NCBI RefSeq assembly: GCF_009659535.1
Contig: NZ_VJZZ01000004.1
Span: 434,001 to 498,000 of the forward strand
Reading direction: 5' to 3'
DNA length: 64,000 nucleotides
DNA from: Aggregicoccus sp. 17bor-14
Lineage (GTDB): Bacteria > Myxococcota > Myxococcia > Myxococcales > Myxococcaceae
The position numbers and the translations under genes were made by a program. Below are positions 1 to 64,000 of this stretch, piece after piece. The notes under the pieces are model-generated. The model had not been told where the DNA came from and did no database searches. It saw nothing but the letters and a program-made list of their open reading frames with translations. The first letter of the stretch is position 1, and every line of letters starts with the position of its first letter.

Positions 1-145
1 GGTGCGTGAGCCCCTGCGCGCAGACCTCCACGGCGCGCGCCGGGTCTCCGGCATCGAGCAGCGCGCGCGCGAGCTCCACGAACACGGTGGAGGTTGGATC
101 CTGGGCGAGGACTTGCGCGTAGCGCTCCACCATCGACTTGGCCAT
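1..145 (-). CDS. TPR-type protein, N-terminal fragment (cut by window edge)
   Basis: Reading leftwards from an ATG at 145 gives 48 residues starting MAKSMVERYAQVLAQDP and continuing through VFVELARALLDAGDPARAVE before the window ends. The pattern of a helix pair with small residues at fixed spacing (LARALLDAGDPARAVEVC) is that of a tetratricopeptide repeat, so this is probably the start of a TPR scaffold protein. It is divergent from the lipoprotein gene that begins about 107 bases away. The rest of the protein, and therefore its function, lies outside the window. A cytoplasmic location is likely because no signal peptide is visible. Confidence 0.6.
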   Translation of the reverse strand, partial: MAKSMVERYAQVLAQDPTSTVFVELARALLDAGDPARAVEVCAQGLTH

Positions 146-252
146 GGGCGTTGCAGACTCCGGTGCGGACTCTCGGAAGAGCGGGCGGGGGCGCGAGACC
201 ATAGCACCCGTGCGCGCGCCTCCGGCCTCCCTTGGTGCTAGCCTGCCGCACC

Positions 253-681
253 GTGATCCGCCTGCTCGCCCTGCTCCTGTGCCTCCTCCCCGTACTGGGT
301 GGGGGCTGTTCCCACACGAAGCCCCGCTCCAGCGGGTTGGAGGGCCTGCGCCCAGTCGTGGAGGACTTCCACAAGATGGTGCGCTGGGGCGAGTACCGCG
401 CCGCGGCGCGCTACGTCGTGCCCGAGCGGCGCGCGGACTTCGAGCGCGCGCGCCGCGAGCTCAACGACGCGCGCGACCTCTCCATCACCGACTACGAGAT
501 CGACGAGGCCACGCTCGCCCCCGACGAGCAGCACGCCACCGTCGTCAGCCGCATCCAGTGGATGCGCCTGCCGTCGATGAGCGCGAAGACCTCCACGGTG
601 ACGTCGCAGTTCGTCTACGTGAACGGGGCCTGGCTGCTCGAGCGCCAGAGCGAGGGCCCCTTCGCGGACGCGCTGCGCTAG
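253..681 (+). CDS. Small putative lipoprotein, unknown function
   Basis: About 142 residues from the GTG at 253. An in-frame TTG at 232 would add seven residues ahead of the signal peptide, so I prefer the GTG. The start MIRLLALLLCLLPVLGGGC is a hydrophobic signal sequence ending in a cysteine, which suggests lipid modification, although the GGGC lipobox is not ideal. The mature part (VVEDFHKMVRWGEYRAAARYV, then a beta-rich half ending WLLERQSEGPFADALR) resembles small NTF2-like or DUF4878-type envelope domains in general shape only. No enzyme motif is visible. It is followed by a 282-base gap with hairpins before the convergent epimerase gene. Confidence 0.7.
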   Translation: MIRLLALLLCLLPVLGGGCSHTKPRSSGLEGLRPVVEDFHKMVRWGEYRAAARYVVPERRADFERARRELNDARDLSITDYEIDEATLAPDEQHATVVSRIQWMRLPSMSAKTSTVTSQFVYVNGAWLLERQSEGPFADALR

Positions 682-909
682 CGAGGCTGCAGCACGCTCA
701 AAAAAATCCGCCCGCCACCCCGGGGCCGGCCGAGGTGACGGGCGTCGGGAGCTCCCCCATGGAGCGCCCATGTCGGAGGACCCGAAGAGCAATCCAGGTG
801 CCACCTCGGAGCTTCTCAGGGGCCGCTCGGGAAATCGGGCAGTTGGGCTGACGCAGGGCCTGCGGGGCCCCCTCCCTCCCCGCGGGATGCGACACGACTG
901 TCAGGGACG

Positions 910-929
910 GCGTGCAGCGGGCTGCACGC
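910..929. terminator. Short GC-rich hairpin between convergent genes
   Basis: A perfect 9-base inverted repeat (GCGTGCAGC / GCTGCACGC) with a two-base centre lies between the lipoprotein gene and the convergent epimerase gene. It has no T-run. In this GC-rich genome it may still act as a bidirectional terminator. The remaining bases of 682-963 show no gene; a weaker hairpin with C/G-rich arms lies near 858-894. Confidence 0.35.
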
Positions 930-963
930 GGGTGGGCAAAGGGCTGCGCACCCGCTCCCCTGT

Positions 964-1938
964 CTACTCGCCGAGCACGGCGCGGATGGTCTCGCGCATC
1001 GTGTGGCGCGGCTGCCACGCCACGTCCTCGCGCCAGCGCGCGCCGTCCACCGCGCAGAGGAACTGGATGTGGTCCAGCTCCGGCGGCGGGAAGCTCGCGA
1101 GCCGGTACTTGAAGAGCGCGCCGAGCAGCGGGCGCGCGAGGGGATGGGGCACGGGGATGGGCGTGCTGCCCAGCTCGCGGAAGATGGCGGAGAGCGGCAC
1201 CTCGCCGGGGCCCACCACGTTGTAGACGCCGCGCAGGCCGGGCCGCAGCGCCTCCACCATCGCGCGCGCCACGTCCTCCACGTGGATGAGCTGCACCATG
1301 GGATCGAAACCCGCGAGCACCCACGGGTGGCGCTTGCGCAGGTAGTTGCTGGGCGCGTTCTTGATGCCCGGCCCCACGATGTGCACCGGGCGCAGGATGA
1401 CCGTCTCGATGTCCGGGTGCTTCCAGAAGAAGCCGTGCGCGAGCATGTCCACCTCGATGAGGTCGCGCACGCCCGAGAAGCGGCTCGCGCCCATGAGGGG
1501 CGCATCCTCGGTGAGGAAGTTCGAGTTGTCGGGGCTGGGGCCGTAGACGTTCGCGCTGCTGAGCACCACCAGCTTCTTCACGCCGTACTTCGCGCAGTAC
1601 TCGAGCAGGCGCGTGGTGCCCACCACGTTGAAGGAGTGGTGCTCCTCCTCGCTCATGCGCGGGTCGTGCATGATGCCCATGTGGATGACGGCGCGCACGT
1701 CGTGCTTGCGGAACACGTCCTCCGCCTTCTTCTTGCGCAGGTCCAGCTGGTGCATCTCCACGTCCTTGGGCGCGCCCACGAAGGGGCGGCGGTCCAGGCC
1801 GAGGATGCGCTCGCGCGTGTGCAGCAGCTTCGCCAGCGTGCGGCCGAGGTTGCCGCTGATGCCGGTGACCACCACGCCGGGGCGCTCGCGCCCAGCGCCG
1901 CTGGAGCCGCCGCTGCCGCCCTTCTCGCGCGGGCTCAC
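964..1938 (-). CDS. NAD-dependent epimerase/dehydratase family protein
   Basis: 324 residues from a GTG whose first bases overlap the stop of the upstream acyltransferase gene (GTGA overlap), which fixes the start and implies translational coupling. After a Gly/Ser-rich leader comes VVVTGISGNLGRTLAKLL, the GxxGxxG NAD(P)-binding loop of an extended short-chain dehydrogenase. Further on are VVLSSANVYGPSP (active-site Ser region), ILRPVHIVGPG and LIHVEDVARAMVEAL, all typical of sugar-nucleotide epimerases and related reductases. The usual YxxxK pair is not obvious, so the chemistry is uncertain: sugar-nucleotide modification or another NAD(P)-dependent reaction are both possible. It is the last gene of a five-gene minus-strand cluster of envelope or glycoconjugate enzymes. 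Confidence 0.85.
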   Translation of the reverse strand: MSPREKGGSGGSSGAGRERPGVVVTGISGNLGRTLAKLLHTRERILGLDRRPFVGAPKDVEMHQLDLRKKKAEDVFRKHDVRAVIHMGIMHDPRMSEEEHHSFNVVGTTRLLEYCAKYGVKKLVVLSSANVYGPSPDNSNFLTEDAPLMGASRFSGVRDLIEVDMLAHGFFWKHPDIETVILRPVHIVGPGIKNAPSNYLRKRHPWVLAGFDPMVQLIHVEDVARAMVEALRPGLRGVYNVVGPGEVPLSAIFRELGSTPIPVPHPLARPLLGALFKYRLASFPPPELDHIQFLCAVDGARWREDVAWQPRHTMRETIRAVLGE

Positions 1939-2822
1939 CGGAACACCCCCTGGCGCTCGCGCAGCCCCTGGTTGAGCAGGGTCTGGATGGCGCCCTTCAC
2001 GGTGCGCACCTTCTTGTCCAGCTCGCTGTCCTCGTCGTCCGCGCGGCCGCGGAAGTGCAGCGGCTCGCCGAAGTAGATGCGGTACTTGGTGGGCAGCGGG
2101 AAGGGCACGCCGGTGGGGGTGATGGGGAAGGCGGGCATGCCGAGCAGCCGCGCGAGCGGCTTGAGGTCCAGCAGCGCGGGCGCCTGCTCCTCGGCGCCCA
2201 CCACGGCCACCGGCACGATGGGGGTGTCCGTCTCCAGCGCGAGCCGCATGAAGCCCAGGCCGAAGTCCTGCAGCTGGTAGCGCTGGGGCCAGAGCTTGGC
2301 GATGCCGCGCGTGCCCTCGGGGAAGACGAGGATGGCCTCGCCCGCGTTGAGCAGGCGGCGGCAGTTCTCCGGGGTGCCCACGATCTGCCCCATGCGCGCC
2401 ATGAAGGTGGAGACGTAGGGCAGGGCCGGCACCCACTTGTCCACGAGGCTGCGGATGAAGCGCGGGGGCCGGGCCTCGAGCACCATGGCCACGCCGATCA
2501 TCGCGCCGTCCATGGGCAGCTGGCCCGAGTGGTTGCTCACCAGCAGCACCCGGCCCGGCGGCACGCGCTCGATGCCGTGCACCTGCACGCGGTGGTAGTG
2601 GCGGTAGAGCCAGATGAAGGGGGCGAGCGCCGCGAGGCTGAACTCGCGGTTGAAGCCGAAGGGGTCCACCCCGTACTCGTTCTCCGTGCGCGCGAGCGCG
2701 CTGAAGCGGTCGGCGCTGCTGCCGGCGCCGCCCGCCGCACCGCCAGCCGCGCCCTCTGCCGCCATGCGCTCCGTCCACTGCCGCAGGCCGCGCTTCACCC
2801 TGTCGCCGAGCTGCTCGAGCAT
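1935..2822 (-). CDS. Lysophospholipid acyltransferase family protein (PlsC-like)
   Basis: 295 residues from the ATG at 2822 (MLEQLGDRVKRGL). A GTG at 2885 would give 316 residues but would overlap the upstream gene. The core VLLVSNHSGQLPMDGAM carries the histidine of the acyltransferase active site in the variant spacing H-x6-D seen in diacylglycerol-acyltransferase-like members, and ILVFPEGTRGIAKLW carries the conserved EGTR acceptor-binding motif. It probably acylates a lysolipid or glycolipid at the inner face of the membrane. A basic amphipathic N-terminus and an Ala/Gly-rich low-complexity stretch precede the domain. It sits between the deacetylase and the epimerase, with a four-base overlap to the latter. 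Confidence 0.85.
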   Translation of the reverse strand: MLEQLGDRVKRGLRQWTERMAAEGAAGGAAGGAGSSADRFSALARTENEYGVDPFGFNREFSLAALAPFIWLYRHYHRVQVHGIERVPPGRVLLVSNHSGQLPMDGAMIGVAMVLEARPPRFIRSLVDKWVPALPYVSTFMARMGQIVGTPENCRRLLNAGEAILVFPEGTRGIAKLWPQRYQLQDFGLGFMRLALETDTPIVPVAVVGAEEQAPALLDLKPLARLLGMPAFPITPTGVPFPLPTKYRIYFGEPLHFRGRADDEDSELDKKVRTVKGAIQTLLNQGLRERQGVFR

Positions 2823-2868
2823 GGGTGGGGTGTTTACACCCGGCCCGGCCCCGAAGGGGAGGCGCAAC

Positions 2869-3851
2869 TCACGGAGCGTCGGCACCCGACGGGCGCCCCT
2901 GCGGGGCGAGGCGCTCGGCCGCCTGGCACAGCGGCAGCAGCTCGCGCTCCGCGCGCACCCGGGCGAGCAGCGCCGCGAGGCGCTCGAGCTTGAGCGAGGC
3001 CCTCACGCGCAGGTCGCGCTGGCGGCGCACCAGCGCCTCCGGGATGCCGTCGCTCGCGTCCAGCGCGTCCACCGCGTGCAGCTCCAGGTTGAAGAGTGCG
3101 TCCCGGCGCAGGGCGCGGTAGAGCGAGGCGGTGACGGCCCCGGGCAGCGTGGCCACGAAGGTGCCGATGACGGGAAAGCGCAGGCCCGGGGTGACGCTCA
3201 CCGGCAGCTCCAGCACGCGGCCCTCGCCGCGCCGGTAGGGGGCGGCGGGGTCGGGCCAGTAGGGCGTGCGCGGCGCGAGCAGCACGCGCGGGCTGTCCAG
3301 CACCGAGCGCGAGGGGCGCCGCGCGAGCGCGAGCGCGCCCATCACGGTGGCCTTCGCGGCGTAGTAGGGCGCGGCCGGGAAGGTGGAGGAGGCGTAGCGG
3401 TAGCCGCGCGCCTCACAGGCCCGGTACAGCGCGGCGCTCAGCGTGTAGCCCGGCGCGCGAAAGCCCACGGGCGCACGTCCCGTGGCCGCCTCCAGCGCCG
3501 CGTCCGCGCGCGCGAGGTCCTCGAGGATGTCCCCGGGCGCGCGGCGCGAGAGCGCGTAGTCGTGGGAGAAGGAGTGGCTCGCCACCTCGTGGCCGCTCGC
3601 ATGGGCGGCCGCGAGCGCAGCGCTCGCGCCCGGCAGCGCGAGGTCCTCGCCGATGGCGAAGAGCGTGGCGGGGGCGCCCGCGCGCTCGAAGCACTCGAGC
3701 AGCCGCGGCAGCGCCACGCCGTAGACGAGGCGGCGCGCGCGCTCGTCGAGCAGCCGCTCGTCCAGCCCGTGGATGCGGCAGTAGTGGGGCAGCGAGTCGA
3801 GGTCGACCGACGCCGACGCGAGCGAGACCGACGCGAGCGGGCCCGTGCGCA

Positions 3852-3852
<1 letters not shown>
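2869..3852 (-). CDS. Polysaccharide deacetylase family protein
   Basis: 327 residues; the ATG shares one base with the stop codon of the preceding glycosyltransferase (TGATG). The NodB-homology core is visible: SVDLDSL near residue 15 supplies the metal-binding aspartate, ATLFAIGEDL follows, and GHEVASHSFSHDYALS provides the HSxxH zinc-binding histidines. VGFRAPGYTLS is motif 3. Family members remove N- or O-acetyl groups from polysaccharides or glycolipid sugars. There is no signal peptide, so the substrate may be a lipid-linked sugar facing the cytoplasm, as in ArnD-like or PIG-L-like steps. The pairing with a dolichol-phosphate-type glycosyltransferase supports that reading, but the substrate is inferred. 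Confidence 0.9.
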
Positions 3853-4565
<713 letters not shown>

Positions 4566-4650
4566 GGCTCTGGGTCCGCGCTGCTAACACGGCCGCGCGC
4601 GGGGCGTCGACGGTTTGTGGCGCCCCCTGCCTCGGAGCCGACAGCGCGCG

Positions 4651-5970
4651 CTAGCCCTGCACGGCGCGCGCGGCCGCGCGGCCCGCGAGGATGGCGTCCT
4701 CCATGGAGGAGTACTCCCACTGCCCGTAGCGGCCGGCGGTCTGGATGCCCGCGTGCTCGAGGAAGCGGAGGATCTCCCGCTTCGCCTCGCCGTAGGCCGC
4801 GTCGTAGAGCACGTAGGCGTGGGGGATCTCCCGCGCGCGCGCGAAGCGCACGTCCTCGGCCGCGTGGATCATCTGCGAGCGCAGCAGGTCCTCGACCGCG
4901 TGGCGCTCGCACGCCTCCTTCGAGAGCTCGCCGTGGTGGCTGTACTCCACGTAGAAGGTGCTGGTGTCCGGGGGCGCGAGCGCCGCGTACACCGCCGAGG
5001 GCGAGCCGATGCGGTAGGTCTTGAACTCGGGCTCCGGCAGGTAGATCCAGTGCCAGGGCTGGCGGTTCGCGCCGCGCACGCCCACGCTCACGTAGGTGAC
5101 GGTGGTGGCCCTCAGGCGCGAGGCGGCCGCGCGCACCTCGTCCGGCACCCCCGAGGCGCCCTCGCCCAGCAGCCGCACCAGCCCGGGCAGGGACACGGTG
5201 GACACCAGGTGGCGGTAGCCGAGCGTGCGCCCGTCCGAGAGGCTCACCCGGCGCGCGCGCCAGTCGATGGCGGTGGGCTCGGTGCGCACCGAGACCTCGC
5301 CGCCCTCGAGCCCGCGCAGCATCGCGCGCGCGAGCGACTCGATGCCGCCCTCGCGCGGGTAGATGAACGAGGCGTTGTAGCCCAGCGCATCGCTGCCCAC
5401 GCCGAGCGCCCCGTCCACGACCTCCTTGAGCGTGGGGCGCGGCACGAAGCGCCCCACCCACTCGGCCGAGAGCTCGGAGGGGTCCACCGTCCAGAGCTTG
5501 CGGTTGTAGGGCAGCATGAAGTTCTTCGCGAAGCCCTCGCCCATGTAGCGCAGGATGAACTCGGTGAAGTTCGCGGGCTCGCGCTCGCGCAGCGCCCTGC
5601 CCTTCTCGCCGTACACGGCCTCCACGTAGCCCACGAGGTTCTCGGCCACGACCTCGGGCGGCAGGCCGTGCGTGTTCACCTGGTAGGGAAAGCGCGTGAA
5701 GACGCCGCGGCTGAACACCGCCGCGCGGCGCTGGAGGGTGACCAGCTGGCCCGGCAGCCAGCGCTCGGTGACGAGCGCGCGGATCTCCGGGTCGCGCAGG
5801 TGCAGCCAGTGCCCGGTGGGGTCGAAGAGGCAGCCCTCGATCTCCTCCGTCTTGATCAGCCCGCCCACCCGCTCGCTGCGCTCCACGAGCTGCCAGGGCC
5901 GCGCGCGCCCGAGGAAGTGCGCGGTCGAGAGCCCTGCGAGTCCCCCACCCAGGATGACGGTCGGTTCCAT
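4651..5970 (-). CDS. FAD-dependent amine-oxidase/UDP-galactopyranose-mutase-like oxidoreductase
   Basis: 439 residues. The N-terminus VILGGGLAGLSTAHFLGR is a GxGxxG dinucleotide-binding fold, followed by LVERSERVGGLIKTEEIEG, the second FAD contact region. Residues near 50-60 (DPTGHWLHLRDP) and the C-terminal block TAGRYGQWEYSSMEDAILAG, which closes the FAD site, match the NAD(P)-binding amine-oxidase family that includes protoporphyrinogen oxidase and UDP-galactopyranose mutase. PYNRKLWTVDPSELSAEWV and PREGGIESLA are family-typical. Given the neighbouring sugar genes, a role on a nucleotide sugar or glycolipid is plausible but inferred. It is the first gene of the cluster and divergent from the TPR gene at 6220. 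Confidence 0.85.
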   Translation of the reverse strand: MEPTVILGGGLAGLSTAHFLGRARPWQLVERSERVGGLIKTEEIEGCLFDPTGHWLHLRDPEIRALVTERWLPGQLVTLQRRAAVFSRGVFTRFPYQVNTHGLPPEVVAENLVGYVEAVYGEKGRALREREPANFTEFILRYMGEGFAKNFMLPYNRKLWTVDPSELSAEWVGRFVPRPTLKEVVDGALGVGSDALGYNASFIYPREGGIESLARAMLRGLEGGEVSVRTEPTAIDWRARRVSLSDGRTLGYRHLVSTVSLPGLVRLLGEGASGVPDEVRAAASRLRATTVTYVSVGVRGANRQPWHWIYLPEPEFKTYRIGSPSAVYAALAPPDTSTFYVEYSHHGELSKEACERHAVEDLLRSQMIHAAEDVRFARAREIPHAYVLYDAAYGEAKREILRFLEHAGIQTAGRYGQWEYSSMEDAILAGRAAARAVQG

Positions 5971-6219
5971 GTACGTCCGGGGTCTACCACGCCCGCGCGC
6001 CCCCGACCTGCCGCGCGAGCACGCGGGCGCTGATCGCGCTCGCGCGCAGGACGGGGGCAGTACATGTCGCTTGCCCGCCTACCCTCCCAGCCGCTTCGCG
6101 CAGCAGCGGAGCAAGCGAGCCTCCACGGAAGAAAGTGGCTCTGCTACCGTGCGCTCCCTCGCGCCGCCCCGCGCGTGTGGCCCCCCCGCGCGCAGCGCTC
6201 CCCCGCTTGAAGGAAGCCC

Positions 6220-9200
6220 ATGAAAGTCTCGTGCCCGTCTTGCCAGACGAACTACAACATCGATGACAAGCGGATCCCGCCGGGGGGCGCGAAGCTCAAG
6301 TGCGCGCGCTGTCAGAACACCTTCCCCATCCGGCCGGCTTCCGAGAGCGCGGGCGCCGCGGTGCCGCTGCCGGGCGCGAACCCCTTCGCCGCGGACGCGG
6401 TCCCGCTGCCCGCCTCTGCAGGCGGCCCCTCGGACGCCGTCCCGCTGCCGGGCAACGCCTACGCGGCCGCCCCCGGCGCCATCCCGCTGCCGGGCGCTCC
6501 GGCGCCGGCGGGCGAGGACTGGGACGCGGAGTCCACGCGGGTGATGACGATGCCGGTCCCGCCGGCCGCCTTCGGCGAGTCCCCTGCCGCCGTGCCCCTG
6601 CCGGGCGCGGGGCGCGCGCGCTCGGCCGACTTCGGGCTGGACCTGCCCTCGCCGGGCGCGGTGCCCCTGCCCGGCGCGGGCGGGCCCGCGGCCAGCGGCG
6701 GCTACGGCGAGGCGGACGGCTACGGCTTCGCGCCCCCCGCGCAGGCGGTGCCGCTGCCGGGCGGCGCGCACCCGGGCGCGGTGCCGCTGCCGGGCGGTAA
6801 CCGCTACGCCGATGAGGCGCTGCCCCTGCCGGGCGCGAACCCCTTCGCCGCGGACGCGCTGCCCCTGCCGGGCGTCTCCGCGCCGCAGGGCACCGCGCGC
6901 GACTTCGACTTCTCGGAGGCCGCGCCGCCTCCGGTGGACGTGGACCCCTCGGCCCTGCCCTCGCAGGACATCGACTTCGCCGACGTGCCCGCCGCAGCGC
7001 CGGGCGTGGCCGCGCGCGCAGGCGCCCAGGAGATGGACTTCTCCAGCCTCCCCACGCCCGCCGACGACGCGTTCGCGCTGCCGCCGCCCCCCGCTGCGGC
7101 GCAGGAGATGGACTTCTCCAGCCTGCCCACGCCCGCGAGCGAGGCGTACGCGCCGCCGGCGGCCGCGCCGCGCGCCGCGCAGATGGACTTCTCCAGCCTG
7201 CCCACGCCCGCGGACGAGGTGCCGATGGCCTCGGACCTGGACTTCTCGGAGGCGCCCGCGCCGGATCCGACCACGGGCTTCGGGGACGTGGACTTCAGCG
7301 AGCCCCCGCCCCCGCCCGCCCGGGCCTCCGGCGCGCTCGAGTTCGACCCCACGGACGCCTCCCACGCCTCGAAGCCCGCCTCCCCCGAGGGGCTGGAGAT
7401 GCTGAGCTTCATCGACGAGGGCGGCGCCGCGCGCGCTGCCGCGGGCGGCAGTGCGCAGCGCTTCCATGTCCGGCGCCGCTCCGGCAAGGTGTTCGGCCCC
7501 TTCGACGAGGCGGCCGTCGTCAAGATGCTCGAGGACGGGCAGCTGCTGGGCAACGAGGACGTCTCGCTGGACGCGGAGAGCTGGGCGCCCATCGGCACCC
7601 AGCCGGGCTTCGCCGCGGCCATCCAGCGCCTGATGGAGGCGCCGGCCTCCGGCAGCGGCAGCGCCGCGGGCTCCGGCAGCTCGGTCTCGCTGGGCAACGT
7701 CGGAGCCGGCAGCGGCGCGGAGCCGGCCATCCCCAACCTCGAGCGGCGCGACGAGGACCCCTCGCTCGGCATGGACCGGCTGAAGCAGCTGTACGAGGGC
7801 CGCATGGCGGCGGCCGCCATGGTGGACGGCGGCGCGGGCACGGCGCGGCTGAAGCGGCGGCTGCCGGTGCTCCTGGGCGCCGGCGCGCTGGGCCTCGCGC
7901 TGCTCGCCGGAGCGAGCCTCGGCCTCACGCGCTACGGGGCCTTCGGCGTGCACCGGCTCTTCCCGGCGCGCGTCTCGGAGGGCTCGGGCGCGGCGGCGGA
8001 GCTGAACAAGGCGCGCCAGGCGCTGCTGGGTGACACCTTCGCGAGCTACAAGCAGGCGAAGGCGCTGAGCGAGCGCGTGCTCGCGGTGAAGGAGTACCCG
8101 GAGGTGCGCGCGCTGTGGTGCCAGGCGGTGTTCTACCTGCAGCGCCGCTACGCGGCCGCCACCCCGGCGGATCTCGCCCGGGCGCAGGAGGCGCTGCCGG
8201 CGGTGGAGATGCTGGGGGCGAAGGACCCCGAGGTGGTGAAGGCCTTCGCGGGCCAGGCGCTGGTGCAGCACCGCCCCGAGGACGCGCTGCCTGCGCTGCA
8301 GGACGCGTGGAGCCGCGAGGGCAACCGCAGCGACGTGGAGCTCGCGTTCCTGCTCGCCGAGGCCTACGCGCAGAAGGGCCAGGGCAAGGACGCTTCGGAG
8401 GTGCTCAAGGGCCTGCTCGCGCAGGGCAAGCCCACGGCGAAGGCGCTGCACGCGCTGGGCGACCTGCACCAGGCGGCCGCGCGCGCGGACGAGGCGGCGC
8501 GCGCCTACGACGCGGCGCTCAAGGCGGACCCGCGCCACGCCATGTCCGCGGTGGAGCTGGCGGCGGTGGAGCTGCTGGTGCGCAAGGACGTGGCCAAGGG
8601 CGAGGCGGCAGTGGAGCGCGCGCTCGAGGAGAAGGTGCGCGCGGAGCTGGGCCCCGCGGAGCTCGCGCGCGCGCTCACCCTGCGCGGCGTGGTGCGCGCG
8701 CAGCAGTTCAAGCCGAAGGAGGCGCAGGCCGAGTTCGAGGAGGCGCTGAAGAAGGACCCGCAGAGCGTCTTCACGAAGGTGAACCTGGCGCGCGTGCTGC
8801 TGAGCCAGCGCGAGTACGCCGCGGCGCTGCCGCTGTACAAGGAGGCCGCGACGCGCGAGCCGCGCAACATCGACTCGACGGACGGCTACATCCGCACGCT
8901 GGTGGCCACCGGCAACATGGGCGAGGCGCTGGACGCGGTGAAGGCCGCCAACGCGCGCTTCCCCGACAACGCCCGCATCGCGTACCTCTTCGGCCGCATC
9001 GACGATGCGCGCGGCGAGAGCGCGAGCGCCGAGACGCACTACACGCAGGCGCTGGCCTCGGACGCGGACCTGGTGGAGGCGCGGCTGTACCTCGCGCGCC
9101 ACATGCTGCGCGCGAACCAGCTGGACAAGGCGAAGGAGCAGCTGGCGCTCGCGCTCAAGGTGCAGCCGGACAGCGCGCTGGTGCACACGGGCCTGGGCGA

Positions 9201-10242
9201 GCTCGCGCTCGCCTCCGGTGAGGGCGCCGCCGCGCGCGAGGCCTTCGAGCACGCGGTCTCGCTGGACCCGAACCTGGCGGACGCGCACCTGGGCCTGTCG
9301 CGCCAGGCGCTGGCGGCCGGCGAGCTGGAGCGCGCGAAGACCGAGGCGGACCGCGCGCTGGAGCTGGACCCGCGGCTGAAGGAGGCGCGGCTGCACCGCG
9401 GCCGGGTGCTCTGGCGCCAGGGCGCGCTCGCGGACGCGGTCACCGAGCTGGAGGCGGCCAAGGCGGAGGACCCGCGCGCGGTCGCCATCCCGGTGATGCT
9501 GGGTGCGGTGAAGCTGCAGAGCGGAGACCTCGCGGGCGCCGAGAGCAACCTGCTGCTCGCGCTGCGCTCCGAGCCCTCGAACGCCGAGGCGCTGTACTAC
9601 CTCGCGCAGGTGAAGGCGAAGCGCGCCGAGTACACCCAGGCGCTCGACAGCATGCGCAGCGCGGTGGAGCGCGCGCCCAAGCGCGCGGACTACCACTACA
9701 CCTACGGCCTCATCCTGCGCGACGCGAAGAAGCTCGGCGAGGCGATGGAGGAGTGGAAGACGGCGGTGAAGCTGGACCCGGCCTCCGCGGACGCGCACGA
9801 GGCGCTGGGCCAGGGCTACCTCGAGCGCGGTGACGTGGAGGCGGCCGTGGGCGCGTTCGAGGCGAGCCTGAAGGCGGACCCGAAGCGCACGCGCGTCATC
9901 GGGTCCATCGGCGATGTGTACTTCAACGCCGCGCGCTGGAGCGACGCCGTGGCGCAGTACCAGACCGCGCTGAAGCAGGACCCCAGCCTCACCGCCCTGC
10001 TCTACAAGGTGGGGCGCGCCTACAGCGAGCAGGCCGACCACGCGAAGGCGGTGGAGTGGTACAAGAAGGCCATCGTCTCCGACGCCCAGAACCCGATGCC
10101 GTACTACTACCTGGGCTTCGCGTACAAGGAGAAGGGCAAGAAGCGCGAGGCGATTGCGGCCTTCAAGGACTACCTCTCGCGCCGCCCCGACGCCGAGGAC
10201 AAGAAGGACATCGAGGACGAGATCTACGACCTCGAGCACTGA
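6220..10242 (+). CDS. Large zinc-ribbon / GYF-like / transmembrane / TPR protein
   Basis: 1340 residues behind a good GAAGGAAG ribosome site. The N-terminus has an MJ0042-type zinc ribbon (Cys5, Cys8, Cys28, Cys31). Residues about 45-230 are disordered and hold ten PLPG/PLPA repeats. Next come DF-containing repeats, including three copies of MDFSSLPTPA. A GYF_2-like domain lies at about 414-475 (FHVRRRSGKVFGPFDEAAVV), one membrane helix at about 548-570, then a long array of tetratricopeptide repeats to the C-terminus ending DIEDEIYDLEH. The zinc ribbon plus GYF order resembles AgmX/GltJ, the gliding-motility protein that binds MglA in Myxococcus, but here the periplasmic part is TPRs. Topology should place the zinc and GYF domains in the cytoplasm and the TPRs in the periplasm. 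The exact role is unknown. Confidence 0.85.
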   Translation: MKVSCPSCQTNYNIDDKRIPPGGAKLKCARCQNTFPIRPASESAGAAVPLPGANPFAADAVPLPASAGGPSDAVPLPGNAYAAAPGAIPLPGAPAPAGEDWDAESTRVMTMPVPPAAFGESPAAVPLPGAGRARSADFGLDLPSPGAVPLPGAGGPAASGGYGEADGYGFAPPAQAVPLPGGAHPGAVPLPGGNRYADEALPLPGANPFAADALPLPGVSAPQGTARDFDFSEAAPPPVDVDPSALPSQDIDFADVPAAAPGVAARAGAQEMDFSSLPTPADDAFALPPPPAAAQEMDFSSLPTPASEAYAPPAAAPRAAQMDFSSLPTPADEVPMASDLDFSEAPAPDPTTGFGDVDFSEPPPPPARASGALEFDPTDASHASKPASPEGLEMLSFIDEGGAARAAAGGSAQRFHVRRRSGKVFGPFDEAAVVKMLEDGQLLGNEDVSLDAESWAPIGTQPGFAAAIQRLMEAPASGSGSAAGSGSSVSLGNVGAGSGAEPAIPNLERRDEDPSLGMDRLKQLYEGRMAAAAMVDGGAGTARLKRRLPVLLGAGALGLALLAGASLGLTRYGAFGVHRLFPARVSEGSGAAAELNKARQALLGDTFASYKQAKALSERVLAVKEYPEVRALWCQAVFYLQRRYAAATPADLARAQEALPAVEMLGAKDPEVVKAFAGQALVQHRPEDALPALQDAWSREGNRSDVELAFLLAEAYAQKGQGKDASEVLKGLLAQGKPTAKALHALGDLHQAAARADEAARAYDAALKADPRHAMSAVELAAVELLVRKDVAKGEAAVERALEEKVRAELGPAELARALTLRGVVRAQQFKPKEAQAEFEEALKKDPQSVFTKVNLARVLLSQREYAAALPLYKEAATREPRNIDSTDGYIRTLVATGNMGEALDAVKAANARFPDNARIAYLFGRIDDARGESASAETHYTQALASDADLVEARLYLARHMLRANQLDKAKEQLALALKVQPDSALVHTGLGELALASGEGAAAREAFEHAVSLDPNLADAHLGLSRQALAAGELERAKTEADRALELDPRLKEARLHRGRVLWRQGALADAVTELEAAKAEDPRAVAIPVMLGAVKLQSGDLAGAESNLLLALRSEPSNAEALYYLAQVKAKRAEYTQALDSMRSAVERAPKRADYHYTYGLILRDAKKLGEAMEEWKTAVKLDPASADAHEALGQGYLERGDVEAAVGAFEASLKADPKRTRVIGSIGDVYFNAARWSDAVAQYQTALKQDPSLTALLYKVGRAYSEQADHAKAVEWYKKAIVSDAQNPMPYYYLGFAYKEKGKKREAIAAFKDYLSRRPDAEDKKDIEDEIYDLEH

Positions 10243-10255
10243 GCAGGGGCGCTGA

Positions 10256-11653
<1,398 letters not shown>

Positions 11654-11689
11654 GGGGACTCGGAATGAGCCCGGGCGCGCACATCCCAG

Positions 11690-11717
11690 TTGCAATGGGC
11701 GCGAATTAGGGTAGAAG
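11690..11717 (+). promoter_or_regulatory. Possible sigma-70-type promoter for the tRNA cluster
   Basis: TTGCAA at 11690-11695 and TAGAAG at 11712-11717 are separated by 16 bases and end 55 bases before tRNA-Ser(UGA). The -10 match is only four of six. The serS-tRNA gap (119 bases) is long enough for an independent promoter, but read-through from serS is also possible. Confidence 0.3.
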
Positions 11718-11772
11718 GCTTCGCCCCGCGCCACCACGGGTGGGACAAGCCGGCTTCGGTGAAGTGGCAGTT

Positions 11773-11859
11773 GGAGGAGTGGCCGAGCGGCTGAAGGCAG
11801 CGGTCTTGAAAACCGCAGAGGGTGAAAGCTCTCCGTAGGTTCGAATCCTACCTCCTCCG
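11773..11859 (+). tRNA. tRNA-Ser (anticodon UGA)
   Basis: An 87-base class II tRNA. The acceptor stem GGAGGAG pairs with CTCCTCC, discriminator G. The anticodon loop CTTGAAA lies between GCGGT and ACCGC, giving anticodon TGA for UCA and, by wobble, other UCN codons. The long variable arm is typical of tRNA-Ser. The T-arm GTAGG-TTCGAAT-CCTAC is intact. No CCA is encoded. Confidence 0.96.
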
Positions 11860-11910
11860 AAATAGTCGAAATTGTTCTTGCAGTTCAGGGCTCTTTGAAA
11901 GAGAAGGTTT

Positions 11911-12000
11911 GGAGAGATGGCCGAGAGGCTGAAGGCACAGGTTTGCTAAACCTGCATACTCGAAAGGGTATCAAGGGTTCGAATCCCTTTCTCTCCGCCA
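11911..12000 (+). tRNA. tRNA-Ser (anticodon GCU)
   Basis: A class II tRNA with acceptor GGAGAGA pairing with TCTCTCC, discriminator G and an encoded CCA at 11998-12000. The anticodon stem CAGGT/ACCTG encloses TTGCTAA, giving anticodon GCT for AGC and AGU. It lies 51 bases after tRNA-Ser(UGA) and the long variable arm fits serine identity. Confidence 0.96.
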
Positions 12001-12031
12001 TTTATCGTTGTTGCAGGGCGTTGGAAGACCC

Positions 12032-12108
12032 GCTCCCTTAGCTCAGCTGGATAGAGCGTCGGACTACGAATCCGAAGGCCGGAGGTTCGAATCCTCCAGG
12101 GAGCGCCA
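12032..12108 (+). tRNA. tRNA-Arg (anticodon ACG)
   Basis: A 77-base tRNA with acceptor GCTCCCT pairing with AGGGAGC and an encoded CCA. The anticodon stem TCGGA/TCCGA encloses CTACGAA, giving anticodon ACG. In bacteria the A34 of this tRNA is converted to inosine by TadA so that it reads CGU, CGC and CGA. The tadA gene begins 33 bases downstream. Confidence 0.96.
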
Positions 12109-12141
12109 TCTTCCCCCCATCCGCAGTTCTTCTTCCCCGCC

Positions 12142-12603
12142 ATGGACGAAGCCTTCATGCAGCAAGCGCTCGCGCTGGCGCAGGAGGCCGCCGCTCTCGG
12201 GGAGGTCCCCGTCGGAGCCGTGGCCGTCCATGACGGCAAGGTCGTGGGGACCGGCTACAACCGCCGGGAGATCGACCGCGACCCGCTCGCTCACGCAGAG
12301 GTGCTCGCGCTGAACCAGGCGGCCCGGACGCTCGGGTGCTGGCGGCTGAGCGGGGTCACGCTGTACGTGACCCTCGAGCCGTGCGCGATGTGCGCCGGAG
12401 CCATGGTGCAGGCGCGGGTGAGCCGGCTCGTCTTCGGGACCTTGGATCCCAAGGCCGGCGCCGTGGGCAGCCTGTACAACCTGGTCGAGGAGCCGCGGCA
12501 CAACCACCGGCTCCAGGTGACGAGTGGCATCCTGGCGGACGACTGCCGCCTCCTTCTCAAGACCTTCTTCGGCGCCCTGCGCCAGAAGAAGCGTGACATC
12601 TGA
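12142..12603 (+). CDS. tadA: tRNA-specific adenosine deaminase
   Basis: 153 residues. TadA deaminates adenosine 34 of tRNA-Arg(ACG) to inosine. The zinc site is complete: His51-Ala-Glu53 (LAHAEVLALN) supplies a ligand and the catalytic glutamate, and Cys81 and Cys84 (LEPCAMCAGAMVQ) are the other ligands. GEVPVGAVAVHDGKVVG near the N-terminus is the usual substrate-side loop. Length is normal. The gene is embedded in a tRNA cluster: its substrate tRNA gene ends 33 bases upstream and tRNA-Ser(CGA) starts 8 bases after its stop codon, so its mRNA probably has to be released from, or share, a tRNA precursor. Confidence 0.97.
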   Translation: MDEAFMQQALALAQEAAALGEVPVGAVAVHDGKVVGTGYNRREIDRDPLAHAEVLALNQAARTLGCWRLSGVTLYVTLEPCAMCAGAMVQARVSRLVFGTLDPKAGAVGSLYNLVEEPRHNHRLQVTSGILADDCRLLLKTFFGALRQKKRDI

Positions 12604-12611
12604 ATACTTGT

Positions 12612-12698
12612 GGAGAGCTGGCCGAGTGGTCGAAGGCACCTGACTCGAAATCAGGCATACCGGGAACGGTATCGTAGGTTCGAATCCTACGCTCTCCG
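12612..12698 (+). tRNA. tRNA-Ser (anticodon CGA)
   Basis: A class II tRNA with acceptor GGAGAGC pairing with GCTCTCC, discriminator G, no encoded CCA. Stem CCTGA/TCAGG encloses CTCGAAA, giving anticodon CGA for UCG. It starts 8 bases after the tadA stop codon. Confidence 0.96.
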
Positions 12699-12722
12699 CA
12701 TCCTCTTGAAGTTCAGGCAGTT

Positions 12723-12809
12723 GGAGAGGTGGCCGAGCGGTTGAAGGCGCACGCCTGGAACGCGTGTATATCTGAAAGGGTATCGTGGGTTCGAATCCCA
12801 CCCTCTCCG
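12723..12809 (+). tRNA. tRNA-Ser (anticodon GGA)
   Basis: A class II tRNA with acceptor GGAGAGG pairing with CCTCTCC, discriminator G, no encoded CCA. Stem CACGC/GCGTG encloses CTGGAAC, giving anticodon GGA for UCU and UCC. With the UGA, GCU and CGA species upstream it completes the serine set. Confidence 0.96.
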
Positions 12810-12837
12810 TACGCAGCACCGCAGCACGAAAAGCTTT

Positions 12838-12921
12838 GTGGTCGGGACAACGTGGGGACGCGAACCCCGCCAGGTCCGGAAGGAAGCAACGGTAGCGCAC
12901 CCTCGCGTGTGTCCCGGCCGT
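12838..12921 (+). ncRNA. ffs: Signal recognition particle RNA (small bacterial type)
   Basis: The diagnostic helix 8 sequence CAGGTCCGGAAGGAAGCAAC at 12871-12890 contains the GGAA tetraloop and the asymmetric internal loop bound by Ffh. Outer arms GGTCGGGACA (12840) and TGTCCCGGCC (ending 12919) pair with one G-U wobble, closing a rod-shaped hairpin of about 80-90 bases. It binds Ffh and takes part in co-translational membrane targeting. Exact ends are uncertain by a few bases. It starts about 28 bases after tRNA-Ser(GGA) and may belong to the same transcript. Confidence 0.92.
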
Positions 12922-12954
12922 TCTCTTCGCGAACAAGCAGCGAGTCGTTTTCGG

Positions 12955-12993
12955 AAGCCGATGCCCCTCCCGGGGCGTCGGCTTCTGGCTTTT
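12955..12993 (+). terminator. Rho-independent terminator of the tRNA/SRP RNA cluster
   Basis: The arms AAGCCGATGCCCC and the near-perfect complement GGGGCGTCGGCTT are separated by a short CCC-centred loop, and CTGGCTTTT follows. It lies 35 bases beyond the SRP RNA and just before the convergent membrane-protein gene, so it may serve both strands. Confidence 0.8.
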
Positions 12994-12997
12994 GGGG

Positions 12998-14404
12998 CTA
13001 GCGGGCGAGCAGGGTCTCGCGCCCCTCCTGCCCCACCACCCGGAAGCCCCCCGCCTGCAGCTCGGCGAGCGCGCGGCCCTCGAAGGTGACGGCGCGGTTG
13101 AAGCGCGGGTCGGCGAGCGCGCCCTGGAAGGCGGCATCCCGGGGCCAGTCGCACGTCGTCCAGGGGATGGGGCGGCCCAGGTAGAAGAAGCCGCCGGCGC
13201 CCCACAGCCCCTCGTTCACGATGAGCAGGCCGGTGGCGCCGCCGCGGCTCGCGCGCACGATGGCGCGGAGCTGGTCTCCGCGCAGGTCCAGCGCGGGATA
13301 GCCCCACAGCGGCAGCAGCCCGAGCAGGAGCGCGGCGAGCGCCCCACCCGTCCGCGCCCGCGCCGAGCCGAGTGAGCGCAGTGCGCTCGCGGCGGCCGGC
13401 GCCGCGGCGAGCGCGAGCAGCACCAGCGCGGGGTAGAGGAAGCGGTCCTCCTTGTGCGGGGTGGCCGCGACCGCCGCGAGGTAGGCGAGCGCCATGACGG
13501 GGGCGAGCGCGAGGTGGCGCGCGCGCAGGGAGCGCGTGGCGGCGGGCAGCGCGAGCAGGCCCCAGAGGGGCAGCGCGAGCGCGAGCGGCGCGAGGTAGAA
13601 GCCGGGCGGCTGGGCGCCGAACTGGCGCACGGCGCCGTCCGAGAGGACGTTGAAGCGCAGGTAGGCGAGCAGCGAGTGCAGTGGCGCGCCCCAGCTCCAC
13701 GCGTCCAGCGCCGCGAGCCCCGCGGCGACCGCGCCTCCGGCGAGCAGCACCCCGCCCAGCGCGCGCAGGCGGCGCGCCGCGGCGAGCCACGCGAGCGCGG
13801 CGAGCACGAAGACGGCGGAGCCGTAGCGCGCCACCACCGAGAGCCCCAGCCACAGGCCTCCCCAGAGCCCGTGCCGGAGCTCCTGCGCGTTCCCCTCGCG
13901 CGGGGCGCCGTCCAGCGCGCACACCGCGAGCACGAGGAAGGCGGCGGAGAAGGACTCCCCCAGGGTGCGCCCCGCGAAGACCAGCACCGGGCCGTACAGG
14001 GCGAGCAGCGCAGTGGCGAGCAGCGCCGCGGCGCCGGACCCGGTGCGCCTCAGCGAGGAGCGGTAGGCCGCGGCGAGCACCGCGCCGTGCAGCGCGGCCT
14101 GCGGCAGCGCGAGCAGGGCGCGGTAGGCGAGCGGGTGGTCCAGGCCGAGCAGCGCGGCGAGCCGCAGCAGCCACGAGGCGAGCAGCGGCAGGGCCCAGTT
14201 GCGCAGCCCCTCGCGCCACTCCCACGCGAGCACCCCGTAGCCGTGGGCGCGGTGCCAGGCGGGCTCGAGGAACTGGTACACCTCGTCCGGGTGCACGCGG
14301 CCCAGCTGGGCCACCGCGAGCGCCGCGGGCAGCAGCGCCCCGGCGCAGAGCAGCAGCAGGCGCGCGCGGGCAGGAGGGCCGGGGGTGGGCAGGGGCGCGT
14401 GCAT
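12998..14404 (-). CDS. GT22-like membrane glycosyltransferase (GPI-mannosyltransferase family)
   Basis: 468 residues, strongly hydrophobic with about nine membrane segments. The first loop contains HPDEVYQFLEPAWHRAHG, matching the HPDE(x)xQ signature of the eukaryotic ALG9/PIG-B type mannosyltransferases (family GT22), and TPHKEDRFLYPALV matches their conserved HKExRF motif. Such enzymes use a polyprenyl-phosphate sugar and act from the outer face of the membrane, the acidic HPDE loop being catalytic. The C-terminal soluble part (FFYLGRPIPWTTCDWPRD) probably faces the periplasm. It is convergent with the SRP RNA and divergent from the CrtI-like gene. Donor and acceptor are unknown. Confidence 0.85.
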   Translation of the reverse strand: MHAPLPTPGPPARARLLLLCAGALLPAALAVAQLGRVHPDEVYQFLEPAWHRAHGYGVLAWEWREGLRNWALPLLASWLLRLAALLGLDHPLAYRALLALPQAALHGAVLAAAYRSSLRRTGSGAAALLATALLALYGPVLVFAGRTLGESFSAAFLVLAVCALDGAPREGNAQELRHGLWGGLWLGLSVVARYGSAVFVLAALAWLAAARRLRALGGVLLAGGAVAAGLAALDAWSWGAPLHSLLAYLRFNVLSDGAVRQFGAQPPGFYLAPLALALPLWGLLALPAATRSLRARHLALAPVMALAYLAAVAATPHKEDRFLYPALVLLALAAAPAAASALRSLGSARARTGGALAALLLGLLPLWGYPALDLRGDQLRAIVRASRGGATGLLIVNEGLWGAGGFFYLGRPIPWTTCDWPRDAAFQGALADPRFNRAVTFEGRALAELQAGGFRVVGQEGRETLLAR

Positions 14405-14503
14405 GGGTTGGCTCGCGCACTCTCCCCAGCGGCGCCCGGGCACGCAAGCGCGGCGCCCGAGGTAGCTTCGCAGAGCACTCCCCCACCCCGCCTGGAGGCC
14501 GCC

Positions 14504-16054
14504 ATGCCCGCTCCCCACACGTCGGATGTCCTCATCGTCGGCGGAGGCCACAACGGTCTGGTGAGCGCGGTGCTGCTCGCGCGCCGCGGCCTCAAGGTCA
14601 CGGTGCTGGAGGAGAAGGAGCAGGTGGGCGGGGCCGCGAAGACGGAGTACCCGTTCGGGCGCGCCCCGCGGCTCGGCGTGTCCACGGGCGCCTACCTGCT
14701 GGGGCTCGCCCCGCCCGAGCTCTTGCGGGAGCTGGGGCTGAAGCTCACGCTCAAGCGCCGCGACCCGCACTACTTCCTGCCCACGCTGGACAAGCGCTAC
14801 CTGCTCTTCGGCTCGGACGAGCGCGAGATGCACCGGCAGTTCGTCGCGTTCTTCTCCGAGGAGGACTGGCGCGCGAACAGCGAGCTCAACGCGGAGCTCG
14901 CGCAGCTGCGCGAGGACGTGGCGCCCGCGTGGCTGCGGGCCCCGGTGAGCGTGGAGGAGACGGCCGAGCGCTACATCCGCCCGGCCCTGCGCGAGCGCTT
15001 CGTGCGCCTGTGCCGCGGCACCGCGCGCGAGTACCTGGAGCGCTTCGGGTTCCGCTCGGACCTGCTCAAGGCGATGTACGCGGTGACGGACGCGTTCAGC
15101 GGCCTGGACGGCGGCTACGACACGCCGGGCACCGGGATGAACCTGCTCGTCCACAACATGTGCCGGCTTCCGGGCAGCGGCGGCACGTGGATGATCGTGG
15201 AGGGCGGCATGGGCGCCGTGACGCAGGGGCTCGCCGGGCTCGCGCGCTCGCACGGGGCCGAGCTGCGCACGGGCGCGAAGGTGGCGCGCATCCTCACGCA
15301 GGCAGGCAGCGTGCAGGGCGTGGCGCTCGAGAGCGGCGAGGAGCTGCGCGCGCCGGTGGTGCTCTCCAACGCGGACCCCTTCCGCACCTTCGGGCTGCTC
15401 TCCGAGGACGCGCTGCCGGACGAGTACCGCGCGCGCGTGGAGGCGATGAGCGCGCCGGGCACCACGATGAAGGTGAACCTGGCGCTCAAGGGGCTGCCGC
15501 GCTTCACCTGCCTGCCGGAGGACCGCGGGCAGTTCGGCCCCACCATCCACCTGCTGCCGCAGGAGGACCCGCTCGGGGCGCTGCAGCGCGCGTACGCGGA
15601 CACGCGCGCCGGCCGGCTCACCGAGTTCCCCTCCATCGAGTGGTACATCCACACCACCGTGGACCCCACCCTGCGCGACCCCGAGGGGCACCACAACTCC
15701 GCCCTCTTCGTGGAGTGGGTGCCGGAGAAGCTCACGGGTACCACCTGGGAGGCCGAGGAGCAGCGCTACGTGAAGCAGCTGCTCGCCGTGTGCGACCGCT
15801 TCGCCCCCGGCACCAGCGACCTGGTGGTGGACACCTTCGCGCTCACGCCGCCGAAGATCGAGAAGCACTTCGGCATCAGCCGCGGCCACATCCACCACGT
15901 GGACAACAAGCTCGGCTTCAGCGACCGGCTCCCCTACGAGACGCCCGTGGCGGGGCTCTACTTCTGCAGCGCGGGGTGTCACCCGGCCGGCAGCGTGATC
16001 GGCGCGGCCGGGCACAACGCGGCGAACGTGGTGCTCCAGGCGCTGGGGCGGTAG
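14504..16054 (+). CDS. FAD-dependent oxidoreductase, phytoene-desaturase/PYROXD2-like
   Basis: 516 residues from an ATG preceded by TGGAGG. DVLIVGGGHNGLVSAVLLAR is the FAD-binding GxGxxG fold and VLEEKEQVGGAAKTEYPF the following FAD contact. The C-terminal end GLYFCSAGCHPAGSVIGAAG closes the FAD site, as in CrtI-type desaturases. WMIVEGGMGAVTQGLAGLA is the central family motif. The sequence is closer in style to the PYROXD2/NAD(P)-binding oxidoreductase group than to real carotenoid desaturases, and no carotenoid genes are nearby, so the substrate is unknown. Cytoplasmic; no signal peptide. Confidence 0.88.
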   Translation: MPAPHTSDVLIVGGGHNGLVSAVLLARRGLKVTVLEEKEQVGGAAKTEYPFGRAPRLGVSTGAYLLGLAPPELLRELGLKLTLKRRDPHYFLPTLDKRYLLFGSDEREMHRQFVAFFSEEDWRANSELNAELAQLREDVAPAWLRAPVSVEETAERYIRPALRERFVRLCRGTAREYLERFGFRSDLLKAMYAVTDAFSGLDGGYDTPGTGMNLLVHNMCRLPGSGGTWMIVEGGMGAVTQGLAGLARSHGAELRTGAKVARILTQAGSVQGVALESGEELRAPVVLSNADPFRTFGLLSEDALPDEYRARVEAMSAPGTTMKVNLALKGLPRFTCLPEDRGQFGPTIHLLPQEDPLGALQRAYADTRAGRLTEFPSIEWYIHTTVDPTLRDPEGHHNSALFVEWVPEKLTGTTWEAEEQRYVKQLLAVCDRFAPGTSDLVVDTFALTPPKIEKHFGISRGHIHHVDNKLGFSDRLPYETPVAGLYFCSAGCHPAGSVIGAAGHNAANVVLQALGR

Positions 16055-16069
16055 GCGCAAGGACCGGGA

Positions 16070-16085
16070 GTGAAGCGCGCTTCAC
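16070..16085. promoter_or_regulatory. Perfect 16-base palindrome upstream of dnaX
   Basis: GTGAAGCGCGCTTCAC is a perfect inverted repeat 15 bases after the oxidoreductase stop and 78 bases before the dnaX start. It could be the stem of a terminator (there is no T-run) or a binding site for a dimeric regulator. Confidence 0.3.
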
Positions 16086-16162
16086 CGGCTCCCTACCGGC
16101 TCCCAGCCGCGTGCGATGCGCATGGTTTCCCCCGTCCCGGCTGTTTAGACTCCACCCTCCCT

Positions 16163-17365
16163 ATGAGCTACCTCGTCCTGGCGCGTAAGTGGCGCCCCCA
16201 GACCTTCGACGACATGACGGGCCAGGAGCACGTGGTCCGCACGGTGGCCAACGCCATCAAGCAGGATCGCGTCGCGCACGCGTACCTGTTCTGCGGCCCG
16301 CGCGGGGTGGGCAAGACGACGGCCGCCCGCCTGCTGGCCAAGGCGCTCAACTGCGAGAAGGGCCCCACCCCGGAGCCCTGCGGCGTGTGCCGCGCCTGCA
16401 CCGAGATCGCCGCGGGCACCAGCGTGGACGTGGCGGAGATCGACGGCGCGAGCAACAACGGCGTCGAGAACGTGCGCGAGATCCGCGAGAACGCGAAGTA
16501 CCTGCCGCAGCGCGACCGGCACAAGATCTACATCATCGACGAGGTGCACATGCTGTCCGGAGCGGCGTTCAACGCGCTGCTCAAGACGCTGGAGGAGCCG
16601 CCCGGGCACGTGAAGTTCATCTTCGCGACCACCGAGGCGCACAAGCTGCCGGACACCATCCTCAGCCGCTGCCAGCGCCACAACTTCCGCCGCATCCCGG
16701 CCGCCGTGATGCTGCAGCGCCTCAAGCACATCTGCACCGAGGAGAAGGCCGGCATCTCGGACCGCGCCCTGAGCATGGTGGTGCGCCAGAGCGAGGGCGG
16801 CATGCGCGATGCGCTCAGCCTGCTCGACCAGATCCTCTCCGCCTGCGGCTCCGAGCCCACGGACGAGGCCGTGGCCGAGGCGCTGGGCACCATCGACCGC
16901 GGCGTGGTGCAGGACTTCGCCGAGGCGCTGGTGCGCAAGGACGCCGCGCGCGTGCTCGAGCGCGTGGAGGACGTGTTCAACCGCGGCGTGGACCTGAAGC
17001 GGCTCGCCGAGGAGCTCGCCCTGCAGCTGCGCCACCTCTTCGTGGCGAAGACCCTGGGACAGGCGCCCGCGGAGCTCGCCGAGAGCGAGCAGAAGGCCCT
17101 GGTGGCGCTCGCCGCCGAGGCGGATGCCGCGCAGATCTCCCGCCTCTTCGACGTGGTGCACGGCTGCGTCTACGACGTCTCGCGCGCCGCCCAGCCGCGG
17201 CTCGCCCTGGAGATGGCCCTGCTCAAGGCCATCCAGCTCTCGCCCGCCGGCTCCATCCCCGAGCTGCTCGCGCGCGTGGACCGGCTCGCCGGTGGCCTCG
17301 GCGCCAAGCCCGCGTCTGCCGGAGCGTCCGGAGGTCGCTCCGCTTCGGGTCCCTTTCGCGCCTGA
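16163..17365 (+). CDS. dnaX: DNA polymerase III gamma/tau subunit, gamma-like in-frame product
   Basis: 400 residues up to a TGA at 17363. The clamp-loader ATPase is complete: Walker A GPRGVGKTTAARLLAK, zinc-binding cysteines in the EPCGVCRACTEI region, Walker B YIIDEVHMLS, sensor 1 FIFATTEAHKLPDTILSRCQ and sensor 2 SEGGMRDALSLLDQ. The collar domain (LKRLAEELALQLRHLFVAKT) follows. The frame closes in GRSASGPFRA, while a Pro/Ala-rich linker and a tau-like C-terminal domain continue in another frame (17355-18473). The product made without a frame change would load clamps but lack the tau tail that contacts helicase and polymerase. It heads the dnaX-ybaB-recR group. Confidence 0.93.
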   Translation: MSYLVLARKWRPQTFDDMTGQEHVVRTVANAIKQDRVAHAYLFCGPRGVGKTTAARLLAKALNCEKGPTPEPCGVCRACTEIAAGTSVDVAEIDGASNNGVENVREIRENAKYLPQRDRHKIYIIDEVHMLSGAAFNALLKTLEEPPGHVKFIFATTEAHKLPDTILSRCQRHNFRRIPAAVMLQRLKHICTEEKAGISDRALSMVVRQSEGGMRDALSLLDQILSACGSEPTDEAVAEALGTIDRGVVQDFAEALVRKDAARVLERVEDVFNRGVDLKRLAEELALQLRHLFVAKTLGQAPAELAESEQKALVALAAEADAAQISRLFDVVHGCVYDVSRAAQPRLALEMALLKAIQLSPAGSIPELLARVDRLAGGLGAKPASAGASGGRSASGPFRA

Positions 17366-18473
17366 GGCTGCACCTGCGCGCACGGCGCCGCCCGAGCCCG
17401 CGCGGCCGGTGAGCGCCGGCGCACGTCCGCCTCCGGGCGGCGCGGCGCCTGCGCGCAGCGAGTCCTCCCAGCCCTCCTCCGGCGCTGCGGGCTCTCACAG
17501 CGGGGCGCCCTCGGCAGCGACCCCGGTGAAGGAGCCCGCGCGGCCTGCGGCGACACCCCTGCGCCCCGTGGGCGGCGGTGTGCCCGCTGCGGCGGCCCCC
17601 GTGATGGGTGGGGGACTGCCCTCGTCGGCGGGTGGCCCCCCGCGTACGCCCTCTGCGGTGAGCGGCGGCCTGCCCGCTGCCGGGGCTCCCCACGCGGCCG
17701 CGGCGCCCGTCGTGCGCGCGGTGAATGCGCGCAGCGCCGCCGCCGAGGCGCTCCAGCGCGAGGAGCCCTCGGGCGAGGACGAGCGCCTGTTCCCCGAGGA
17801 GGGGCCCGCAGGCGGCTGTGCCTCCGGCGAGTGCCTTCCCGAGGCCGCCGCTCCCGAGCCCGCTCCGGCCTCCGCTCCTCACGGAGATCCCGCAGCCCCC
17901 GCGGCGGCGGTGGCCCTGCGTGCGGCTGCGGGTGGAGCCGCCGAGCCCCCTGCTCCTCGTGCGCCCGTCTCCGAGGCGCCAGCCGCCGCCCCCGCCCGCC
18001 CCAGCCGCGACAGCCCGATGCAGGCGCTCACCGAGCGCTGGCGCTCCGCGGTGGACACGGTGCGCGCCGCGTCGGCGCGACACGGGGCCTCGCTCGCGTT
18101 CGGTCGCCTGCTCTGGATCCGTCCGGGCGAGGTGGGCGTGGCCTACCCCGCAGCCATGGGCTTCCACCGCACCACCGTCACCGCGAGCGCGGGCCGCACC
18201 ATCGTGGAGCGCGCGCTGAGCGAGCACTTCGGCCGGCCCACGAAGCTCGTGGTCGAGCAGGCCGTGGACGGCGTGGGGGCGACCCTCAGCGTGGCCGAGG
18301 AGGACCAGCAGCAGCGCAGCGCCCACGAGCGCAGCACCGAGGGCAAGGTGCGCAGCCACCCGGCGGTGCGCGCGGCGCTGAAGTTCCTCGGCGGGGAGAT
18401 CGAGCACATCCAGGTGCTCGAGCCTGCTCGCCCGGCTCCTCCGCCGACAGACGGTCCGGAAGACGGTTCCTAA
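17355..18473 (+). CDS. dnaX: Tau-type C-terminal part of DnaX in a shifted frame
   Basis: An open frame of about 370 residues joined to the upstream dnaX frame by a net +1 (or -2) change near 17290-17365. It starts as a Pro/Ala-rich linker (PFAPEAAPARTAPPEPARP) and ends in a folded domain with SPMQALTERWRSAVDTVRAA, GEVGVAYPAAMGFHR and LKFLGGEIEHIQVLE, the kind of tail expected in a full-length myxobacterial gamma/tau. It has no convincing start of its own; the first GTG is at 17409. A CCC-TTT site at 17351-17356, where tRNA-Pro could slip forward onto CCT, lies just before the stop. Either programmed +1 frameshifting, a real indel, or a sequence error would explain the split. The boundary given is an estimate. 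Confidence 0.65.
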   Translation, partial: FAPEAAPARTAPPEPARPVSAGARPPPGGAAPARSESSQPSSGAAGSHSGAPSAATPVKEPARPAATPLRPVGGGVPAAAAPVMGGGLPSSAGGPPRTPSAVSGGLPAAGAPHAAAAPVVRAVNARSAAAEALQREEPSGEDERLFPEEGPAGGCASGECLPEAAAPEPAPASAPHGDPAAPAAAVALRAAAGGAAEPPAPRAPVSEAPAAAPARPSRDSPMQALTERWRSAVDTVRAASARHGASLAFGRLLWIRPGEVGVAYPAAMGFHRTTVTASAGRTIVERALSEHFGRPTKLVVEQAVDGVGATLSVAEEDQQQRSAHERSTEGKVRSHPAVRAALKFLGGEIEHIQVLEPARPAPPPTDGPEDGS

Positions 18474-18545
18474 CCCCGGGGGCGGGCGCTAGGGTGCGCC
18501 CCTCCTGAGCACTGAGCACAGAGCAGTCCCCGACGAGGAAGTGAC

Positions 18546-18863
18546 ATGCCCGGCATCGACCTGAACTACTTCATCCGACAGGCCAACAAGCTCACCGAGA
18601 AGATCGAGGCGCGCAAGAAGGAGCTCGCCGAGGAGACCGTGGAGGGCAAGGCCGGGGACGGCCGCGTGACCGTGGTCGCCAACTGCGTGCAGGAGGTCAA
18701 GAGCATCAAGATCGACCCCGCCGTGGTCGACCCCAACGACATGGGGATGCTCGAGGACCTGGTCACCGCAGCCGTGAACGCTGCCCTGGCGGGCAGCCGT
18801 GATCACATGCAGCGCGAGCTCGCGAAAATCTCCGGCGGCATCAAGATCCCCGGCATTACTTAA
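18546..18863 (+). CDS. YbaB/EbfC family nucleoid-associated protein
   Basis: 105 residues behind GAGGAAGTGAC. These small proteins bind DNA as tweezers-like dimers and are nearly always encoded between dnaX and recR, as here. The helical start (LNYFIRQANKLTEKIEARKKE), the central strand-rich half with GDGRVTVVANCVQEVKSIKI and the C-terminal helix ending GGIKIPGIT fit the family in order and length. It lies 72 bases after the dnaX tail and 6 bases before recR, so it is probably in one operon with both. Confidence 0.95.
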   Translation: MPGIDLNYFIRQANKLTEKIEARKKELAEETVEGKAGDGRVTVVANCVQEVKSIKIDPAVVDPNDMGMLEDLVTAAVNAALAGSRDHMQRELAKISGGIKIPGIT

Positions 18864-18869
18864 AGCCGG

Positions 18870-19463
18870 ATGACCCCCGATCCTCTCAACCGACTCGTCG
18901 CCCAGCTGGCGAAGCTGCCGGGCATCGGCGAGAAGACCGCGCAGCGCCTGGCCTTCCACATCCTGCGCGCCCCCGGCGAGTACGCCGTGGACCTCTCGCA
19001 GGCCATCCGCGAGGTGAAGGAGAAGGTGCACCTGTGCACCCGCTGCTTCGCGCTCACGGACTCGGAGCTGTGCGGCTTCTGCCGCGACACGCGGCGCGAC
19101 GAGCGCCTCCTGTGCGTGGTGGAGAGCTTCGCGGACTTGATGGCGCTGGAGCGCACGCGCGAGTTCAAGGGCCGCTACCACGTGCTGCACGGCGTGCTCA
19201 GCCCGCTCGAGGGCGTGGGGCCAGACCAGCTGCGCATCAAGGAGCTGCTCGAGCGGCTCGGGGACGGGAAGGCCGAGGAGATCATCCTCGCCACCAACCC
19301 GGACGTGGAGGGCGAGGCGACGGCCCTCTACCTCACCCGCCTGCTCAAGCCGATGGGCCTGCGCCTCAGCCGCATCGCGCAGGGCCTGCCGATGGGCGGC
19401 GACATGGAGTTCGCCGACCAGGCCACGCTCGCGAAGGCGCTCTCCGCCCGCCGCGACATCTGA
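18870..19463 (+). CDS. recR: Recombination mediator protein RecR
   Basis: 197 residues, normal RecR length. RecR works with RecO (and RecF) to load RecA on SSB-coated DNA at gaps. The N-terminal helix-hairpin-helix is LAKLPGIGEKTAQRLAFHI. The four-cysteine zinc finger is CTRCFALTDSELCGFC. A Toprim domain begins LLCVVESFADLMALERT and includes the ATNPDVEGEATALYL acidic motif. The C-terminus carries the usual RIAQGLPMGGDMEFADQATL block. It starts 6 bases after ybaB and is convergent with the kinase gene, 15 bases away. Confidence 0.97.
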   Translation: MTPDPLNRLVAQLAKLPGIGEKTAQRLAFHILRAPGEYAVDLSQAIREVKEKVHLCTRCFALTDSELCGFCRDTRRDERLLCVVESFADLMALERTREFKGRYHVLHGVLSPLEGVGPDQLRIKELLERLGDGKAEEIILATNPDVEGEATALYLTRLLKPMGLRLSRIAQGLPMGGDMEFADQATLAKALSARRDI

Positions 19464-19478
19464 GCCTGCGGAGGCCGC

Positions 19479-21773
19479 CTAGCGCGTGACGCGGTAGGCG
19501 AAGGGCTGCACCGCGGTGACCTTCTCGTCGCGGTGGGCCGGGAAGCGCAGGTGCCGCACCTGCTCCTCGAGGCAGCGCCCCACGGCCGTGTCGGCGAGCG
19601 GCCCGAGCGTGCGCGCCTCCACCCGGCCCGAGCCCAGCACGTCGAACTGCACCCGCACCTCGCCCGAGTCCTCGGAGAGGTCCGCCTTGTGCGCCTCGAA
19701 GCAGGCCATGATGCGCGCCTGCCCGCGCGACACCACGCGCCGGATGACGGTCTCGTCCAGCACCACCGGGCGCGCGCGCGCCGGACGCGCGGGGGCGAGC
19801 GCCGGCGCGGTGGCCTCCTGCGCGGTCGCTGGCGCGGGGGCCTCGGGAGCCGGCGCAGCGGCGGCGGGCCCGGAGGTCTCACTCGCGGCAACCTGGGCCG
19901 CAGCGGGGGGCGCGGCAACGGTCCCTGAGGCCTCGGGAGCGGCCGCCTGGGGCGCGGGCGCGGCTCGTGGGGTCGCGGACCTGGGGGCCTCGAGTCGGCT
20001 CACCGTGAGCGCCGCGCCCGCTGCGACGAGCACGCCGCCCACCAGCGCACCCAGCAGCAGCGCGCTCCAGCGGCGGGGCGCCGGTGAAGCGCTGGACGCT
20101 GCGGTCGAGCCGGGCTCGCGCGGGCGGTCCCCGGAGCGAGCGCCCTGCGCAGCCGCGAGCGCTGCCGGGTGCGCGCTCGACCGGGTCACCGGGAGTGCGC
20201 GCTCTGCCGCATCCCCTCCCCCGGCTTCCGCGGCGCCGGAGGCAGGGCCCGCGAGAGACGCCGTGGGTTCACCCACCGCGGGCAGCGGATACGCAGGCGT
20301 GGGCGCGGACGGGTCGCGAGGCGCGCGCGTCGACGGGTGGGTCCCAGCGCTCGACGCCGAGCCGGACGCGGGCGGCGCGCTGGCGTGCGCGGCGCCCGCT
20401 CCGCGCGCGGCCCAGGCCGCGGCGACCGGGTCCACGGCGGCGCGAGCGCGCGCCGCAGGAGCTGCAGCCGCGGCGGCTCCATCGCCAGTCGCATTGGCCC
20501 GCTGCGCAGTCCCCGCGGCCGGGGCAGGCGCGTGCCCACGCCGCGCGAGGAGCTCGGCCGGGGGCTCCGCCGCGGCGGGAAGCCACGGGACGGAGGCAGC
20601 GTCGTGCGGGGGCGAGGCGGCCGGAGCCGGCGTGCTCGCGGCGCCGGCGCGCGGAACCTCCGGCTCGGGCGCGCCGGCAGCGCTTCCCGCCGCGGGCTCG
20701 GTGGGCAGCACGGCCGTGGCCCCGTGACGGCCCGCGCCCCCGGCTCCCGGCAGCTCGAGCGCGGTGTCCTCGCTCGACGTGCCGTCCCCGCTCAGCAGCA
20801 TGGCCACGGTGGGGATGCGGGTGCGGCGCGCGACCTGCTCCTCGCCGAAGGCGGCGCGCAGGTAGGCCGCCACCTGCGGGGTGCTCGCGAGCAGGGTGCC
20901 GCCGCGGGCAAACGACTCCAGTGCCTCGGCGAGCGCCGCGGCCGTGGCGAAGCGCTGCTCCGGCTCCGCGGCCATGGCGCACAGCACGATCTCCTCGAGC
21001 GCCGCGGGCAGCTCCGGGCGCAGCTGGCGCGGGGGCACCACCTGGCCGCTGAGCACGGCGTTGAGCACCGCGAGCTCGTGGTCGCGCGCGAAGGGGCGCA
21101 CGCCGGTGAGCGCCTCGTACAGGCTCACGCCCAGCGCGAACACGTCCGCGCGCCGGTCCACCGCCCCGCCGCGCGCCTGCTCCGGCGCCATGTAGCTGTA
21201 CTTGCCCTTCACCACCCCGGTGTTGGTCTGGGTGAGGCGCGACTCGGCCTTGGCGATGCCGAAGTCGAGCACCTTCACCTGCCCCTGGTAGGTGAGGAAG
21301 AGGTTGGAGGGCGAGACGTCGCGGTGCACCACCCCCAGCTCGTGCGCGTGGTGCAGCCCGTGCGCCGCGTCCACCATCACCCGCAGCAGCACCGCGAGTG
21401 GCAGGCCGTCGTCCTCCTGGAGGGTGGCCTGCTGCAGCACCGAGCGCAGGTCCTCGCCCGCGAGGTACTCCATGCAGATGAAGTGGTAGCCGTCGACGAA
21501 GCCCGGCTCTTCGATGTGGATGATGTTCGGGTGCGCGAGGCGCGCGGCGAGCGACGCCTCGTCGTGGAACATGTCCACGAAGTCCTTGAGCGCCGAGAGG
21601 TGGCGCAGCAGGCGCTTGATCACCACCGCCTTCTCGAAGCCGCCCGTGCCCACGCGCTTGGCAAGGAAGACCTCGGCCATCCCGCCCTCGGCGAGCTTGC
21701 GCACCAGCACGAAGGGGCCGAAGACGCGGCCGGGGAGCCGCTGCGCGAGCGCTGTGGACGACGGGCGGGACAT
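19479..21773 (-). CDS. Membrane Ser/Thr protein kinase with AgmX/PglI-like C-terminal domain
   Basis: 764 residues behind a GAGGTGA site. An active Hanks-type kinase occupies about residues 18-285: glycine loop KLAEGGMAEVFLA, Lys in KAVVIKRLL, catalytic loop VHRDVSPSNLFL, DFGIAKAE and APEQARGG. A long Ala/Pro-rich linker follows, then one membrane helix (SALLLGALVGGVLVAAGAAL), a second low-complexity stretch and a folded C-terminal domain from VVLDETVIRRVVSRGQARIM to RFPAHRDEKV. That last part resembles the AgmX/PglI C-terminal (TonB-like) domain of myxobacterial proteins. The kinase would be cytoplasmic and the C-terminal domain periplasmic. It is last in a barrel-FecR-kinase operon, 8 bases after the FecR gene. 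Confidence 0.9.
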   Translation of the reverse strand: MSRPSSTALAQRLPGRVFGPFVLVRKLAEGGMAEVFLAKRVGTGGFEKAVVIKRLLRHLSALKDFVDMFHDEASLAARLAHPNIIHIEEPGFVDGYHFICMEYLAGEDLRSVLQQATLQEDDGLPLAVLLRVMVDAAHGLHHAHELGVVHRDVSPSNLFLTYQGQVKVLDFGIAKAESRLTQTNTGVVKGKYSYMAPEQARGGAVDRRADVFALGVSLYEALTGVRPFARDHELAVLNAVLSGQVVPPRQLRPELPAALEEIVLCAMAAEPEQRFATAAALAEALESFARGGTLLASTPQVAAYLRAAFGEEQVARRTRIPTVAMLLSGDGTSSEDTALELPGAGGAGRHGATAVLPTEPAAGSAAGAPEPEVPRAGAASTPAPAASPPHDAASVPWLPAAAEPPAELLARRGHAPAPAAGTAQRANATGDGAAAAAAPAARARAAVDPVAAAWAARGAGAAHASAPPASGSASSAGTHPSTRAPRDPSAPTPAYPLPAVGEPTASLAGPASGAAEAGGGDAAERALPVTRSSAHPAALAAAQGARSGDRPREPGSTAASSASPAPRRWSALLLGALVGGVLVAAGAALTVSRLEAPRSATPRAAPAPQAAAPEASGTVAAPPAAAQVAASETSGPAAAAPAPEAPAPATAQEATAPALAPARPARARPVVLDETVIRRVVSRGQARIMACFEAHKADLSEDSGEVRVQFDVLGSGRVEARTLGPLADTAVGRCLEEQVRHLRFPAHRDEKVTAVQPFAYRVTR

Positions 21774-21781
21774 CGGGGACT

Positions 21782-23785
21782 TCACCTCAGGCGGCGCACC
21801 GTCAGGGAGTCCGGTGCGCCGGGCCGGCTCATCATAAACAGGAGCAGCGGCGGCTGTCCCCTGGGGGCCACCCGGGCATCGAAGCGCCCCTTGGCGTCCA
21901 GCCGCAGCGGATCTCCGTTCACGCTCACGCGGCTGCCCACGGGCGCCACGCCCAGCACCCGCACGGGGCCAGTGCCCGCGCGCTGCCCGTTGCGGGGCGC
22001 CTGCACCATCAGGGCGGGCACCGAGTTGTCGTACGCGAGCTCCAGCTTGTTCATGCGCCCGCCGCGCAGCACCGCGCCCTGCGCCGAGAGCGGGGCGACC
22101 GACCAGAGGAAGCGCCCCTCGCCCAGCGCTCCGGCCTCGAGCGCCGCGCGCGTGAGCGGGGTGAGCGTGCCGGTGACCGGGCTGTCGAGCGCACCGTCCC
22201 GGTAGACGCTGAGGCGGTAGCGCGTGGCGCCGGGCGTGGGCTCCCAGGTGAAGGTCACCGCCGGGGGCTTGTCCCGGTCCTGGTAGAAGATGGTGGTGCG
22301 CTCGGGCCCCTCGGGCACCTCGTTGCGCAGCTGCGCGAGCGGGCGCTGCCGCGGCTCGGGCGCGAAGTGGGCGCTGCCCTGTGCGAGCGGCGCGCCGTCC
22401 GCACCCCGCACCCGCCAGTAGAGGCTGCCGCGCGCCGGCACGGGCACGTTCACGCTCGCGGCGTGCACCCGGCCCACCAGCACCGGGTGCGCGAAGGCCG
22501 CGTCGCTCGCGACCTCCACCTGTACGCCCTCGGGCGGCGGCGCCGCGGCCCAGGTGAGGGCCACCTCGGTGAGCCCCGCGTGGAAGACCTGCAGCGGCGC
22601 TCCGTCCGCGCCCGCGCCGTCCGCCGGCAGCGCCACCGGGGCCGCAGGCACGGCCTCCACCTCGAGGGCGTCGCCCGCGCGCTCGGGGACGCGCGCGCGC
22701 TCGCCCGCGCGCAGGCTGTGGCGCTGCTCGCCGCGCACCAGCGTCGCATCGCCGGCGCTCGCCGCCACGGTGAGCCCCTTCGCGCCGCGCTCCAGCTGCA
22801 GCCCGCCGCCGTCCGCGCCGCCGCCCTCCACCGTGAGCTCGGGCAGCACGAGGCGTCCGGTGCGCCCCGGTGCGAGCTGCAGCGCGAGCGCGCCGCGGCG
22901 CAGCTCGACCCGAGCCTCGTCCAGCGCATCGCCCGTCGAGGCCCCGCCGAAGGCGAGCTCGCCGCGGCCCTGCAGGAGCAGCGAGGAGCCGCTGCCCTCG
23001 AGCGCGAGGCGCGCCGGGCTGCTGCCCGTGCGCAGCGCGTCTCCCGCGGCGAGCGCCTCGCCGGCCGACGGCAGCGCGCGCCACGCCGCCTCGCCGCGCC
23101 GCCGCAGCTGCGCGCCCCCGCCGCCCTCGGCGCGCACCGTCACCCGCAGCGGGGCGAGCTCCACCACGCGCGGCTCGCGCGCTACGACCTCGAGGCGGCC
23201 CGCCGTCACCTCGAGCACCTCGCCGCGGCGCGCCCGGGTGCGCTCGCCCGTGGGGCGCTCGAACTCCACCTCGCCGAGCCGCACCTCCACGCGTACGCTG
23301 TCGCCCGCGCGCACCGCCACCTGCACCTCGCCGCCCGCACCGACGCGGGTAAGGCCCTGGGGGGTGAGCAGCGCGAGCTCGACCTGGCCGCCGGGCCGTG
23401 CGTCCGGCGCCGCGGCGGGCGTGCGCGAGAGCACCTCGCCCTGCAGCACCTCCAGCTCCACGTGGCCCTCGCGCGCCTGCACGCGCAGGCGCGCCGCGGG
23501 GCCCAGCTCCACGCTGCGCCCGTCCGGCAGGCGCACCGTGGCGCCCGCCGCGGCGCCCGTCTGCAGCAGGTCTCCGTCCCGCAGCGGGCCCGCGAGCGCT
23601 GGGGTACCCGGGGCGTCGCCGCGCAGCACCCGGACCTCGCCCGTGAGCCCCTCCAGGGTGAGCCCCTCGAGCCATGCGCTGGCGAGCCCCGCGTCCGCAG
23701 GGGTCCCCGCGTCCGGCGCGGAGGCCGGGCGCGCCCGGCAGCCGAGGGCGGCGAGCAGCGCGAGGGGGAGGAGGGAGCGGCGCAC
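21782..23785 (-). CDS. FecR-domain lipoprotein
   Basis: 667 residues from a GTG. A signal peptide ends in LLAALGC, so it is probably a lipoprotein. A FecR-type domain lies at about 40-150 (GEVRVLRGDAPG, then GPLRDGDLLQTG and VRLPDGRSVELGPAARLRV), the family known as periplasmic partners or sensors. A second similar segment follows (LPSAGEALAAGDALRTGSS), then three beta-sandwich repeats with Ig-like features (PVALPADGAGADGAPLQVF, FTWEPTPGATRYRLSVYRDG, VSVNGDPLRLDAKGRF). It sits 17 bases after the barrel gene and 8 before the kinase gene. Ligand and localisation beyond the envelope are inferred. Confidence 0.85.
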   Translation of the reverse strand: MRRSLLPLALLAALGCRARPASAPDAGTPADAGLASAWLEGLTLEGLTGEVRVLRGDAPGTPALAGPLRDGDLLQTGAAAGATVRLPDGRSVELGPAARLRVQAREGHVELEVLQGEVLSRTPAAAPDARPGGQVELALLTPQGLTRVGAGGEVQVAVRAGDSVRVEVRLGEVEFERPTGERTRARRGEVLEVTAGRLEVVAREPRVVELAPLRVTVRAEGGGGAQLRRRGEAAWRALPSAGEALAAGDALRTGSSPARLALEGSGSSLLLQGRGELAFGGASTGDALDEARVELRRGALALQLAPGRTGRLVLPELTVEGGGADGGGLQLERGAKGLTVAASAGDATLVRGEQRHSLRAGERARVPERAGDALEVEAVPAAPVALPADGAGADGAPLQVFHAGLTEVALTWAAAPPPEGVQVEVASDAAFAHPVLVGRVHAASVNVPVPARGSLYWRVRGADGAPLAQGSAHFAPEPRQRPLAQLRNEVPEGPERTTIFYQDRDKPPAVTFTWEPTPGATRYRLSVYRDGALDSPVTGTLTPLTRAALEAGALGEGRFLWSVAPLSAQGAVLRGGRMNKLELAYDNSVPALMVQAPRNGQRAGTGPVRVLGVAPVGSRVSVNGDPLRLDAKGRFDARVAPRGQPPLLLFMMSRPGAPDSLTVRRLR

Positions 23786-23802
23786 GGTGCGTCAGGGCCC
23801 TT

Positions 23803-25335
23803 TCAGCGGTGGGCGGGGAAGAGATCCACGTTGAAGATGGCCTGCTCGCCGTCCTGCACGGAGACGAGCTTCGTCTGCGCGAGGTGCTCGCCCGCCGAGA
23901 TGACGACGCGCCAGGTGCCGGGCGGCAGGTGCACCGAGAACACCCCGCCCGCGTTGGTAATTGTCCGCAGGCCCAGGCGCGGGATCTCCAGCACCGCGAG
24001 CAGCGGCCGGCCGAGGCCCGCGCTGCGCACCTGGCCGCTGAGCAGCGCGGGGGTGCGCTTGCGCAGCGGAGTGAGCGCCACCGGCAGCTGCGTCTCGCTG
24101 CCGGCCACCACCACCACCGCCTCCTCGCCGTCGCGGTACTGCGAGTGCGAGACGCGCACCGCGACGGGGCCGGGCGTGAGCCAGGGCGCGCTCACCGTGC
24201 CGTCGCCGTCCGACTCGAGGGCGTCCTCGCCCAGCTGCACGCGCGCTCCGGCAAGCGGCTCGCCGCTGGTGGCGTCGGTGACGCGCACGCGCAGGGTGCC
24301 GGTGGGCGGAGGCGAGTAGGGGGTGGGCTGGGCGAGCAGCTCGAGGCGCGTGAGCGCACCGGCCACCACCTGCACCCGCGCCTCCGCCGGCAGGTAGCCG
24401 GGGACCTCGAGCCGCGCCCACAGCTCGCCCGGCGCGAGCCCCTCCGCCGTGAGCAGGCCCCGTCCGTCCGAGCTGCGCAGGCCCTGCTCGTGCCCCACCG
24501 AGGTGAGCGCCACCGGCACGTAGCGCAGGGGCAGCCCCGTGCGCGCGTCGCTCACCGAGAGGCGCAGGGCGCCGGAGCGCGGCGCCACCTTCTCCGAGAG
24601 CGCCACCTGCAGCGCGAGCCCCAGGCGCGTGAGGCGCTGGGTGGAGTGCGCGCTGCCGTCCCCGGAGGCGACGGCGTCGCGCACGTGCTGCGCGTCCAGC
24701 ACCAGCGCGCCCGACCAGCGCCCGCGCTGCGCCACCGGCACGAGCAGCGCCGCGCCCGCGCTGAAGCCGCTCGCGCTCGCCGCCCCTCCACCCGCCTCGT
24801 GCGCCGCGAGCGTCACCGGCAGCGCGCCGCGCAGCTCCGCCTGGAGCCCGTGCGGCAGGGGCAGCTGCAGCCGTGCGCCCAGCAGCGCGGCGTGGCGCAC
24901 GGCGCGCGCGAGCTGGGGGGTGCGCGAGTCGCCGAAGAGGGGCAGCTGGGCGAGCTCGTAGCCCGCGCCGAGCTCCGCGCGCAGCGGCCCCAGCCCCAGC
25001 CGCAGCGCAGGGCCGAGCGAGGCGCGCACGAGGCTGCCGGAGGTGACCGCGTCGGCGCCCTCGACGAGCGAGAAGGCCTCGCGCTGCAGCGAGAGGCGCA
25101 GGGCGAGCCGGGGGTGGACGAAGGCCGCGGCGTCCAGCCCGAGGTCGTCGAAGGTGTGGCCCGCGTAGCTCAGGCCCGGCCCCGCGTCCTGCTGGCCGCC
25201 GCTGCGCAGCGCCGCGCCCGCGCGCACCCGCAGCTCGGCCTGGGGCACCTGCGCCTGCGCAGATCCCGCCCCCGCCGCACACGCGGCGAGCAGGGCGAAG
25301 AGCAGGCAGTGGAGCAAGCGCAACCGGGGAGCCAA
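23803..25335 (-). CDS. Outer-membrane barrel-like protein with carboxypeptidase-regulatory-like domains
   Basis: 510 residues from a TTG, the only start available after an in-frame stop. Signal peptide ALLAACAAGAGSAQA. Residues about 30-240 alternate polar and hydrophobic positions (LRVRAGAALRSGGQ, LRAELGAGYELAQLPLF, LQAELRGALPVTL), the look of an outer-membrane beta barrel. The second half holds three beta-sandwich units of the carboxypeptidase-regulatory type (SDARTGLPLRYVPVALTS, TDATSGEPLAGARVQLGE, AGLGRPLLAVLEIP). First gene of the operon with the FecR protein and the kinase; divergent from the secreted protein at 25438. Confidence 0.75.
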   Translation of the reverse strand: MAPRLRLLHCLLFALLAACAAGAGSAQAQVPQAELRVRAGAALRSGGQQDAGPGLSYAGHTFDDLGLDAAAFVHPRLALRLSLQREAFSLVEGADAVTSGSLVRASLGPALRLGLGPLRAELGAGYELAQLPLFGDSRTPQLARAVRHAALLGARLQLPLPHGLQAELRGALPVTLAAHEAGGGAASASGFSAGAALLVPVAQRGRWSGALVLDAQHVRDAVASGDGSAHSTQRLTRLGLALQVALSEKVAPRSGALRLSVSDARTGLPLRYVPVALTSVGHEQGLRSSDGRGLLTAEGLAPGELWARLEVPGYLPAEARVQVVAGALTRLELLAQPTPYSPPPTGTLRVRVTDATSGEPLAGARVQLGEDALESDGDGTVSAPWLTPGPVAVRVSHSQYRDGEEAVVVVAGSETQLPVALTPLRKRTPALLSGQVRSAGLGRPLLAVLEIPRLGLRTITNAGGVFSVHLPPGTWRVVISAGEHLAQTKLVSVQDGEQAIFNVDLFPAHR

Positions 25336-25437
25336 GAGGGCGGAAGACTACCGTGTTTCCGTCGTGCCGCAGAGAGGGACGGCAGGCCTGGGAACGCCCG
25401 GCTGTCAGCCCGGCAGGGTATCCAGGGATGACTGCCT

Positions 25438-26370
25438 ATGCTGCTCTCGCTCCTGCTCGCCGCGCTCGCCGCCCTGCCCTCTTCCGCCGCCCCAAGGCCC
25501 CCGTGCGAGGCGCGGCTGGAGGCCGCGGGGAGCGCGGGTGTACGCGACGTGGGGGAGCTCGTGCTCGACGCCGGGCGCTGCCGCGCGGAGGACGCCGTGA
25601 TCGCCTTCGGGCTGAGCCAGCGCGCGCTGGCGCTCGCTCCGGACGCGCCCGGCGTGCGGCTCGCCCACGCGCGCAGCCTGCTCGCGCTGGGGGAGCGGGG
25701 GGCGGCGGCGCAGCTTCTGGACGAGGCCCTGCGCACCCCCGGTGACGGCGGTGAGGAGCGGCTCCTGCGCGCCGAGCTCGCGCGCGACGAGGGGGAGCCC
25801 GAGCAGGTGGTGCGGCTGCTCGAGACCCGCGCCACGCCCCGCTCGGCGCGCGCGCAGGCGCTGCTCGGGGAGGCCCGCGCGCAGCTCCCGGCGCGCTCCG
25901 AGGCTCGCCAGCAGCTCGCGGAGCTGGCCCGGGCGCAGCAGGCGCGCGAGCGCGAGGCGGCCCTGCGCGAGCCGCCGCCCGCGCGGCTGCGCCGGGGGCG
26001 CGAGGCCTGGGGCACGCGCGGCGTGGTGGAGAGCGGCGGCCAGCGCACCTTCCGGCTGCACAACGTGCGCGCCGGGGAGACCTACGTGCTCCTGGCGACG
26101 GGCCAGTGCACGCTGCCCTCCCCCTCCGCCCACAAGGGCCACCGCCGCAAGACGAGCCCGGCGCCCAGAGACCTCTTCGGGGTGGACTTCCGCGCCCGGG
26201 TGGGAGGGCTGGAGGCGTGGCCGCTGCGCGTGGGGCTGGACCCGGAGCGCAGCGCCTACACCTTTCGCGCCCCCGAGGACGACCCGCAGCTGTTCATCGA
26301 GGACGCGTCGGCCTCGGCGCACGTCGGCGTGCGCTGCAGTGTGCGCGACCTCGCGGTGCGCGCGCCCTGA
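25438..26370 (+). CDS. Secreted protein of unknown function with TPR-like helices
   Basis: 310 residues. Signal peptide MLLSLLLAALAALPSSAAP. Residues about 40-180 are helical with TPR-like spacing (AIAFG-type repeats: FGLSQRALALAPDAP, ARSLLALGERGAAAQLL, ELARDEGEPEQVVRLLE). The last 120 residues form a compact beta-rich domain (TFRLHNVRAGETYVLLATG, LFIEDASASAHVGVRC) with two widely spaced cysteines that may bridge in the periplasm. No enzyme motif is seen. About 100 bases separate it from the divergent barrel gene, so they could share a regulatory region. Confidence 0.7.
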   Translation: MLLSLLLAALAALPSSAAPRPPCEARLEAAGSAGVRDVGELVLDAGRCRAEDAVIAFGLSQRALALAPDAPGVRLAHARSLLALGERGAAAQLLDEALRTPGDGGEERLLRAELARDEGEPEQVVRLLETRATPRSARAQALLGEARAQLPARSEARQQLAELARAQQAREREAALREPPPARLRRGREAWGTRGVVESGGQRTFRLHNVRAGETYVLLATGQCTLPSPSAHKGHRRKTSPAPRDLFGVDFRARVGGLEAWPLRVGLDPERSAYTFRAPEDDPQLFIEDASASAHVGVRCSVRDLAVRAP

Positions 26371-26558
26371 CGGGGTGGCCCCTCGCACATCCGGAGGGGA
26401 ATGTGCGCCTCGCGACGTCGATTGGAGCCGCGACGTGCCGCCTTGCTGGAGCGGGGTCCGTTTGCTAAGCATTCGCAGCGTCCGGAGCGCTGCACTAACC
26501 TCCGAAATTCACTCTAGAAACCCTTCTTCTCGAGCGAACGCTGAGGAGCGTAACGCCC

Positions 26559-27038
26559 ATGGGCACGCAACTGGTGATGTACGAAGAGGAGTTCACCAAG
26601 ATCAACGCGGTTTGCGACCGGCTGACCAAGGACGCGAACGCGAAGGTGGTGTTCCTCGTCGACAAGAACGGGCAGCTCATCTCGTCCGCCGGGCAGACGC
26701 AGAACATCGACACCACGAGCCTCGCGTCGCTGACGGCGGGCAACGTGGCGGCGATGGGCGGCCTGGCGAAGCTGATCGGGGAGAACGAGTTCCCGAACCA
26801 GTTCCACGAGGGAGCGAAGGACTCGCTCTACATGACCATCGTGGGCAGCCGCGTGGTGCTGGTGGTCATCTTCGACAACCGCACGAGCCTGGGCCTGGTG
26901 CGCCTGCGCATCAAGAAGGCCAGCGACGAGCTCGGGAAGATCTTCGAGAGCCTGGTGAAGAAGACGGACGCCCCCGGTGCCGGTTCGCCGTTCGCCGAGA
27001 TCTCCGACGACGACATCGATAACCTGTTCAGCGAGTAA
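26559..27038 (+). CDS. mglB: MglB, GTPase-activating roadblock protein
   Basis: 159 residues. MglB is the roadblock/LC7-domain GTPase-activating protein of MglA and marks the lagging cell pole in Myxococcus. The sequence runs [57 protein letters not shown] and [18 protein letters not shown], the alternating strand and helix order of the fold. The C-terminal acidic tail ends in [12 protein letters not shown]. It is followed after 11 bases by mglA, the standard mglBA order, and preceded by a 188-base gap that probably holds the promoter. Confidence 0.95.
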
Positions 27039-27049
27039 CCCGGGAAGCC

Positions 27050-27640
27050 ATGTCCTTCATCAACTACTCGTCCCGCGAGATCAACTGCAAGATCGTCTAT
27101 TACGGGCCCGGTCTGTGCGGGAAGACGACGAACCTGCAGTACATCTACAACAAGACCAACCCCGAGACGAAGGGCAAGCTCATCTCGCTCTCCACGGAGA
27201 CGGATCGCACGCTGTTCTTCGACTTCCTCCCGCTCTCGCTCGGTGAGATCCGCGGCTTCAAGACGCGCTTCCACCTGTACACGGTGCCCGGGCAGGTGTT
27301 CTACGACGCCAGCCGCAAGCTCATTCTCAAGGGAGTGGACGGGGTCGTCTTCGTCGCCGACAGCCAGGTCGAGCGCATGGAGGCGAACATGGAGAGCATC
27401 GAGAACCTGCGCATCAACCTGGCGGAGCAGGGCTACGACCTGAACAAGGTCCCCTACGTGCTGCAGTACAACAAGCGCGACCTGCCCAACGCGGTGACGA
27501 TGGACGAGATGCGCAAGGTGCTCAACCCGAAGAACATCCCGGAGTACCAGGCGGTGGCGCCCACGGGCGTGGGCGTGTTCGACACGCTCAAGGCGGTGGC
27601 GAAGCTGGTGCTGACGGAGCTCAAGAAGGGCGGCGGGTAG
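27050..27640 (+). CDS. mglA: MglA, Ras-like motility and polarity GTPase
   Basis: 196 residues. MglA-GTP marks the leading pole and drives type IV pili-based and gliding motility. The P-loop GPGLCGKTT spans 19-27, switch II contains TVPGQ at 78-82 with the MglA-specific threonine 78 in place of the usual Asp, and YNKRDLPNA (from 140) is the guanine-specificity motif. Length and sequence fit the Myxococcus protein almost throughout. Translation is probably coupled to mglB. A cyclic-nucleotide-binding gene begins 27 bases after the stop codon. Confidence 0.97.
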
Positions 27641-27667
27641 CTTCCCGCCCGCCCGCGCGAGGACGCC

Positions 27668-28111
27668 GTGGAGAAGCTCTCGGTCATCTCCGCTTCGCCG
27701 CTGTTCGAGATGCTCAGCAACCAGGAGCTCTCGGCGGTGGCGGACCTCTCGGTGCCGCGGCACTACGCGGCGGGCGAGGCGGTGTTCGAGGAGGGGGAGC
27801 TGGGCGACAGCCTCTTCGTGATCGTCTCCGGTGAGCTGGAGGTGTTCCGGCGCGAGCCCTCGGGCCGCGCGCGGGTGCTCGCCACGCTGCAGGCGCCCGA
27901 GTTCTTCGGGGAGATGAGCCTCATCGACAAGGAGTACCGCTCGGCGAGCGTGCGCGCGCACACGGATGCGCAGCTGCTGCAGCTGTCCGCCGAGCAGCTC
28001 ACCCAGTTCCGGCAGACGTACCGGGACGGCTTCACCTTCATCGTGATCAACATCGCGCGCGTGCTCAGTGCCCGCCTGCGCGATGCGAACACCCGGCTGC
28101 AGCGGCCCTGA
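27668..28111 (+). CDS. Single-domain cyclic-nucleotide-binding protein
   Basis: 147 residues from a GTG. One CRP-type binding domain fills the protein: FEMLSNQELSAVADLSVPRHY, GEAVFEEGELGDSLFVIVSG (beta roll) and FFGEMSLIDKEYRSASVRA, the phosphate-binding cassette. The cassette has GEMSLIDKEYRSAS where classical cAMP sites have GELALxxxxPRxA; the arginine is kept. There is no DNA-binding helix-turn-helix, so it is more likely to regulate a partner protein than a promoter. It sits 27 bases after mglA on the same strand, so it may be co-transcribed, and converges with the IMPase gene 18 bases later. Confidence 0.88.
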   Translation: MEKLSVISASPLFEMLSNQELSAVADLSVPRHYAAGEAVFEEGELGDSLFVIVSGELEVFRREPSGRARVLATLQAPEFFGEMSLIDKEYRSASVRAHTDAQLLQLSAEQLTQFRQTYRDGFTFIVINIARVLSARLRDANTRLQRP

Positions 28112-28129
28112 GGGCGCGTGGGACGGCGC

Positions 28130-28957
28130 CTAGCGGTGCTGCCAGCGCATCTGCGCGAGGTAGCCCGCGGCGAGCTGCTGGCACTCGGCGGCGATGCCCG
28201 GCGCACACGCGAGCACGTCTCCGCGCGCGAGCGTGAAGGGCGCCCCGTCCACGTGGGTCAACACGCCGCCCGCCTCCTGCATCAGCAGCGCGCCGGCCGC
28301 GATGTCCCAGGGCTTGAGCCCCAGCTCGAAGAAGGCGTCGTAACGGCCCCCCGCCACGTACGCGAGATCCAGCGCCGCGCTGCCCATCCGCCGGATGCCC
28401 CGTGCGCGCGGGATGAACTGGTTCAAGAGCCCCATCGGCACCTCGGGGCGCTCGTGCACGTCGTAGGGGAAGCCCGTGCCCACCAGTGCCTGGGAGAGCT
28501 TCGCCGTGCTGCTTGCGCGCAGGGGCGCGCCGTTGAGCGTGGCGCCCTGCCCTCGCGCCGCGGAGTAGAGCTCGCCGCGCAGGGGCTCGTAGATGGCGCC
28601 GGCCAGCAGCCCTTCGGGTGAGTCCACCGCGACGCTCACGCAGAAGTGCGGCACCCGGTGCGCGTAGTTCGTGGTGCCATCCAGCGGGTCCACGATCCAC
28701 CGCAGCCCCGTGCCGCCCGAGGCAGATGCGGCGCTGAAGCCGCTCTCCTCCGCGAGCACTGCGTGCTCCGGATGGCGCGCGCGCAGGAAGGAGAGCAGCT
28801 CGGCCTCCGACGCCTTGTCCGCGTCCGTCACCAGGTCGATGCCGCCCTTGAACTCGATGGTGCGCGCCCCGGAGAAGCGCTCGGCGAGGACGCGGCCTGC
28901 GCGCTGCGCAGCCTCCTCGGCGCTGCGGCGCAACGTGTTCAGCATCGAGGGGTCCAT
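28130..28957 (-). CDS. Inositol monophosphatase family protein
   Basis: 275 residues from the ATG at 28957, which has an AAGGAG site; the longer open frame upstream has no good start. All three metal motifs are present: LAEESG, the WIVDPLDGTTNYAH signature, and KPWDIAAGALLMQEAGG. Members hydrolyse inositol phosphates or related sugar or nucleotide phosphates with Mg2+. TDADKASEAELLSFL fits the N-terminal helix region. Size is normal. It follows the TlpA-like gene after a 127-base gap containing a REP-like palindrome, so it may be separately transcribed. Confidence 0.92.
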   Translation of the reverse strand: MDPSMLNTLRRSAEEAAQRAGRVLAERFSGARTIEFKGGIDLVTDADKASEAELLSFLRARHPEHAVLAEESGFSAASASGGTGLRWIVDPLDGTTNYAHRVPHFCVSVAVDSPEGLLAGAIYEPLRGELYSAARGQGATLNGAPLRASSTAKLSQALVGTGFPYDVHERPEVPMGLLNQFIPRARGIRRMGSAALDLAYVAGGRYDAFFELGLKPWDIAAGALLMQEAGGVLTHVDGAPFTLARGDVLACAPGIAAECQQLAAGYLAQMRWQHR

Positions 28958-29000
28958 GGTCCGTACTCCTTCTCGCGCGTCACACGGGTGAGGAGCCTCT

Positions 29001-29037
29001 TCCCTCACCCCGACCCTCTCCCAGAGGGAGAGGGGAC
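29001..29037. repeat. REP-like palindromic repeat, copy 1
   Basis: A 37-base unit whose core CCCTCTCCCAGAGGGAGAGG contains an inverted repeat, lying between the TlpA-like and IMPase genes. It matches a second copy at 63328-63364 at 35 of 37 positions. Such GC-rich palindromes are often intergenic transcript ends or targets of REP-associated transposases; no transposase is seen here. Confidence 0.7.
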
Positions 29038-29084
29038 GGCTTCGCTCACCTGCTTCAGCGTCTGCCGGTTTCAGCGTTTGCCTT

Positions 29085-29636
29085 CTACCCCTCCGGCTGC
29101 GGCTCGGCGAGCAGCGCTTCGATCTCGGTGCGGTACTGGCGCAAGAGCGAGCCCGTGTCCCCCACCGCGCTCTCGTGCTTCTTGCGCACCACGCCGCTGC
29201 GGTCGATGAGGTAGGCGGTCGGCAGGACGCCCAGCCCGAGCACCTGCTCGGCCACGCCCGCGTCCTTGCCCACCAGCACCGGCACGTTCACGTGGAACTC
29301 GTCGAGGAAGGGCTGGATGGCGCGTGGATCCTCGTCCACGTTGAACGCGTACACCTTGAGCCCGCGCTCGCCGTAGAGGCGCTGCAGCTCCGTGTACACG
29401 GGCAGCGTGTCGCGGCAGGGCATGCACCAGGTGGCCCACACGTCGAGCAGCACCACGCTGCCGCGCTCGCCCTCGAGCGACCACGGCTCCCCGCCCGGGA
29501 AGCGCTGCAAGTGGAGCTCGAGCGGGGTCCCCTTGCCCTTCTCCGCGGCTTCCACCGGCACAGGCTTCTTCTGCTCCGGCGAGTGGGCGCAGCTCGCCAG
29601 GGCGAGCAGCGCCGCCGCGGCGAGCGCCGCCCTCAC
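29085..29636 (-). CDS. TlpA/ResA-type thioredoxin-fold lipoprotein
   Basis: 183 residues from a GTG that overlaps the mpl stop codon (GTGA). A signal peptide ends in LALASCAHS, consistent with a lipoprotein facing the periplasm. The thioredoxin-fold active site is VWATWCMPCRDTLPVYTEL, with the WCxxC pair, and the cis-proline region is LGVLPTAYLIDRSGVV. Such proteins reduce disulphides during cytochrome or envelope protein assembly. Its place directly behind mpl is unusual for this family; the coupling shows shared transcription, not necessarily shared function. Confidence 0.88.
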   Translation of the reverse strand: MRAALAAAALLALASCAHSPEQKKPVPVEAAEKGKGTPLELHLQRFPGGEPWSLEGERGSVVLLDVWATWCMPCRDTLPVYTELQRLYGERGLKVYAFNVDEDPRAIQPFLDEFHVNVPVLVGKDAGVAEQVLGLGVLPTAYLIDRSGVVRKKHESAVGDTGSLLRQYRTEIEALLAEPQPEG

Positions 29637-31126
29637 TTCGCGCTCCCCGCGAAGCGTGCGCGCAGCGCCGGCAGCAGCTTGTCGATGAAGCCGCCGAAGC
29701 TGCCGTTGCTCATCACCAGCAGCACGTCGCCGGGCTTGGCCTCGCTCGCCGCGCGCTCCACCAACACGGGGACCTCGGTGGCGCCGTCCGCCGCGATGCC
29801 CTGGTCGCCGAGCGCCTGCACCAGCTTCGGCACGTTCAGCTCCTGGTCCAGGGGCACCTTGTCGTGGTGCTCGGGCACCTTGAGGCTCGCGCGCGCGGCG
29901 CCCGTGAAGGCGTGGGCGTAGTCCTCCTGGTGGATGTTGCGGCGGCTGGTGTTCGAGCGCGGCTCGAAGATGGCCCAGAGCCGGCGCTCGGGGTAGCGGT
30001 GGCGGATGGCCTGGATGGTCTCCCGCACGGCCGTGGGGTGGTGCGCGAAGTCGTCCACCACGAGCACGCCGCCCACCTCGCCGCGCACCTCCTGGCGCCG
30101 CTTCACGCCCTGGAAGCTCGCGAGCCCCTTGGCGATCTCCTCGAAGGAGAGGCCGAGGCCGCGCGCCGCCGCGATGACGCCCAGCGCGTTCTCCACGTTG
30201 TGCGCGCCGCTCATGGGCAGCTTCACCGTGCCCAGGGCCTTGCCCTTCTCCAGCACCTCGAAGCGCGCGCCCTCGGGGCCGAAGGAGACGCCGCGCGGCG
30301 TGTAGTCCGCCTGCGCGCCCTCCTTCGCCACGTAGGTGACCACCTCACTCTTCGCGGCCTTCGCGAGCGCCACCGCGTTCGGGTACGCGGCGCACACCGC
30401 GAGCCGGCCGCCCTGCGGCATCAGGCGCACGAACTTGTCGAAGGTGGCCTCGTAGTGCGGCAGGTCGCGGAAGATGTCCGCGTGGTCGTACTCCACGCTG
30501 GTGAGGATGGCGGTGCGCGGCCGGTAGTGCAGGAACTTGCTGCCCTTGTCCCAGTACGCGGTGTCGTACTCGTCGCCCTCGACGACGAAGTGCGCGCCCT
30601 TGCCCACGCGGTAGTTGCCCGCGTAGTTCTGGGTCACGCCGCCCACGAGGAAGGAGGGGTCCCTCCCCGCCTCCACCAGCACGTGCGCCATGAGGCTGCT
30701 CGTCGTGGTCTTGCCGTGCGTGCCGGCTACCACCACCGAGTGCGCGTGCTCGAGGAAGAGCGAGCCCAGGGCGGCCGGGAAGCTCATCTGCTTCAGCCCC
30801 CGCTCGCGCACCGCCGTGGCCTCCGGGTTCACCCGGCGGATGACGTTGCCGATGATGACCAGGTCCGGCTTCGCGCGGTCGAGGTTCTGCGGGCTGTAGG
30901 GCGTCATCACCGGGATGCCCCAGGTCTCCAGCATGGTGCTCATGGGCGGGTAGACGTTCTCGTCCGAGCCCGTCACCTCGTAGCCCGCCGCCTTGAGCAT
31001 GCCGGCGAAGGAGCCCATGCCGGTGCCGCCCACGCCCACCAGGTGGATGCGGCGCACGCTCTTGGGGTCCAGGGTGTCCAGCACGTTGCCGTTGTCCTGC
31101 TGCTGCTGCGCTTGCTGCTCAGCCAT
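29633..31126 (-). CDS. mpl: UDP-MurNAc:tripeptide ligase Mpl
   Basis: 497 residues; a Gln-rich start MAEQQAQQQQDNG precedes the Mur-ligase fold. Mpl joins recycled L-Ala-gamma-D-Glu-meso-DAP to UDP-MurNAc in the cytoplasm. The N-terminal domain has IHLVGVGGTGMGSFAGML, the central ATP site VVVAGTHGKTTTSSLMAHV, and the substrate region VEGDEYDTAYWDKGSK. The third domain has VDDFAHHPTAVRETIQ. The order matches the Mpl branch rather than MurC. It overlaps the upstream hydrolase gene by 8 bases and the TlpA-like gene by 4, within a peptidoglycan-recycling operon. Confidence 0.95.
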   Translation of the reverse strand: MAEQQAQQQQDNGNVLDTLDPKSVRRIHLVGVGGTGMGSFAGMLKAAGYEVTGSDENVYPPMSTMLETWGIPVMTPYSPQNLDRAKPDLVIIGNVIRRVNPEATAVRERGLKQMSFPAALGSLFLEHAHSVVVAGTHGKTTTSSLMAHVLVEAGRDPSFLVGGVTQNYAGNYRVGKGAHFVVEGDEYDTAYWDKGSKFLHYRPRTAILTSVEYDHADIFRDLPHYEATFDKFVRLMPQGGRLAVCAAYPNAVALAKAAKSEVVTYVAKEGAQADYTPRGVSFGPEGARFEVLEKGKALGTVKLPMSGAHNVENALGVIAAARGLGLSFEEIAKGLASFQGVKRRQEVRGEVGGVLVVDDFAHHPTAVRETIQAIRHRYPERRLWAIFEPRSNTSRRNIHQEDYAHAFTGAARASLKVPEHHDKVPLDQELNVPKLVQALGDQGIAADGATEVPVLVERAASEAKPGDVLLVMSNGSFGGFIDKLLPALRARFAGSAK

Positions 31127-32288
31127 GGTGTCCTTCGCTCTCCTGGATGAGGCCCAGTGCCTCCACGACGGCGTCGTGGAAGAGGGGGCGGAACTCGCGG
31201 ATGCGGTTGTCCGTGCGGCCCTGCGCCACGCGGTTGGTGACCAGCGCCACCACGAGCGCGCGGCGCAGGTCCACCCAGAGACTGGTGCCGGTGAAGCCGA
31301 GGTGCCCCACCGCGCCGGGCGGCAGGTTGCCCAGGTGCTGGCCCGCGCTCGAGCCCTCCTTCGAGGGCGAGTCGAAGCCCATGCTGCGCGTGCTGCCGGG
31401 CACCTTCGTGTCCGTGGCGAGCGCGCGGTGCCACAGCGGGCCCGGCGCGAGGTGCCCAGCATTGGTGCAGTCCGCGAGCACCGCCTGGCCGAGCCGCGCC
31501 ACGTCCACCGCCGTGCCGAAGAGGCCCGCGTGTCCCGCCACCCCGTCCATCACCCAGGCGTTGTCGTCGTCCACCTCGCCCGGGTGCGAGGCGGTGCTGG
31601 GGAGCGCCGGCCACAGGCCCTCCTGCCCGGGCGCGGGCTCGCGCGGGCGCGTGGCGCCAGTGGGCGCCGCGGCGCCGTCCGCCGGGAAGTCGCTCAGGCG
31701 CTGGAAGCGCGCAGAGAGGCCCAGGGGCTCGGCCACCTCGCGGCCGTAGAGGACGTCCAGGGGGGCGCCGCCCGCGCGCGCGAGGATCTCCCCCAGCAGG
31801 ATGAAGCCCACGTCGCTGTACACCGCGCGGGTGCCGGGCGCTTGCGCGAGCGGAGTCGCGGCAGCGGCCTGGACCACGGACTCGCGGACCTCGGCGCGCA
31901 GGGTGCTCTTGCAATCCGGTTGCAGGAGCTCGGGGTGCTTCTGCAGGGCCTCCGCGAAGAAGGGCACGAAGGCGGGCAGCCCCGAGCGGTGGTAGAGCAG
32001 GTCCGCCACGGTGGCGCCTGCGTCGGCGACGGGGCTGCCGGGGAAGAAGCGCGAGAGCGGCGTCTCGGGGCCGAGCTTTCCCTGCGTCCACAGGCGCAGG
32101 AACAGCGGCGTGGTGCTCATCACCTTGGTGAGCGAGGCGAGGTCGAAGCGCGTCTCGCCCGTGGCCGCGCCCGCGACGCCGCCGTACACCTGCACGCCCG
32201 CGTGCAGCACCACCGCCTGGGCCGCGGGGAAGAGCCCCAGCTCCACGCCCTGGTCGAGCAGCTCCTGCAGCACCGAGAGCCGGCTCAT
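31119..32288 (-). CDS. Class C beta-lactamase/serine hydrolase family protein
   Basis: 389 residues. The serine-acylating fold is clear: FDLASLTKVMSTT carries the SxxK catalytic pair (Ser52, Lys55), YSDVGFILLGEIL the YxN-like tyrosine, and VGHLGFTGTSLWVD the HTG-like strand near the end. No signal peptide is visible, so it probably works in the cytoplasm, unlike most penicillin-binding relatives. Its ATG overlaps the ldcA-like stop by 4 bases and its end overlaps the mpl start by 8. Position suggests an esterase or peptidase acting on murein fragments, but the substrate is inferred. Confidence 0.9.
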   Translation of the reverse strand: MSRLSVLQELLDQGVELGLFPAAQAVVLHAGVQVYGGVAGAATGETRFDLASLTKVMSTTPLFLRLWTQGKLGPETPLSRFFPGSPVADAGATVADLLYHRSGLPAFVPFFAEALQKHPELLQPDCKSTLRAEVRESVVQAAAATPLAQAPGTRAVYSDVGFILLGEILARAGGAPLDVLYGREVAEPLGLSARFQRLSDFPADGAAAPTGATRPREPAPGQEGLWPALPSTASHPGEVDDDNAWVMDGVAGHAGLFGTAVDVARLGQAVLADCTNAGHLAPGPLWHRALATDTKVPGSTRSMGFDSPSKEGSSAGQHLGNLPPGAVGHLGFTGTSLWVDLRRALVVALVTNRVAQGRTDNRIREFRPLFHDAVVEALGLIQESEGHHG

Positions 32289-33199
32289 CCCTGCACCGCC
32301 CCTTCGAGGAAGGTGAGGCGGCAGTCGCCCGCGTCCAGGCGCACGCGCGTGCCGAGGGCCACGGGCTGGTTGATCTCGGCGTGGCCGATGCGGAAGCCCG
32401 CCGCGCACGGCAGGCCCGTCTCTTCGGCCAGGGCGCGCAGCACGTCCTGGCTGTCGTAGCCCGCGTCCTTCTCCTCGCAGCCGTTGAAGTCGCCGAGCAC
32501 GATGCCGGCCACCTGCGTGAAGACGCCCGCAAGCCGCAGGTGCGTCCACATCCGGTCGAGGCGGTAGGGGCGCTCGCCCACGTCCTCGAGCAGGAGCACG
32601 GTGCCCGCGAAGGACGGCAGGTAGGGGGTGCCCAGCAGGCGCGTGAGGACGGAGAGGTTTCCGCCCACGAGCGTTCCTTCCGCGCGGCCCGGGACGAGGG
32701 GGCGGGTGCCCTCGAGGGGGGGCGCAGGCTCGGGGGACTCGAGGAGCCGGAAGAGGCGCTCCACCACGTCCGCGGGCTGCTTGCCCAGCTGCGTGAGGAC
32801 GGGGGCGTGGAGGCTCACGCGGCCGAGCGCCTGCTGCGCGAGGTGCAGCGCCGTGATGTCCGAGAAGCCCACCAGCGACGAGGGCGCCGCGTCCGCGAGC
32901 GGCAGTCCGGGCAGGAGGCGCATCGCACCGTAGCCCCCGCGCGCGCAGAAGATCGCGCGCGCCTCGCGGTCCAGGAGCGCCGCGCGCAGCTCCTCGCCGC
33001 GGCGCGCGTCATCGCCTGCGAGGTAGCGGTGGGCGGAGAAGAGATCCTCCCGGTGCCGCACCCGGAAGCGCGCGGAGAGCAGCGCGAGCCCCGCGTCGAA
33101 GCTCGGGCGGTCGAAGGGCCCCGCCGGAGCCACGACGTGCACGGCATCCTGTGGGCGCAGCGGGAGGGGTTTCTGCCAGGCGGACACGCCCTGCCTCAT
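32285..33199 (-). CDS. ldcA: Muramoyltetrapeptide L,D-carboxypeptidase, LdcA-like (S66)
   Basis: 304 residues. Removes the terminal D-alanine of murein tetrapeptides so that Mpl can reuse the tripeptide. The predicted catalytic residues are Ser113 in SLVGFSDITALH, Glu205 in LLLEDVGERPYR and His273 in GFRIGHAEINQPV, matching the Ser-Glu-His arrangement of S66 enzymes. FCARGGYGAMRLLPGL is also conserved. No signal peptide, so cytoplasmic recycling is likely. The rsmB-like gene begins 53 bases upstream; the hydrolase gene overlaps by 4 bases. Confidence 0.93.
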   Translation of the reverse strand: MRQGVSAWQKPLPLRPQDAVHVVAPAGPFDRPSFDAGLALLSARFRVRHREDLFSAHRYLAGDDARRGEELRAALLDREARAIFCARGGYGAMRLLPGLPLADAAPSSLVGFSDITALHLAQQALGRVSLHAPVLTQLGKQPADVVERLFRLLESPEPAPPLEGTRPLVPGRAEGTLVGGNLSVLTRLLGTPYLPSFAGTVLLLEDVGERPYRLDRMWTHLRLAGVFTQVAGIVLGDFNGCEEKDAGYDSQDVLRALAEETGLPCAAGFRIGHAEINQPVALGTRVRLDAGDCRLTFLEGAVQG

Positions 33200-33252
33200 A
33201 GCACCTGGGGTGCGGGGCACCTCAGGCTTCGCGCACCGGGCCCGGGCTTTGG

Positions 33253-34560
33253 TCAGCGGGTGGGCAGGTCGTGGAGCGGACGGGCATCCGCCCTCTCGAG
33301 GACGGCGGCGAAGAAGCCGTCCGTGCCGTGGCGGTGCGGGAAGGTGGCGAGGAAGTCGCCCTGCAGGAGCGAGGAGTCGACTCCCGTGGGGCGGACGAGG
33401 TGGAAGTCTGGGTGCTCGGTGAGGAAGGAAGCGACCTGCGCCGCGTTCTCTGCCCCGTTCAGCGTGCAGGTCGCGTAGACGAGGCGGCCCCCGGGGCGCA
33501 CGTGGCGGGCGGCGTCCCGCAGCAGCCCGGCCTGCACGGGCAGCCAGCGCGTGAGGGCGTCCTCGCCGAGGCGAAAGCGCAGGTCGGGCCCGCGCCGCAG
33601 CGTGCCCAGCTCCGAGCAGGGGGCATCCACCAGGACCCGGTCCACCTGGAGCTCGGGGCCGGGAGGGGCGCGGAGCAGCTCGAGCCGGCGCAGGCCTGCG
33701 CGGGCGGCGCGCTGCAGGAGCCGGTCGAGGCGGCCTGCGTCCGGGTCGTACGCGAGCAGGCGCCCCGTGTCCCCCATCGCCGCGCCCAGCTGCAGCGTCT
33801 TGCCGCCCGCGCCGGCGCACAGGTCCAGCACGCTATCTCCGGGCCGTGCCTCCATGAGGAGCCCGAGCAGCTGGCTGCCCTCGTCCTGGACCTCGAAAAG
33901 CCCCTCCTGCCCGGCTGCGATTCCGTAGAGGTTTGGGCGCGCGCCGCCCGGCCCCTGCACGTGCAGCGCGAGCGGGCTGTAGCGGCCCGGCGTCACCGTG
34001 AGTCCCTCCGCCTCGAGCCGGGCGGCGAGCGCGTCGCGCGTGGTGCGCAGGGTGTTCGTGCGCAGGGTGATGGGCGCCGGAACGTTGAGGTGGGCGCAGA
34101 GCGCGTCGGCCTCCTCGCCCAGCTCGCGCACGAGGTGCTCCGCGAGCCAGTCCGGCAGCGAGTGGCGCAGGGCGAGCGCCTCGGGCTCTTCGAGGCGGAG
34201 GGGCAAGGGCTCGGGGAGACCCGCGAGCCGGGCCGCCTCGGGCGCCGATACCCCGGCGAGGGCGTGGAGGAGGGCGAAGAGGTGCGCTGCCGCCGAGGGC
34301 TCCCCTCCCCTGAGGTGGAAGACGAGCCGGCGCCGCCACAGGCCCACGTTGAACACGGCCTCGACCAGGGCGCGGCGCTGCTCGGAGCCGAGGGCGCGGT
34401 GATCACGCAGAGTGCGATCCAGCACGCGCTCGGCGGCTGTCCCCCCCAGGACCCGGGCGATGGCCGCCCCGGCGACTTCTGCGAGTCCCGAGAGCGCCTC
34501 CCATGGCTGTGCACGCAATCGTGCGAGTGAATCGAACGGCGGAGTTGACAGGGCAGGCAC
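33253..34560 (-). CDS. RsmB-like rRNA (cytosine-C5) methyltransferase
   Basis: 435 residues from a GTG with an AGGGA site. The N-terminal half resembles a NusB-like RNA-binding domain (LDRTLRDHRALGSEQRRALVE). The SAM-binding motif is LDLCAGAGGKTLQLGAAMG, motif IV is VDAPCSELGTLRRGPDLRFR and motif VI is VYATCTLNGAENAAQV, giving the two-cysteine pair of the NOL1/NOP2/Sun family. It probably methylates C967 of 16S rRNA as RsmB, although other members of the family look similar. Its start lies under a tRNA-Asn promoter on the opposite strand. Confidence 0.9.
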   Translation of the reverse strand: MPALSTPPFDSLARLRAQPWEALSGLAEVAGAAIARVLGGTAAERVLDRTLRDHRALGSEQRRALVEAVFNVGLWRRRLVFHLRGGEPSAAAHLFALLHALAGVSAPEAARLAGLPEPLPLRLEEPEALALRHSLPDWLAEHLVRELGEEADALCAHLNVPAPITLRTNTLRTTRDALAARLEAEGLTVTPGRYSPLALHVQGPGGARPNLYGIAAGQEGLFEVQDEGSQLLGLLMEARPGDSVLDLCAGAGGKTLQLGAAMGDTGRLLAYDPDAGRLDRLLQRAARAGLRRLELLRAPPGPELQVDRVLVDAPCSELGTLRRGPDLRFRLGEDALTRWLPVQAGLLRDAARHVRPGGRLVYATCTLNGAENAAQVASFLTEHPDFHLVRPTGVDSSLLQGDFLATFPHRHGTDGFFAAVLERADARPLHDLPTR

Positions 34561-34573
34561 GGTTCCCTAAATA
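34545..34573 (+). promoter_or_regulatory. Near-consensus sigma-70 promoter for tRNA-Asn
   Basis: TTGACA at 34545-34550, a 17-base spacer, and TAAATA at 34568-34573. The tRNA-Asn gene starts 34 bases beyond the -10 box. The -35 box and spacer overlap the first codons of the rsmB-like gene on the other strand, so the two genes may interfere with each other. Confidence 0.8.
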
Positions 34574-34607
34574 GCGCGTCGCCGCAGCGCACCGCGGAGA
34601 GTCACAT

Positions 34608-34680
34608 TCCCCGATAGCTCAGCTGGTAGAGCGGGTGACTGTTAATCACCATGTCCGTGGTTCGAGTCCACGTCGGGGAG
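34608..34680 (+). tRNA. tRNA-Asn (anticodon GUU)
   Basis: A 73-base tRNA with acceptor TCCCCGA pairing with TCGGGGA, discriminator G, and no encoded CCA. Stem GGTGA/TCACC encloses CTGTTAA, giving anticodon GTT. T-arm GTGG-TTCGAGT-CCAC is intact. A strong hairpin follows 20 bases later. Confidence 0.96.
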
Positions 34681-34699
34681 CACGAATAGCTTCGGAATG

Positions 34700-34731
34700 A
34701 CGGGCGGTCGGGAGCAATCCCGACCGCCCGT
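34700..34731 (+). terminator. Strong hairpin terminator after tRNA-Asn
   Basis: Perfect 14-base arms (ACGGGCGGTCGGGA / TCCCGACCGCCCGT) around GCAA, followed by TTGCCGTT. The stem starts 20 bases after the tRNA. The minus-strand hydrolase gene ends 80 bases further on, so the hairpin may be used from both sides. Confidence 0.85.
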
Positions 34732-34810
34732 TGCCGTTGCGGGCCTCTGCCGGTCCCGGCCCAGCGCCGTGCATGCTCACGCGGGTGAGCGCGAGGCTGC
34801 GGCGGGTTCG

Positions 34811-35854
34811 TCAGAATCGGTCCACGTCCTGGATGGCCTGCACGAAGGCGCCCGGCGCCTCCTGCGGCAGGTTGTGGCCCACGCCGCCCTTGATCACCCG
34901 GTGCGCGTACTTGCCGACGAACTTCGCCGCGTAGGCGCTCGCGGGCGGATGCGGCGCTCCGTTGGCGTCCCCCTCGAGCGTGATGGTCGGGACCGTGATG
35001 GCCGGCTGGAGCGCCAGCTTCTGCTCCAGGGCGTCGTACTGCGGCTCTCCCTTTGCGAGGCCGAGCCGCCAGCGATAGTTGTGGATGACGATGTCGACGT
35101 GGTCGGGGTTGTCGAGCGCGCGGGCGCTCGCATCGAAGGTCGCGTCACTGAAGCGCCACTGCGGGGAGGCCGTGCTCCAGATGAGGCGCGCGAACTCGCG
35201 GCGGTACTTCTCGTACCCCGCGCGGCCCCGCTCCGTGGCGAAGTAGTACTGGTACCACCACTGGTGCTCGGCCTCGGGGAGGAGCGGGACGCCGGCCTGG
35301 GCCGGGTTCCCGATGAGATAGCCGCTCACCGACACCATGGCCTTGCACCGCTCCGGCCACAGCGCGGCCACGATGTTGGCCGTGCGCGCGCCCCAGTCGA
35401 CGCCGCCGACGACAGCCCGCTCGATCCCGAGTGCATCCAGCAGAGCGATGGCGTCGCGCCCGAGCGCCGACTGCTGACCGTTGCGCAGGGCATCGCTCGC
35501 GCGGAACCGGGTCGAGCCATAGCCGCGAAGATACGGGACGAGCACGCGAAACCCCGCCGCTGCGAGCCTCGGTGCGACCTCCGCGTAGGTGTGCACGTCG
35601 TACGGCCACCCGTGGAGCAGCAGGACCGCCGGCCCCCTGGCGGGCCCGGCCTCGACGTAGCCGATGTCGAGGGCGCCGGCCTCGACCTGCTTCAGCGTGC
35701 CGAAAGCCGGGCGCGTGCCTTCCGCCCCCTTCGGGTCGAGGGCTTTGGTCGCGGCTTCGGCCGCGGTGCTGAGCCACGGGACGGCCAGCACCGTGGCGGC
35801 GGTGCCGAGGAGCCGGCGGCGGTCCGGATCGATGTCGTCTGGAGAGCGGCGCAT
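34811..35854 (-). CDS. Tat-exported epoxide-hydrolase-like alpha/beta hydrolase
   Basis: 347 residues. A twin-arginine signal (DRRRLLGTAATVLAVPWLS) directs folded export to the periplasm. The alpha/beta hydrolase core has the oxyanion HGWP (LLLHGWPYDVHTY), the nucleophile Asp in VGGVDWGARTANI in place of the usual Ser, and the base His in VIKGGVGHNLPQEAPG. Asp-nucleophile members include epoxide hydrolases and haloalkane dehalogenases; HGWP plus the DWG type favours an epoxide hydrolase. Its start has a 159-base gap to the channel-like gene. The substrate is unknown. Confidence 0.88.
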   Translation of the reverse strand: MRRSPDDIDPDRRRLLGTAATVLAVPWLSTAAEAATKALDPKGAEGTRPAFGTLKQVEAGALDIGYVEAGPARGPAVLLLHGWPYDVHTYAEVAPRLAAAGFRVLVPYLRGYGSTRFRASDALRNGQQSALGRDAIALLDALGIERAVVGGVDWGARTANIVAALWPERCKAMVSVSGYLIGNPAQAGVPLLPEAEHQWWYQYYFATERGRAGYEKYRREFARLIWSTASPQWRFSDATFDASARALDNPDHVDIVIHNYRWRLGLAKGEPQYDALEQKLALQPAITVPTITLEGDANGAPHPPASAYAAKFVGKYAHRVIKGGVGHNLPQEAPGAFVQAIQDVDRF

Positions 35855-36013
35855 GACGGGTCGCTAGCGCCCGAGCGCCCCGGGCAACATCGGACCCGAG
35901 GGCGGGGCCCAGCTCGCCCCGCCTTCGGCACACCCAGGGCTGCGCAGCGCGCCAACGGTGGCGGCAGACCATGTTCCGGGGGAACGCTCACTCCCCCGCT
36001 CGCCGCCTGCGCA

Positions 36014-37201
36014 CTAGTGCAGCGGACGGGGCCCCTCCCGCGGGCCCTGCGGGAAGGGCTCGCGCGCGAGCTCCCGCATCGGCGAGGGTCCCTTCAGCAT
36101 CCGCTCCGGGTGCGTACCCGCCGGGTCGATCTCCTCCCGCGGGTAGGCCAGGGCCGTCGCGAGCTGGCCCACCACGCCGTCCCACTCCGAGCGCAGCGCG
36201 ACGTAGTGGCGGGCCCCCGCCTCCTCGTCCTCGGCGGTCCGGATGCCGGCCTGCTGCAGCCGCTGGAGCGCGGCGCTGTAGCGCCGGCGCCAGCGCTCCT
36301 TCACCTCCGCGCTCGGCGGCTCCGGGTGGGCCGCGCCCCTCGACATGAAGGTCTCGGCCAGGGAGCCGCTCGCGAGCCTCGACGCCTCCCACAGCTCCGC
36401 CACCGCGCCCGACTCCTGCAGCCAGCCATACTCCTGCTCGTCCAGCGCACTGCGGATGAGCGACACGGCATCCAGGCTCACCGTGCAGATGGAGGACACC
36501 GCGTAGTACGGCACGGTGAAGCGGAAGTAGAAGAGCACCGGGTAGAAGTGGTGGATCTCCTTCATCGCGGCGACCGAAGCCGCCAGCTCCGACAGGTTGG
36601 AGTAGCCGCCCTGGAACTGCCCCTTCGGACCGAGCCGGGCCACGAGCTCCGCGGCGTCCTCGCGCTGCGCGGAGAAGAGGTAGAGGCGCAGCCCGAGCGC
36701 ATTGCGTTCCTTGAGCGCGGAGTAGACCTGCATCAGGTACGTGAGGGTGAGCGAGACCACCGACAGGCCCGCCAGCGAGTTGAACAGGAAGAAGAGCTTG
36801 AAGGCCCCCGTCTGCGGGGAGAAGTTGCTGCCCCCCACGATGGAGACGCTGTTGCCGCCCACGTACATGGCGGTGATGAAGTCGGTCGGGGTCGGTCCGC
36901 TGCTGGCGCGCACCGCCGTGCCGAGCACCGGGTGGATGACCAGCGCCGTTGCGAGCGTCAGTCCCAGGGCCCACGTCGCCACCAGCACCCCAAGGACGGC
37001 CGGCCCGCAGAAGGACATGGCGACGCGGCGGTGCCTGCCCAGCGGCCGCGACGCCGCGCGGAAGAGCCGCCAGACCCCGTGTGAGATCCGCGGCGCCAGG
37101 ATGCCCGTGCCCAGCCGCGCGTAGAGCACGGTGAGGAACACGTCCAGCAGCACGACCGCGAGAAGGAGGAAGCCACTTGTCTGTTCCAGCCAGCGGGGCA
37201 T
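36014..37201 (-). CDS. Two-TM potassium-channel-like membrane protein with altered filter
   Basis: 395 residues with an AAGGAG site. Membrane segments lie at about 8-27 and 63-88, then a pore-like re-entrant stretch and a third helix at about 130-160 (KLFFLFNSLAGLSVVSLTL). The filter-like sequence VSIVGGSNFSPQTG aligns with the TVGYGDxxP of potassium channels but lacks GYG. The remaining 230 residues are soluble with helices (EEAGARHYVALRSEWDGVVG). It follows the aminotransferase by 12 bases and is the last gene of that operon. Ion selectivity, if any, cannot be predicted. Confidence 0.6.
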   Translation of the reverse strand: MPRWLEQTSGFLLLAVVLLDVFLTVLYARLGTGILAPRISHGVWRLFRAASRPLGRHRRVAMSFCGPAVLGVLVATWALGLTLATALVIHPVLGTAVRASSGPTPTDFITAMYVGGNSVSIVGGSNFSPQTGAFKLFFLFNSLAGLSVVSLTLTYLMQVYSALKERNALGLRLYLFSAQREDAAELVARLGPKGQFQGGYSNLSELAASVAAMKEIHHFYPVLFYFRFTVPYYAVSSICTVSLDAVSLIRSALDEQEYGWLQESGAVAELWEASRLASGSLAETFMSRGAAHPEPPSAEVKERWRRRYSAALQRLQQAGIRTAEDEEAGARHYVALRSEWDGVVGQLATALAYPREEIDPAGTHPERMLKGPSPMRELAREPFPQGPREGPRPLH

Positions 37202-37213
37202 GTGCGTTCTCCT

Positions 37214-38428
37214 TCAGAGGCAGCGCTCGAGGATGTCCAGGCCCTCGTGCACGGTCTGCCTGGAGATGGTGAGCGCGGGGAAGAGAGTGAGGGTGTCGTC
37301 GTCGATGCTCAGGAGGAGCCCCGCCTTGCGGCAGCGCTCGGCGAGCGCACCGGCGGAGGCCCCATTCTCGAACTGCAGGCCGATGGCGAGGCCGGTGACG
37401 CGGATGTCCACGGGGGAGCCGAAGTCCATCGGGTGGAGCCGGGAGCGGAAGTCCTCGCTGCGCTCCGCCACGTTCTTCAGCAACTGCGTCTGGTGCTCGC
37501 GCAGGTACGCGAGGGTGGCGAGCGCTGCCTCCACGCTGAGCGGGTGCCAGCCGTACGTGGAATAGACGTTGACCTTTCCCTCGGCCGCCCGGGCCACCCG
37601 CTCGGTGGCGACGGTGGCGCCGATGCCCGCGTGCCCGCCCGTGAGGGCCTTGCCCAGCGTGAGGATGTCCGGCGCGAGGCCGAAGAGCTCGGAGGCAAAG
37701 AGGCGGCCCGTGCGTCCGAAGCCCGTGGCCACCTCATCGAGGATGAGCAGCGTCCCGTAGCGGCGGCACAGGCGCTGGACGCCGCGCATGAACTGCGCGT
37801 CGGGGACGAGCGCCCCCAGGTTGCAGATGATGGGCTCCATGATGAAGGCGGCCACGTCCCGCTTGCGCAGCAGCCGCTCCACCCGGTCCACCGCGTTGGC
37901 GTCCAGGGGGGGCTTCAGCTTCAGGCAGCCGCGCAGGAGGTTGGGCAGGTGCTCCCGGTACTCGGAGGCGCCCACGCTCATCGTGCCCAGCGAGTTGCCG
38001 TGGTAGCTGTCCTCGATGGACACGAACTTCGAGCGGCCGGTGGAGGCCATGGCCAGCTGGAGGGCAATCTCCACCGCCTCGGTTCCACCGGTGGCCCGAT
38101 AGCTGCGCTGCAGGCGGCCCGGGGTGAGGTCCGCCAGCTGTTTCGCGAGCTCCGTCCACGGCCCATACAGGTACGAGGGGTGGACGTAGTCGGGGCCGTC
38201 GAAGCGGCGCAGGCGTGCGCGGATTTCCCGCACGTCCCAGCCGAGGTTGCCCACGCACCACCCCGCGGTGAAGTCCACGTAGCGGCGCCCGTCCGCCCCC
38301 TCCACGTAGCTGCCCCGGGCGCCGACGAGCTGCACGTCGCGCGGTGGGGAGTCGCGGCCCATGTACCGCCCGTCCGCGCGCTTCACGCTCGTGCTTGCCC
38401 TCGAGGACCCTCGCCGCGGTGCCGTCAT
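37214..38428 (-). CDS. Class III pyridoxal-phosphate aminotransferase
   Basis: 404 residues from the ATG at 38428. The fold-type I sequence is complete: GRRYVDFTAGWCVGNLGW near the start, TGGTEAVEIALQLA for phosphate binding, LLILDEVATGFGRTG with the cofactor-binding Asp, and DILTLGKALTGG with the PLP lysine. Omega-aminotransferases of this class use substrates such as 4-aminobutyrate, ornithine derivatives or diamines; which one applies is not visible. It lies 20 bases after the formaldehyde dehydrogenase gene and 12 before the channel-like gene. Confidence 0.92.
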   Translation of the reverse strand: MTAPRRGSSRASTSVKRADGRYMGRDSPPRDVQLVGARGSYVEGADGRRYVDFTAGWCVGNLGWDVREIRARLRRFDGPDYVHPSYLYGPWTELAKQLADLTPGRLQRSYRATGGTEAVEIALQLAMASTGRSKFVSIEDSYHGNSLGTMSVGASEYREHLPNLLRGCLKLKPPLDANAVDRVERLLRKRDVAAFIMEPIICNLGALVPDAQFMRGVQRLCRRYGTLLILDEVATGFGRTGRLFASELFGLAPDILTLGKALTGGHAGIGATVATERVARAAEGKVNVYSTYGWHPLSVEAALATLAYLREHQTQLLKNVAERSEDFRSRLHPMDFGSPVDIRVTGLAIGLQFENGASAGALAERCRKAGLLLSIDDDTLTLFPALTISRQTVHEGLDILERCL

Positions 38429-38448
38429 GGGACTCCCGTGCGCTTCGG

Positions 38449-39591
38449 TCAGGCGGCCGGCTGCAGGACGACCTTGGTCCAGCCGTTGTCGCGCTTGTCG
38501 AAGTGCTGGTAGCCGTCCGCTGCCTTGTCGAGCGGGAGCGTGTGCGAGACGATCCACGAGGGCTTCGCCTTGCCCACGTGGATGAGCTCGCGCAGCTGGC
38601 GGTTGTAGGCCTTCACGTTGCACTGGCCGGTCGCCACGCGCTGCCCCTTGAACCAGAGCATGCCCCAGTCGAAGGCGATCTCACCATTCTTGGCCAGGGG
38701 GTTCGGGCCGCCGGGGTCCTGGGGGACGTAGACGCCCACCACGCCGATGCCGCCGGTGAACTTCACCGACTTCACCAGGTTGTTCATCGTCATGTTGGGG
38801 TGCTCCTTGCCCTGCGGGTCGTGCGCCTGGTAGCCCACGCACTCGCAGCCGCGGTCGGCGCCCTTGCCGTTGGTGAGCTCCATCACCCGCTCGACGGGGT
38901 CCACCTTCGAGTCGTCGATGGGGATGGCGCCGATCTTCTTGGCGAGTGCGAGCCGGTCCGGATGGCGGTCGACGACCATCACCTTGCTCGCGCTCTTGAG
39001 GGTGGCCGAGAGCGCGGCCATCAGTCCCACGGGCCCTGCACCGTAGATGACGACGGACTCGCCCGGCATGAGCCCGGCGAGCTCGGTGACGTGGTAGCCG
39101 GTGGGAAAGATGTCGGCGAGCATCACGTAGTCGAGCTGCTTTTCCTCGGCGTCCTCGGGCAGCCGCAGGCAGTTGAAGTCCGCCCAGGGCACGCGCAGGT
39201 ACTCGGCCTGCCCGCCGTTGTAGGGCCCCATGTCGGCGAAGCCGTAGGCGGCACCGGCCGTGCCCGACGGATTCGCGGTGAGGCAGAAGGCGGTCAGGCC
39301 GTGCTCGCAGTTCGCGCAGTGGCCGCAGCTGATGTTGAAGGGAACGGCGACCCAGTCGCCCTTCTTCAGCTTGTCCACCGCCGGGCCGACCTCGACCACC
39401 TCTCCGAGGTTCTCGTGCCCGAGCACCCGGCCCGACTCCATGTCGGTGCGGCCTTCGTACATGTGCAGGTCGGAGCCGCAGATGTTGGTGCTGCGGATGC
39501 GCACCACCGCATCGGTGGGCCGCTCGATCTTCGCGTCCGGCACCTCTTTCACCCTGACCTTGCGCGGTCCCTCGTAGACGAGTGCTTTCAT
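38449..39591 (-). CDS. Glutathione-independent formaldehyde dehydrogenase-like zinc dehydrogenase
   Basis: 380 residues behind CAGGGAG. MDR-type alcohol dehydrogenase. The catalytic zinc Cys is in STNICGSDLHMYEG, GHENLGEVVEVG follows, and the structural-zinc cysteines are in CGHCANCEHGLTAFC. The NAD loop is VVIYGAGPVGLMAALSA. The insert after the nucleotide domain (GYQAHDPQGKEHPN) and WFKGQRVATGQCNVKAYN are typical of the FDH group that oxidises formaldehyde without glutathione. First gene of an operon with the aminotransferase and the channel-like protein. Confidence 0.9.
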   Translation of the reverse strand: MKALVYEGPRKVRVKEVPDAKIERPTDAVVRIRSTNICGSDLHMYEGRTDMESGRVLGHENLGEVVEVGPAVDKLKKGDWVAVPFNISCGHCANCEHGLTAFCLTANPSGTAGAAYGFADMGPYNGGQAEYLRVPWADFNCLRLPEDAEEKQLDYVMLADIFPTGYHVTELAGLMPGESVVIYGAGPVGLMAALSATLKSASKVMVVDRHPDRLALAKKIGAIPIDDSKVDPVERVMELTNGKGADRGCECVGYQAHDPQGKEHPNMTMNNLVKSVKFTGGIGVVGVYVPQDPGGPNPLAKNGEIAFDWGMLWFKGQRVATGQCNVKAYNRQLRELIHVGKAKPSWIVSHTLPLDKAADGYQHFDKRDNGWTKVVLQPAA

Positions 39592-39921
39592 GGCGTCTCC
39601 CTGGGCAGGCTGTGCATGGAGTTGCAGCAGCTCAAGACGAGCTTTCGCAGGAGGTCACATCAGGACAACCCCCTAGTACCGAGCGGGCGTGCCGCGCGGC
39701 AGCGGGGTGAGTGCAGCGCTGCAGGGCCCGCCCTGACGTTTGCTGCCCGTGGGCCGAAGGAGCGCGTGCTCGGTCTTGCAACTCAGCTGCGGGTGCAGCG
39801 CACAGGGAACGCGCCGCGCGGGCGGCGTGGTGCACTTGCTGTCGCCCACAGCGGAGCTCGGGCGCGGCACGCCACCCGGCGCAGGATGCTGCCGGCGGGA
39901 GGCGAACCGGGCCCTCGGAAG
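39592..39921. other. Gene-free gap upstream of the formaldehyde dehydrogenase gene
   Basis: 330 bases between the dehydrogenase start and the end of the 191-residue protein gene. I see no gene here; the open frames are short and lack coding signs. An imperfect 15-base palindrome (GAGTTGCAGCAGCTC, 39619-39633) lies about 28-42 bases upstream of the dehydrogenase ATG and could be an operator. A promoter is expected here but none is convincing. Confidence 0.5.
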
Positions 39922-40497
39922 TCAGTGCGCGTAGCGTGCTCGCGGCGAGAGAGCCGGCGCGCGGCGCAGGTCACCACGCACCGCGCTGAAGTTGACGCGC
40001 CGAGTGCCTCCCCCGCTTTCCGCGAAGTACCGGCGGCCGAGGAGCCCTGCCACCGCGAGCGGCACTGCCACGGGCGCGAGCTTGGCGAGCCGGTGCTCGA
40101 ACGAGTCCACGCGGTCTCCCAGCAGCTTGAGCAGCCAGTGCTGGGGCTTGTGGTCCGGGTAGCTGTTGGCCCACTTGCGCACCAGGCCGGAGAGGCCCTT
40201 GGGCTGGCAGACGGTGCCGAACACCGGGGGCCACTCCCGGTTGCTGCGCCCGTGCTTGAAGGGCGCGGAGCGGGCCGGGTCCATCCGCACGATGTCCACC
40301 TGCGCGTTGGACATGAGCTGTGGCGTGCGGTGGCTCGGCACGCCGGGGCGGCGCGCGTAGTCGCGATCCACGCCCCAGTGCGAGGGCCGGCGCGGCGGCT
40401 CCAGGGCCTTGTAGCCGGAGCGTTGGTAGATGTCGCCGAGCCCGGTCACCTTCGGCTCGCGGAGCTTCTCCTGCGTCACTTCGGTCAGTGTCTGCAT
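39922..40497 (-). CDS. Protein of unknown function with one membrane segment
   Basis: 191 residues from an ATG with a CGGAGA site, starting 15 bases after the alcohol dehydrogenase gene. The start (LTEVTQEKLREPKVTGLGDIY) and middle (DYARRPGVPSHRTPQLMSN) are polar, then about residues 137-153 form a possible membrane helix (LAKLAPVAVPLAVAGLLG). The C-terminus is basic. I do not recognise a family. The close spacing suggests co-expression with the dehydrogenase. Confidence 0.6.
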   Translation of the reverse strand: MQTLTEVTQEKLREPKVTGLGDIYQRSGYKALEPPRRPSHWGVDRDYARRPGVPSHRTPQLMSNAQVDIVRMDPARSAPFKHGRSNREWPPVFGTVCQPKGLSGLVRKWANSYPDHKPQHWLLKLLGDRVDSFEHRLAKLAPVAVPLAVAGLLGRRYFAESGGGTRRVNFSAVRGDLRRAPALSPRARYAH

Positions 40498-40512
40498 GGT
40501 GTGTCTCCGGAG

Positions 40513-41667
40513 TCAGTGGATGGTGGTGCCGTTGGGGAACAGGGCGACCTTGATGCAGCCGTCGTGCTTGCGCGCCATGGTCCGGTAGAGCTCGGGGGCC
40601 GCCTCGAGCGGACCGCGGTGCGTGAGCACCTCCGAGGGGCGGATGCGTCCGGCGCGGATGTGCTCGAAGAGGTGGGGCATGTAGCGCTTCACGCTCGCCT
40701 GGCCCGTGCGCATGGTCTGCGCCTTGTTCATGTACGTGCCGATGTCCACGCTGGTGAAGGGCGGGCCGTACGCGCCGATGACGGAGATGACGCCGCCCTT
40801 GCGCGTGGCGTGGATGGCGGTGTTCAGCGCCTGCGGGCTGCCCGCCTCCAGCTTCGCGTAGATGCCGAGCGCGCGGTGCGTGGCCGAGCCTGCCGCCTCG
40901 GCGCCCACCGCATCGATGGTGGCGTCCGCACCGAGGTCCTCGGTCATCCCCTTCACCGCCGTCACCACGTCCACGTCGCGGAAGTTGAGCGTCTCCACGC
41001 CGAGCCAGCGCCTCGCGAACTCGAGCCGGTACTCCTCCTGGTCCACGGCGATGACGCGCCCGGCCCCCATGGCCCACAGCGACCACATGGCGAAGAGGCC
41101 CACCGGGCCGCAGCCGAGCACCAGCACGGTCTCCCCGCCCTTGATGTCGCACATCTCCGCGGCCTGGTAGCCGGTGGGGAAGGCATCGGTGATGGGCAGT
41201 GCGTCCAGGCTCGACACGTCGTCGGGGACCTTCTCCGCGTCCACGCCGATGAAGGGCACGCGCACGTACTGGGCCTGGCCACCGTCGTAGCCGCCCATGG
41301 TGTGCGAGTAGCCGTACATGCCGGCCGCCGCGTCCGTGCTCGGGCTGGTGTTCATGCAGCAGGAGCTGAGGCCGCGCTGGCAGAAGTAGCAGGCGCCGCA
41401 GAAGATCTGGAACGGCAGCGCCACGCGGTCGCCCTTGCGCACGCCCTTCACCTGCCTGCCCACCTCCTCGACGATCCCGACGAACTCGTGGCCGAAGGTG
41501 GAGCCCACGCGGGTGTCGGGGATCAACCCGTGCAGGATGTGGAGGTCCGAGCCGCAGATGGCCGCGGTCTCCACGCGCACGATGCCGTCCTGGGGATGCT
41601 CGATTCGCGGGTCCGCCTTCTCCTTGACGGTGACCCGCCAGGGTCCTTCGTACGACAGCGCTTGCAT
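40513..41667 (-). CDS. Zinc-dependent alcohol dehydrogenase
   Basis: 384 residues with a GAGGAA site. The same MDR fold as the dehydrogenase at 38449, with about one third or more of positions shared by eye. Catalytic zinc Cys in ETAAICGSDLHILHG, GHEFVGIVEEVG, structural cysteines in CGACYFCQRGLSSCC, and NAD loop VLVLGCGPVGLFAMWS. DQEEYRLEFARRWLGVE shows the acidic residue that selects NAD over NADP. The AGSPQALNTAIHATRKGG region is like FDH-type glutathione-independent members. It heads a two-gene unit with the 191-residue protein. Confidence 0.9.
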   Translation of the reverse strand: MQALSYEGPWRVTVKEKADPRIEHPQDGIVRVETAAICGSDLHILHGLIPDTRVGSTFGHEFVGIVEEVGRQVKGVRKGDRVALPFQIFCGACYFCQRGLSSCCMNTSPSTDAAAGMYGYSHTMGGYDGGQAQYVRVPFIGVDAEKVPDDVSSLDALPITDAFPTGYQAAEMCDIKGGETVLVLGCGPVGLFAMWSLWAMGAGRVIAVDQEEYRLEFARRWLGVETLNFRDVDVVTAVKGMTEDLGADATIDAVGAEAAGSATHRALGIYAKLEAGSPQALNTAIHATRKGGVISVIGAYGPPFTSVDIGTYMNKAQTMRTGQASVKRYMPHLFEHIRAGRIRPSEVLTHRGPLEAAPELYRTMARKHDGCIKVALFPNGTTIH

Positions 41668-42221
41668 GGGTTCCTCGCTCGAGGCGCGCGCCGTGACGCC
41701 GGGATGACGCCGGCGGTGCCGTGCGAAGGCTGGACATCCGCATCGCCGCGCGACACCTCGGAGGGCGGGGGGAAGGCCACCCTTCATGCAGGTTCACGGC
41801 GCGGTCGGATGGTCTCTACCCCATGAAGGGCGGGCTCTCCCGCGCAGCGCTCGTGCGACGAACCCTGCGCATCTCCGAGACGAACCCTGCGCATCGCTTC
41901 CTATTCGTCACCGAGGCGAGCCCCCACGGCGCCCGCGCCCTGTCCTGCGCAGACGGCCGCCTTCTGGCTCGGCGCCCAGGGCGCCGGTGCAGGCCCTCGC
42001 AGCGTACCCGGGAGGGTTCCCGAAACTGAGTTGCGTTGCGTCGCGCTCGCGCTGCCCCAGAGTCGTGAGCCCGACCGGACGCAGGACCCATCGTTCCCGC
42101 TGGGCTCCTTGCGTTCGGTCGCTCCCCCTGTGAGCAGCAGACACTGCCCCTGAAGGAAGTGGTCGCGGCTGCGGGCCGTCCACAGCGTGTCGTCGTCCAC
42201 AGGGAGGGGAGGAGGAAGGTG
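41668..42221. promoter_or_regulatory. Divergent intergenic region with a direct repeat
   Basis: 554 bases between two divergent genes with no credible gene of its own. It contains two identical 17-base units (GACGAACCCTGCGCATC) at 41857-41873 and 41879-41895, spaced by 22 bases from start to start, in the same direction. This is the likely site of both promoters; the repeats could bind a regulator. Confidence 0.45.
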
Positions 42222-43418
42222 ATGGGCTCTCTTCAGCTCCCGCGGCGAGGGTTCCGCCATCAGAGCGGGGCGTCGGCCGTGGCCTGCGTGACGCTCCTCA
42301 TCTGCGCGGGCCAGGCGTTCGGAGCGGATGCGAAGATGCGCGCCAAGGGCACCTTCGTCGTGACGAATACCGCGACGGGCGAGAAGCGCGGCCTCGCGAA
42401 CGCGAGCATCGAGCTCTGCGACGAGGATGGAGGCGGCATGTGCTCGGTGTTCGCCAGGGGCACCACCGGCCCTTCGGGCGAGTTCGACGTGAGCGGCACC
42501 TCGGGCGACTGGGCCGGAGACCTCCCCGAGCTCGAGGTGCGCATTCGCGCCGAGAACCCCGGCGTGCGGGTCAAGAACCGCGACGGCCACATCTACTGCT
42601 TCAAGACCCGCACGGTCGAGAACGTGCACCACGGACAGGTCGTCGACTTCGGAGAGGTCTCCCCCCTCATCGGCCGCAACTGCACGTACGGCGGCAGCGC
42701 CGCGGTCGAGCAAGGGGCCTGGATGATCTACCGGTATGCGACGGAGGCCTTCGATTTCCTGCGCGGCGCCTCGACGCCCGACGTCTTCCATGGCGTCAAC
42801 CCCAAGGCCCCCGGCACTGGAGTCGGCCTGCAGGAGATCACCTGGCCGCACGACGACGCCGCGTCGAGTGGCGGCGTGCTCGTCTTCGACCGTGGTGGCT
42901 TCCTGGCCTGCTGCGGCAGCGAGTGGAGCTACCGCAACATCACCCAGGCGTACACCGTGGGGGTGATGGCCCAGCAGCTGGGTCCCACCTCGGCTTCCCC
43001 CCTGGATTGGATGGGCAGCTTCCCCGCCTTCCTGCTCGAGGTGATGAGCCAGGCGAGCGGCCGCGGTACCGGGCCTCTCTGCACCTCCACGGGGCTGTGC
43101 GGAACCATCGAGCTGCCGCCGCACACCTCCCACGCAGTGGGAGGGCTCGAGCCCGTCGTCGCTGACCTCGCCATCCTCTGGGACCTGCTGGACGCCGCCA
43201 ACGGCGAGGACCATGACCGCAATGGTTCCGTGGACCAGACCACCCTCAGTCTGGACCAGCTGTGGGAGGCGATGCGCAACGACCCAGTCCCATCCGACGA
43301 CCAGCACAACCATCCGCGGAACATCGTCGAGCTCGGCCACAACCTCACGGCGCTCAGGCCCGACCTGGCGACCCCCATCCGCCTGACCTTCCACGAGAAC
43401 CACGTGGTGCTGCCCTGA
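42222..43418 (+). CDS. Secreted protein of unknown function with an EF-hand-like loop
   Basis: 398 residues from the ATG with a very strong AGGAGGAAGGTG site. Signal peptide ending AGQAFGAD. A beta-rich N-terminal half (GTFVVTNTATGEKRGLANAS; FDVSGTSGDWAGDLPELEV) resembles a Transthyretin-like or DUF extracellular domain. A calcium-binding-like loop DHDRNGSVDQTT lies near residue 335, and His/Cys positions (HDDAASS, FLACCGSEW) suggest metal or disulphide use. Function not recognised. It is divergent from the alcohol dehydrogenase gene. Confidence 0.7.
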   Translation: MGSLQLPRRGFRHQSGASAVACVTLLICAGQAFGADAKMRAKGTFVVTNTATGEKRGLANASIELCDEDGGGMCSVFARGTTGPSGEFDVSGTSGDWAGDLPELEVRIRAENPGVRVKNRDGHIYCFKTRTVENVHHGQVVDFGEVSPLIGRNCTYGGSAAVEQGAWMIYRYATEAFDFLRGASTPDVFHGVNPKAPGTGVGLQEITWPHDDAASSGGVLVFDRGGFLACCGSEWSYRNITQAYTVGVMAQQLGPTSASPLDWMGSFPAFLLEVMSQASGRGTGPLCTSTGLCGTIELPPHTSHAVGGLEPVVADLAILWDLLDAANGEDHDRNGSVDQTTLSLDQLWEAMRNDPVPSDDQHNHPRNIVELGHNLTALRPDLATPIRLTFHENHVVLP

Positions 43419-43524
43419 GCCGGACGCCACGCGCGCCGCCGCGACGAGCCGCACCTGCGTGCGCAGCCTCCGCTCGGTGGCCTGGCTCCTGCGCGTAGCC
43501 AGGTGCGTCGCAAGCCTCCGTGGC

Positions 43525-44433
43525 ATGAGCGCGTTCCTGCAGTCCCTGCTGGGCATCGTCATCCCCCTCTTCGCCGTCTCGAGCATGGCCTCCGTGGGGC
43601 TGGCGCACCCGCTGCGAGAGGTGACCCGGCCGCTGCGCCGCCCGGTCAAGGTGGCGATGGCGCTGCTCGCGAACTTCGTCGTCGTTCCGCTGCTGGGCCT
43701 GCTGCTGCTGCGGGTGTTCGACCTGGCCCTCCCGCAGAAGGTCGGCCTGTTCCTCGTCGCCAGCGCCGCGGGCGCACCCTTCCTGCTCGCACTCGTGCGG
43801 ACCGCGAGGGCGGACGGTGCGCTGGCCGGAGGCCTGCTCATGCTGCTGCTGCCCAGCACCCTCGTCTTCCTGCCACTCGTGCTCCCGCTCGCGCTCCCGG
43901 AGGCCCACGAGCACGTCGGCGCCGTGGCGAGGAGCCTCGCGCTCACGCTCCTGCTGCCGCTCGCGCTCGGCATCGTCGCCCGGTGGAGGTTCGGGCAGCG
44001 CGTGGAGCGCCTGCTCCCGGTGCTCCAGAAGGTCTCCACCCTCTCGCTGCTGCTCCTGCTGCCCGCCTCGCTACTCGCGAACCTGCGCGCCATCGCGTCA
44101 CTGCGGGGCACCGGGGCCATTCCCGCGGCCGCGCTGCTCGTCGCCGGCGCGCTGCTTACCGGCTACCTCGCGGGCGTCCCGACGCGGGAGTGGCGCGTCG
44201 TGCTCGGGCTGGGCACGGGCCAGCGCAACGTGGCCGCGGCGATGACCGTCGCCACGAGCGGCTTCGACACGGAGGAGCCGCTGGTGATGGTGGTCGTCAC
44301 CTCGCTGGTGGGCTTCGCCCTGCTCTTTCCCGCGGCCTGGGCGCTGCGGCGCCTGCTCGAGCGGCACCGTGCACCGAGGCGCCCGCGCTTCAGTGAACCG
44401 GAGACGGAGCAGCTCGGCCGGAGGCGGGCGTGA
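43525..44433 (+). CDS. Bile acid:sodium symporter-like (BASS) permease
   Basis: 302 residues from the ATG at 43525; the longer in-frame start adds a basic non-hydrophobic leader. About ten hydrophobic segments span the protein. FAVSSMASVGLAHPLREVTRPL and FVVVPLLGLLLLRVFDL match the first half of the BASS family, and GLGTGQRNVAAAMTVATSGF matches its conserved crossover region. Transport of bile acids is not implied; organic anions are common. It precedes the sulfatase gene by 182 bases. Confidence 0.8.
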   Translation: MSAFLQSLLGIVIPLFAVSSMASVGLAHPLREVTRPLRRPVKVAMALLANFVVVPLLGLLLLRVFDLALPQKVGLFLVASAAGAPFLLALVRTARADGALAGGLLMLLLPSTLVFLPLVLPLALPEAHEHVGAVARSLALTLLLPLALGIVARWRFGQRVERLLPVLQKVSTLSLLLLLPASLLANLRAIASLRGTGAIPAAALLVAGALLTGYLAGVPTREWRVVLGLGTGQRNVAAAMTVATSGFDTEEPLVMVVVTSLVGFALLFPAAWALRRLLERHRAPRRPRFSEPETEQLGRRRA

Positions 44434-44615
44434 CGGGGCTGCGTTCCGGCGCTCTGCCAGGAGTACGGCGAGGTGCCGTCCGCCCGGCGCGGGCGAGCCT
44501 GGCGGACGCGAGGCCGGCCGTGCGCCCGCATGGGCCCGGGGTCCAGCCGGCGCGGGTAGCCCGTCGTGCCCACCGTCCTCTGCACCCGCCTCGCGCGTGA
44601 CCTGGAGCGACGACC

Positions 44616-46958
44616 ATGGCCGAGAGGAAGTCCCCCGAGAGTTATCCCCGGCCCGACTACCGCTTCCCCCGCGCGAAGATCGGCATGACCTACGCGCAGT
44701 CGCGGCCGGACTTCCCGCCGATACAGCGGGCACCCCGCGGTGCGCCGAACATCGTCCTGGTGCTGCTCGATGACGTGGGCTTCGCCTGGCCGAGCACCTA
44801 CGGCGGCCCTGTGCGGATGCCCACGGCGGACCGCCTCGCCGGCGGAGGGCTGACCTACTGCCAGTTCCACGTCACCGGCCTGTGCGCGCCGACCCGCGCC
44901 GCGCTGCTCACCGGCCGCAACCACCACAGCGTCTCCACCGGCGTGGTGGCGGAGATGTCCACCGGGTACCCCGGCTACTGCGGCCTGCTGCCCCGGAGCT
45001 GCGCCACCATCGGCGAGCTGCTCTCGCCCAACGGCTACGCCACCGCGTGGTTCGGCAAGAACCACAACGTGCCGGACTCGCACACCAGCGCCGCGGGTCC
45101 CTTCGACTACTGGCCCATGCGCCGCGGCTTCGACTACTTCTACGGCTTCGTCGGCGGCGAGACCGACCAGTTCTATCCGGCGCTGTTCCGCAACACGACC
45201 CCGGTGGACGTGCCCCGCACGCCCGAGGCGGGCTACCAGCTCACGCGCGACCTCGCGGACGACTGCATCGGGTGGATGCGCACGCAGAAGGCGATCGCGC
45301 CCGAGCGGCCCCTCTTCGTGCACTTCGCGCCCGCCGCCGCGCACGGGCCCCACCAGCCCCCGCTCGACTGGCGCGGGCGCAACCGGGGCCGCTTCGACAT
45401 GGGTTGGGACCGCTGCCGCGAGCAGATCCTCGCGCGGCAGCTCGAGCTGGGCGTGGTCCCACCGGGAACGCGGCTCACCGCGCGTCCCGAGCAGCTGCCC
45501 GCCTGGGACAGCTTCAGCGCCGACCACCAGGCGCTGCTCGCGCTGCAGATGGAGAACTTCGCCGACTACCTCGAGCACTGCGACCACGAGGTGGGGCGGC
45601 TCGTGGGCGCGCTCGAGGCGCTGGCCGAGTGGGACAACACGCTCTTCCTCTACATCCTCGGAGACAACGGCTCGAGCGCGGAGGGCGGCCTCGAGGGCAC
45701 CATCAACGAGGGCACCACCATGCAGGGGCTCTCCCCGCCGCTGCAGCAGAGCGTGCCCTTCAAGGACCAGTGGGGGCTGCCGGGCACCTGGCCGCACTTC
45801 GCCGCGGGCTGGGCGTGGGCGGGAGACACGCCGTTCCAGTGGATGAAGCAGGTGGCGTCGCACTTCGGCGGGACGCGCAACGGGATGGTGGTGAGCTGGC
45901 CCGCGTGGATCGCCGACCGGGGCGCGCGCCGCTTCCAGTTCCACCACGTCATCGACGTGGTGCCCACGCTGCTCGAGGTGGTGGGCGTCGAGCCGCCCGA
46001 GCGGGTCAACGGCGTGCCGCAGAAGCCCATCGAGGGCGTGAGCATGGCCTACACCTTCGACCGCGCGAACGCGCAGGCGCCGAGCCGCCGCGCGGTGCAG
46101 TACTTCGAGATGATGGGCAACCGCGCGCTGTACCTGGACGGGTGGATCGCGAGCTGCCGCCACGGGCGCCTGCCGTGGGAGACCTCGGGGACGGCGGACT
46201 TCGCGAAGGACCGCTGGGAGCTGTACCGCCTCGAGGACGACTTCAGCCAGAGCGAGGACCTCGCCGCGCAGCTGCCGGACAAGCTGCGCGAGATGCAGGA
46301 CCAGTTCCTCGTGGAGGCGGCGAAGTACGACGTCTTCCCGCTCGACGACCGCTTCAGCGAGCGCGCGGACGTGACGCTGCGCCCGGGCCACTACCTCGGC
46401 CGCCGCGAGCTGACCTTCTATCCCGGCATGGTGCGGCTGCCGGAGGGCAGCGCGCCGCGCTTCTCCAACGTCGACCACACGCTCACGGTGCACGCCGAGC
46501 TCCCCGCAGAGGGCGCCCAGGGGGTGCTGATGTGCATGGGCGGGGACATGGCCGGCTGGAGCCTCTTCGTGGACGAGGGCCGGCTGCACTACCACTACAA
46601 CTGGTTCACGCTGCACCGCTACGACGTGGTCTCCGACGAGCCGCTGCCGAGCGGCCGCGTGGAGCTGCGGCTGGAGTTCGAGTGCGAGGACCCGCAGGCG
46701 CGCGGCGGACCCGCCGAGGTGCGGCTGTTCTGCAATGGCAGGCCCGTGGGCCAGGGCCGCATCGAGAAGCAGGTGCCCGGCCGCTTCAGCGAGAGCCTCG
46801 ACGTGGGCGAGGACAAGATGTCACCGGTGTACCCCGGCTACCGCGACCGGCTGCCCTTCCGCTTCACCGGGACGCTGGAGCGCATCGACGTGCAGCTCGG
46901 CGAGGCGGCGGAGCTGACCACCGCCGAGCTGCTGGAGGAGCAACTGCACGCGGACTGA
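44616..46958 (+). CDS. Arylsulfatase family protein
   Basis: 780 residues. The formylglycine signature CAPTRAALLTGR has its active-site Cys at 90, and the metal aspartates are in NIVLVLLDDVGF (with DDVGF near residue 55). DNGSSAEGGLEGTINEG and GTWPHFAAGWAWAGDT fit the arylsulfatase core; about 150 residues of beta-rich C-terminal domain follow. No signal peptide is visible, so a cytoplasmic location or an unusual export is implied. No sulfatase-maturation gene is seen nearby. Confidence 0.9.
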   Translation: MAERKSPESYPRPDYRFPRAKIGMTYAQSRPDFPPIQRAPRGAPNIVLVLLDDVGFAWPSTYGGPVRMPTADRLAGGGLTYCQFHVTGLCAPTRAALLTGRNHHSVSTGVVAEMSTGYPGYCGLLPRSCATIGELLSPNGYATAWFGKNHNVPDSHTSAAGPFDYWPMRRGFDYFYGFVGGETDQFYPALFRNTTPVDVPRTPEAGYQLTRDLADDCIGWMRTQKAIAPERPLFVHFAPAAAHGPHQPPLDWRGRNRGRFDMGWDRCREQILARQLELGVVPPGTRLTARPEQLPAWDSFSADHQALLALQMENFADYLEHCDHEVGRLVGALEALAEWDNTLFLYILGDNGSSAEGGLEGTINEGTTMQGLSPPLQQSVPFKDQWGLPGTWPHFAAGWAWAGDTPFQWMKQVASHFGGTRNGMVVSWPAWIADRGARRFQFHHVIDVVPTLLEVVGVEPPERVNGVPQKPIEGVSMAYTFDRANAQAPSRRAVQYFEMMGNRALYLDGWIASCRHGRLPWETSGTADFAKDRWELYRLEDDFSQSEDLAAQLPDKLREMQDQFLVEAAKYDVFPLDDRFSERADVTLRPGHYLGRRELTFYPGMVRLPEGSAPRFSNVDHTLTVHAELPAEGAQGVLMCMGGDMAGWSLFVDEGRLHYHYNWFTLHRYDVVSDEPLPSGRVELRLEFECEDPQARGGPAEVRLFCNGRPVGQGRIEKQVPGRFSESLDVGEDKMSPVYPGYRDRLPFRFTGTLERIDVQLGEAAELTTAELLEEQLHAD

Positions 46959-47007
46959 GCGCTCGCCGCGCGCGCCGGCGGGAGCGCCGCTGCGAGGGGT
47001 GGGGGCC

Positions 47008-48762
47008 TCACGGCTCGGGATGGTGCCCGCTCGGGCGCACCGGCTCGCTCACGCGCTGCCAGTCGATGTCCCTCCCGAGGTCCGCCTCCGCGCGCTCCAC
47101 GTAGGCGCGGATCGCCTCGCCGACCGTGGAGAAGATGTCGTGCCGGCCGAGCTTCTCGAGCAGCCCCGACCGGCGAAGCACGCGGCGCATCGGCGCGTGG
47201 GGCTCCGCCAGGCCCAGCGTGATGCCTCGCTCGGCGAGCTCGCGGTCCAGCTCCTCCAGCGTCTCCGCCCCGGTGACGTCCAGATCGAACATCGCGCCGC
47301 AGTCGAGGACGACCATCCGCACCGGCGTCTCGGCGGCGCCGACGAGCCCGTGGACCTGCTCGCGCAGGAAGCGCGCGTTGGCGAAGAAGAGGGGCGCGTC
47401 CATGCGGTAGATGATGAGCCCCGGCAGCGTCTCACTGCCCGGCCGGCCCTCGATGTCCTGGTAGCCGGGCTGCCCCCTGAGCCGTCCCAGCACCGCGTCA
47501 TGCGGGTGGGCGGCGCGGCGCACCAGGTCCGAGATCGAGAGCGCCACCGCCACGAGCACGCCCGGCAGGATGCCGAGCACCAGCACCCCCACGAAGGTCG
47601 CCATGGCGAGGACGCCCTCGAGTCTGCGCAGCTGGAAGATGCGCACGAACCCACGCAGGTCGAAGAGGGAGAGCGCCGAGGCGATCACCACCGACCCGAG
47701 CAAGGCGAGCGGAAGCAGGCTCATGACCGAAGCCAGGAAGAAGAGGATGACGGCGACGAACGCGGCGGCGAACAGACCCGCAGCCTGCGTCCGAGAGCCG
47801 CTCGCATCGTTGATGGCGGTGCGCGCGTCGCTGCCGGCGGCGGGCACGCCGTTGACGAGGCCCGCGGCGACGTTGGCCGCCGCGACCCCGAAGAGCTCCC
47901 GGTTGGCCCTGAAGGCGTCGCGGTTCTTGTCCGCGAAGATGCGGCTGGTCAGCGCCGAGCTCGCGAAGACGAGCAGCGCGATGCTCAGCGCACCGGGGGC
48001 GAGCTGCAGGACTCCGCCTTCCGGCAGCCTGGGCAGCGCGAGCGCCGGAAGGCCCTGCTCGATGTGCCCGAGCACCCGCAGCCCGTGCGCCTCGAGGCCG
48101 AGCAGGGCAGACAGCGCGATGCCAGCGACCACCACGAGGACGGCCCCCGGCAGCTGGGGGCGGACACGGCGAACGACGAGGAGGAACAGCAGCGCGGAGC
48201 CGGAGAGCCAGACGGTGGGCCCGTGCGCCTCCGGGATTTTCGAGGCCACCTCTTCCACCTGCGGGAAGAAGTCGCCCTGCGTGCTGCGGATGCCGAGCAC
48301 CCCCGGCAGCTGCGAGACGACCAGCACCAGCGCAACCCCGTTGATGTAGCCGACGAGGATCGGCCGGGAGAGGAAGTTGGAGATGGAGCCGAGCCGGAAG
48401 CAGCCGGCGACGACGAGCGCGGCGCCGACCATGAGGGCCAGGAGTGCCGCCCCCTCGAGCCGCTGCTCCGGAGTCTGCAGCCCCGCCGCGGTGAGCACGG
48501 AGGCGACCATCATCGCCGTGCCCGCCTCGGGGCCGACGATGAGGTGGCGCGATGGACCGAAGAGCGCGTAGGCGATCATCGCGGCGATGCCGGACCACAG
48601 GCCGGCGACGGGCGGGACCTGGACGATCTGTGCGAACGCCAGGCCCTGCGGAATCAGCATGGAGCCCACGGCCAGCCCGCCGGCGAGGTCCCGCGCGATG
48701 AACCTGCGCTCGTAGCGGCGCAGCCACCGCGGGACAGGGACGCGCTTCACCCGCTTGCTCAT
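47008..48762 (-). CDS. SulP family anion transporter with STAS domain
   Basis: 584 residues. Eleven or so membrane segments fill residues 20-430 (GLAVGSMLIPQGLAFAQI near the start and GPSRHLIVGPEAGTAMMVAS are SulP motifs). The STAS domain covers about 450-565 (RMDAPLFFANARFLREQVHG and MVVLDCGAMFDLDVTGAETL). Members move sulphate, bicarbonate or other anions. It converges with the sulfatase gene, 49 bases apart, and is divergent from mgtC. Sulphate uptake next to a sulfatase is attractive but unproven. Confidence 0.92.
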   Translation of the reverse strand: MSKRVKRVPVPRWLRRYERRFIARDLAGGLAVGSMLIPQGLAFAQIVQVPPVAGLWSGIAAMIAYALFGPSRHLIVGPEAGTAMMVASVLTAAGLQTPEQRLEGAALLALMVGAALVVAGCFRLGSISNFLSRPILVGYINGVALVLVVSQLPGVLGIRSTQGDFFPQVEEVASKIPEAHGPTVWLSGSALLFLLVVRRVRPQLPGAVLVVVAGIALSALLGLEAHGLRVLGHIEQGLPALALPRLPEGGVLQLAPGALSIALLVFASSALTSRIFADKNRDAFRANRELFGVAAANVAAGLVNGVPAAGSDARTAINDASGSRTQAAGLFAAAFVAVILFFLASVMSLLPLALLGSVVIASALSLFDLRGFVRIFQLRRLEGVLAMATFVGVLVLGILPGVLVAVALSISDLVRRAAHPHDAVLGRLRGQPGYQDIEGRPGSETLPGLIIYRMDAPLFFANARFLREQVHGLVGAAETPVRMVVLDCGAMFDLDVTGAETLEELDRELAERGITLGLAEPHAPMRRVLRRSGLLEKLGRHDIFSTVGEAIRAYVERAEADLGRDIDWQRVSEPVRPSGHHPEP

Positions 48763-48964
48763 CTGCCGAGACTGAGGATGCGCGAGATGCAGCGCAAGCG
48801 AGCTGCAGCTGTCCCCGGGTGCTGGGCAGGACCTGCAGGCCGAGCGCCCAGGAGCCCGTTCAGTCCGGCGAGCGCACGGCGGCCTCTCCTACCTCCGTCC
48901 ACCGTGCGGGCGGCTCCCCGGATGATGAAGTTTCCCGGCGGCGTGGGCTGGGCCGAGGAGCGTC

Positions 48965-49384
48965 ATGGAGCGCGGTTGGACGTTGCAGATGCTGCTGCGC
49001 CTGGCGGCTGCCTGCGTGCTGGGGCTCCCCGTCGGCTGGGAGCGCGAGAGCCGCGACAGGACGCCCGGGCTGCGCACCTTTCCGCTCGTCGCGCTGGGGG
49101 CGTGCGCGTTCCTGCTCATCGGGGAGCACGTGTTCGCGGGCGAGGCGGACGCCCGGGCGCGCGTGCTCCAGGCGCTGCTGACGGGCGTCGGCTTCCTCGG
49201 GGGCGGTGCGATCCTCAAGGAGAAGGGAGAGGTGCACGGGGTCGCCACGGCGACCGGCGTGTGGAGCACCGCGGGCATCGGCGCGGCCACCGCGCACGGA
49301 GAGTTCCTGCTCGCGCTCGTGCTCTCGCTGCTCACCACCCTCACCCTCCACGTTCACCTTCCGCGCAGCTGCGACCCGCGCTGA
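48965..49384 (+). CDS. MgtC/SapB family membrane protein
   Basis: 139 residues with a GAGGAG site. Four hydrophobic helices and the family motif LPVGWERESRDRTPGLRTFPLV followed by LQALLTGVGFLGGGAILKEKG and TGVWSTAGIGAATAHGEF. Related proteins are linked with Mg2+ limitation and acid or oxidative stress. It lacks the C-terminal soluble domain of long MgtC proteins. It is 12 bases before the second SulP gene. Confidence 0.9.
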   Translation: MERGWTLQMLLRLAAACVLGLPVGWERESRDRTPGLRTFPLVALGACAFLLIGEHVFAGEADARARVLQALLTGVGFLGGGAILKEKGEVHGVATATGVWSTAGIGAATAHGEFLLALVLSLLTTLTLHVHLPRSCDPR

Positions 49385-49396
49385 CCCGGCCTCCCC

Positions 49397-51073
49397 ATGC
49401 CCACGCGCGCCTCCGCCACTCCACAGTCCCGCTCCTGGCTCCAGGGCCTGCGGGGAGACGTGGTCGCGGGCCTCGTCAACGGCGTGGCGAGCGTGCCCTC
49501 GGGGCTCGCGACGGCGGCGATGGCGGGCGTCAACCCCGTCTTCGGCCTGTACGCGGTCACCGTCGCGCCGGCGGCGGGAGGGCTCGTCGCCAGCTCGCAG
49601 CTGATGCAGGTGGCGACCACCGGGGCCGCGGCGCTCACGGCGAGCCAGGGCATCTCCCGCTACCCGGGTGCACAGCGCAGCGAGGCCCTGTTCCTGCTCG
49701 TCGCGCTCGCCGGCGCCTTCCTCGTGCTCTTCGGCCTGCTGAAGGCGGGGCGCCTGCTGCGCTACGTGTCCTTCCCGGTGATGAGCGCGTTCCTCTCGGG
49801 CGTGGCGGTGGTGCTGGTGTTCGACCAGACGGCGCAGCTGGTGGGCTACAGCCCGGAGGCGCGGACGAGCCTCGGAGAGTTCGTGGATCTGCTGCTGCAC
49901 CTGGGCGAGATCCACCTGCCGTCCGCCGTCGTCGGGCTCCTCGGGCTCGCCCTCATCCTCGGCCTGCTGCGCACGCCGCTGGGCAAGGTCTCCACCCTGG
50001 TGGGGCTGGTGGTGCCGACGGTGCTCGTGGTGCTCTGGAGGCCCGCCGGGGTCCAGCTCGTCTCCGACGTGAGCGAGATTCCCCGGGGCCTGCCGCCGCT
50101 CGGGCTGCCGGACTTCCGGCTGTTCACGCCGGGCCTGCTCCTCTCCGCGTTCGCGCTCGCCGTGGTCATCGCCATCCAGGGGGCCGGCATCAGCCAGAGC
50201 TACGGCAACCCGGACGGCACCAGGGCCGACCCCTCGCGGGACATGCTCGCGCAGGGGGTGGCCAACGTCCTCGGCAGCCTCGTCTCGGGGATGCCCACCG
50301 GCGGCTCGGTGGGGCAGACCGCCCTGAACGTGAGCGCCGGCGCGAAGAGCCGCCTGGCGGGCGTGTTCCACTCGGCGTTCATGCTGGTGATCATCCTGCT
50401 CGTGCCCGGGCTGGTGGGGCGGGTGCCGATGCCCGCGCTCGCCTCGGTCATGGTCGTCGCGGGCTACAGCGCGATCCGCTTCGGGGCCATGGGCTTCATC
50501 TGGCGCACCGGCGGCCCGGGCCGCTGGGTGCTCGCGGTGACCTTCCTCGCCACGCTGGTGCTCTCCATCTCGCAGGCCGTCGCGCTGGGCGTCGTCTGCG
50601 CCGTGGTGCTCTACCTCTACTCGTCCGCGAGCCACCTGCGGCTGCAGGCGCTCGAGCCTCAGGAGGACGGGGAGGTCCACGTCGTCGAGGTTCCCGAGCG
50701 CCTGGCGGACCGGAGCATCACCGTGCTCGACGTGCATGGGAGCCTCTTCTTCGCCGCGGCGCGCCGGCTGCGCGAGCTGCTGCCGCGGCCGGAGGGGAGC
50801 GAGCGGCCCGTGGTGGTGCTCCGGCTGCGCGGCAACAGCCAGGTCGGCACCACCTCCATCGAGGTGCTGAACGACTACGCGCACGCGCTGGCGGACGCAG
50901 GGGGGCGCCTCTACCTGAGCGGGATGACCGACGAGGTGAGCGAGCGGCTGGAGCGGGCCCACCGGCTCGAGCTGGACGAGGAGGTCTCCCTCTTCCCGGC
51001 GACCCACGTCCTCGGAGGCTCCACCCGGGACGCCGTCTCCGCGGCGAGGGACTTCCTGCGCCAGTCCCCGTGA
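49397..51073 (+). CDS. SulP family anion transporter with STAS domain
   Basis: 558 residues. The transporter core begins GDVVAGLVNGVASVPSGLATA and includes YPGAQRSEALFLLVALAG and GQTALNVSAGAKSRLAGV, followed by an STAS domain from about 425 (ITVLDVHGSLFFAAARRLRE; VVVLRLRGNSQVGTTSIEVL). It is a different branch from the SulP at 47008. It lies 12 bases after mgtC, so the two are probably one transcript. It converges with the HdeD-like gene, 14 bases away. Confidence 0.92.
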   Translation: MPTRASATPQSRSWLQGLRGDVVAGLVNGVASVPSGLATAAMAGVNPVFGLYAVTVAPAAGGLVASSQLMQVATTGAAALTASQGISRYPGAQRSEALFLLVALAGAFLVLFGLLKAGRLLRYVSFPVMSAFLSGVAVVLVFDQTAQLVGYSPEARTSLGEFVDLLLHLGEIHLPSAVVGLLGLALILGLLRTPLGKVSTLVGLVVPTVLVVLWRPAGVQLVSDVSEIPRGLPPLGLPDFRLFTPGLLLSAFALAVVIAIQGAGISQSYGNPDGTRADPSRDMLAQGVANVLGSLVSGMPTGGSVGQTALNVSAGAKSRLAGVFHSAFMLVIILLVPGLVGRVPMPALASVMVVAGYSAIRFGAMGFIWRTGGPGRWVLAVTFLATLVLSISQAVALGVVCAVVLYLYSSASHLRLQALEPQEDGEVHVVEVPERLADRSITVLDVHGSLFFAAARRLRELLPRPEGSERPVVVLRLRGNSQVGTTSIEVLNDYAHALADAGGRLYLSGMTDEVSERLERAHRLELDEEVSLFPATHVLGGSTRDAVSAARDFLRQSP

Positions 51074-51087
51074 GCGCGGGCCCGGGC

Positions 51088-51660
51088 TCAGCGAAACCGG
51101 TAGCGGCGGCGGCCCGGCGGCGAGCGGCGCAGGCGCGCGTACTGCAGCGCGGAGGTGGCGAGGAACATCACCCCGCGGCTGACGAGGTAGAGCCCGGTCA
51201 GCGTGCCGGCGAGCCGCATGCCCACGCTGCGCCACTGCAGCGCGAGCAGCACACCCAAGGTGACGTTCACCGCGCCCGTCACCAGCTCCGCTCTCCAGGC
51301 GCCCTCGCGCCTGCGGAAGGCGACGAGCATCAGGAACAGGCCGTCCAGCAGGAACACCGCCATGAGCAGCGGCGTCACCACCCGCAGGCTGCTCAGGGGG
51401 CGCAGGACGAGCGCGAGGGCCACGGCCAGGGCAAGCAGCGGGACGGCGAGGTGCCACCCGCCGCGGTGCTCCGCGTGCAGCTCGCGCAGCGCCACGCCGG
51501 CGCCCACCCCGAGCGCGATGCCGAGCACCAGCACGGTCATGACGGAGGAGAGGAGGCTGAGGACGAGCGCGAGCACTCCCACGAAGAGGAGCCCGAGGCC
51601 GGCGAGCAGCGCTCCTGCCGCCTCGTCCGTGGGGTGTGGATCCGCGAGTGGGGTGGGCAC
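51088..51660 (-). CDS. HdeD/DUF308-type membrane protein
   Basis: 190 residues with an AGAGGAGG site. Six hydrophobic helices (LAGLGLLFVGVLALVLSLL; VGAGVALRELHAEHRGGWHL; LRVVTPLLMAVFLLDGLFLM) match the HdeD family of small membrane proteins, some linked with acid resistance. The last 40 residues are basic and polar. It is divergent from the Mrp operon with about 160 bases between. Confidence 0.75.
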   Translation of the reverse strand: MPTPLADPHPTDEAAGALLAGLGLLFVGVLALVLSLLSSVMTVLVLGIALGVGAGVALRELHAEHRGGWHLAVPLLALAVALALVLRPLSSLRVVTPLLMAVFLLDGLFLMLVAFRRREGAWRAELVTGAVNVTLGVLLALQWRSVGMRLAGTLTGLYLVSRGVMFLATSALQYARLRRSPPGRRRYRFR

Positions 51661-51821
51661 CGGATGCCTCCTCTTGCGGCAAGCTAGGACGCAGGGAACG
51701 CCGCGGGAAGGCGTGGACGCCCGACAGACGAGCGTGCGGCGCGTCGGGTGCTGTGCACTGCCGAGCGCAAGCGCCGGGCGGAGGCCCCGCGCCTGGAGGG
51801 CCGCCGGTATCGTGCCGGGCG

Positions 51822-54722
51822 ATGCCGCTGCTCGCCCTGCTCACCCTGCCCTTCCTCTCGAGCCTGGTCGCGGCGCTGCTGCCGACGCGGGCGCGCAACC
51901 GCGCGGCGGCGCTCGCGGGGCTCACCGCGCTCGCGTGCGCGGTGGGGGCGGCGCTGTACCTGCCGGCCATCGCCCGGGGCGAGGTGCCCGAGCAGCGCCT
52001 GCGCTGGGTGCCCGGGCTGGGGCTGGACCTGGTGCTGCGGCTGGACGGCTTCGCCTGGCTGTTCTGCCTCCTGGTGCTGGGCATCGGCGCGCTGGTGGTG
52101 CTCTACGCGCGCTACTACCTCTCGCCCACGGACCCGGTGCCGCGCTTCTTCGCCTTCCTGCTCGCCTTCATGGGGGCGATGGTGGGCGTGGTGCTCTCGG
52201 GGAACCTCTTGCAGCTCGCCTTCTTCTGGGAGCTGACCTCGCTCTTCTCCTTCCTGCTCATCGGCTACTGGTACCACCGCCGCGACGCGCAGCGCGGCGC
52301 CCGCATGGCGCTCACGGTGACGGGCGCGGGCGGGCTCGCGCTGCTGGGCGGGGTGCTGCTGCTGGGCCACCTCGCGGGCAGCTACGAGCTCGCGGCGGTG
52401 CTCGCGAGCGGCGCGCGCGTGCAGGCCCACCCGCTCTACCCGGTGGCGCTGGTGCTGGTGCTGCTCGGGGCCTTCACCAAGAGCGCGCAGTTCCCCTTCC
52501 ACTTCTGGCTGCCCAACGCGATGGCGGCGCCCACGCCCGTCAGCGCGTACCTGCACTCGGCCACGATGGTGAAGCTGGGGGTGTTCCTGCTCGCGCGGCT
52601 GTGGCCGGTGCTCTCGGGCACCGAGCTGTGGTTCTGGCTGGTGGGGGGCGCGGGGCTCGTCACCCTGCTGCACGGCGCGTGGGTGGCGCTGTTCCAGCGC
52701 GACCTCAAGGGGCTGCTCGCCTACTCCACGCTCTCGCACCTGGGACTCATCACGCTGCTGCTGGGGCTCAACAGCCCGCTGGCCGCGGTGGCGGCCGTGT
52801 TCCACATCATGAACCACGCGGCCTTCAAGGCCTCGCTGTTCATGGCGGTGGGCATCATCGACCACGAGACGGGCACGCGCGACATCCAGCGGCTCAGCGG
52901 ACTTTGGCGGCCCATGCCGTACACCGCCACCCTGGCCATCGTGGCGAGCGCTGCCATGGCGGGCGTGCCGCTGCTCAACGGCTTCCTCTCCAAGGAGATG
53001 TTCTTCGCGGAGACCGTGTTCCTCGAGGGCACGCCGCTGGTGGAGTGGGGGCTGCCCTTGCTCGCGACGGTGGCGGGCATGGGCAGCGTGGCCTACTCGC
53101 TGCGCTTCACGGTAGACGTGTTCTTCGGCCCCTCCAGCGCGAAGGCGCTGCCGCGCGAGCCCGAGGAGCCGCCGCGCTGGATGCGCGTGCCGGTGGACCT
53201 GCTCGTGCTCCTGTGCGTCGTCGTGGGGGTGGCGCCGGCAGCCACGGTGGGCCGGGTGCTGGACGAGGCGGCGCGGCCCGTGGTGGGCGGGACGCTGCCC
53301 GCCTTCAGCCTCGCGCTGTGGCACGGCTTCAACCTCCCGCTGCTGATGAGCCTCGTGGCCTTGGCGGGCGGGGTGGGCTGCTACCTGCTGCTGCGGCGCC
53401 GGGGGCGCGCGCGCGGCCTGCCGGAGCAGGCGTGGACGCTGGTGCCGCTCGAGGGCCGGCGCGTCTTCACCTCGCTGCTCGCGCGGCTCACGCTCGCCTC
53501 GCGCGGGGTGCGCCGGCAGCTGCTCTCGGCGGGGCTGCAGCGCCAGCTGCTGCTGCTGGTGCTGGTGACGCTGGTGCTGGGCGCGGCGGCGCTGCGCCAC
53601 GGCGGGGCGGGGCCGGGGGACCGGCCGCGGGTGCCGCTCGCGCCCGCCTTCGCGGCGCTGTGGCTCGTGGGGGGCGTGGCGGCGCTGGGGGCGGCGTGGC
53701 AGGCGAAGTACCACCGGCTCGCGGCGCTGATGCTCTCGGGGGTGGCGGGGGTGGTGTGCTGCATCACCTTCATCTGGTTCTCCGCTCCCGACCTCGCGCT
53801 CACCCAGCTGGTGGTGGAGGTGGTGACGACGCTGCTCATCCTGCTGGGCCTGCGCTGGCTGCCGCCGCGCGAGCCGCAGCGCGGCGAGTTCACGCGGGCC
53901 ACGCTGCGCCAGGCGCGGTGGCGGCGCTCGCGCGACCTCGTCGTGGCGCTCGGGGCGGGAGGCGGGATGGCGGCGCTCGCGTACGCCGTCTCCACGCGCA
54001 ACCTGCCGCAGGGGCCGGCCTCCTTCTTCCTCGCGAACGCGCTGGAAGGGGGCGGCGGCCGCAACGTGGTGAACGTGATGCTGGTGGACTTCCGCGGCTT
54101 CGACACCTTCGGCGAGGGCGTGGTGCTGGGGCTGGTGGCGCTCACCGTCTACGCGCTCTTGCGCCGCTTCCGGCCCGCCGAGGAGATGCTGGAGCTGCCG
54201 CCGCAGCAGCGCGCGCTGCCGCCAGATCTACAGACGGACCTCATCAACCCGCGCCGCGCCCGGGACACGGCCGTGGGCTACCTGATGGTCCCGGCGGTGC
54301 TGGTGCGCCTGCTCTTCCCGGTCACCTTCGTGGTGGCGGTGTTCTTCTTCCTGCGCGGGCACAACGCGCCGGGCGGCGGCTTCGTGGCCGGGCTGGTGGT
54401 GTCGGTGGGCGTGCTGCTGCAGTACCTGGTGTCCGGCACGGAGTGGGTGGAGGAGCGCCTGAAGCTCGCGCCGCGCACGCTCATCGCGGTGGGGCTCTTG
54501 CTGGTGCTGGGCACCTCGGCGGGCGCCTTGTTCGCGGGCTACCCGCTGCTCACCTCGCACACCTGGCACCTGTCCTTGCCGCTGCTGGGCGAGGTGCACG
54601 TGGCGAGCGCGCTCTTCTTCGACCTGGGCATCTTCTCGCTGGTGCTGGGCTCCACGCTGTTCATCCTCGTGGCGCTCGCCCACCAGTCCATCCGCGCCCA
54701 CCGCACGCCGGGAGAGCCGTGA
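51822..54722 (+). CDS. mrpA: Mrp Na+/H+ antiporter subunit A fused to subunit B
   Basis: 966 residues. The first 750 form an NuoL-like antiporter subunit (FFWELTSLFSFLLIGYWYHR, LGAFTKSAQFPFHFWLPNAM, HIMNHAAFKASLFMAVGIID, LNGFLSKEMFFAE). From about 770 the sequence has the MnhB-type domain (GYLMVPAVLVRLLFPVTFVV, GHNAPGGGFVAGLVVSVGVL). This A+B fusion marks a group 2 mrp operon. Mrp complexes exchange Na+ for H+ and support pH and salt tolerance. It ends in TGATG with mrpC. Confidence 0.95.
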   Translation: MPLLALLTLPFLSSLVAALLPTRARNRAAALAGLTALACAVGAALYLPAIARGEVPEQRLRWVPGLGLDLVLRLDGFAWLFCLLVLGIGALVVLYARYYLSPTDPVPRFFAFLLAFMGAMVGVVLSGNLLQLAFFWELTSLFSFLLIGYWYHRRDAQRGARMALTVTGAGGLALLGGVLLLGHLAGSYELAAVLASGARVQAHPLYPVALVLVLLGAFTKSAQFPFHFWLPNAMAAPTPVSAYLHSATMVKLGVFLLARLWPVLSGTELWFWLVGGAGLVTLLHGAWVALFQRDLKGLLAYSTLSHLGLITLLLGLNSPLAAVAAVFHIMNHAAFKASLFMAVGIIDHETGTRDIQRLSGLWRPMPYTATLAIVASAAMAGVPLLNGFLSKEMFFAETVFLEGTPLVEWGLPLLATVAGMGSVAYSLRFTVDVFFGPSSAKALPREPEEPPRWMRVPVDLLVLLCVVVGVAPAATVGRVLDEAARPVVGGTLPAFSLALWHGFNLPLLMSLVALAGGVGCYLLLRRRGRARGLPEQAWTLVPLEGRRVFTSLLARLTLASRGVRRQLLSAGLQRQLLLLVLVTLVLGAAALRHGGAGPGDRPRVPLAPAFAALWLVGGVAALGAAWQAKYHRLAALMLSGVAGVVCCITFIWFSAPDLALTQLVVEVVTTLLILLGLRWLPPREPQRGEFTRATLRQARWRRSRDLVVALGAGGGMAALAYAVSTRNLPQGPASFFLANALEGGGGRNVVNVMLVDFRGFDTFGEGVVLGLVALTVYALLRRFRPAEEMLELPPQQRALPPDLQTDLINPRRARDTAVGYLMVPAVLVRLLFPVTFVVAVFFFLRGHNAPGGGFVAGLVVSVGVLLQYLVSGTEWVEERLKLAPRTLIAVGLLLVLGTSAGALFAGYPLLTSHTWHLSLPLLGEVHVASALFFDLGIFSLVLGSTLFILVALAHQSIRAHRTPGEP

Positions 54723-55053
54723 TGGAGGCGGTGCTCTCGCTCGCCATCGGCGTGCTGCTCGGGGCGGGGGTGTGGCTCATCCTGCGCCCGCGCACCTTCC
54801 AGGTGGTCATCGGGCTCTCGCTCATCGCCTACGCAGTGAACCTGTTCATCTTCAGCATGGGGGGGCTCGCGATCGACGAGGAGCCCATCCTGGTGGACGG
54901 CGTGCCGGCAGACCTCGCGCACTACGCGGACCCCATGCCGCAGGCCCTGGTGCTCACGGCGATCGTGATCAGCTTCGCGATGACGGCGCTGCTCCTGGTG
55001 GTGCTGCTCGCCTCGCGGGGACTCTCGGGGACGGACCACGTGGACGGTGTGGA

Positions 55054-55057
<4 letters not shown>
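54722..55057 (+). CDS. mrpC: Mrp antiporter subunit C
   Basis: 111 residues, NuoK-like with three hydrophobic segments (ALSLAIGVLLGAGVWLIL; QVVIGLSLIAYAVNLFIFS; LTAIVISFAMTALLLVVLL). The loop between segments two and three (EEPILVDGVPADLAHYADP) is long and acidic. Its start shares one base with the mrpA stop and its end overlaps mrpD by four bases. Confidence 0.94.
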
Positions 55058-56696
<1,639 letters not shown>

Positions 56697-56700
<4 letters not shown>

Positions 56701-57185
56701 GGCGGCTCTTCCCCTCGCCGGTGCTCTCGGGCGCGCTCTTCGTGCTCTGGCTGCTGCTCGCGCAGGCGGTGGACGCGGGCAACCTGCTGCTGGGGGCGGT
56801 GCTGGGGGTGCTCGGCCCGCAGCTCACGGCGCGGCTGCGCCCCGCGCCGGTGCGGATGCGCCGCCCGCTCGTCATCCTGCGCCTGGTGGGCGCGGTGCTC
56901 GTGGACATGCTCGCCTCGAACCTCGCGGTGGCCCGCGCCATCCTCGGCCGCCGGCCGCAGGCGCTGCGCTCGCGCTTCGTGCGCATCCCGCTCGCGGTGC
57001 GCGACCCCAACGCGCTGAGCGTCCTGGCGATGATCGTCACCACCGTGCCGGGCACCGCGTGGGCGGAGCTGTCCTACGACCGCAGCGCCCTGCTGCTGCA
57101 CGTGCTGGACGTGGAGGACGAGGCCGAGCTGATTGCGCTCATCCAGCGCCGCTACGAGCGGCCCCTGAGGGAGATCTTCGAATGA
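56697..57185 (+). CDS. mrpE: Mrp antiporter subunit E
   Basis: 162 residues. Three hydrophobic segments at the start (LFVLWLLLAQAVDAGNLLLG) and a soluble C-terminal part with RIPLAVRDPNALSVLAMIV and VPGTAWAELSYDRSALLLHV, characteristic of MrpE. ATGA overlaps join it to mrpD and mrpF. Confidence 0.94.
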
Positions 57186-57460
57186 GCCCCCTGCTCCTGG
57201 GCGCGCTGCGCTTCGCGCTCGCCTGCCTCGTGCTGGCCATGACCTGCGCCCTCTGGCGCCTCTTTCGCGGCCCGCGCGCGCAGGACCGCGTGCTCGCCTT
57301 CGACTGCCTCTACGTGAACGCGATGCTGGTGGTGCTCGCGCTGGGGCTGGTGTACCGCAGCAGCACCTACTTCGAGGCGGCCCTGCTCATCGCCCTCTTC
57401 GGCTTCGCGGGCTCCACGGCGATGGCCAAGTTCCTGCTGCGCGGGGAGGTGATCGAGTGA
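57182..57460 (+). CDS. mrpF: Mrp antiporter subunit F
   Basis: 92 residues, three membrane segments (ALRFALACLVLAMTCALWRL; FDCLYVNAMLVVLALGLVYR; ALLIALFGFAGSTAMAKFLL). Within the operon by ATGA at its start and GTGA at its end. Confidence 0.93.
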   Translation: MSPLLLGALRFALACLVLAMTCALWRLFRGPRAQDRVLAFDCLYVNAMLVVLALGLVYRSSTYFEAALLIALFGFAGSTAMAKFLLRGEVIE

Positions 57461-57819
57461 CGCCCGCGCTCCCGCTCTGGGTGGACCTGATCACCGCGGC
57501 GCTGGTGGTGCTGGGCGCGCTCACCTCGCTGGTGGGCGCGTTCGGCCTGGTGCGCCTGCCCACCTTCTTCCAGCGCGTGCACGCCCCCACGCTGTGCACC
57601 ACGGTGGGCGCCTGGTCGTTCTCGCTGGCCACCGCGCTGCAGATCTCCTTCGCGCACGGCCAGCTCTTCGTGCACGCGCTGCTCATCGGCGTCTTCCTCT
57701 CGCTCACCGCCCCCGTCACCACCGTCTTCTTGATGCGCGCGGCCGTGTTCCGCGCGCGCCTCGCGGGCGAGGACATGCCCCCCACGGTGACCGGACCGCG
57801 CACGCCCCCTTCCACCTGA
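57457..57819 (+). CDS. mrpG: Mrp antiporter subunit G
   Basis: 120 residues from a GTG that overlaps the mrpF stop. Three membrane segments with VGAFGLVRLPTFFQRVHAPT and HALLIGVFLSLTAPVTTVFL as in MrpG. Last gene of the operon. A 7-base-stem hairpin (57848-57867) follows 28 bases after the stop and may weaken transcription. Confidence 0.93.
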   Translation: MTPALPLWVDLITAALVVLGALTSLVGAFGLVRLPTFFQRVHAPTLCTTVGAWSFSLATALQISFAHGQLFVHALLIGVFLSLTAPVTTVFLMRAAVFRARLAGEDMPPTVTGPRTPPST

Positions 57820-57915
57820 GGGCGCCCCGTGGCGCAGGCGTCCGGGTGGGCAGCGGCCGAGCTGCCCAACCCCGGAGCGCTGGCGCCTCGGGGCCGCGGG
57901 ACGCATGGTCTGGGC

Positions 57916-58647
57916 ATGGCACGCATCTTCATCACCGGATCCGCGGACGGGCTGGGCAAGGCGGCCGCCCAGACGCTCCTCGACGAGGGGCACGAGCTCG
58001 TGGTCCACGTGCGCAGCGAGAAGCGCCGCGCGAGTGTGGAGGCGCTCGCGAAGCGAGGGGCGGCGGTCGTGGTCGGAGATCTCGCGGACCTGGAGCAGAC
58101 GCGCGCGCTCGCCCGGCAGGTGCAGAAGCTGGGGCCGCTGGACGCCGTCATCCACAACGCGGGCGTGTACACGGGCTCGTCGATATTGCCCGTGAACGTG
58201 GTCGCGCCCTACGTGCTCACCGCGCTCATCCCGCGTCCCCGGCGGCTCGTGTACCTGAGCAGCGGCATGCACCGCGGGGGGCACACCCGGCTCGAGGGGA
58301 TGGACTGGAGCGGGCGCCAGGCTTCGGGCTCCTACTCGGACAGCAAGCTCTTCGTCACCGCGCTCGCGGCGGCGGTCGCGCGGCTGTGGCCCGAGGTGCT
58401 CAGCAATGCGGTGGACCCGGGCTGGGTGCCCACGAAGATGGGCGGCCCCAATGCCCCCGACGACCTGCGGCTGGGCCACCTCACCCAGGAGTGGCTCGCG
58501 ACGAGCGACGCCCCCGAGGCCCGCACCACGGGCGGCTACTGGCATCACCAGCGGCGCAGCGAGCCGCACCCCGCGGTCCACGACTTGGAGTTCCAGGCGC
58601 GCCTCCTCGACGCGCTGGCCCGGGCGACCGGCACGTCCCTGACCTGA
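57916..58647 (+). CDS. Short-chain dehydrogenase/reductase
   Basis: 243 residues from the ATG at 57916; the longer in-frame start at 57829 lacks support. NAD(P)-binding ARIFITGSADGLGKAAAQTL, VIHNAGVYTG as the NNAG-like motif, LVYLSSGMHRGG with the catalytic Ser, and YSDSKLFVTALAAA with YxxxK. NAVDPGWVPTKMGG completes the family pattern. Substrate unknown. It stands alone between the Mrp operon and the propeller lipoprotein gene. Confidence 0.9.
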   Translation: MARIFITGSADGLGKAAAQTLLDEGHELVVHVRSEKRRASVEALAKRGAAVVVGDLADLEQTRALARQVQKLGPLDAVIHNAGVYTGSSILPVNVVAPYVLTALIPRPRRLVYLSSGMHRGGHTRLEGMDWSGRQASGSYSDSKLFVTALAAAVARLWPEVLSNAVDPGWVPTKMGGPNAPDDLRLGHLTQEWLATSDAPEARTTGGYWHHQRRSEPHPAVHDLEFQARLLDALARATGTSLT

Positions 58648-58838
58648 GGGAGCGGACGCAGCCTGACCGAGCCTTGAATACGGGCCCCGTCCGCGCCCGG
58701 CTGCCGGCCGTGCGGGCAGCCAGCGCACCTCGCACCGGGTGTTCAGTGGGCGTCCAGGCGAGGAGCCTCCACATCCGAGAGGGGCAGGACCTGACCCGTC
58801 GGCCGCGTGGCCCGCAGTGCGCTCCCTCTCCGCAACGG

Positions 58839-60674
58839 ATGCCCTCGATGATGCGCCTCACTTCCCGCCCTGCACTGAAGGCCCTCCTGCTCGGTGCCGC
58901 ACTGCTCTGTGCCTGCGCGACGTCGAAGGAGGCGCCGCGCGAGAGCACGCCTCCCGCCGCTCAGGCCCCTCCGGCTCCGGCGCCCCCCACGACCCCGGCA
59001 CCCGCACCCACTCCGCCGCCGACGACTCCGGCGCCGCCGACAACTCCCGCGCCGCCAACGGCTCCGACAACCCCGGCGCCGCCGGCCGAGGCAGCGTCCG
59101 CGCAGCCGACCCGGTCGCAGCCGCTGCAGCGCGGCGACTGGCCCACCTACAACGGCCCGCTCAGCGGCGACCGCTTCTCGCCGCTCCTCGAGGTGACGCG
59201 GCAGAACGTCGCGCAGCTGCAGCAGGTGTGCGCGTTCGATGCGCCCGAGGAGGTGAGCTTCCAGAGCGGCCTCGTCGCGGTGGGCGGAACCCTCTACTTC
59301 ACCGCCTTCGACACGACCTACGCCATCGACGGAGCAACGTGCGAGCAGAAGTGGAAGCAGCGGCGCGAGGAGCCGCCCACCTTCCTCAAGGTGAACCGCG
59401 GCGTCGCCTACAGCGATGGCCGGCTGTTCCGCGGCACCGGTGATGCGCACGTGCTCGCGCTCGACGCGGAGAGCGGGAAGGTGCTGTGGGACGTGGCGAT
59501 TGGCGACGCGAAGAAGGGCGAGTCCGCGCCGGCCGCGCCCATCGCCTGGCAGGGGCTCGTGTTCATGGGGAACGCGGGCGGCGACAACTTCGGCGTGCGC
59601 GGGCGCATCTACGCGCTGGATGCGGCGAGCGGCAAGACGGTGTGGCAGTTCGAGACGGTCTCCACCACGGGCCCCACCGCCGGGACCTGGGAGAAGGCCA
59701 CGCCGCAGAATCCTCCGAACGGGGGCAACACCTGGACGAGCTACGCGCTCGACGAGGCGAGCGGCATCCTCTACGTGTCCACGGGCAACCCGGGGCCGGA
59801 CTTCGCCGAGCAGCTGCACCCGGGCAAGAACCTCTACACGAACGCCCTGCTGGCGCTGGATGCGAAGACGGGGCGCCTGCTCGCCTACGTTCAGCCCACC
59901 CACGGGGACTTCCACGACTGGGACCTCTCGGCCGCGCCCGCGCTCATCACCACCCGCGAGGGCCGGCCGCTGGTGGCCGCCGGCTCGAAGGACGGCCACC
60001 TCTACGGCATCGACCGCAGCGTGGTGGGCAGCCGCCGGGGCACCGGGCCCGACGCGGGCGCGCTCAGCGTGCGTTACGAGGCGCTCACCACCACGCGCGA
60101 GAACGTGAACGCCCCCTTGAGCACCACCCACATGACGCGCTTCTGCCCCGGCTCCCAGGGCGGCATCGAGTGGAACGGCCCCACGTACCTGCGCGAGCGG
60201 GGGCTGCTCTACGTGAACTCCATCCACTGGTGCACCTCGGTGCAGCTGCAGCCGCTGTCGCAGCTGCAGCAGGGCGGCACCCCTGGCCAGGCGTGGACCG
60301 GGATGGCGGACCCGAAGATGCCCTTCGGCGTGCAGGACCCCACGAGCCAGTGGAACGGTTTCATCACCGCCGTGGACGCGCAGACCGGTCAGGTGCGCTG
60401 GCAGACGAAGACGCCCAAGCCGATGGTGGCCGGCATCACCGCGACGGCCGGGGGCCTGGTGTTCACCGGAGACCTGGACGGCAACGTGCTCGCGCTGGAT
60501 GCCGACAGCGGCAAGGAGCTGTGGCGCGGCGCCACGGGCAAGGCCATCGGCGGAGGGGTCATCTCCTACGAGGCGGGCCGCAAGCAGTACGTGGCGGCCG
60601 CCGCGGGCCTCAACTCCGCCATCTGGCCGGTGCAGGGAGGGCCGGCGCGCGTGGTGGTCTACGCGCTGCCCTGA
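58839..60674 (+). CDS. PQQ-type beta-propeller lipoprotein, quinoprotein dehydrogenase-like
   Basis: 611 residues from the ATG at 58839. Signal peptide ending ALLCACATS, then a Pro/Thr/Ala-rich linker of about 60 residues. The propeller starts WPTYNGPLSGDRFSPLLEVT. GGDNFGVRGRIYALDAASGK, GGNTWTSYALDEASG and GSKDGHLYGIDRSVV are typical W-motif repeats of PQQ-dependent alcohol dehydrogenases. No C-terminal haem c domain is visible, so it may transfer electrons to another carrier or be a non-catalytic relative. Located in the periplasm, probably lipid-anchored. Confidence 0.85.
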   Translation: MPSMMRLTSRPALKALLLGAALLCACATSKEAPRESTPPAAQAPPAPAPPTTPAPAPTPPPTTPAPPTTPAPPTAPTTPAPPAEAASAQPTRSQPLQRGDWPTYNGPLSGDRFSPLLEVTRQNVAQLQQVCAFDAPEEVSFQSGLVAVGGTLYFTAFDTTYAIDGATCEQKWKQRREEPPTFLKVNRGVAYSDGRLFRGTGDAHVLALDAESGKVLWDVAIGDAKKGESAPAAPIAWQGLVFMGNAGGDNFGVRGRIYALDAASGKTVWQFETVSTTGPTAGTWEKATPQNPPNGGNTWTSYALDEASGILYVSTGNPGPDFAEQLHPGKNLYTNALLALDAKTGRLLAYVQPTHGDFHDWDLSAAPALITTREGRPLVAAGSKDGHLYGIDRSVVGSRRGTGPDAGALSVRYEALTTTRENVNAPLSTTHMTRFCPGSQGGIEWNGPTYLRERGLLYVNSIHWCTSVQLQPLSQLQQGGTPGQAWTGMADPKMPFGVQDPTSQWNGFITAVDAQTGQVRWQTKTPKPMVAGITATAGGLVFTGDLDGNVLALDADSGKELWRGATGKAIGGGVISYEAGRKQYVAAAAGLNSAIWPVQGGPARVVVYALP

Positions 60675-60710
60675 CCTCCCGCAGCGAGGGCTCAGCCCGG
60701 CCTGGGCGGC

Positions 60711-61565
60711 TCAGCGGCGGGGCTCGAGCAGGCAGACGCCCGACCAGGGCCGGCCCGGCGTCCCGTAGGGCTGCTCCGGCAGCTTCGCGAAGAGGGACAT
60801 GGGGAAGCGCAGGCGCTTGAGCTTGCCGGCCGTGCGGAAGACGGACACCGCGCTCACGATGTTCCAGCCCAGGGGCTCGAAGACCTTGGGCCCTTCGTCC
60901 GGGGCGAACTGCATCGTCGCCGTGCCCTGCAGCGCATTCTTCGAGCGCTTGGCGACGAGGTGCAGCACCGCTGCGTTGGGAAGGTCCGTGATCCACCGGA
61001 AGGTGGAGGGCAGCGCCACGAGGTCGCGCGCGAGGCCGAGCGCCATCTCCGGCGGCAGGTACACGAGCAGCCCCTCCGTGATGACCAGCACCCGGCGGAA
61101 GCGCTCGCCCATGCGTGCGAAGAGGGCGCGGCGCGCCTCGAGGTCCGCGAGATCCAGCGCCACCCGCTCGAGCTTGCAGCGCGGCTGCTCGCCCACGAGC
61201 GCCGCCTCCTTCGCGGCGATCATGTCCGCGTGGTCCACCTCGATCCACGTGAGCGTCGCCGGCAGCTCGAGCCGGTAGGGCCGGCTGTCCAGCCCCGCCG
61301 CGAGGTTGAGCACCGCATCGGCGCCGTCGCGCACGGCGTCGCGCACCAGGGCGTCGATGAGCCAGGTGCGCGCCACGATGGGCCAGGAGCCGCCCATCGC
61401 ACCGGAGAGGCGCCGCTGCAGGTCCTCGCCGAGCGGCCCCGCGAGCTTGCGCGCCTGCGGGTCGTGGAAGAGCGCATCCTTGCGCTCGGACTCGAGGGCC
61501 CGGCACATGGCCACCCAGTGGGCGGTGTCCTGCACGCGTTCGACGTTCTGAGGGGAGGGACTCAT
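60711..61565 (-). CDS. LCMT-type SAM-dependent methyltransferase
   Basis: 284 residues with an AGGGTGAG site. LNLAAGLDSRPYRLELP is the SAM-binding motif, IEVDHADMIAAKEAAL the acidic second contact and LVITEGLLVYLPPEMALGL the family-specific motif of leucine-carboxyl or polyketide-type methyltransferases. Acceptor unknown. It is convergent with the propeller gene. Confidence 0.9.
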   Translation of the reverse strand: MSPSPQNVERVQDTAHWVAMCRALESERKDALFHDPQARKLAGPLGEDLQRRLSGAMGGSWPIVARTWLIDALVRDAVRDGADAVLNLAAGLDSRPYRLELPATLTWIEVDHADMIAAKEAALVGEQPRCKLERVALDLADLEARRALFARMGERFRRVLVITEGLLVYLPPEMALGLARDLVALPSTFRWITDLPNAAVLHLVAKRSKNALQGTATMQFAPDEGPKVFEPLGWNIVSAVSVFRTAGKLKRLRFPMSLFAKLPEQPYGTPGRPWSGVCLLEPRR

Positions 61566-61601
61566 GCGCTCACCCTAGCGCATCGGCGCAGGGCCGCGGC
61601 G

Positions 61602-61910
61602 TCAGGCTTCGGGGGCCACGGTGAGCGCGGGCGGGTCACTTGCCGGGAAGGACTCGAGCGAGGCCTCCAGCACCACGTCCCGCTCGCCGTTGGCCATCAG
61701 GCTCTCGCCCGGCGCGATGTCCCAGCCCACGGCGCCGCGGCGCGCACCGCGCCGTGCCTTCGCGCGGCGGGGGGCGCTGCGCGGCGCTCCCTGGCTCCGC
61801 CCGCCGCTCGCGCGGGCCAGGAGCGCTCCAGCGAGGGCGCCGAGGCTGAACACCGCGGGCCAGGCGAGGGCGCGACGGAGGGCAAGGGCTCGGCTGCGCG
61901 AAGAGCTCAT
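61602..61910 (-). CDS. Small protein with one membrane segment, unknown function
   Basis: 102 residues. A hydrophobic stretch near residues 14-32 (LAWPAVFSLGALAGALLARA), a very basic middle (RRAKARRGARRGAVGWD) and an acidic C-terminal end (LESFPASDPPALTVAPEA). The FPASDPPA motif recurs in other small bacterial proteins of unknown role. It has no recognised family. It lies upstream of, and divergent from, the phospholipase-like gene. Confidence 0.55.
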   Translation of the reverse strand: MSSSRSRALALRRALAWPAVFSLGALAGALLARASGGRSQGAPRSAPRRAKARRGARRGAVGWDIAPGESLMANGERDVVLEASLESFPASDPPALTVAPEA

Positions 61911-62059
61911 GGTTCGAAGCTAGGGGCGCGCCTGCGGCCTGCCATTGTCCGGAGCCGAGGCCCGCACGCTCCACGGGCGAGCGCCGCGCGCAGGCGCCCG
62001 AGAGGCCGAGCGCCGGAGCGTCCCGTCCCTTTCGCGCAGACGGTGCGCACCTTGGGAGG

Positions 62060-63340
62060 ATGCAGCGGGTGGCACTCGGCGCAGGCTTCGTGGTGGGTGG
62101 GGCGCTCGGCGTGGCCGCGCGCCGCTTCTTCCACCGCAGGCTGCGCTTCGGTCCCTGGGGCCCGCTCGGAGAGCCCCTGCCCGGCGGGGTGGACGCGGTG
62201 GGGCTCGCGCTGATGCAGGCCACGTCCACCGAGATGCTGGACGGCAACCGCCTCACGCTGCGCGACAACGGCGAAGTGTTCCCCGCGCTCGAGCGGGCGT
62301 TCCTCGCGGCGCGCCGCAGCATCCACGTGGACGTGTACATCTGGAAGCCGGGGCCTCCCGGGGACCGGCTGCGGGAGCTCGCGTGCCAACGCGCGCGCGA
62401 GGGCGTGGCGGTGCGCATCCTCGTGGACCCGGTGGGCAGCCCGGGCTTCGCCGAGCACCTCGCGCCGGCGCTGCGGGAGGCCGGCTGCGAGGTGCACTAC
62501 TTCCGCCCCTTCGAGCAGCGCCCCTTCGCCTTCACCGGGCGCAACCACCGCAAGATCGTCATCGTGGACGGACGCGTGGGCTTCACCGGCGGCTTCGGCA
62601 TCTCGCCCGAGTGGGACGGCGATGGGCTGTCCCCCTGCGGCTGGCGCGACTCGAACGTGGAGGTGGAGGGCCCGGTCGTTCGCCAGATGCAGGTGGCCTT
62701 CGCGAGCCACTGGCTGGAGACGGGCGGACGGATGCTCGCGGCCGAAGACTTCACCCAGGCGCAGCCCGCAGGCGACGCGCGCGCCGCGTACGTCACGAGC
62801 ACCGACGTGCAGGGCCTCTCGCACGCGCGCTGGGTGACGCACATCGCGCTCGCGGCGGCGCGCGAGCGCGCGTGGATTGCGAATGCGTACTTCATCCCGC
62901 CGCCGGGCGTGCTGGGCACGCTGTGCGCCCGCGCCGCGCGCGGCGTGGAGCTGCGCCTGATGCTGCCGGGGCCCTACCAGGACCACCCCACCGTCACCTT
63001 CCTGCAGCGCCGGCTCTACCCGCGGCTCGAGCGCAGCGGGGTGCGCGTGTACGAGTACCAGCCCTCGATGCTCCACGCGAAGACCATGCTCGTGGACGAC
63101 CGGCTCGTCGTGGTGGGCTCCATCAACCTCGACTACCTGTCCATGGAGTACCTGGAGGAGGGCTCGCTCGTGGTCGACGACCGCGCGTTCGCGGCCGAGT
63201 TCGCCCGGCGCTGGGAGGTGGACCTCTCGCGCTCGAAGCAGCGCACGTGGCCTCGCGAGGCGCGGGTGCCCGAGGTCACCGTGCCGGAGCTGCTCCCGGA
63301 GCGTGCGGGTTACGCCGGAGAGCTCAATCCCTCACCCTGA
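62060..63340 (+). CDS. Phospholipase D/cardiolipin-synthase family protein
   Basis: 426 residues. Two HxKxxxxD motifs, NHRKIVIVDGRVGFTGG and LHAKTMLVDDRLVVVGSIN, form the two halves of the active site. A short hydrophobic N-terminus (GAGFVVGGALGVAARRFF) may anchor it. It may condense phosphatidylglycerol to cardiolipin or cut phosphodiester bonds. Its last codons run into a REP-like repeat, and its end overlaps the convergent hydrolase gene by about 30 bases. Confidence 0.9.
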   Translation: MQRVALGAGFVVGGALGVAARRFFHRRLRFGPWGPLGEPLPGGVDAVGLALMQATSTEMLDGNRLTLRDNGEVFPALERAFLAARRSIHVDVYIWKPGPPGDRLRELACQRAREGVAVRILVDPVGSPGFAEHLAPALREAGCEVHYFRPFEQRPFAFTGRNHRKIVIVDGRVGFTGGFGISPEWDGDGLSPCGWRDSNVEVEGPVVRQMQVAFASHWLETGGRMLAAEDFTQAQPAGDARAAYVTSTDVQGLSHARWVTHIALAAARERAWIANAYFIPPPGVLGTLCARAARGVELRLMLPGPYQDHPTVTFLQRRLYPRLERSGVRVYEYQPSMLHAKTMLVDDRLVVVGSINLDYLSMEYLEEGSLVVDDRAFAAEFARRWEVDLSRSKQRTWPREARVPEVTVPELLPERAGYAGELNPSP

Positions 63341-64000
63341 CCCTCTCCCAGAGGGAGCGGGGACGCTGAGAGGAACTCCACGAGCACGGGCGCGAGGGCT
63401 TCGGCCTTCAGCAGGTGCGACTGACCCGGCAGCGCGCGCAGCTGCACCTGCGGGAGCAGCGCGGCCACGGCCTCCATCGCGCGGTGCATCCACGCGGGGC
63501 TCTTGCCACCCACCAGCGCGAGCGTGGGCACGGACACCGAGCGCCAGCGCTCGCGCGGCAGCGGCGTCCCGTCCTGCGTGCCGCGCAGCAGCTCCGCCAG
63601 GTCGTAGCGCAGCGTGTGGGCGATGGCGGTGCCCTTCGACCAGCCCGGCAGCAGGGGCATGAGCGGGACGAGGAGGGCGGGCATCCCCACCAGGCGCAGG
63701 AACAGCTTCACCGCCGCGCTTCGATGGCCCCCGGTGAGGTACAGGTTCAGCTGCGCGAGCGCCTCCGCGGAGACGGGCGGGCGGCTGTCATCCACGATGA
63801 AGGGGGCCTCGTAGAGTGCGAGCCGCTGCACCCGCGCGCCCAGCGCCTGCGCCGCGTCCAGCGCGAGCGCTGCACCGGAGGAGAGGCCGAAGAGGCTCGC
63901 GCTGCCACCCGCCACGCCGAGCAGGGCCGCGAGGTCCTCCACCTCGCGCGCCGGCGCGTAGGGCGCGGTGTCGCCGCTCTCGCCGCGGCCCCGGCGATCG
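63310..64000 (-). CDS. Alpha/beta hydrolase, 5' end outside the window
   Basis: About 230 residues are visible, beginning mid-domain with DRRGRGESGDTAPYAPAREV, the loop after the oxyanion site of alpha/beta hydrolases. The nucleophile elbow is SLFGLSSGAALALDAA (GxSxG-like). The His is in LPGQSHLLKAEALAP. Its last residues ASPLPLGEGQGEGLSSPA are encoded by the REP-like repeat. Family members hydrolyse esters or similar bonds; the substrate is unknown. Confidence 0.88.
   Translation of the reverse strand, partial: DRRGRGESGDTAPYAPAREVEDLAALLGVAGGSASLFGLSSGAALALDAAQALGARVQRLALYEAPFIVDDSRPPVSAEALAQLNLYLTGGHRSAAVKLFLRLVGMPALLVPLMPLLPGWSKGTAIAHTLRYDLAELLRGTQDGTPLPRERWRSVSVPTLALVGGKSPAWMHRAMEAVAALLPQVQLRALPGQSHLLKAEALAPVLVEFLSASPLPLGEGQGEGLSSPA
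63328..63364. repeat. REP-like palindromic repeat, copy 2
   Basis: A 37-base unit sharing 35 of 37 bases with 29001-29037, with core CCCTCTCCCAGAGGGAGCGG. It lies across the ends of the convergent phospholipase-like and hydrolase genes. It supplies the C-terminal codons of the hydrolase and the last few codons of the phospholipase-like gene. Confidence 0.75.

Follow-up and report, generated by a model that had tools for sequence, protein, structure and literature searches.

The gene at positions 6220..10242 (+) of the window, the whole stretch of 64,000 nucleotides from Aggregicoccus sp. 17bor-14 that was analysed, probably encodes a single-pass scaffold of the inner membrane. In the style of GltJ or ZitP, this scaffold would join a cytoplasmic docking platform to a periplasmic arm of TPRs, with partners of its own and with a docking that could be switched by phosphorylation. 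The open reading frame is a genuine coding gene of 1340 codons, since its ATG is preceded by GGAAG, the GC content at the three codon positions is 0.76/0.52/0.98 and orthologs are found in most genomes of the order. According to domain scans, structural models and the orthologs, the protein of 1340 aa is built from a zinc ribbon, a motif-rich linker, a GYF domain, a juxtamembrane helix, one transmembrane (TM) helix and about 21 TPRs.

The N-terminal zinc ribbon, already recognized in an earlier note on this DNA, is of the MJ0042 type with two CxxC pairs in residues 1-38 (6220..6333, +). PF13717 (Zn_ribbon_4) matches residues 1-36 in hmmscan with E=5.2e-15, over the cut-off, and the best match in the PDB is GltJ (7zok, E=1.6e-7). 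The proline-rich stretch described before corresponds to a linker of ~330 residues (41-372) with 23% Ala and 20% Pro. It is followed by the GYF-fold domain in residues 414-474 (7459..7641, +), by a juxtamembrane segment that is conserved in the orthologs, MDRLKQLYEGRMAAAAMVD (7771..7827, +), and by one hydrophobic segment in residues 550-568 (7867..7923, +), which agrees with the single membrane helix proposed earlier. The rest of the protein is a predicted periplasmic TPR superhelix (7987..10239, +).

The GYF region scored 17.2 bits with PF14237 (GYF_2), below the cut-off of 25.8 bits, and what the models support for this region is the fold, not membership of this Pfam family. A PDB sequence search with the GYF profile gave no match at E<1, and hhalign of the GYF of the gene family against that of GltJ gave a probability of 5%, with just the last 15 columns aligned; the assignment therefore rests on structure. 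The AlphaFold model of residues 384-489, calculated with 11 orthologs, has the order strand-strand-helix-strand-strand-helix. With this model, the 13 best Foldseek matches were all GYF domains or chains of the TIC complex, and the top match in VIA-align was the GYF domain of GltJ (7z3c, Z 5.7, 70 residues, rmsd 5.0), with other GYF chains tying within 1 in Z. The GYF-like domain suspected from the sequence is thus borne out by model and fold searches.

Lysine and arginine are in excess on the N-terminal side of the TM helix in 35 of 40 orthologs. By the positive-inside rule, this makes an N-in/C-out topology, and hence periplasmic TPRs, likely; the K/R balance favours the orientation assumed in the earlier note, not the reversed one. 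The long TPR array proposed there was recovered in the C-terminal half by the profile PF07719 (E=1e-46, hmmscan) and by a model of residues 373-1340, which has ~43 helices after the TM helix, equivalent to ~21 TPRs, from residue ~590 to the C terminus. The mean pLDDT of the TPR region is mostly 75-95; the TM stretch is poorly modelled, with low pLDDT. Tandem TPRs above the cut-off together with an alpha-solenoid fold place this region in the TPR superfamily, and Foldseek with the TPR model returned generic TPR solenoids alone (OGT, Ctr9, designed TPRs).

The protein has in common with GltJ/AgmX an N-terminal MJ0042 zinc ribbon, a disordered linker, a GYF-fold domain and one TM helix. As far as the models go, the likeness to the cytoplasmic half of GltJ, as claimed before, is real in domain order and fold (7zok, 7z3c). 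This likeness does not support the further inference that MglA is bound; the linear motifs of GltJ, for one, are missing. The gene is not GltJ itself; its genomic surroundings and three features of its sequence speak against this identity. An alignment of 20 GltJ orthologs brought out two linear motifs that hardly vary and lie outside the domains: DE[IL]GAVFDxxL, which is part of the linker, and WKPSAASALASL (WKPSAAS), which follows the GYF domain. HMMs of both motifs matched 20/20 GltJ, which are the sequences from which they were built, and no member of the TPR-gene family at E<0.01. The TonB-like periplasmic C-terminal domain of GltJ is absent as well: where GltJ/AgmX has a Pro/Ala-rich region and this domain, the C-terminal ~750 aa here are the ~21 TPRs. 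The gene also does not lie in the G1 gliding cluster but adjoins an amine oxidase/GT2 operon and serS/tadA. The same genome has its true GltJ at a separate locus (C4:11344-11967 and beyond), with the order zinc ribbon, linker, GYF, TM, C-terminal domain and with a C terminus unlike that of the TPR gene. At a distance of 17 kb from this GltJ there is a 646-aa open reading frame with an FHA match, which would fit GltG of the G1 cluster (PMC3169522).

Nor are the single domains particularly close to GltJ. The zinc ribbon is 35% identical to that of its own GltJ, 42% to that of M. xanthus and 35-40% to those of four other paralogs (38-40% for three of these). Since it is no closer to its own GltJ than to the paralogs, the match to 7zok reflects which zinc ribbons have solved structures. 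For the GYF domain, alignment gave a shuffle z of 10 with a paralog in the same genome (L009) and of 1.2, not above shuffles, with GltJ. A second GltJ-like protein of the same genome was seen at C26:11592 (-), with a GYF 47% identical to that of GltJ, a TM helix and a similar C-terminal domain; an N-terminal zinc ribbon was not found in it.

The ~470-aa paralog L009 has the identical domain order ZnR-GYF-TM-TPR, and the TPR gene therefore appears to belong to a wider ZnR-GYF-TM-TPR set, of which GltJ would be another branch. Its GYF domain is clearly related and its zinc ribbon 38% identical, but the linker is much shorter, the TPRs are few, and neither PLPG repeats nor the TRV motif (see below) were seen. 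Another TPR protein of the same lineage is SgmX of M. xanthus; its TPRs are cytoplasmic, whereas those described here are predicted to be periplasmic. SgmX is an MglA effector (PMC12288465). Proteins of the ZitP type (ZnR-TM-DUF3426, PDB 2nb9) also have a cytoplasmic zinc ribbon before one TM helix, but no GYF and no TPRs, and DUF3426 is in the periplasm. Such ZnR-TM proteins are localisation hubs, for example ZitP for PopZ (PMC5182065). ZitP needs Trp35 of its zinc ribbon to bind PopZ, and the zinc ribbon of AgmX, which has Ile at this position, does not localise in Caulobacter (PMC5182065). In 25 of the 26 members of the TPR-gene family examined this position is Phe, and thus aromatic as in ZitP.

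The source genome (6.9 Mb) belongs to family f1, the Myxococcaceae, with the relatives Myxococcus, Corallococcus, Archangium, Hyalangium, Citreicoccus and Pyxidicoccus. A search with the profile of the GYF region found the gene in 117 of 145 Myxococcales genomes, with one match per genome except in G076, which has two; none of the listed f7 genomes gave a match, nor did f4, f6 or the reduced 2-Mb genomes of f1. Both the TPR gene and GltJ are present in 113 genomes, neither in 15, only the TPR gene in 4 and only GltJ in 13. We give this co-occurrence no weight, because 12 of the 15 genomes with neither are from one family, f7, and because, counted per family, 7 agree and 2 differ (f6 has only GltJ, f8 only the TPR gene). 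The full Myxococcus-like locus was also seen on a contig under the title Comamonas sp. KCTC 72670; the title of the record is probably wrong.

The earlier note suggested a second MglA-linked transmembrane scaffold, in which the zinc ribbon or the linker would bind MglA-GTP (or MglB) and couple polarity to the periplasmic TPRs in parallel to GltJ. This reading, made by analogy, is not favoured, and we regard it as quite unlikely. It can draw on the domain order that the cytoplasmic part shares with GltJ, an MglA effector (PMC12288465), on the GltJ domains as nearest solved structures and on the TRV motif common to the TPR gene and 9 of 19 GltJ linkers. On the other hand, DEIGAVFD and WKPSAAS are lacking in the TPR-gene family, position 35 of the zinc ribbon is Phe and not Ile, and within its own genome neither zinc ribbon nor GYF is closest to GltJ. 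Attia et al. in 2024 reportedly found that the binding site of MglA-GTP in GltJ is a cytosolic motif, and that binding alters the zinc finger next to it so that MglB is recruited; if MglA indeed binds this motif, the missing linker motifs outweigh the presence of a zinc ribbon. mglBA does lie within the window, as had been pointed out (mglB, 26559-27038; mglA, 27050-27640), but ~16 kb downstream of the TPR gene and separated from it by serS, tadA, dnaX and recR-like genes. In several f1 genomes with both on one contig the distance is 11-19 kb. The linkage is kept in f1 but broken in G033, where the two are 3.7 Mb apart, and in G031, where they are on different contigs and the TPR gene is >30 kb from either contig end; in other families it is lost while the TPR gene persists. 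The proximity is thus weak evidence for a link to MglA, because it is broken elsewhere while the pairing with the amine oxidase and GT2 genes persists. Co-occurrence with MglA does not discriminate, since MglA is present in 40/40 relatives, including 8 in which the TPR gene was not found. Directly downstream of mglA, a small cyclic-nucleotide-binding (CRP-like) protein is encoded (27668-28111, +).

The divergent operon (964-5970, -) encodes, by Pfam, a FAD amine oxidase, a GT2, a polysaccharide deacetylase, an acyltransferase and an epimerase; GT2 and deacetylase presumably are an ArnC/ArnD-like pairing. These names, and the fact that at least the amine oxidase/GT2 part of the divergent pairing is kept in f1, f2, f5 and f9, that is, deeper than the linkage to mglBA, would fit a scaffold for envelope biogenesis that works with the operon in lipid-linked sugar or glycan synthesis, not in motility. 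We consider this unlikely: divergent adjacency may reflect a shared promoter region alone, the operon is not kept in G033 save for the acyltransferase gene, and some contigs end too early to decide on adjacency. A very unlikely alternative is a platform for the assembly or localisation of type IV pili or other polar machinery, similar to ZitP/DUF3426 proteins and with TPRs like those of the pilotins PilW and Tgl. ZitP, a related ZnR-TM protein, does control pilus biogenesis (PMC5182065), and PilW and Tgl are among the NCBIfam TPR matches; these matches, however, are all generic and below the curated cut-offs, and a Pfam scan of flanking genes showed no type IV pilus gene.

The preferred reading, a scaffold with its own partners, draws in part on the linker. 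In it, an AVPLPG-like motif occurs nine times (type I, 6358..6876, +) and a degenerate motif of the form xMDFSxLPxP ~7 times (type II, 6901..7335, +), followed just before the GYF domain by the linear motifs LEFDPT and DGLEMLSFID (here EGLEMLSFID; 7336..7419, +), which are nearly invariant in the family. In the linkers of 33 orthologs, PLPG was observed 282 times with 3.7 expected from shuffles, and type-II motifs (D-x-D/E-F-S like) 80 times with 7.7 expected; like all linker motif counts given here, these come from related and thus non-independent sequences. A third motif, DAESTRVM with Thr106 (6523..6546, +), is a candidate site for a Ser/Thr kinase and a candidate FHA ligand. The corresponding pattern, [DE]x(0-3)[STPVA]TR[VLIM], which was defined after inspection of the data, is present in 25 of the 33 linkers with 34 copies versus 0.37 expected, and was not found in the other 8. 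Aligned on the Thr, the copies have an acidic residue at -2 (32/34), Val/Met at +3 (24) and Pro at +6 (20). As background, measured on the window and the fetched loci, DAESTRVM is the sole match among the 41 open reading frames of the window, and there are 4 matches in 29,250 aa of the TPR sequence of the family. The 9 of 19 GltJ linkers with the motif compare with 0.11 expected; an example from the GltJ orthologs L078-L105, about half of which have it, is DRMSTRVLDADVVKKLA. L079-L085 have lost the motif; among them is the sequence whose zinc ribbon matches M. xanthus GltJ.

The enrichment indicates selection, not phosphorylation. The most likely role of the acidic-[SVA]TRV-V/M motif is that of a site which a Ser/Thr kinase phosphorylates and a protein with an FHA domain then reads. 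In M. tuberculosis, the Thr motif that depends on PknA has acidic residues at -1 and -3 to -6 and Leu/Val at +3 (PMC7164672); the linker motif is alike, with acidic residues at -2 to -5 and Val/Met at +3. Peptides of this kind are ligands of FHA domains. There are 29 FHA matches in the same genome, and among the gliding proteins GltG carries an FHA domain on the cytosolic side (PMC3169522). It may be speculated further that the protein is a kinase-gated trans-envelope scaffold, in which Ser/Thr kinases phosphorylate the Thr of [DE]-[SVA]-T-R-V-[VM] and thereby create a docking site for an FHA protein, while in GltJ this motif joins the gliding machine to the same phospho-FHA layer; we regard this version as doubtful.

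In the scaffold that we prefer, the zinc ribbon would be the protein-binding hub of the cytoplasmic platform and the GYF an adaptor domain, and the long disordered linker would offer repeated short linear motifs for docking. Docking would become switchable if the TRV threonine is phosphorylated by a Ser/Thr kinase and read by an FHA protein. The ~21-repeat TPR superhelix would hold envelope partners in the periplasm, and the whole would link an assembly in the envelope to a factor for localisation or signalling in the cytosol, as do GltJ or ZitP. The papers searched gave no partner, localisation or phenotype, and we know of none for any ortholog. The gene is present in single copy in most of the searched genomes of the order, yet no function was found. 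Its architecture suggests that GltJ and this protein use one reusable ZnR-linker-GYF-TM platform, joined to different periplasmic arms. Through the shared TRV motif it can be tested directly whether the myxobacterial Ser/Thr kinases and FHA proteins are linked to machines of the envelope, among them that of gliding. A further ZnR-TM-TPR paralog of the same genome (L012; C8:89215, -) has about a dozen STQVFG-type repeats in its linker, a candidate phospho-Thr array.

Follow-up and report, generated by a model that had tools for sequence, protein, structure and literature searches.

Locus Organization and Identity with masABK

A cluster of three genes in Aggregicoccus sp. 17bor-14 raises the question of whether a signal at the outer membrane can reach a cytoplasmic kinase through the products of a single operon. 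The window analyzed here is a stretch of 64,000 nucleotides, in which a preliminary description had placed an operon of a barrel protein, a FecR lipoprotein, and a membrane kinase with an AgmX/PglI tail at positions 19479 to 25335; both the gene content and the exact span are confirmed. All three genes are codirected (minus strand), with the barrel gene first, followed by the FecR gene and the kinase gene, and intergenic spacings of 17 and 8 bases point to a single transcript. The trio is flanked downstream by recR and upstream, on the opposite strand, by mglB and mglA:

18870–19463, plus strand: recR (Pfam), convergent with masK
19479–21773, minus strand: masK, Hanks kinase with AgmX/PglI tail, 764 amino acids
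21782–23785, minus strand: masB, FecR lipoprotein, 667 amino acids, GTG start
23803–25335, minus strand: masA, barrel protein, 510 amino acids, TTG start (start codon unsure)
25438–26370, plus strand: TPR-like secreted protein in the masA-mglB interval (TPR_19, below the cutoff)
26559–27038, plus strand: mglB, GAP of MglA, divergent neighbor (Roadblock/LC7 in Pfam; NF052242 MglB below the cutoff)
27050–27640, plus strand: mglA, Ras-like GTPase, divergent neighbor (Pfam Arf/Ras)

The operon is almost certainly the ortholog of masABK, and the system is an already published one and not new. Fremgen et al. (2013) described masABK as a motility operon of Myxococcus xanthus (MXAN_1927-1929), and the two operons share the gene order with the lipoprotein second and the kinase third, a divergent mglBA, and a convergent recR (PMC3546991). 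MasA and MasB comprise 505 and 656 amino acids in M. xanthus, compared to 510 and 667 at the present locus, which further differs in an additional TPR-like gene between masA and mglB, an arginine after the lipobox cysteine, and a longer MasK linker. The TPR-like gene occurs in 5 of the 40 fetched mas loci (L053, L054, L055, L081, and L083) and is confined to some genera. The three proteins show 47%, 54%, and 52% identity with an M. xanthus-like copy (genome G011, locus L048), whose MasB contains the published residues VAGCDDD, and the present locus falls inside the mgl-linked group in the MasB and MasK trees. Neither the earlier publication of masABK nor the neighboring mglBA and recR had been noted in the preliminary description.

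In M. xanthus, mas is cotranscribed and has roles in S-motility and pilA expression, with pilus and EPS phenotypes; the original suppressor mutation is located in masK, MasK localizes to the poles, and two-hybrid contacts connect MasA, MasB, and MasK pairwise as well as MasK with MglA (PMC3546991). Those authors assigned MasA an inner-membrane topology with two transmembrane helices, and the sections of their paper considered here describe neither a MasA barrel nor a conserved MasB domain.

Domain Structures of MasA, MasB, and MasK

The AlphaFold2 model of MasA (mean pLDDT of 93.2) contains a 10-stranded barrel. The predicted parts are a signal peptide (about residues 1 to 28), an outer-membrane-type β-barrel (about 31 to 247), and three β-sandwich domains of the carboxypeptidase-regulatory-like type (about 255 to 335, 346 to 421, and 430 to 505), and Pfam assigns CarboxypepD_reg (PF13620) to three stretches of the protein. 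The barrel matches OpcA (Z of 21.9) and OmpT (Z of about 17.8) at the level of fold only, with just 13% identity to OpcA, and residues 430 to 509 match the TTR-like domain of carboxypeptidase D (Z of 14.1). The published transmembrane helices correspond to residues 65 to 83 and 183 to 201 of the present MasA and fall on barrel strands. On the basis of the model, MasA is likely an outer-membrane-type barrel, at odds with the inner-membrane topology of two helices that was published. The two-hybrid fragments were cut according to the latter and are hard to read under a barrel topology.

MasB carries a lipobox (LGC), as read from the sequence, and a FecR domain in Pfam (PF04773; E value of 8.7e-08; 33 bits against a curated cutoff of 24 bits), besides which the Pfam scan returns just one subthreshold match. 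In the structural model (pLDDT of 88.1), residues 69 to 207 match the cell-surface-signaling domain of PupR (6ovk; Z of 15.9), with β-rich and Fn3-like domains C-terminal to it. Of 29 lipoboxes read, only 7 have an aspartate after the cysteine. The MasB alignment (A2) covers the set without L062 and L085, which have no MasB, and the truncated L072 and L076.

MasK is predicted to consist of a cytoplasmic Hanks kinase, an Ala/Pro-rich linker, a single transmembrane helix (about residues 571 to 589, by hydropathy), and a periplasmic tail. The kinase domain spans residues 23 to 281 (Pfam Pkinase; 1.4e-35), and the tail matches NF033768 (myxo_SS_tail) at residues 672 to 759 with 55.6 bits against a cutoff of 40. 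The catalytic residues Lys53, Glu72, HRD (150 to 152), Asn157, and DFG (170 to 172) are invariant in all 34 rows of alignment A3, as are the tail cysteines Cys691 and Cys734 (34/34); this alignment is defined without L060, L062, L072, L073, L076, L077, and L085. A crude check of the catalytic motifs against a strict pattern is passed by 56 of 64 open reading frames (ORFs) encoding a kinase with a tail; seven of the other eight miss one motif, and L077, whose kinase and tail are encoded in separate frames, misses two. In a scan of ten relatives, the NF033768 match reaches 62.6 bits at most (L048), and L215 gives no match at all. The preliminary description regarded the fusion of a kinase and an AgmX/PglI-type tail as nonstandard. 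Within one genome it is indeed rare, with one of nine tails above the cutoff here and one of 12 in G011 fused to a kinase, but it is the rule for MasK, and a one-off oddity is ruled out by the presence of this architecture throughout the family.

Recurrence across Myxococcota and Exchange of the Kinase

A search for the three-gene set in other genomes, proposed in the preliminary description, finds that the trio keeps its gene order throughout the family, conserved well beyond chance, and that it recurs in other families of the Myxococcota, often away from mglBA. Among 38 fetched loci, 34 have an ORF encoding a kinase with a tail no more than 2.6 kb from MasB, and the remaining 4 end at a contig edge; in a second set the figure is 24 of 33 loci. 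All 18 long named loci contain the three genes together. This wide retention of the operon is set against genes occurring alone, a prospect raised by the same description: in genus g10, masK stands alone beside mglB in all four genomes, which implies that MasA and MasB are dispensable there, and at three MasB loci (L193, L195, and L200) no kinase is present despite more than 6 kb of downstream sequence.

An obligate companionship of Mas with MglA is ruled out, given that mglA matches occur in 145 of 145 genomes of the class, compared to near-full MasA matches in 80 of 145 (hand-picked rows). At L143 to L147, L150, L152, L154, and L155, mas is missing and mglB is found a short distance from recR. 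At L148 and L149, a different gene, which by eye resembles a peptidase, fills the gap between recR and mglB.

The MasB and MasK trees, limited to MasB rows of about 380 residues or more and to kinases no farther than 6 kb away, share their main groups except for the swapped-kinase rows described below. In one clade, MasA, MasB, and a tail are retained alongside a different kinase domain, with an AU P value of 4.6e-53 that is post hoc because a first tree had already been seen when the group was designated. The underlying tree was built after removal of ten rows (near copies as well as L077 and L194), with 26 of 29 kinase loci usable as background. MasA of this clade is recovered with an hhalign E value of 1.2e-72, and a further module has exchanged its kinase domain separately. 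The retention of MasA and MasB with a different kinase domain fits a receptor part that is plugged into a kinase via the tail. With a tail-only profile from mgl-linked MasK, distant Mas tails score 18 to 69 bits (86.7 for L079), compared to 20 to 56 bits for generic GltG/GltJ-type tails; because the profile does not separate the two, codescent of the tail in the swapped-kinase clade is no more than possible. Distant MasA-like heads align to the MasA profile from MasA residue 64 onward (hhalign; E value of 9.3e-36).

Relationship to Other Envelope Systems

Mas shares with FecR/PupR signaling an outer-membrane barrel and a FecR-type domain (residues 69 to 207 of MasB). TonB-dependent outer-membrane receptors have 22 strands and a plug, whereas the MasA barrel is 10-stranded and without a plug; the strand number, together with the absence of any such domain in Pfam and in the AlphaFold2 model, rules out MasA as a TonB-dependent receptor. 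The FecR/PupR systems comprise a TonB-dependent transducer, an anti-sigma regulator, and an ECF sigma factor; in Mas, the output would be a kinase. MasB is a lipoprotein without a cytoplasmic anti-sigma part: in sequence and model, its lipoprotein signal stands just ahead of the periplasmic portion, and the Pfam scan yields nothing beyond FecR and the one subthreshold match.

GltG (PglI) and GltJ (AgmX) resemble MasK in having a cytoplasmic part, one transmembrane segment, and a periplasmic NF033768 tail. The head of GltJ is a zinc-ribbon/GYF module, and that of GltG is an FHA domain in place of the kinase of MasK. Unlike MasK, both are parts of the gliding motor. The GltJ model also picks up the tails of MasK-like proteins from distant loci.

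Proposed Mechanism and Alternatives

The favored reading, with a probability of roughly 60%, is a relay from MasA as outer-membrane receptor through MasB as FecR adaptor to MasK as inner-membrane kinase. Orthology, domain content, and conservation of the trio are established, while the barrel and FecR folds and the topology are predicted. MasA would be anchored in the outer membrane by its 10-stranded barrel, with the three β-sandwiches hanging into the periplasm, and MasB would bridge the periplasm with its FecR/PupR-type and Fn3-like domains. MasK would cross the inner membrane once and dock with its TonB-C-like periplasmic tail on MasB and/or MasA. A surface event at MasA, possibly contact, a pilus, or a polysaccharide, may then alter the activity of the cytoplasmic Hanks kinase, which would carry the output to a putative substrate; in gliding myxobacteria, this output may influence the polarity of MglA and the expression of type IV pilin. 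The layout envisaged in the preliminary description thus fits a path from the outer membrane to a kinase, with the passage of a signal and its direction being inferred.

The strongest alternative, although improbable, is a structural machine acting from the inside out, in which a Glt-like complex spans the envelope and the MasK tail transmits force or regulates outer-membrane parts for the pilus or polysaccharide export under control of the kinase. Membership of the tail in the AgmX(GltJ)/PglI(GltG) family, the GltJ matches of the distant tails, the adjacent MglA, and the published pilus and EPS phenotypes (PMC3546991) are consistent with such a machine, as is the annotation of the GltG tail as TonB-like (PMC3169522). 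It accords poorly with the signaling FecR/PupR fold of MasB and the invariant catalytic residues of MasK, and a Pfam scan of the neighbors finds no ExbB/D- or AglRQS-like motor gene.

A functional unit of MasK acting on MglA alone, with MasA and MasB as a separate envelope pair traveling along, is suggested by the solo masK of g10 and by the suppressor mutation reported in masK (PMC3546991), but is made quite unlikely by the retention of the trio in most loci across many families, even when relocated from mglBA, and by the main groups shared between the MasB and MasK trees outside the swapped-kinase rows. Least probable is the published model, in which MasA resides in the inner membrane through two transmembrane helices, with a cytoplasmic C terminus, and an inner-membrane MasABK complex senses or presents PilA: its reported support, an active PhoA fusion near residues 78 to 176 and two-hybrid contacts with PilA (PMC3546991), is countered by the confident barrel model with the predicted helices mapping onto strands, by the fact that an exported PhoA fusion is expected of an outer-membrane protein too, by the authors' own wording of the negative second fusion as inactive or possibly unstable, and by the scarcity of an aspartate after the MasB lipobox cysteine, a residue invoked in favor of the inner membrane whose place is taken by arginine here.

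Significance

Relative to the published masABK, the analysis suggests as new the MasA barrel, the FecR fold of MasB, the recurrence across the phylum, the exchange of the kinase, and the solo masK. A broader proposal, put forward tentatively and at somewhat less than even odds, is that masABK founds an undescribed, phylum-wide class of modular trans-envelope receptor kinases comprised of an outer-membrane barrel receptor bearing periplasmic β-sandwiches, a FecR-fold adaptor lipoprotein, and an inner-membrane kinase docking via a TonB-C-like tail. In this class, the barrel head would be exchangeable or lost, the kinase domain would have been replaced at least twice, signaling would start at the surface, and the system would have been recruited beside the MglA switch in gliders.

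Should MasA prove to be a receptor in the outer membrane, both the topology and the two-hybrid fragments published so far would have to be redone, and a path from the surface to a kinase would become directly testable in a soil bacterium that is tractable and harmless. If the modular class holds, the receptor part would be a plug-in input device and the system a kinase counterpart of FecAR signaling, and its recurrence across the phylum would offer a general route for Hanks kinases to sense the outer membrane.

Organization and identity of the operon

The barrel-FecR-kinase gene set claimed for this region in the preliminary description is present as three adjacent minus-strand genes with intergenic gaps of 17 and 8 bases:

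23803-25335, minus strand, masA ortholog, 510 amino acids
21782-23785, minus strand, masB ortholog, 667 amino acids
19479-21773, minus strand, masK ortholog, 764 amino acids

A TPR-like gene, mglB and mglA are divergent from the mas genes on the upstream side, and recR lies downstream in convergent orientation. Fremgen et al. (2013, PMC3546991) describe masABK (MXAN_1927-1929) of M. xanthus as co-transcribed genes for MasA (505 amino acids), the lipoprotein MasB (656 amino acids) and the kinase MasK, with mglBA divergent and recR next on the opposite strand. The window, from a genome of 6.92 Mb in 38 contigs, shows the same order, the divergent mglBA and recR on the other strand. In an M. xanthus-like copy (L048 in genome G011), MasB contains VAGCDDD, the residues published for this protein, and the encoded proteins show identities of 47%, 54% and 52% to MasA, MasB and MasK of the window. 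Given the same layout and this identity, the three-gene operon is already known, and the window copy is an ortholog of masABK. Fremgen et al. (2013) was the only paper found for the operon name or for its three locus tags.

The TPR-like gene that separates masA from mglB (25438-26370) encodes a secreted protein; among the 40 mas loci fetched, 5 contain this gene, and the M. xanthus-like copy lacks it. Elsewhere in the window, positions 52001-56000 show a strong AT skew (-0.333), which is probably ordinary; the ORFs there resemble, by eye, membrane antiporter (Mrp/NADH dehydrogenase-like) subunits.

Predicted structures of MasA, MasB and MasK

The AlphaFold2 model of MasA (41 sequences, mean pLDDT 93.2) is comprised of a signal helix (residues 3-21), ten strands between residues 31 and 247, and three beta-sandwiches up to residue 505. 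The barrel matches OpcA with a Z score of 21.9 over 197 residues at 2.5 Å and OmpT-type barrels with Z scores of about 17.8, and the last sandwich matches the transthyretin-like carboxypeptidase D domain (Z 14.1). From this model, MasA is most probably a barrel protein of the outer membrane. The published topology instead places MasA in the inner membrane with two transmembrane helices, relying on helix prediction and a single active PhoA fusion (PMC3546991). These helices (residues 58-77 and 177-195) correspond to residues 65-83 and 183-201 of the window protein, where the model has strands, and an active PhoA fusion is evidence of export, which an outer-membrane protein needs too. Both MasA fragments of the published two-hybrid work ("periplasmic," 77-175, and "cytoplasmic," 196-505; PMC3546991) would cut the modelled barrel, and the reported contacts therefore merit retesting.

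MasB of the window contains the FecR domain PF04773 (Pfam). In its model (pLDDT 88.1), residues 69-207 match the cell-surface-signalling domain of PupR (6ovk; Z 15.9) and, with a Z score of 14.1, another anti-sigma structure. Subsequent parts resemble Fn3 domains (Z about 8), a similarity that may reflect no more than a common arrangement. The inner-membrane place of MasB was argued from an Asp following the lipid-modified Cys (PMC3546991). This Asp is found in 7 of the 29 orthologs with a lipobox usable by pattern, among 38 examined, and the window protein carries Arg.

MasK shows one hydrophobic helix, near residues 571-589, followed by the AgmX/PglI tail (NF033768). Its catalytic residues and two tail cysteines are invariant in 34 of 34 aligned rows. 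The fusion of kinase and tail, initially called nonstandard, proves uncommon per genome: the window's genome has 9 tails over the cutoff and 31 kinase matches, which coincide in MasK only, and 1 of 12 such tails in G011 lies within a kinase ORF, with several ORFs only partly visible.

Conservation and linkage to mglBA

Of 145 genomes of the class, 104 have a MasA match at an E value of ≤0.001, many via common C-terminal domains alone; by inspection, 80 genomes have a near-full match. In 69 of these 80, masA shares a contig with mglA and is no more than 8 kb away from it. The other 11 comprise three apparent assembly breaks (G041, G082 and G109), one linked but cut locus (L077 in G133), and seven genomes (six of genus g13 and one of g16) with mas and mglA on separate contigs; in all five mgl loci fetched from these seven (L144, L145, L146, L154 and L155), mglB adjoins recR without mas between. 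Since mglA is found in 145 of 145 genomes, having MglA does not require mas. All four genomes of genus g10 carry masK, with kinase, transmembrane segment and tail, beside mglB (L140, L141, L142 and L211); masA and masB are missing there, and a MasB match at ≤1e-15 is found nowhere in these genomes. The trio occurs in named relatives including Myxococcus, Pyxidicoccus, Archangium and Hyalangium, and 18 of 18 long named loci contain all three genes.

A peptidase-like gene, read by eye, occupies the mglB-recR gap, the mas site in relatives, at L148:10171-12132 and L149:9388-11400. A MasA-like protein with a barrel match (L085:4335-5807) has neither MasB nor a kinase nearby.

Across the phylum, the MasB profile matches 102 of 195 genomes at ≤1e-15. 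Some of these matches are second copies in the family, and eight other families contribute 14 genomes in which the E value falls below 1e-39. The trio recurs in other genomes, where the preliminary description had advised a search: a kinase-plus-tail ORF lies within 2.6 kb of MasB in 34 of 38 first-set loci, the other four ending at contig edges, and in 24 of 33 second-set loci. Among the remaining nine, three loci close to a contig end show a kinase but no tail, two have the tailed kinase farther away (4.4 and 5.8 kb), and four MasB loci, one of them close to a contig end, are those in which no kinase was found. In the other families, a tailed kinase lies within 2.6 kb of MasB in 12 of 14 genomes; at L197, L202-L204, L206 and L207, the kinase gene is read from the other strand instead of being co-directed.

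Four kinases (L196, L199, L201 and L208) show two tandem AgmX/PglI-type tail matches each. In two MasK-like kinases (L204:6165-8093 and L206:5709-7547), the GltJ model recognizes the tail with 49.4 and 60.6 bits, and the L204 kinase additionally has an N-terminal zinc ribbon. GltJ also carries a zinc ribbon at its N terminus. These two kinases may connect the Mas proteins with those of the Glt complex.

Exchange of the kinase and variation of the head

One clade (L086, L189-L192, L214, L215, L217, L218 and relatives) has a swapped kinase. Its MasA aligns with the MasA profile over the full length (E value of 1.2e-72, nine rows), its MasB groups in the tree with other modules of the family, and its kinase domain groups with L223, another kinase from the genome of the window (SH-aLRT 100%). 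The L087 kinase groups separately with yet another one, L227 (99%), and the AU test, applied post hoc, rejects a single group of all Mas kinases (p 4.6e-53). With MasA and MasB conserved and the kinase domain changed, the periplasmic receptor part therefore seems constant and the kinase variable; the profile of the tail is not specific enough to establish common descent of the tails in Mas modules. The head varies as well: in L186-L188 and L209, the sandwiches of the MasA-like protein directly follow the signal peptide, and other families show a longer and different head.

Proposed signalling chain

As far as literature searches show, the reassignment to barrel and FecR protein is new, as are the replacement of the kinase and the occurrence of the trio across the phylum. 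The gene set, the predicted barrel and FecR folds and the tail lend the originally suggested envelope sensing plausibility and partial support. The simplest interpretation is a receptor-adaptor-kinase chain: MasA would be the receptor in the outer membrane, MasB the adaptor with a FecR signalling fold, and MasK the kinase, reaching through the inner membrane by a TonB-C-like tail. Mas would operate in the manner of FecAR-type signalling, a kinase providing the output, but falls outside that family, lacking the plugged 22-strand receptor and the anti-sigma part. The likeness to the Glt gliding complex lies in the tail that MasK shares with GltG and GltJ. The GltG tail has been listed as TonB-like (PMC3169522), and GltJ appears among the MglA effectors in a 2025 review (PMC12288465). 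Judging from the published mas phenotypes, the output would bear on type IV pili and on MglA (PMC3546991).
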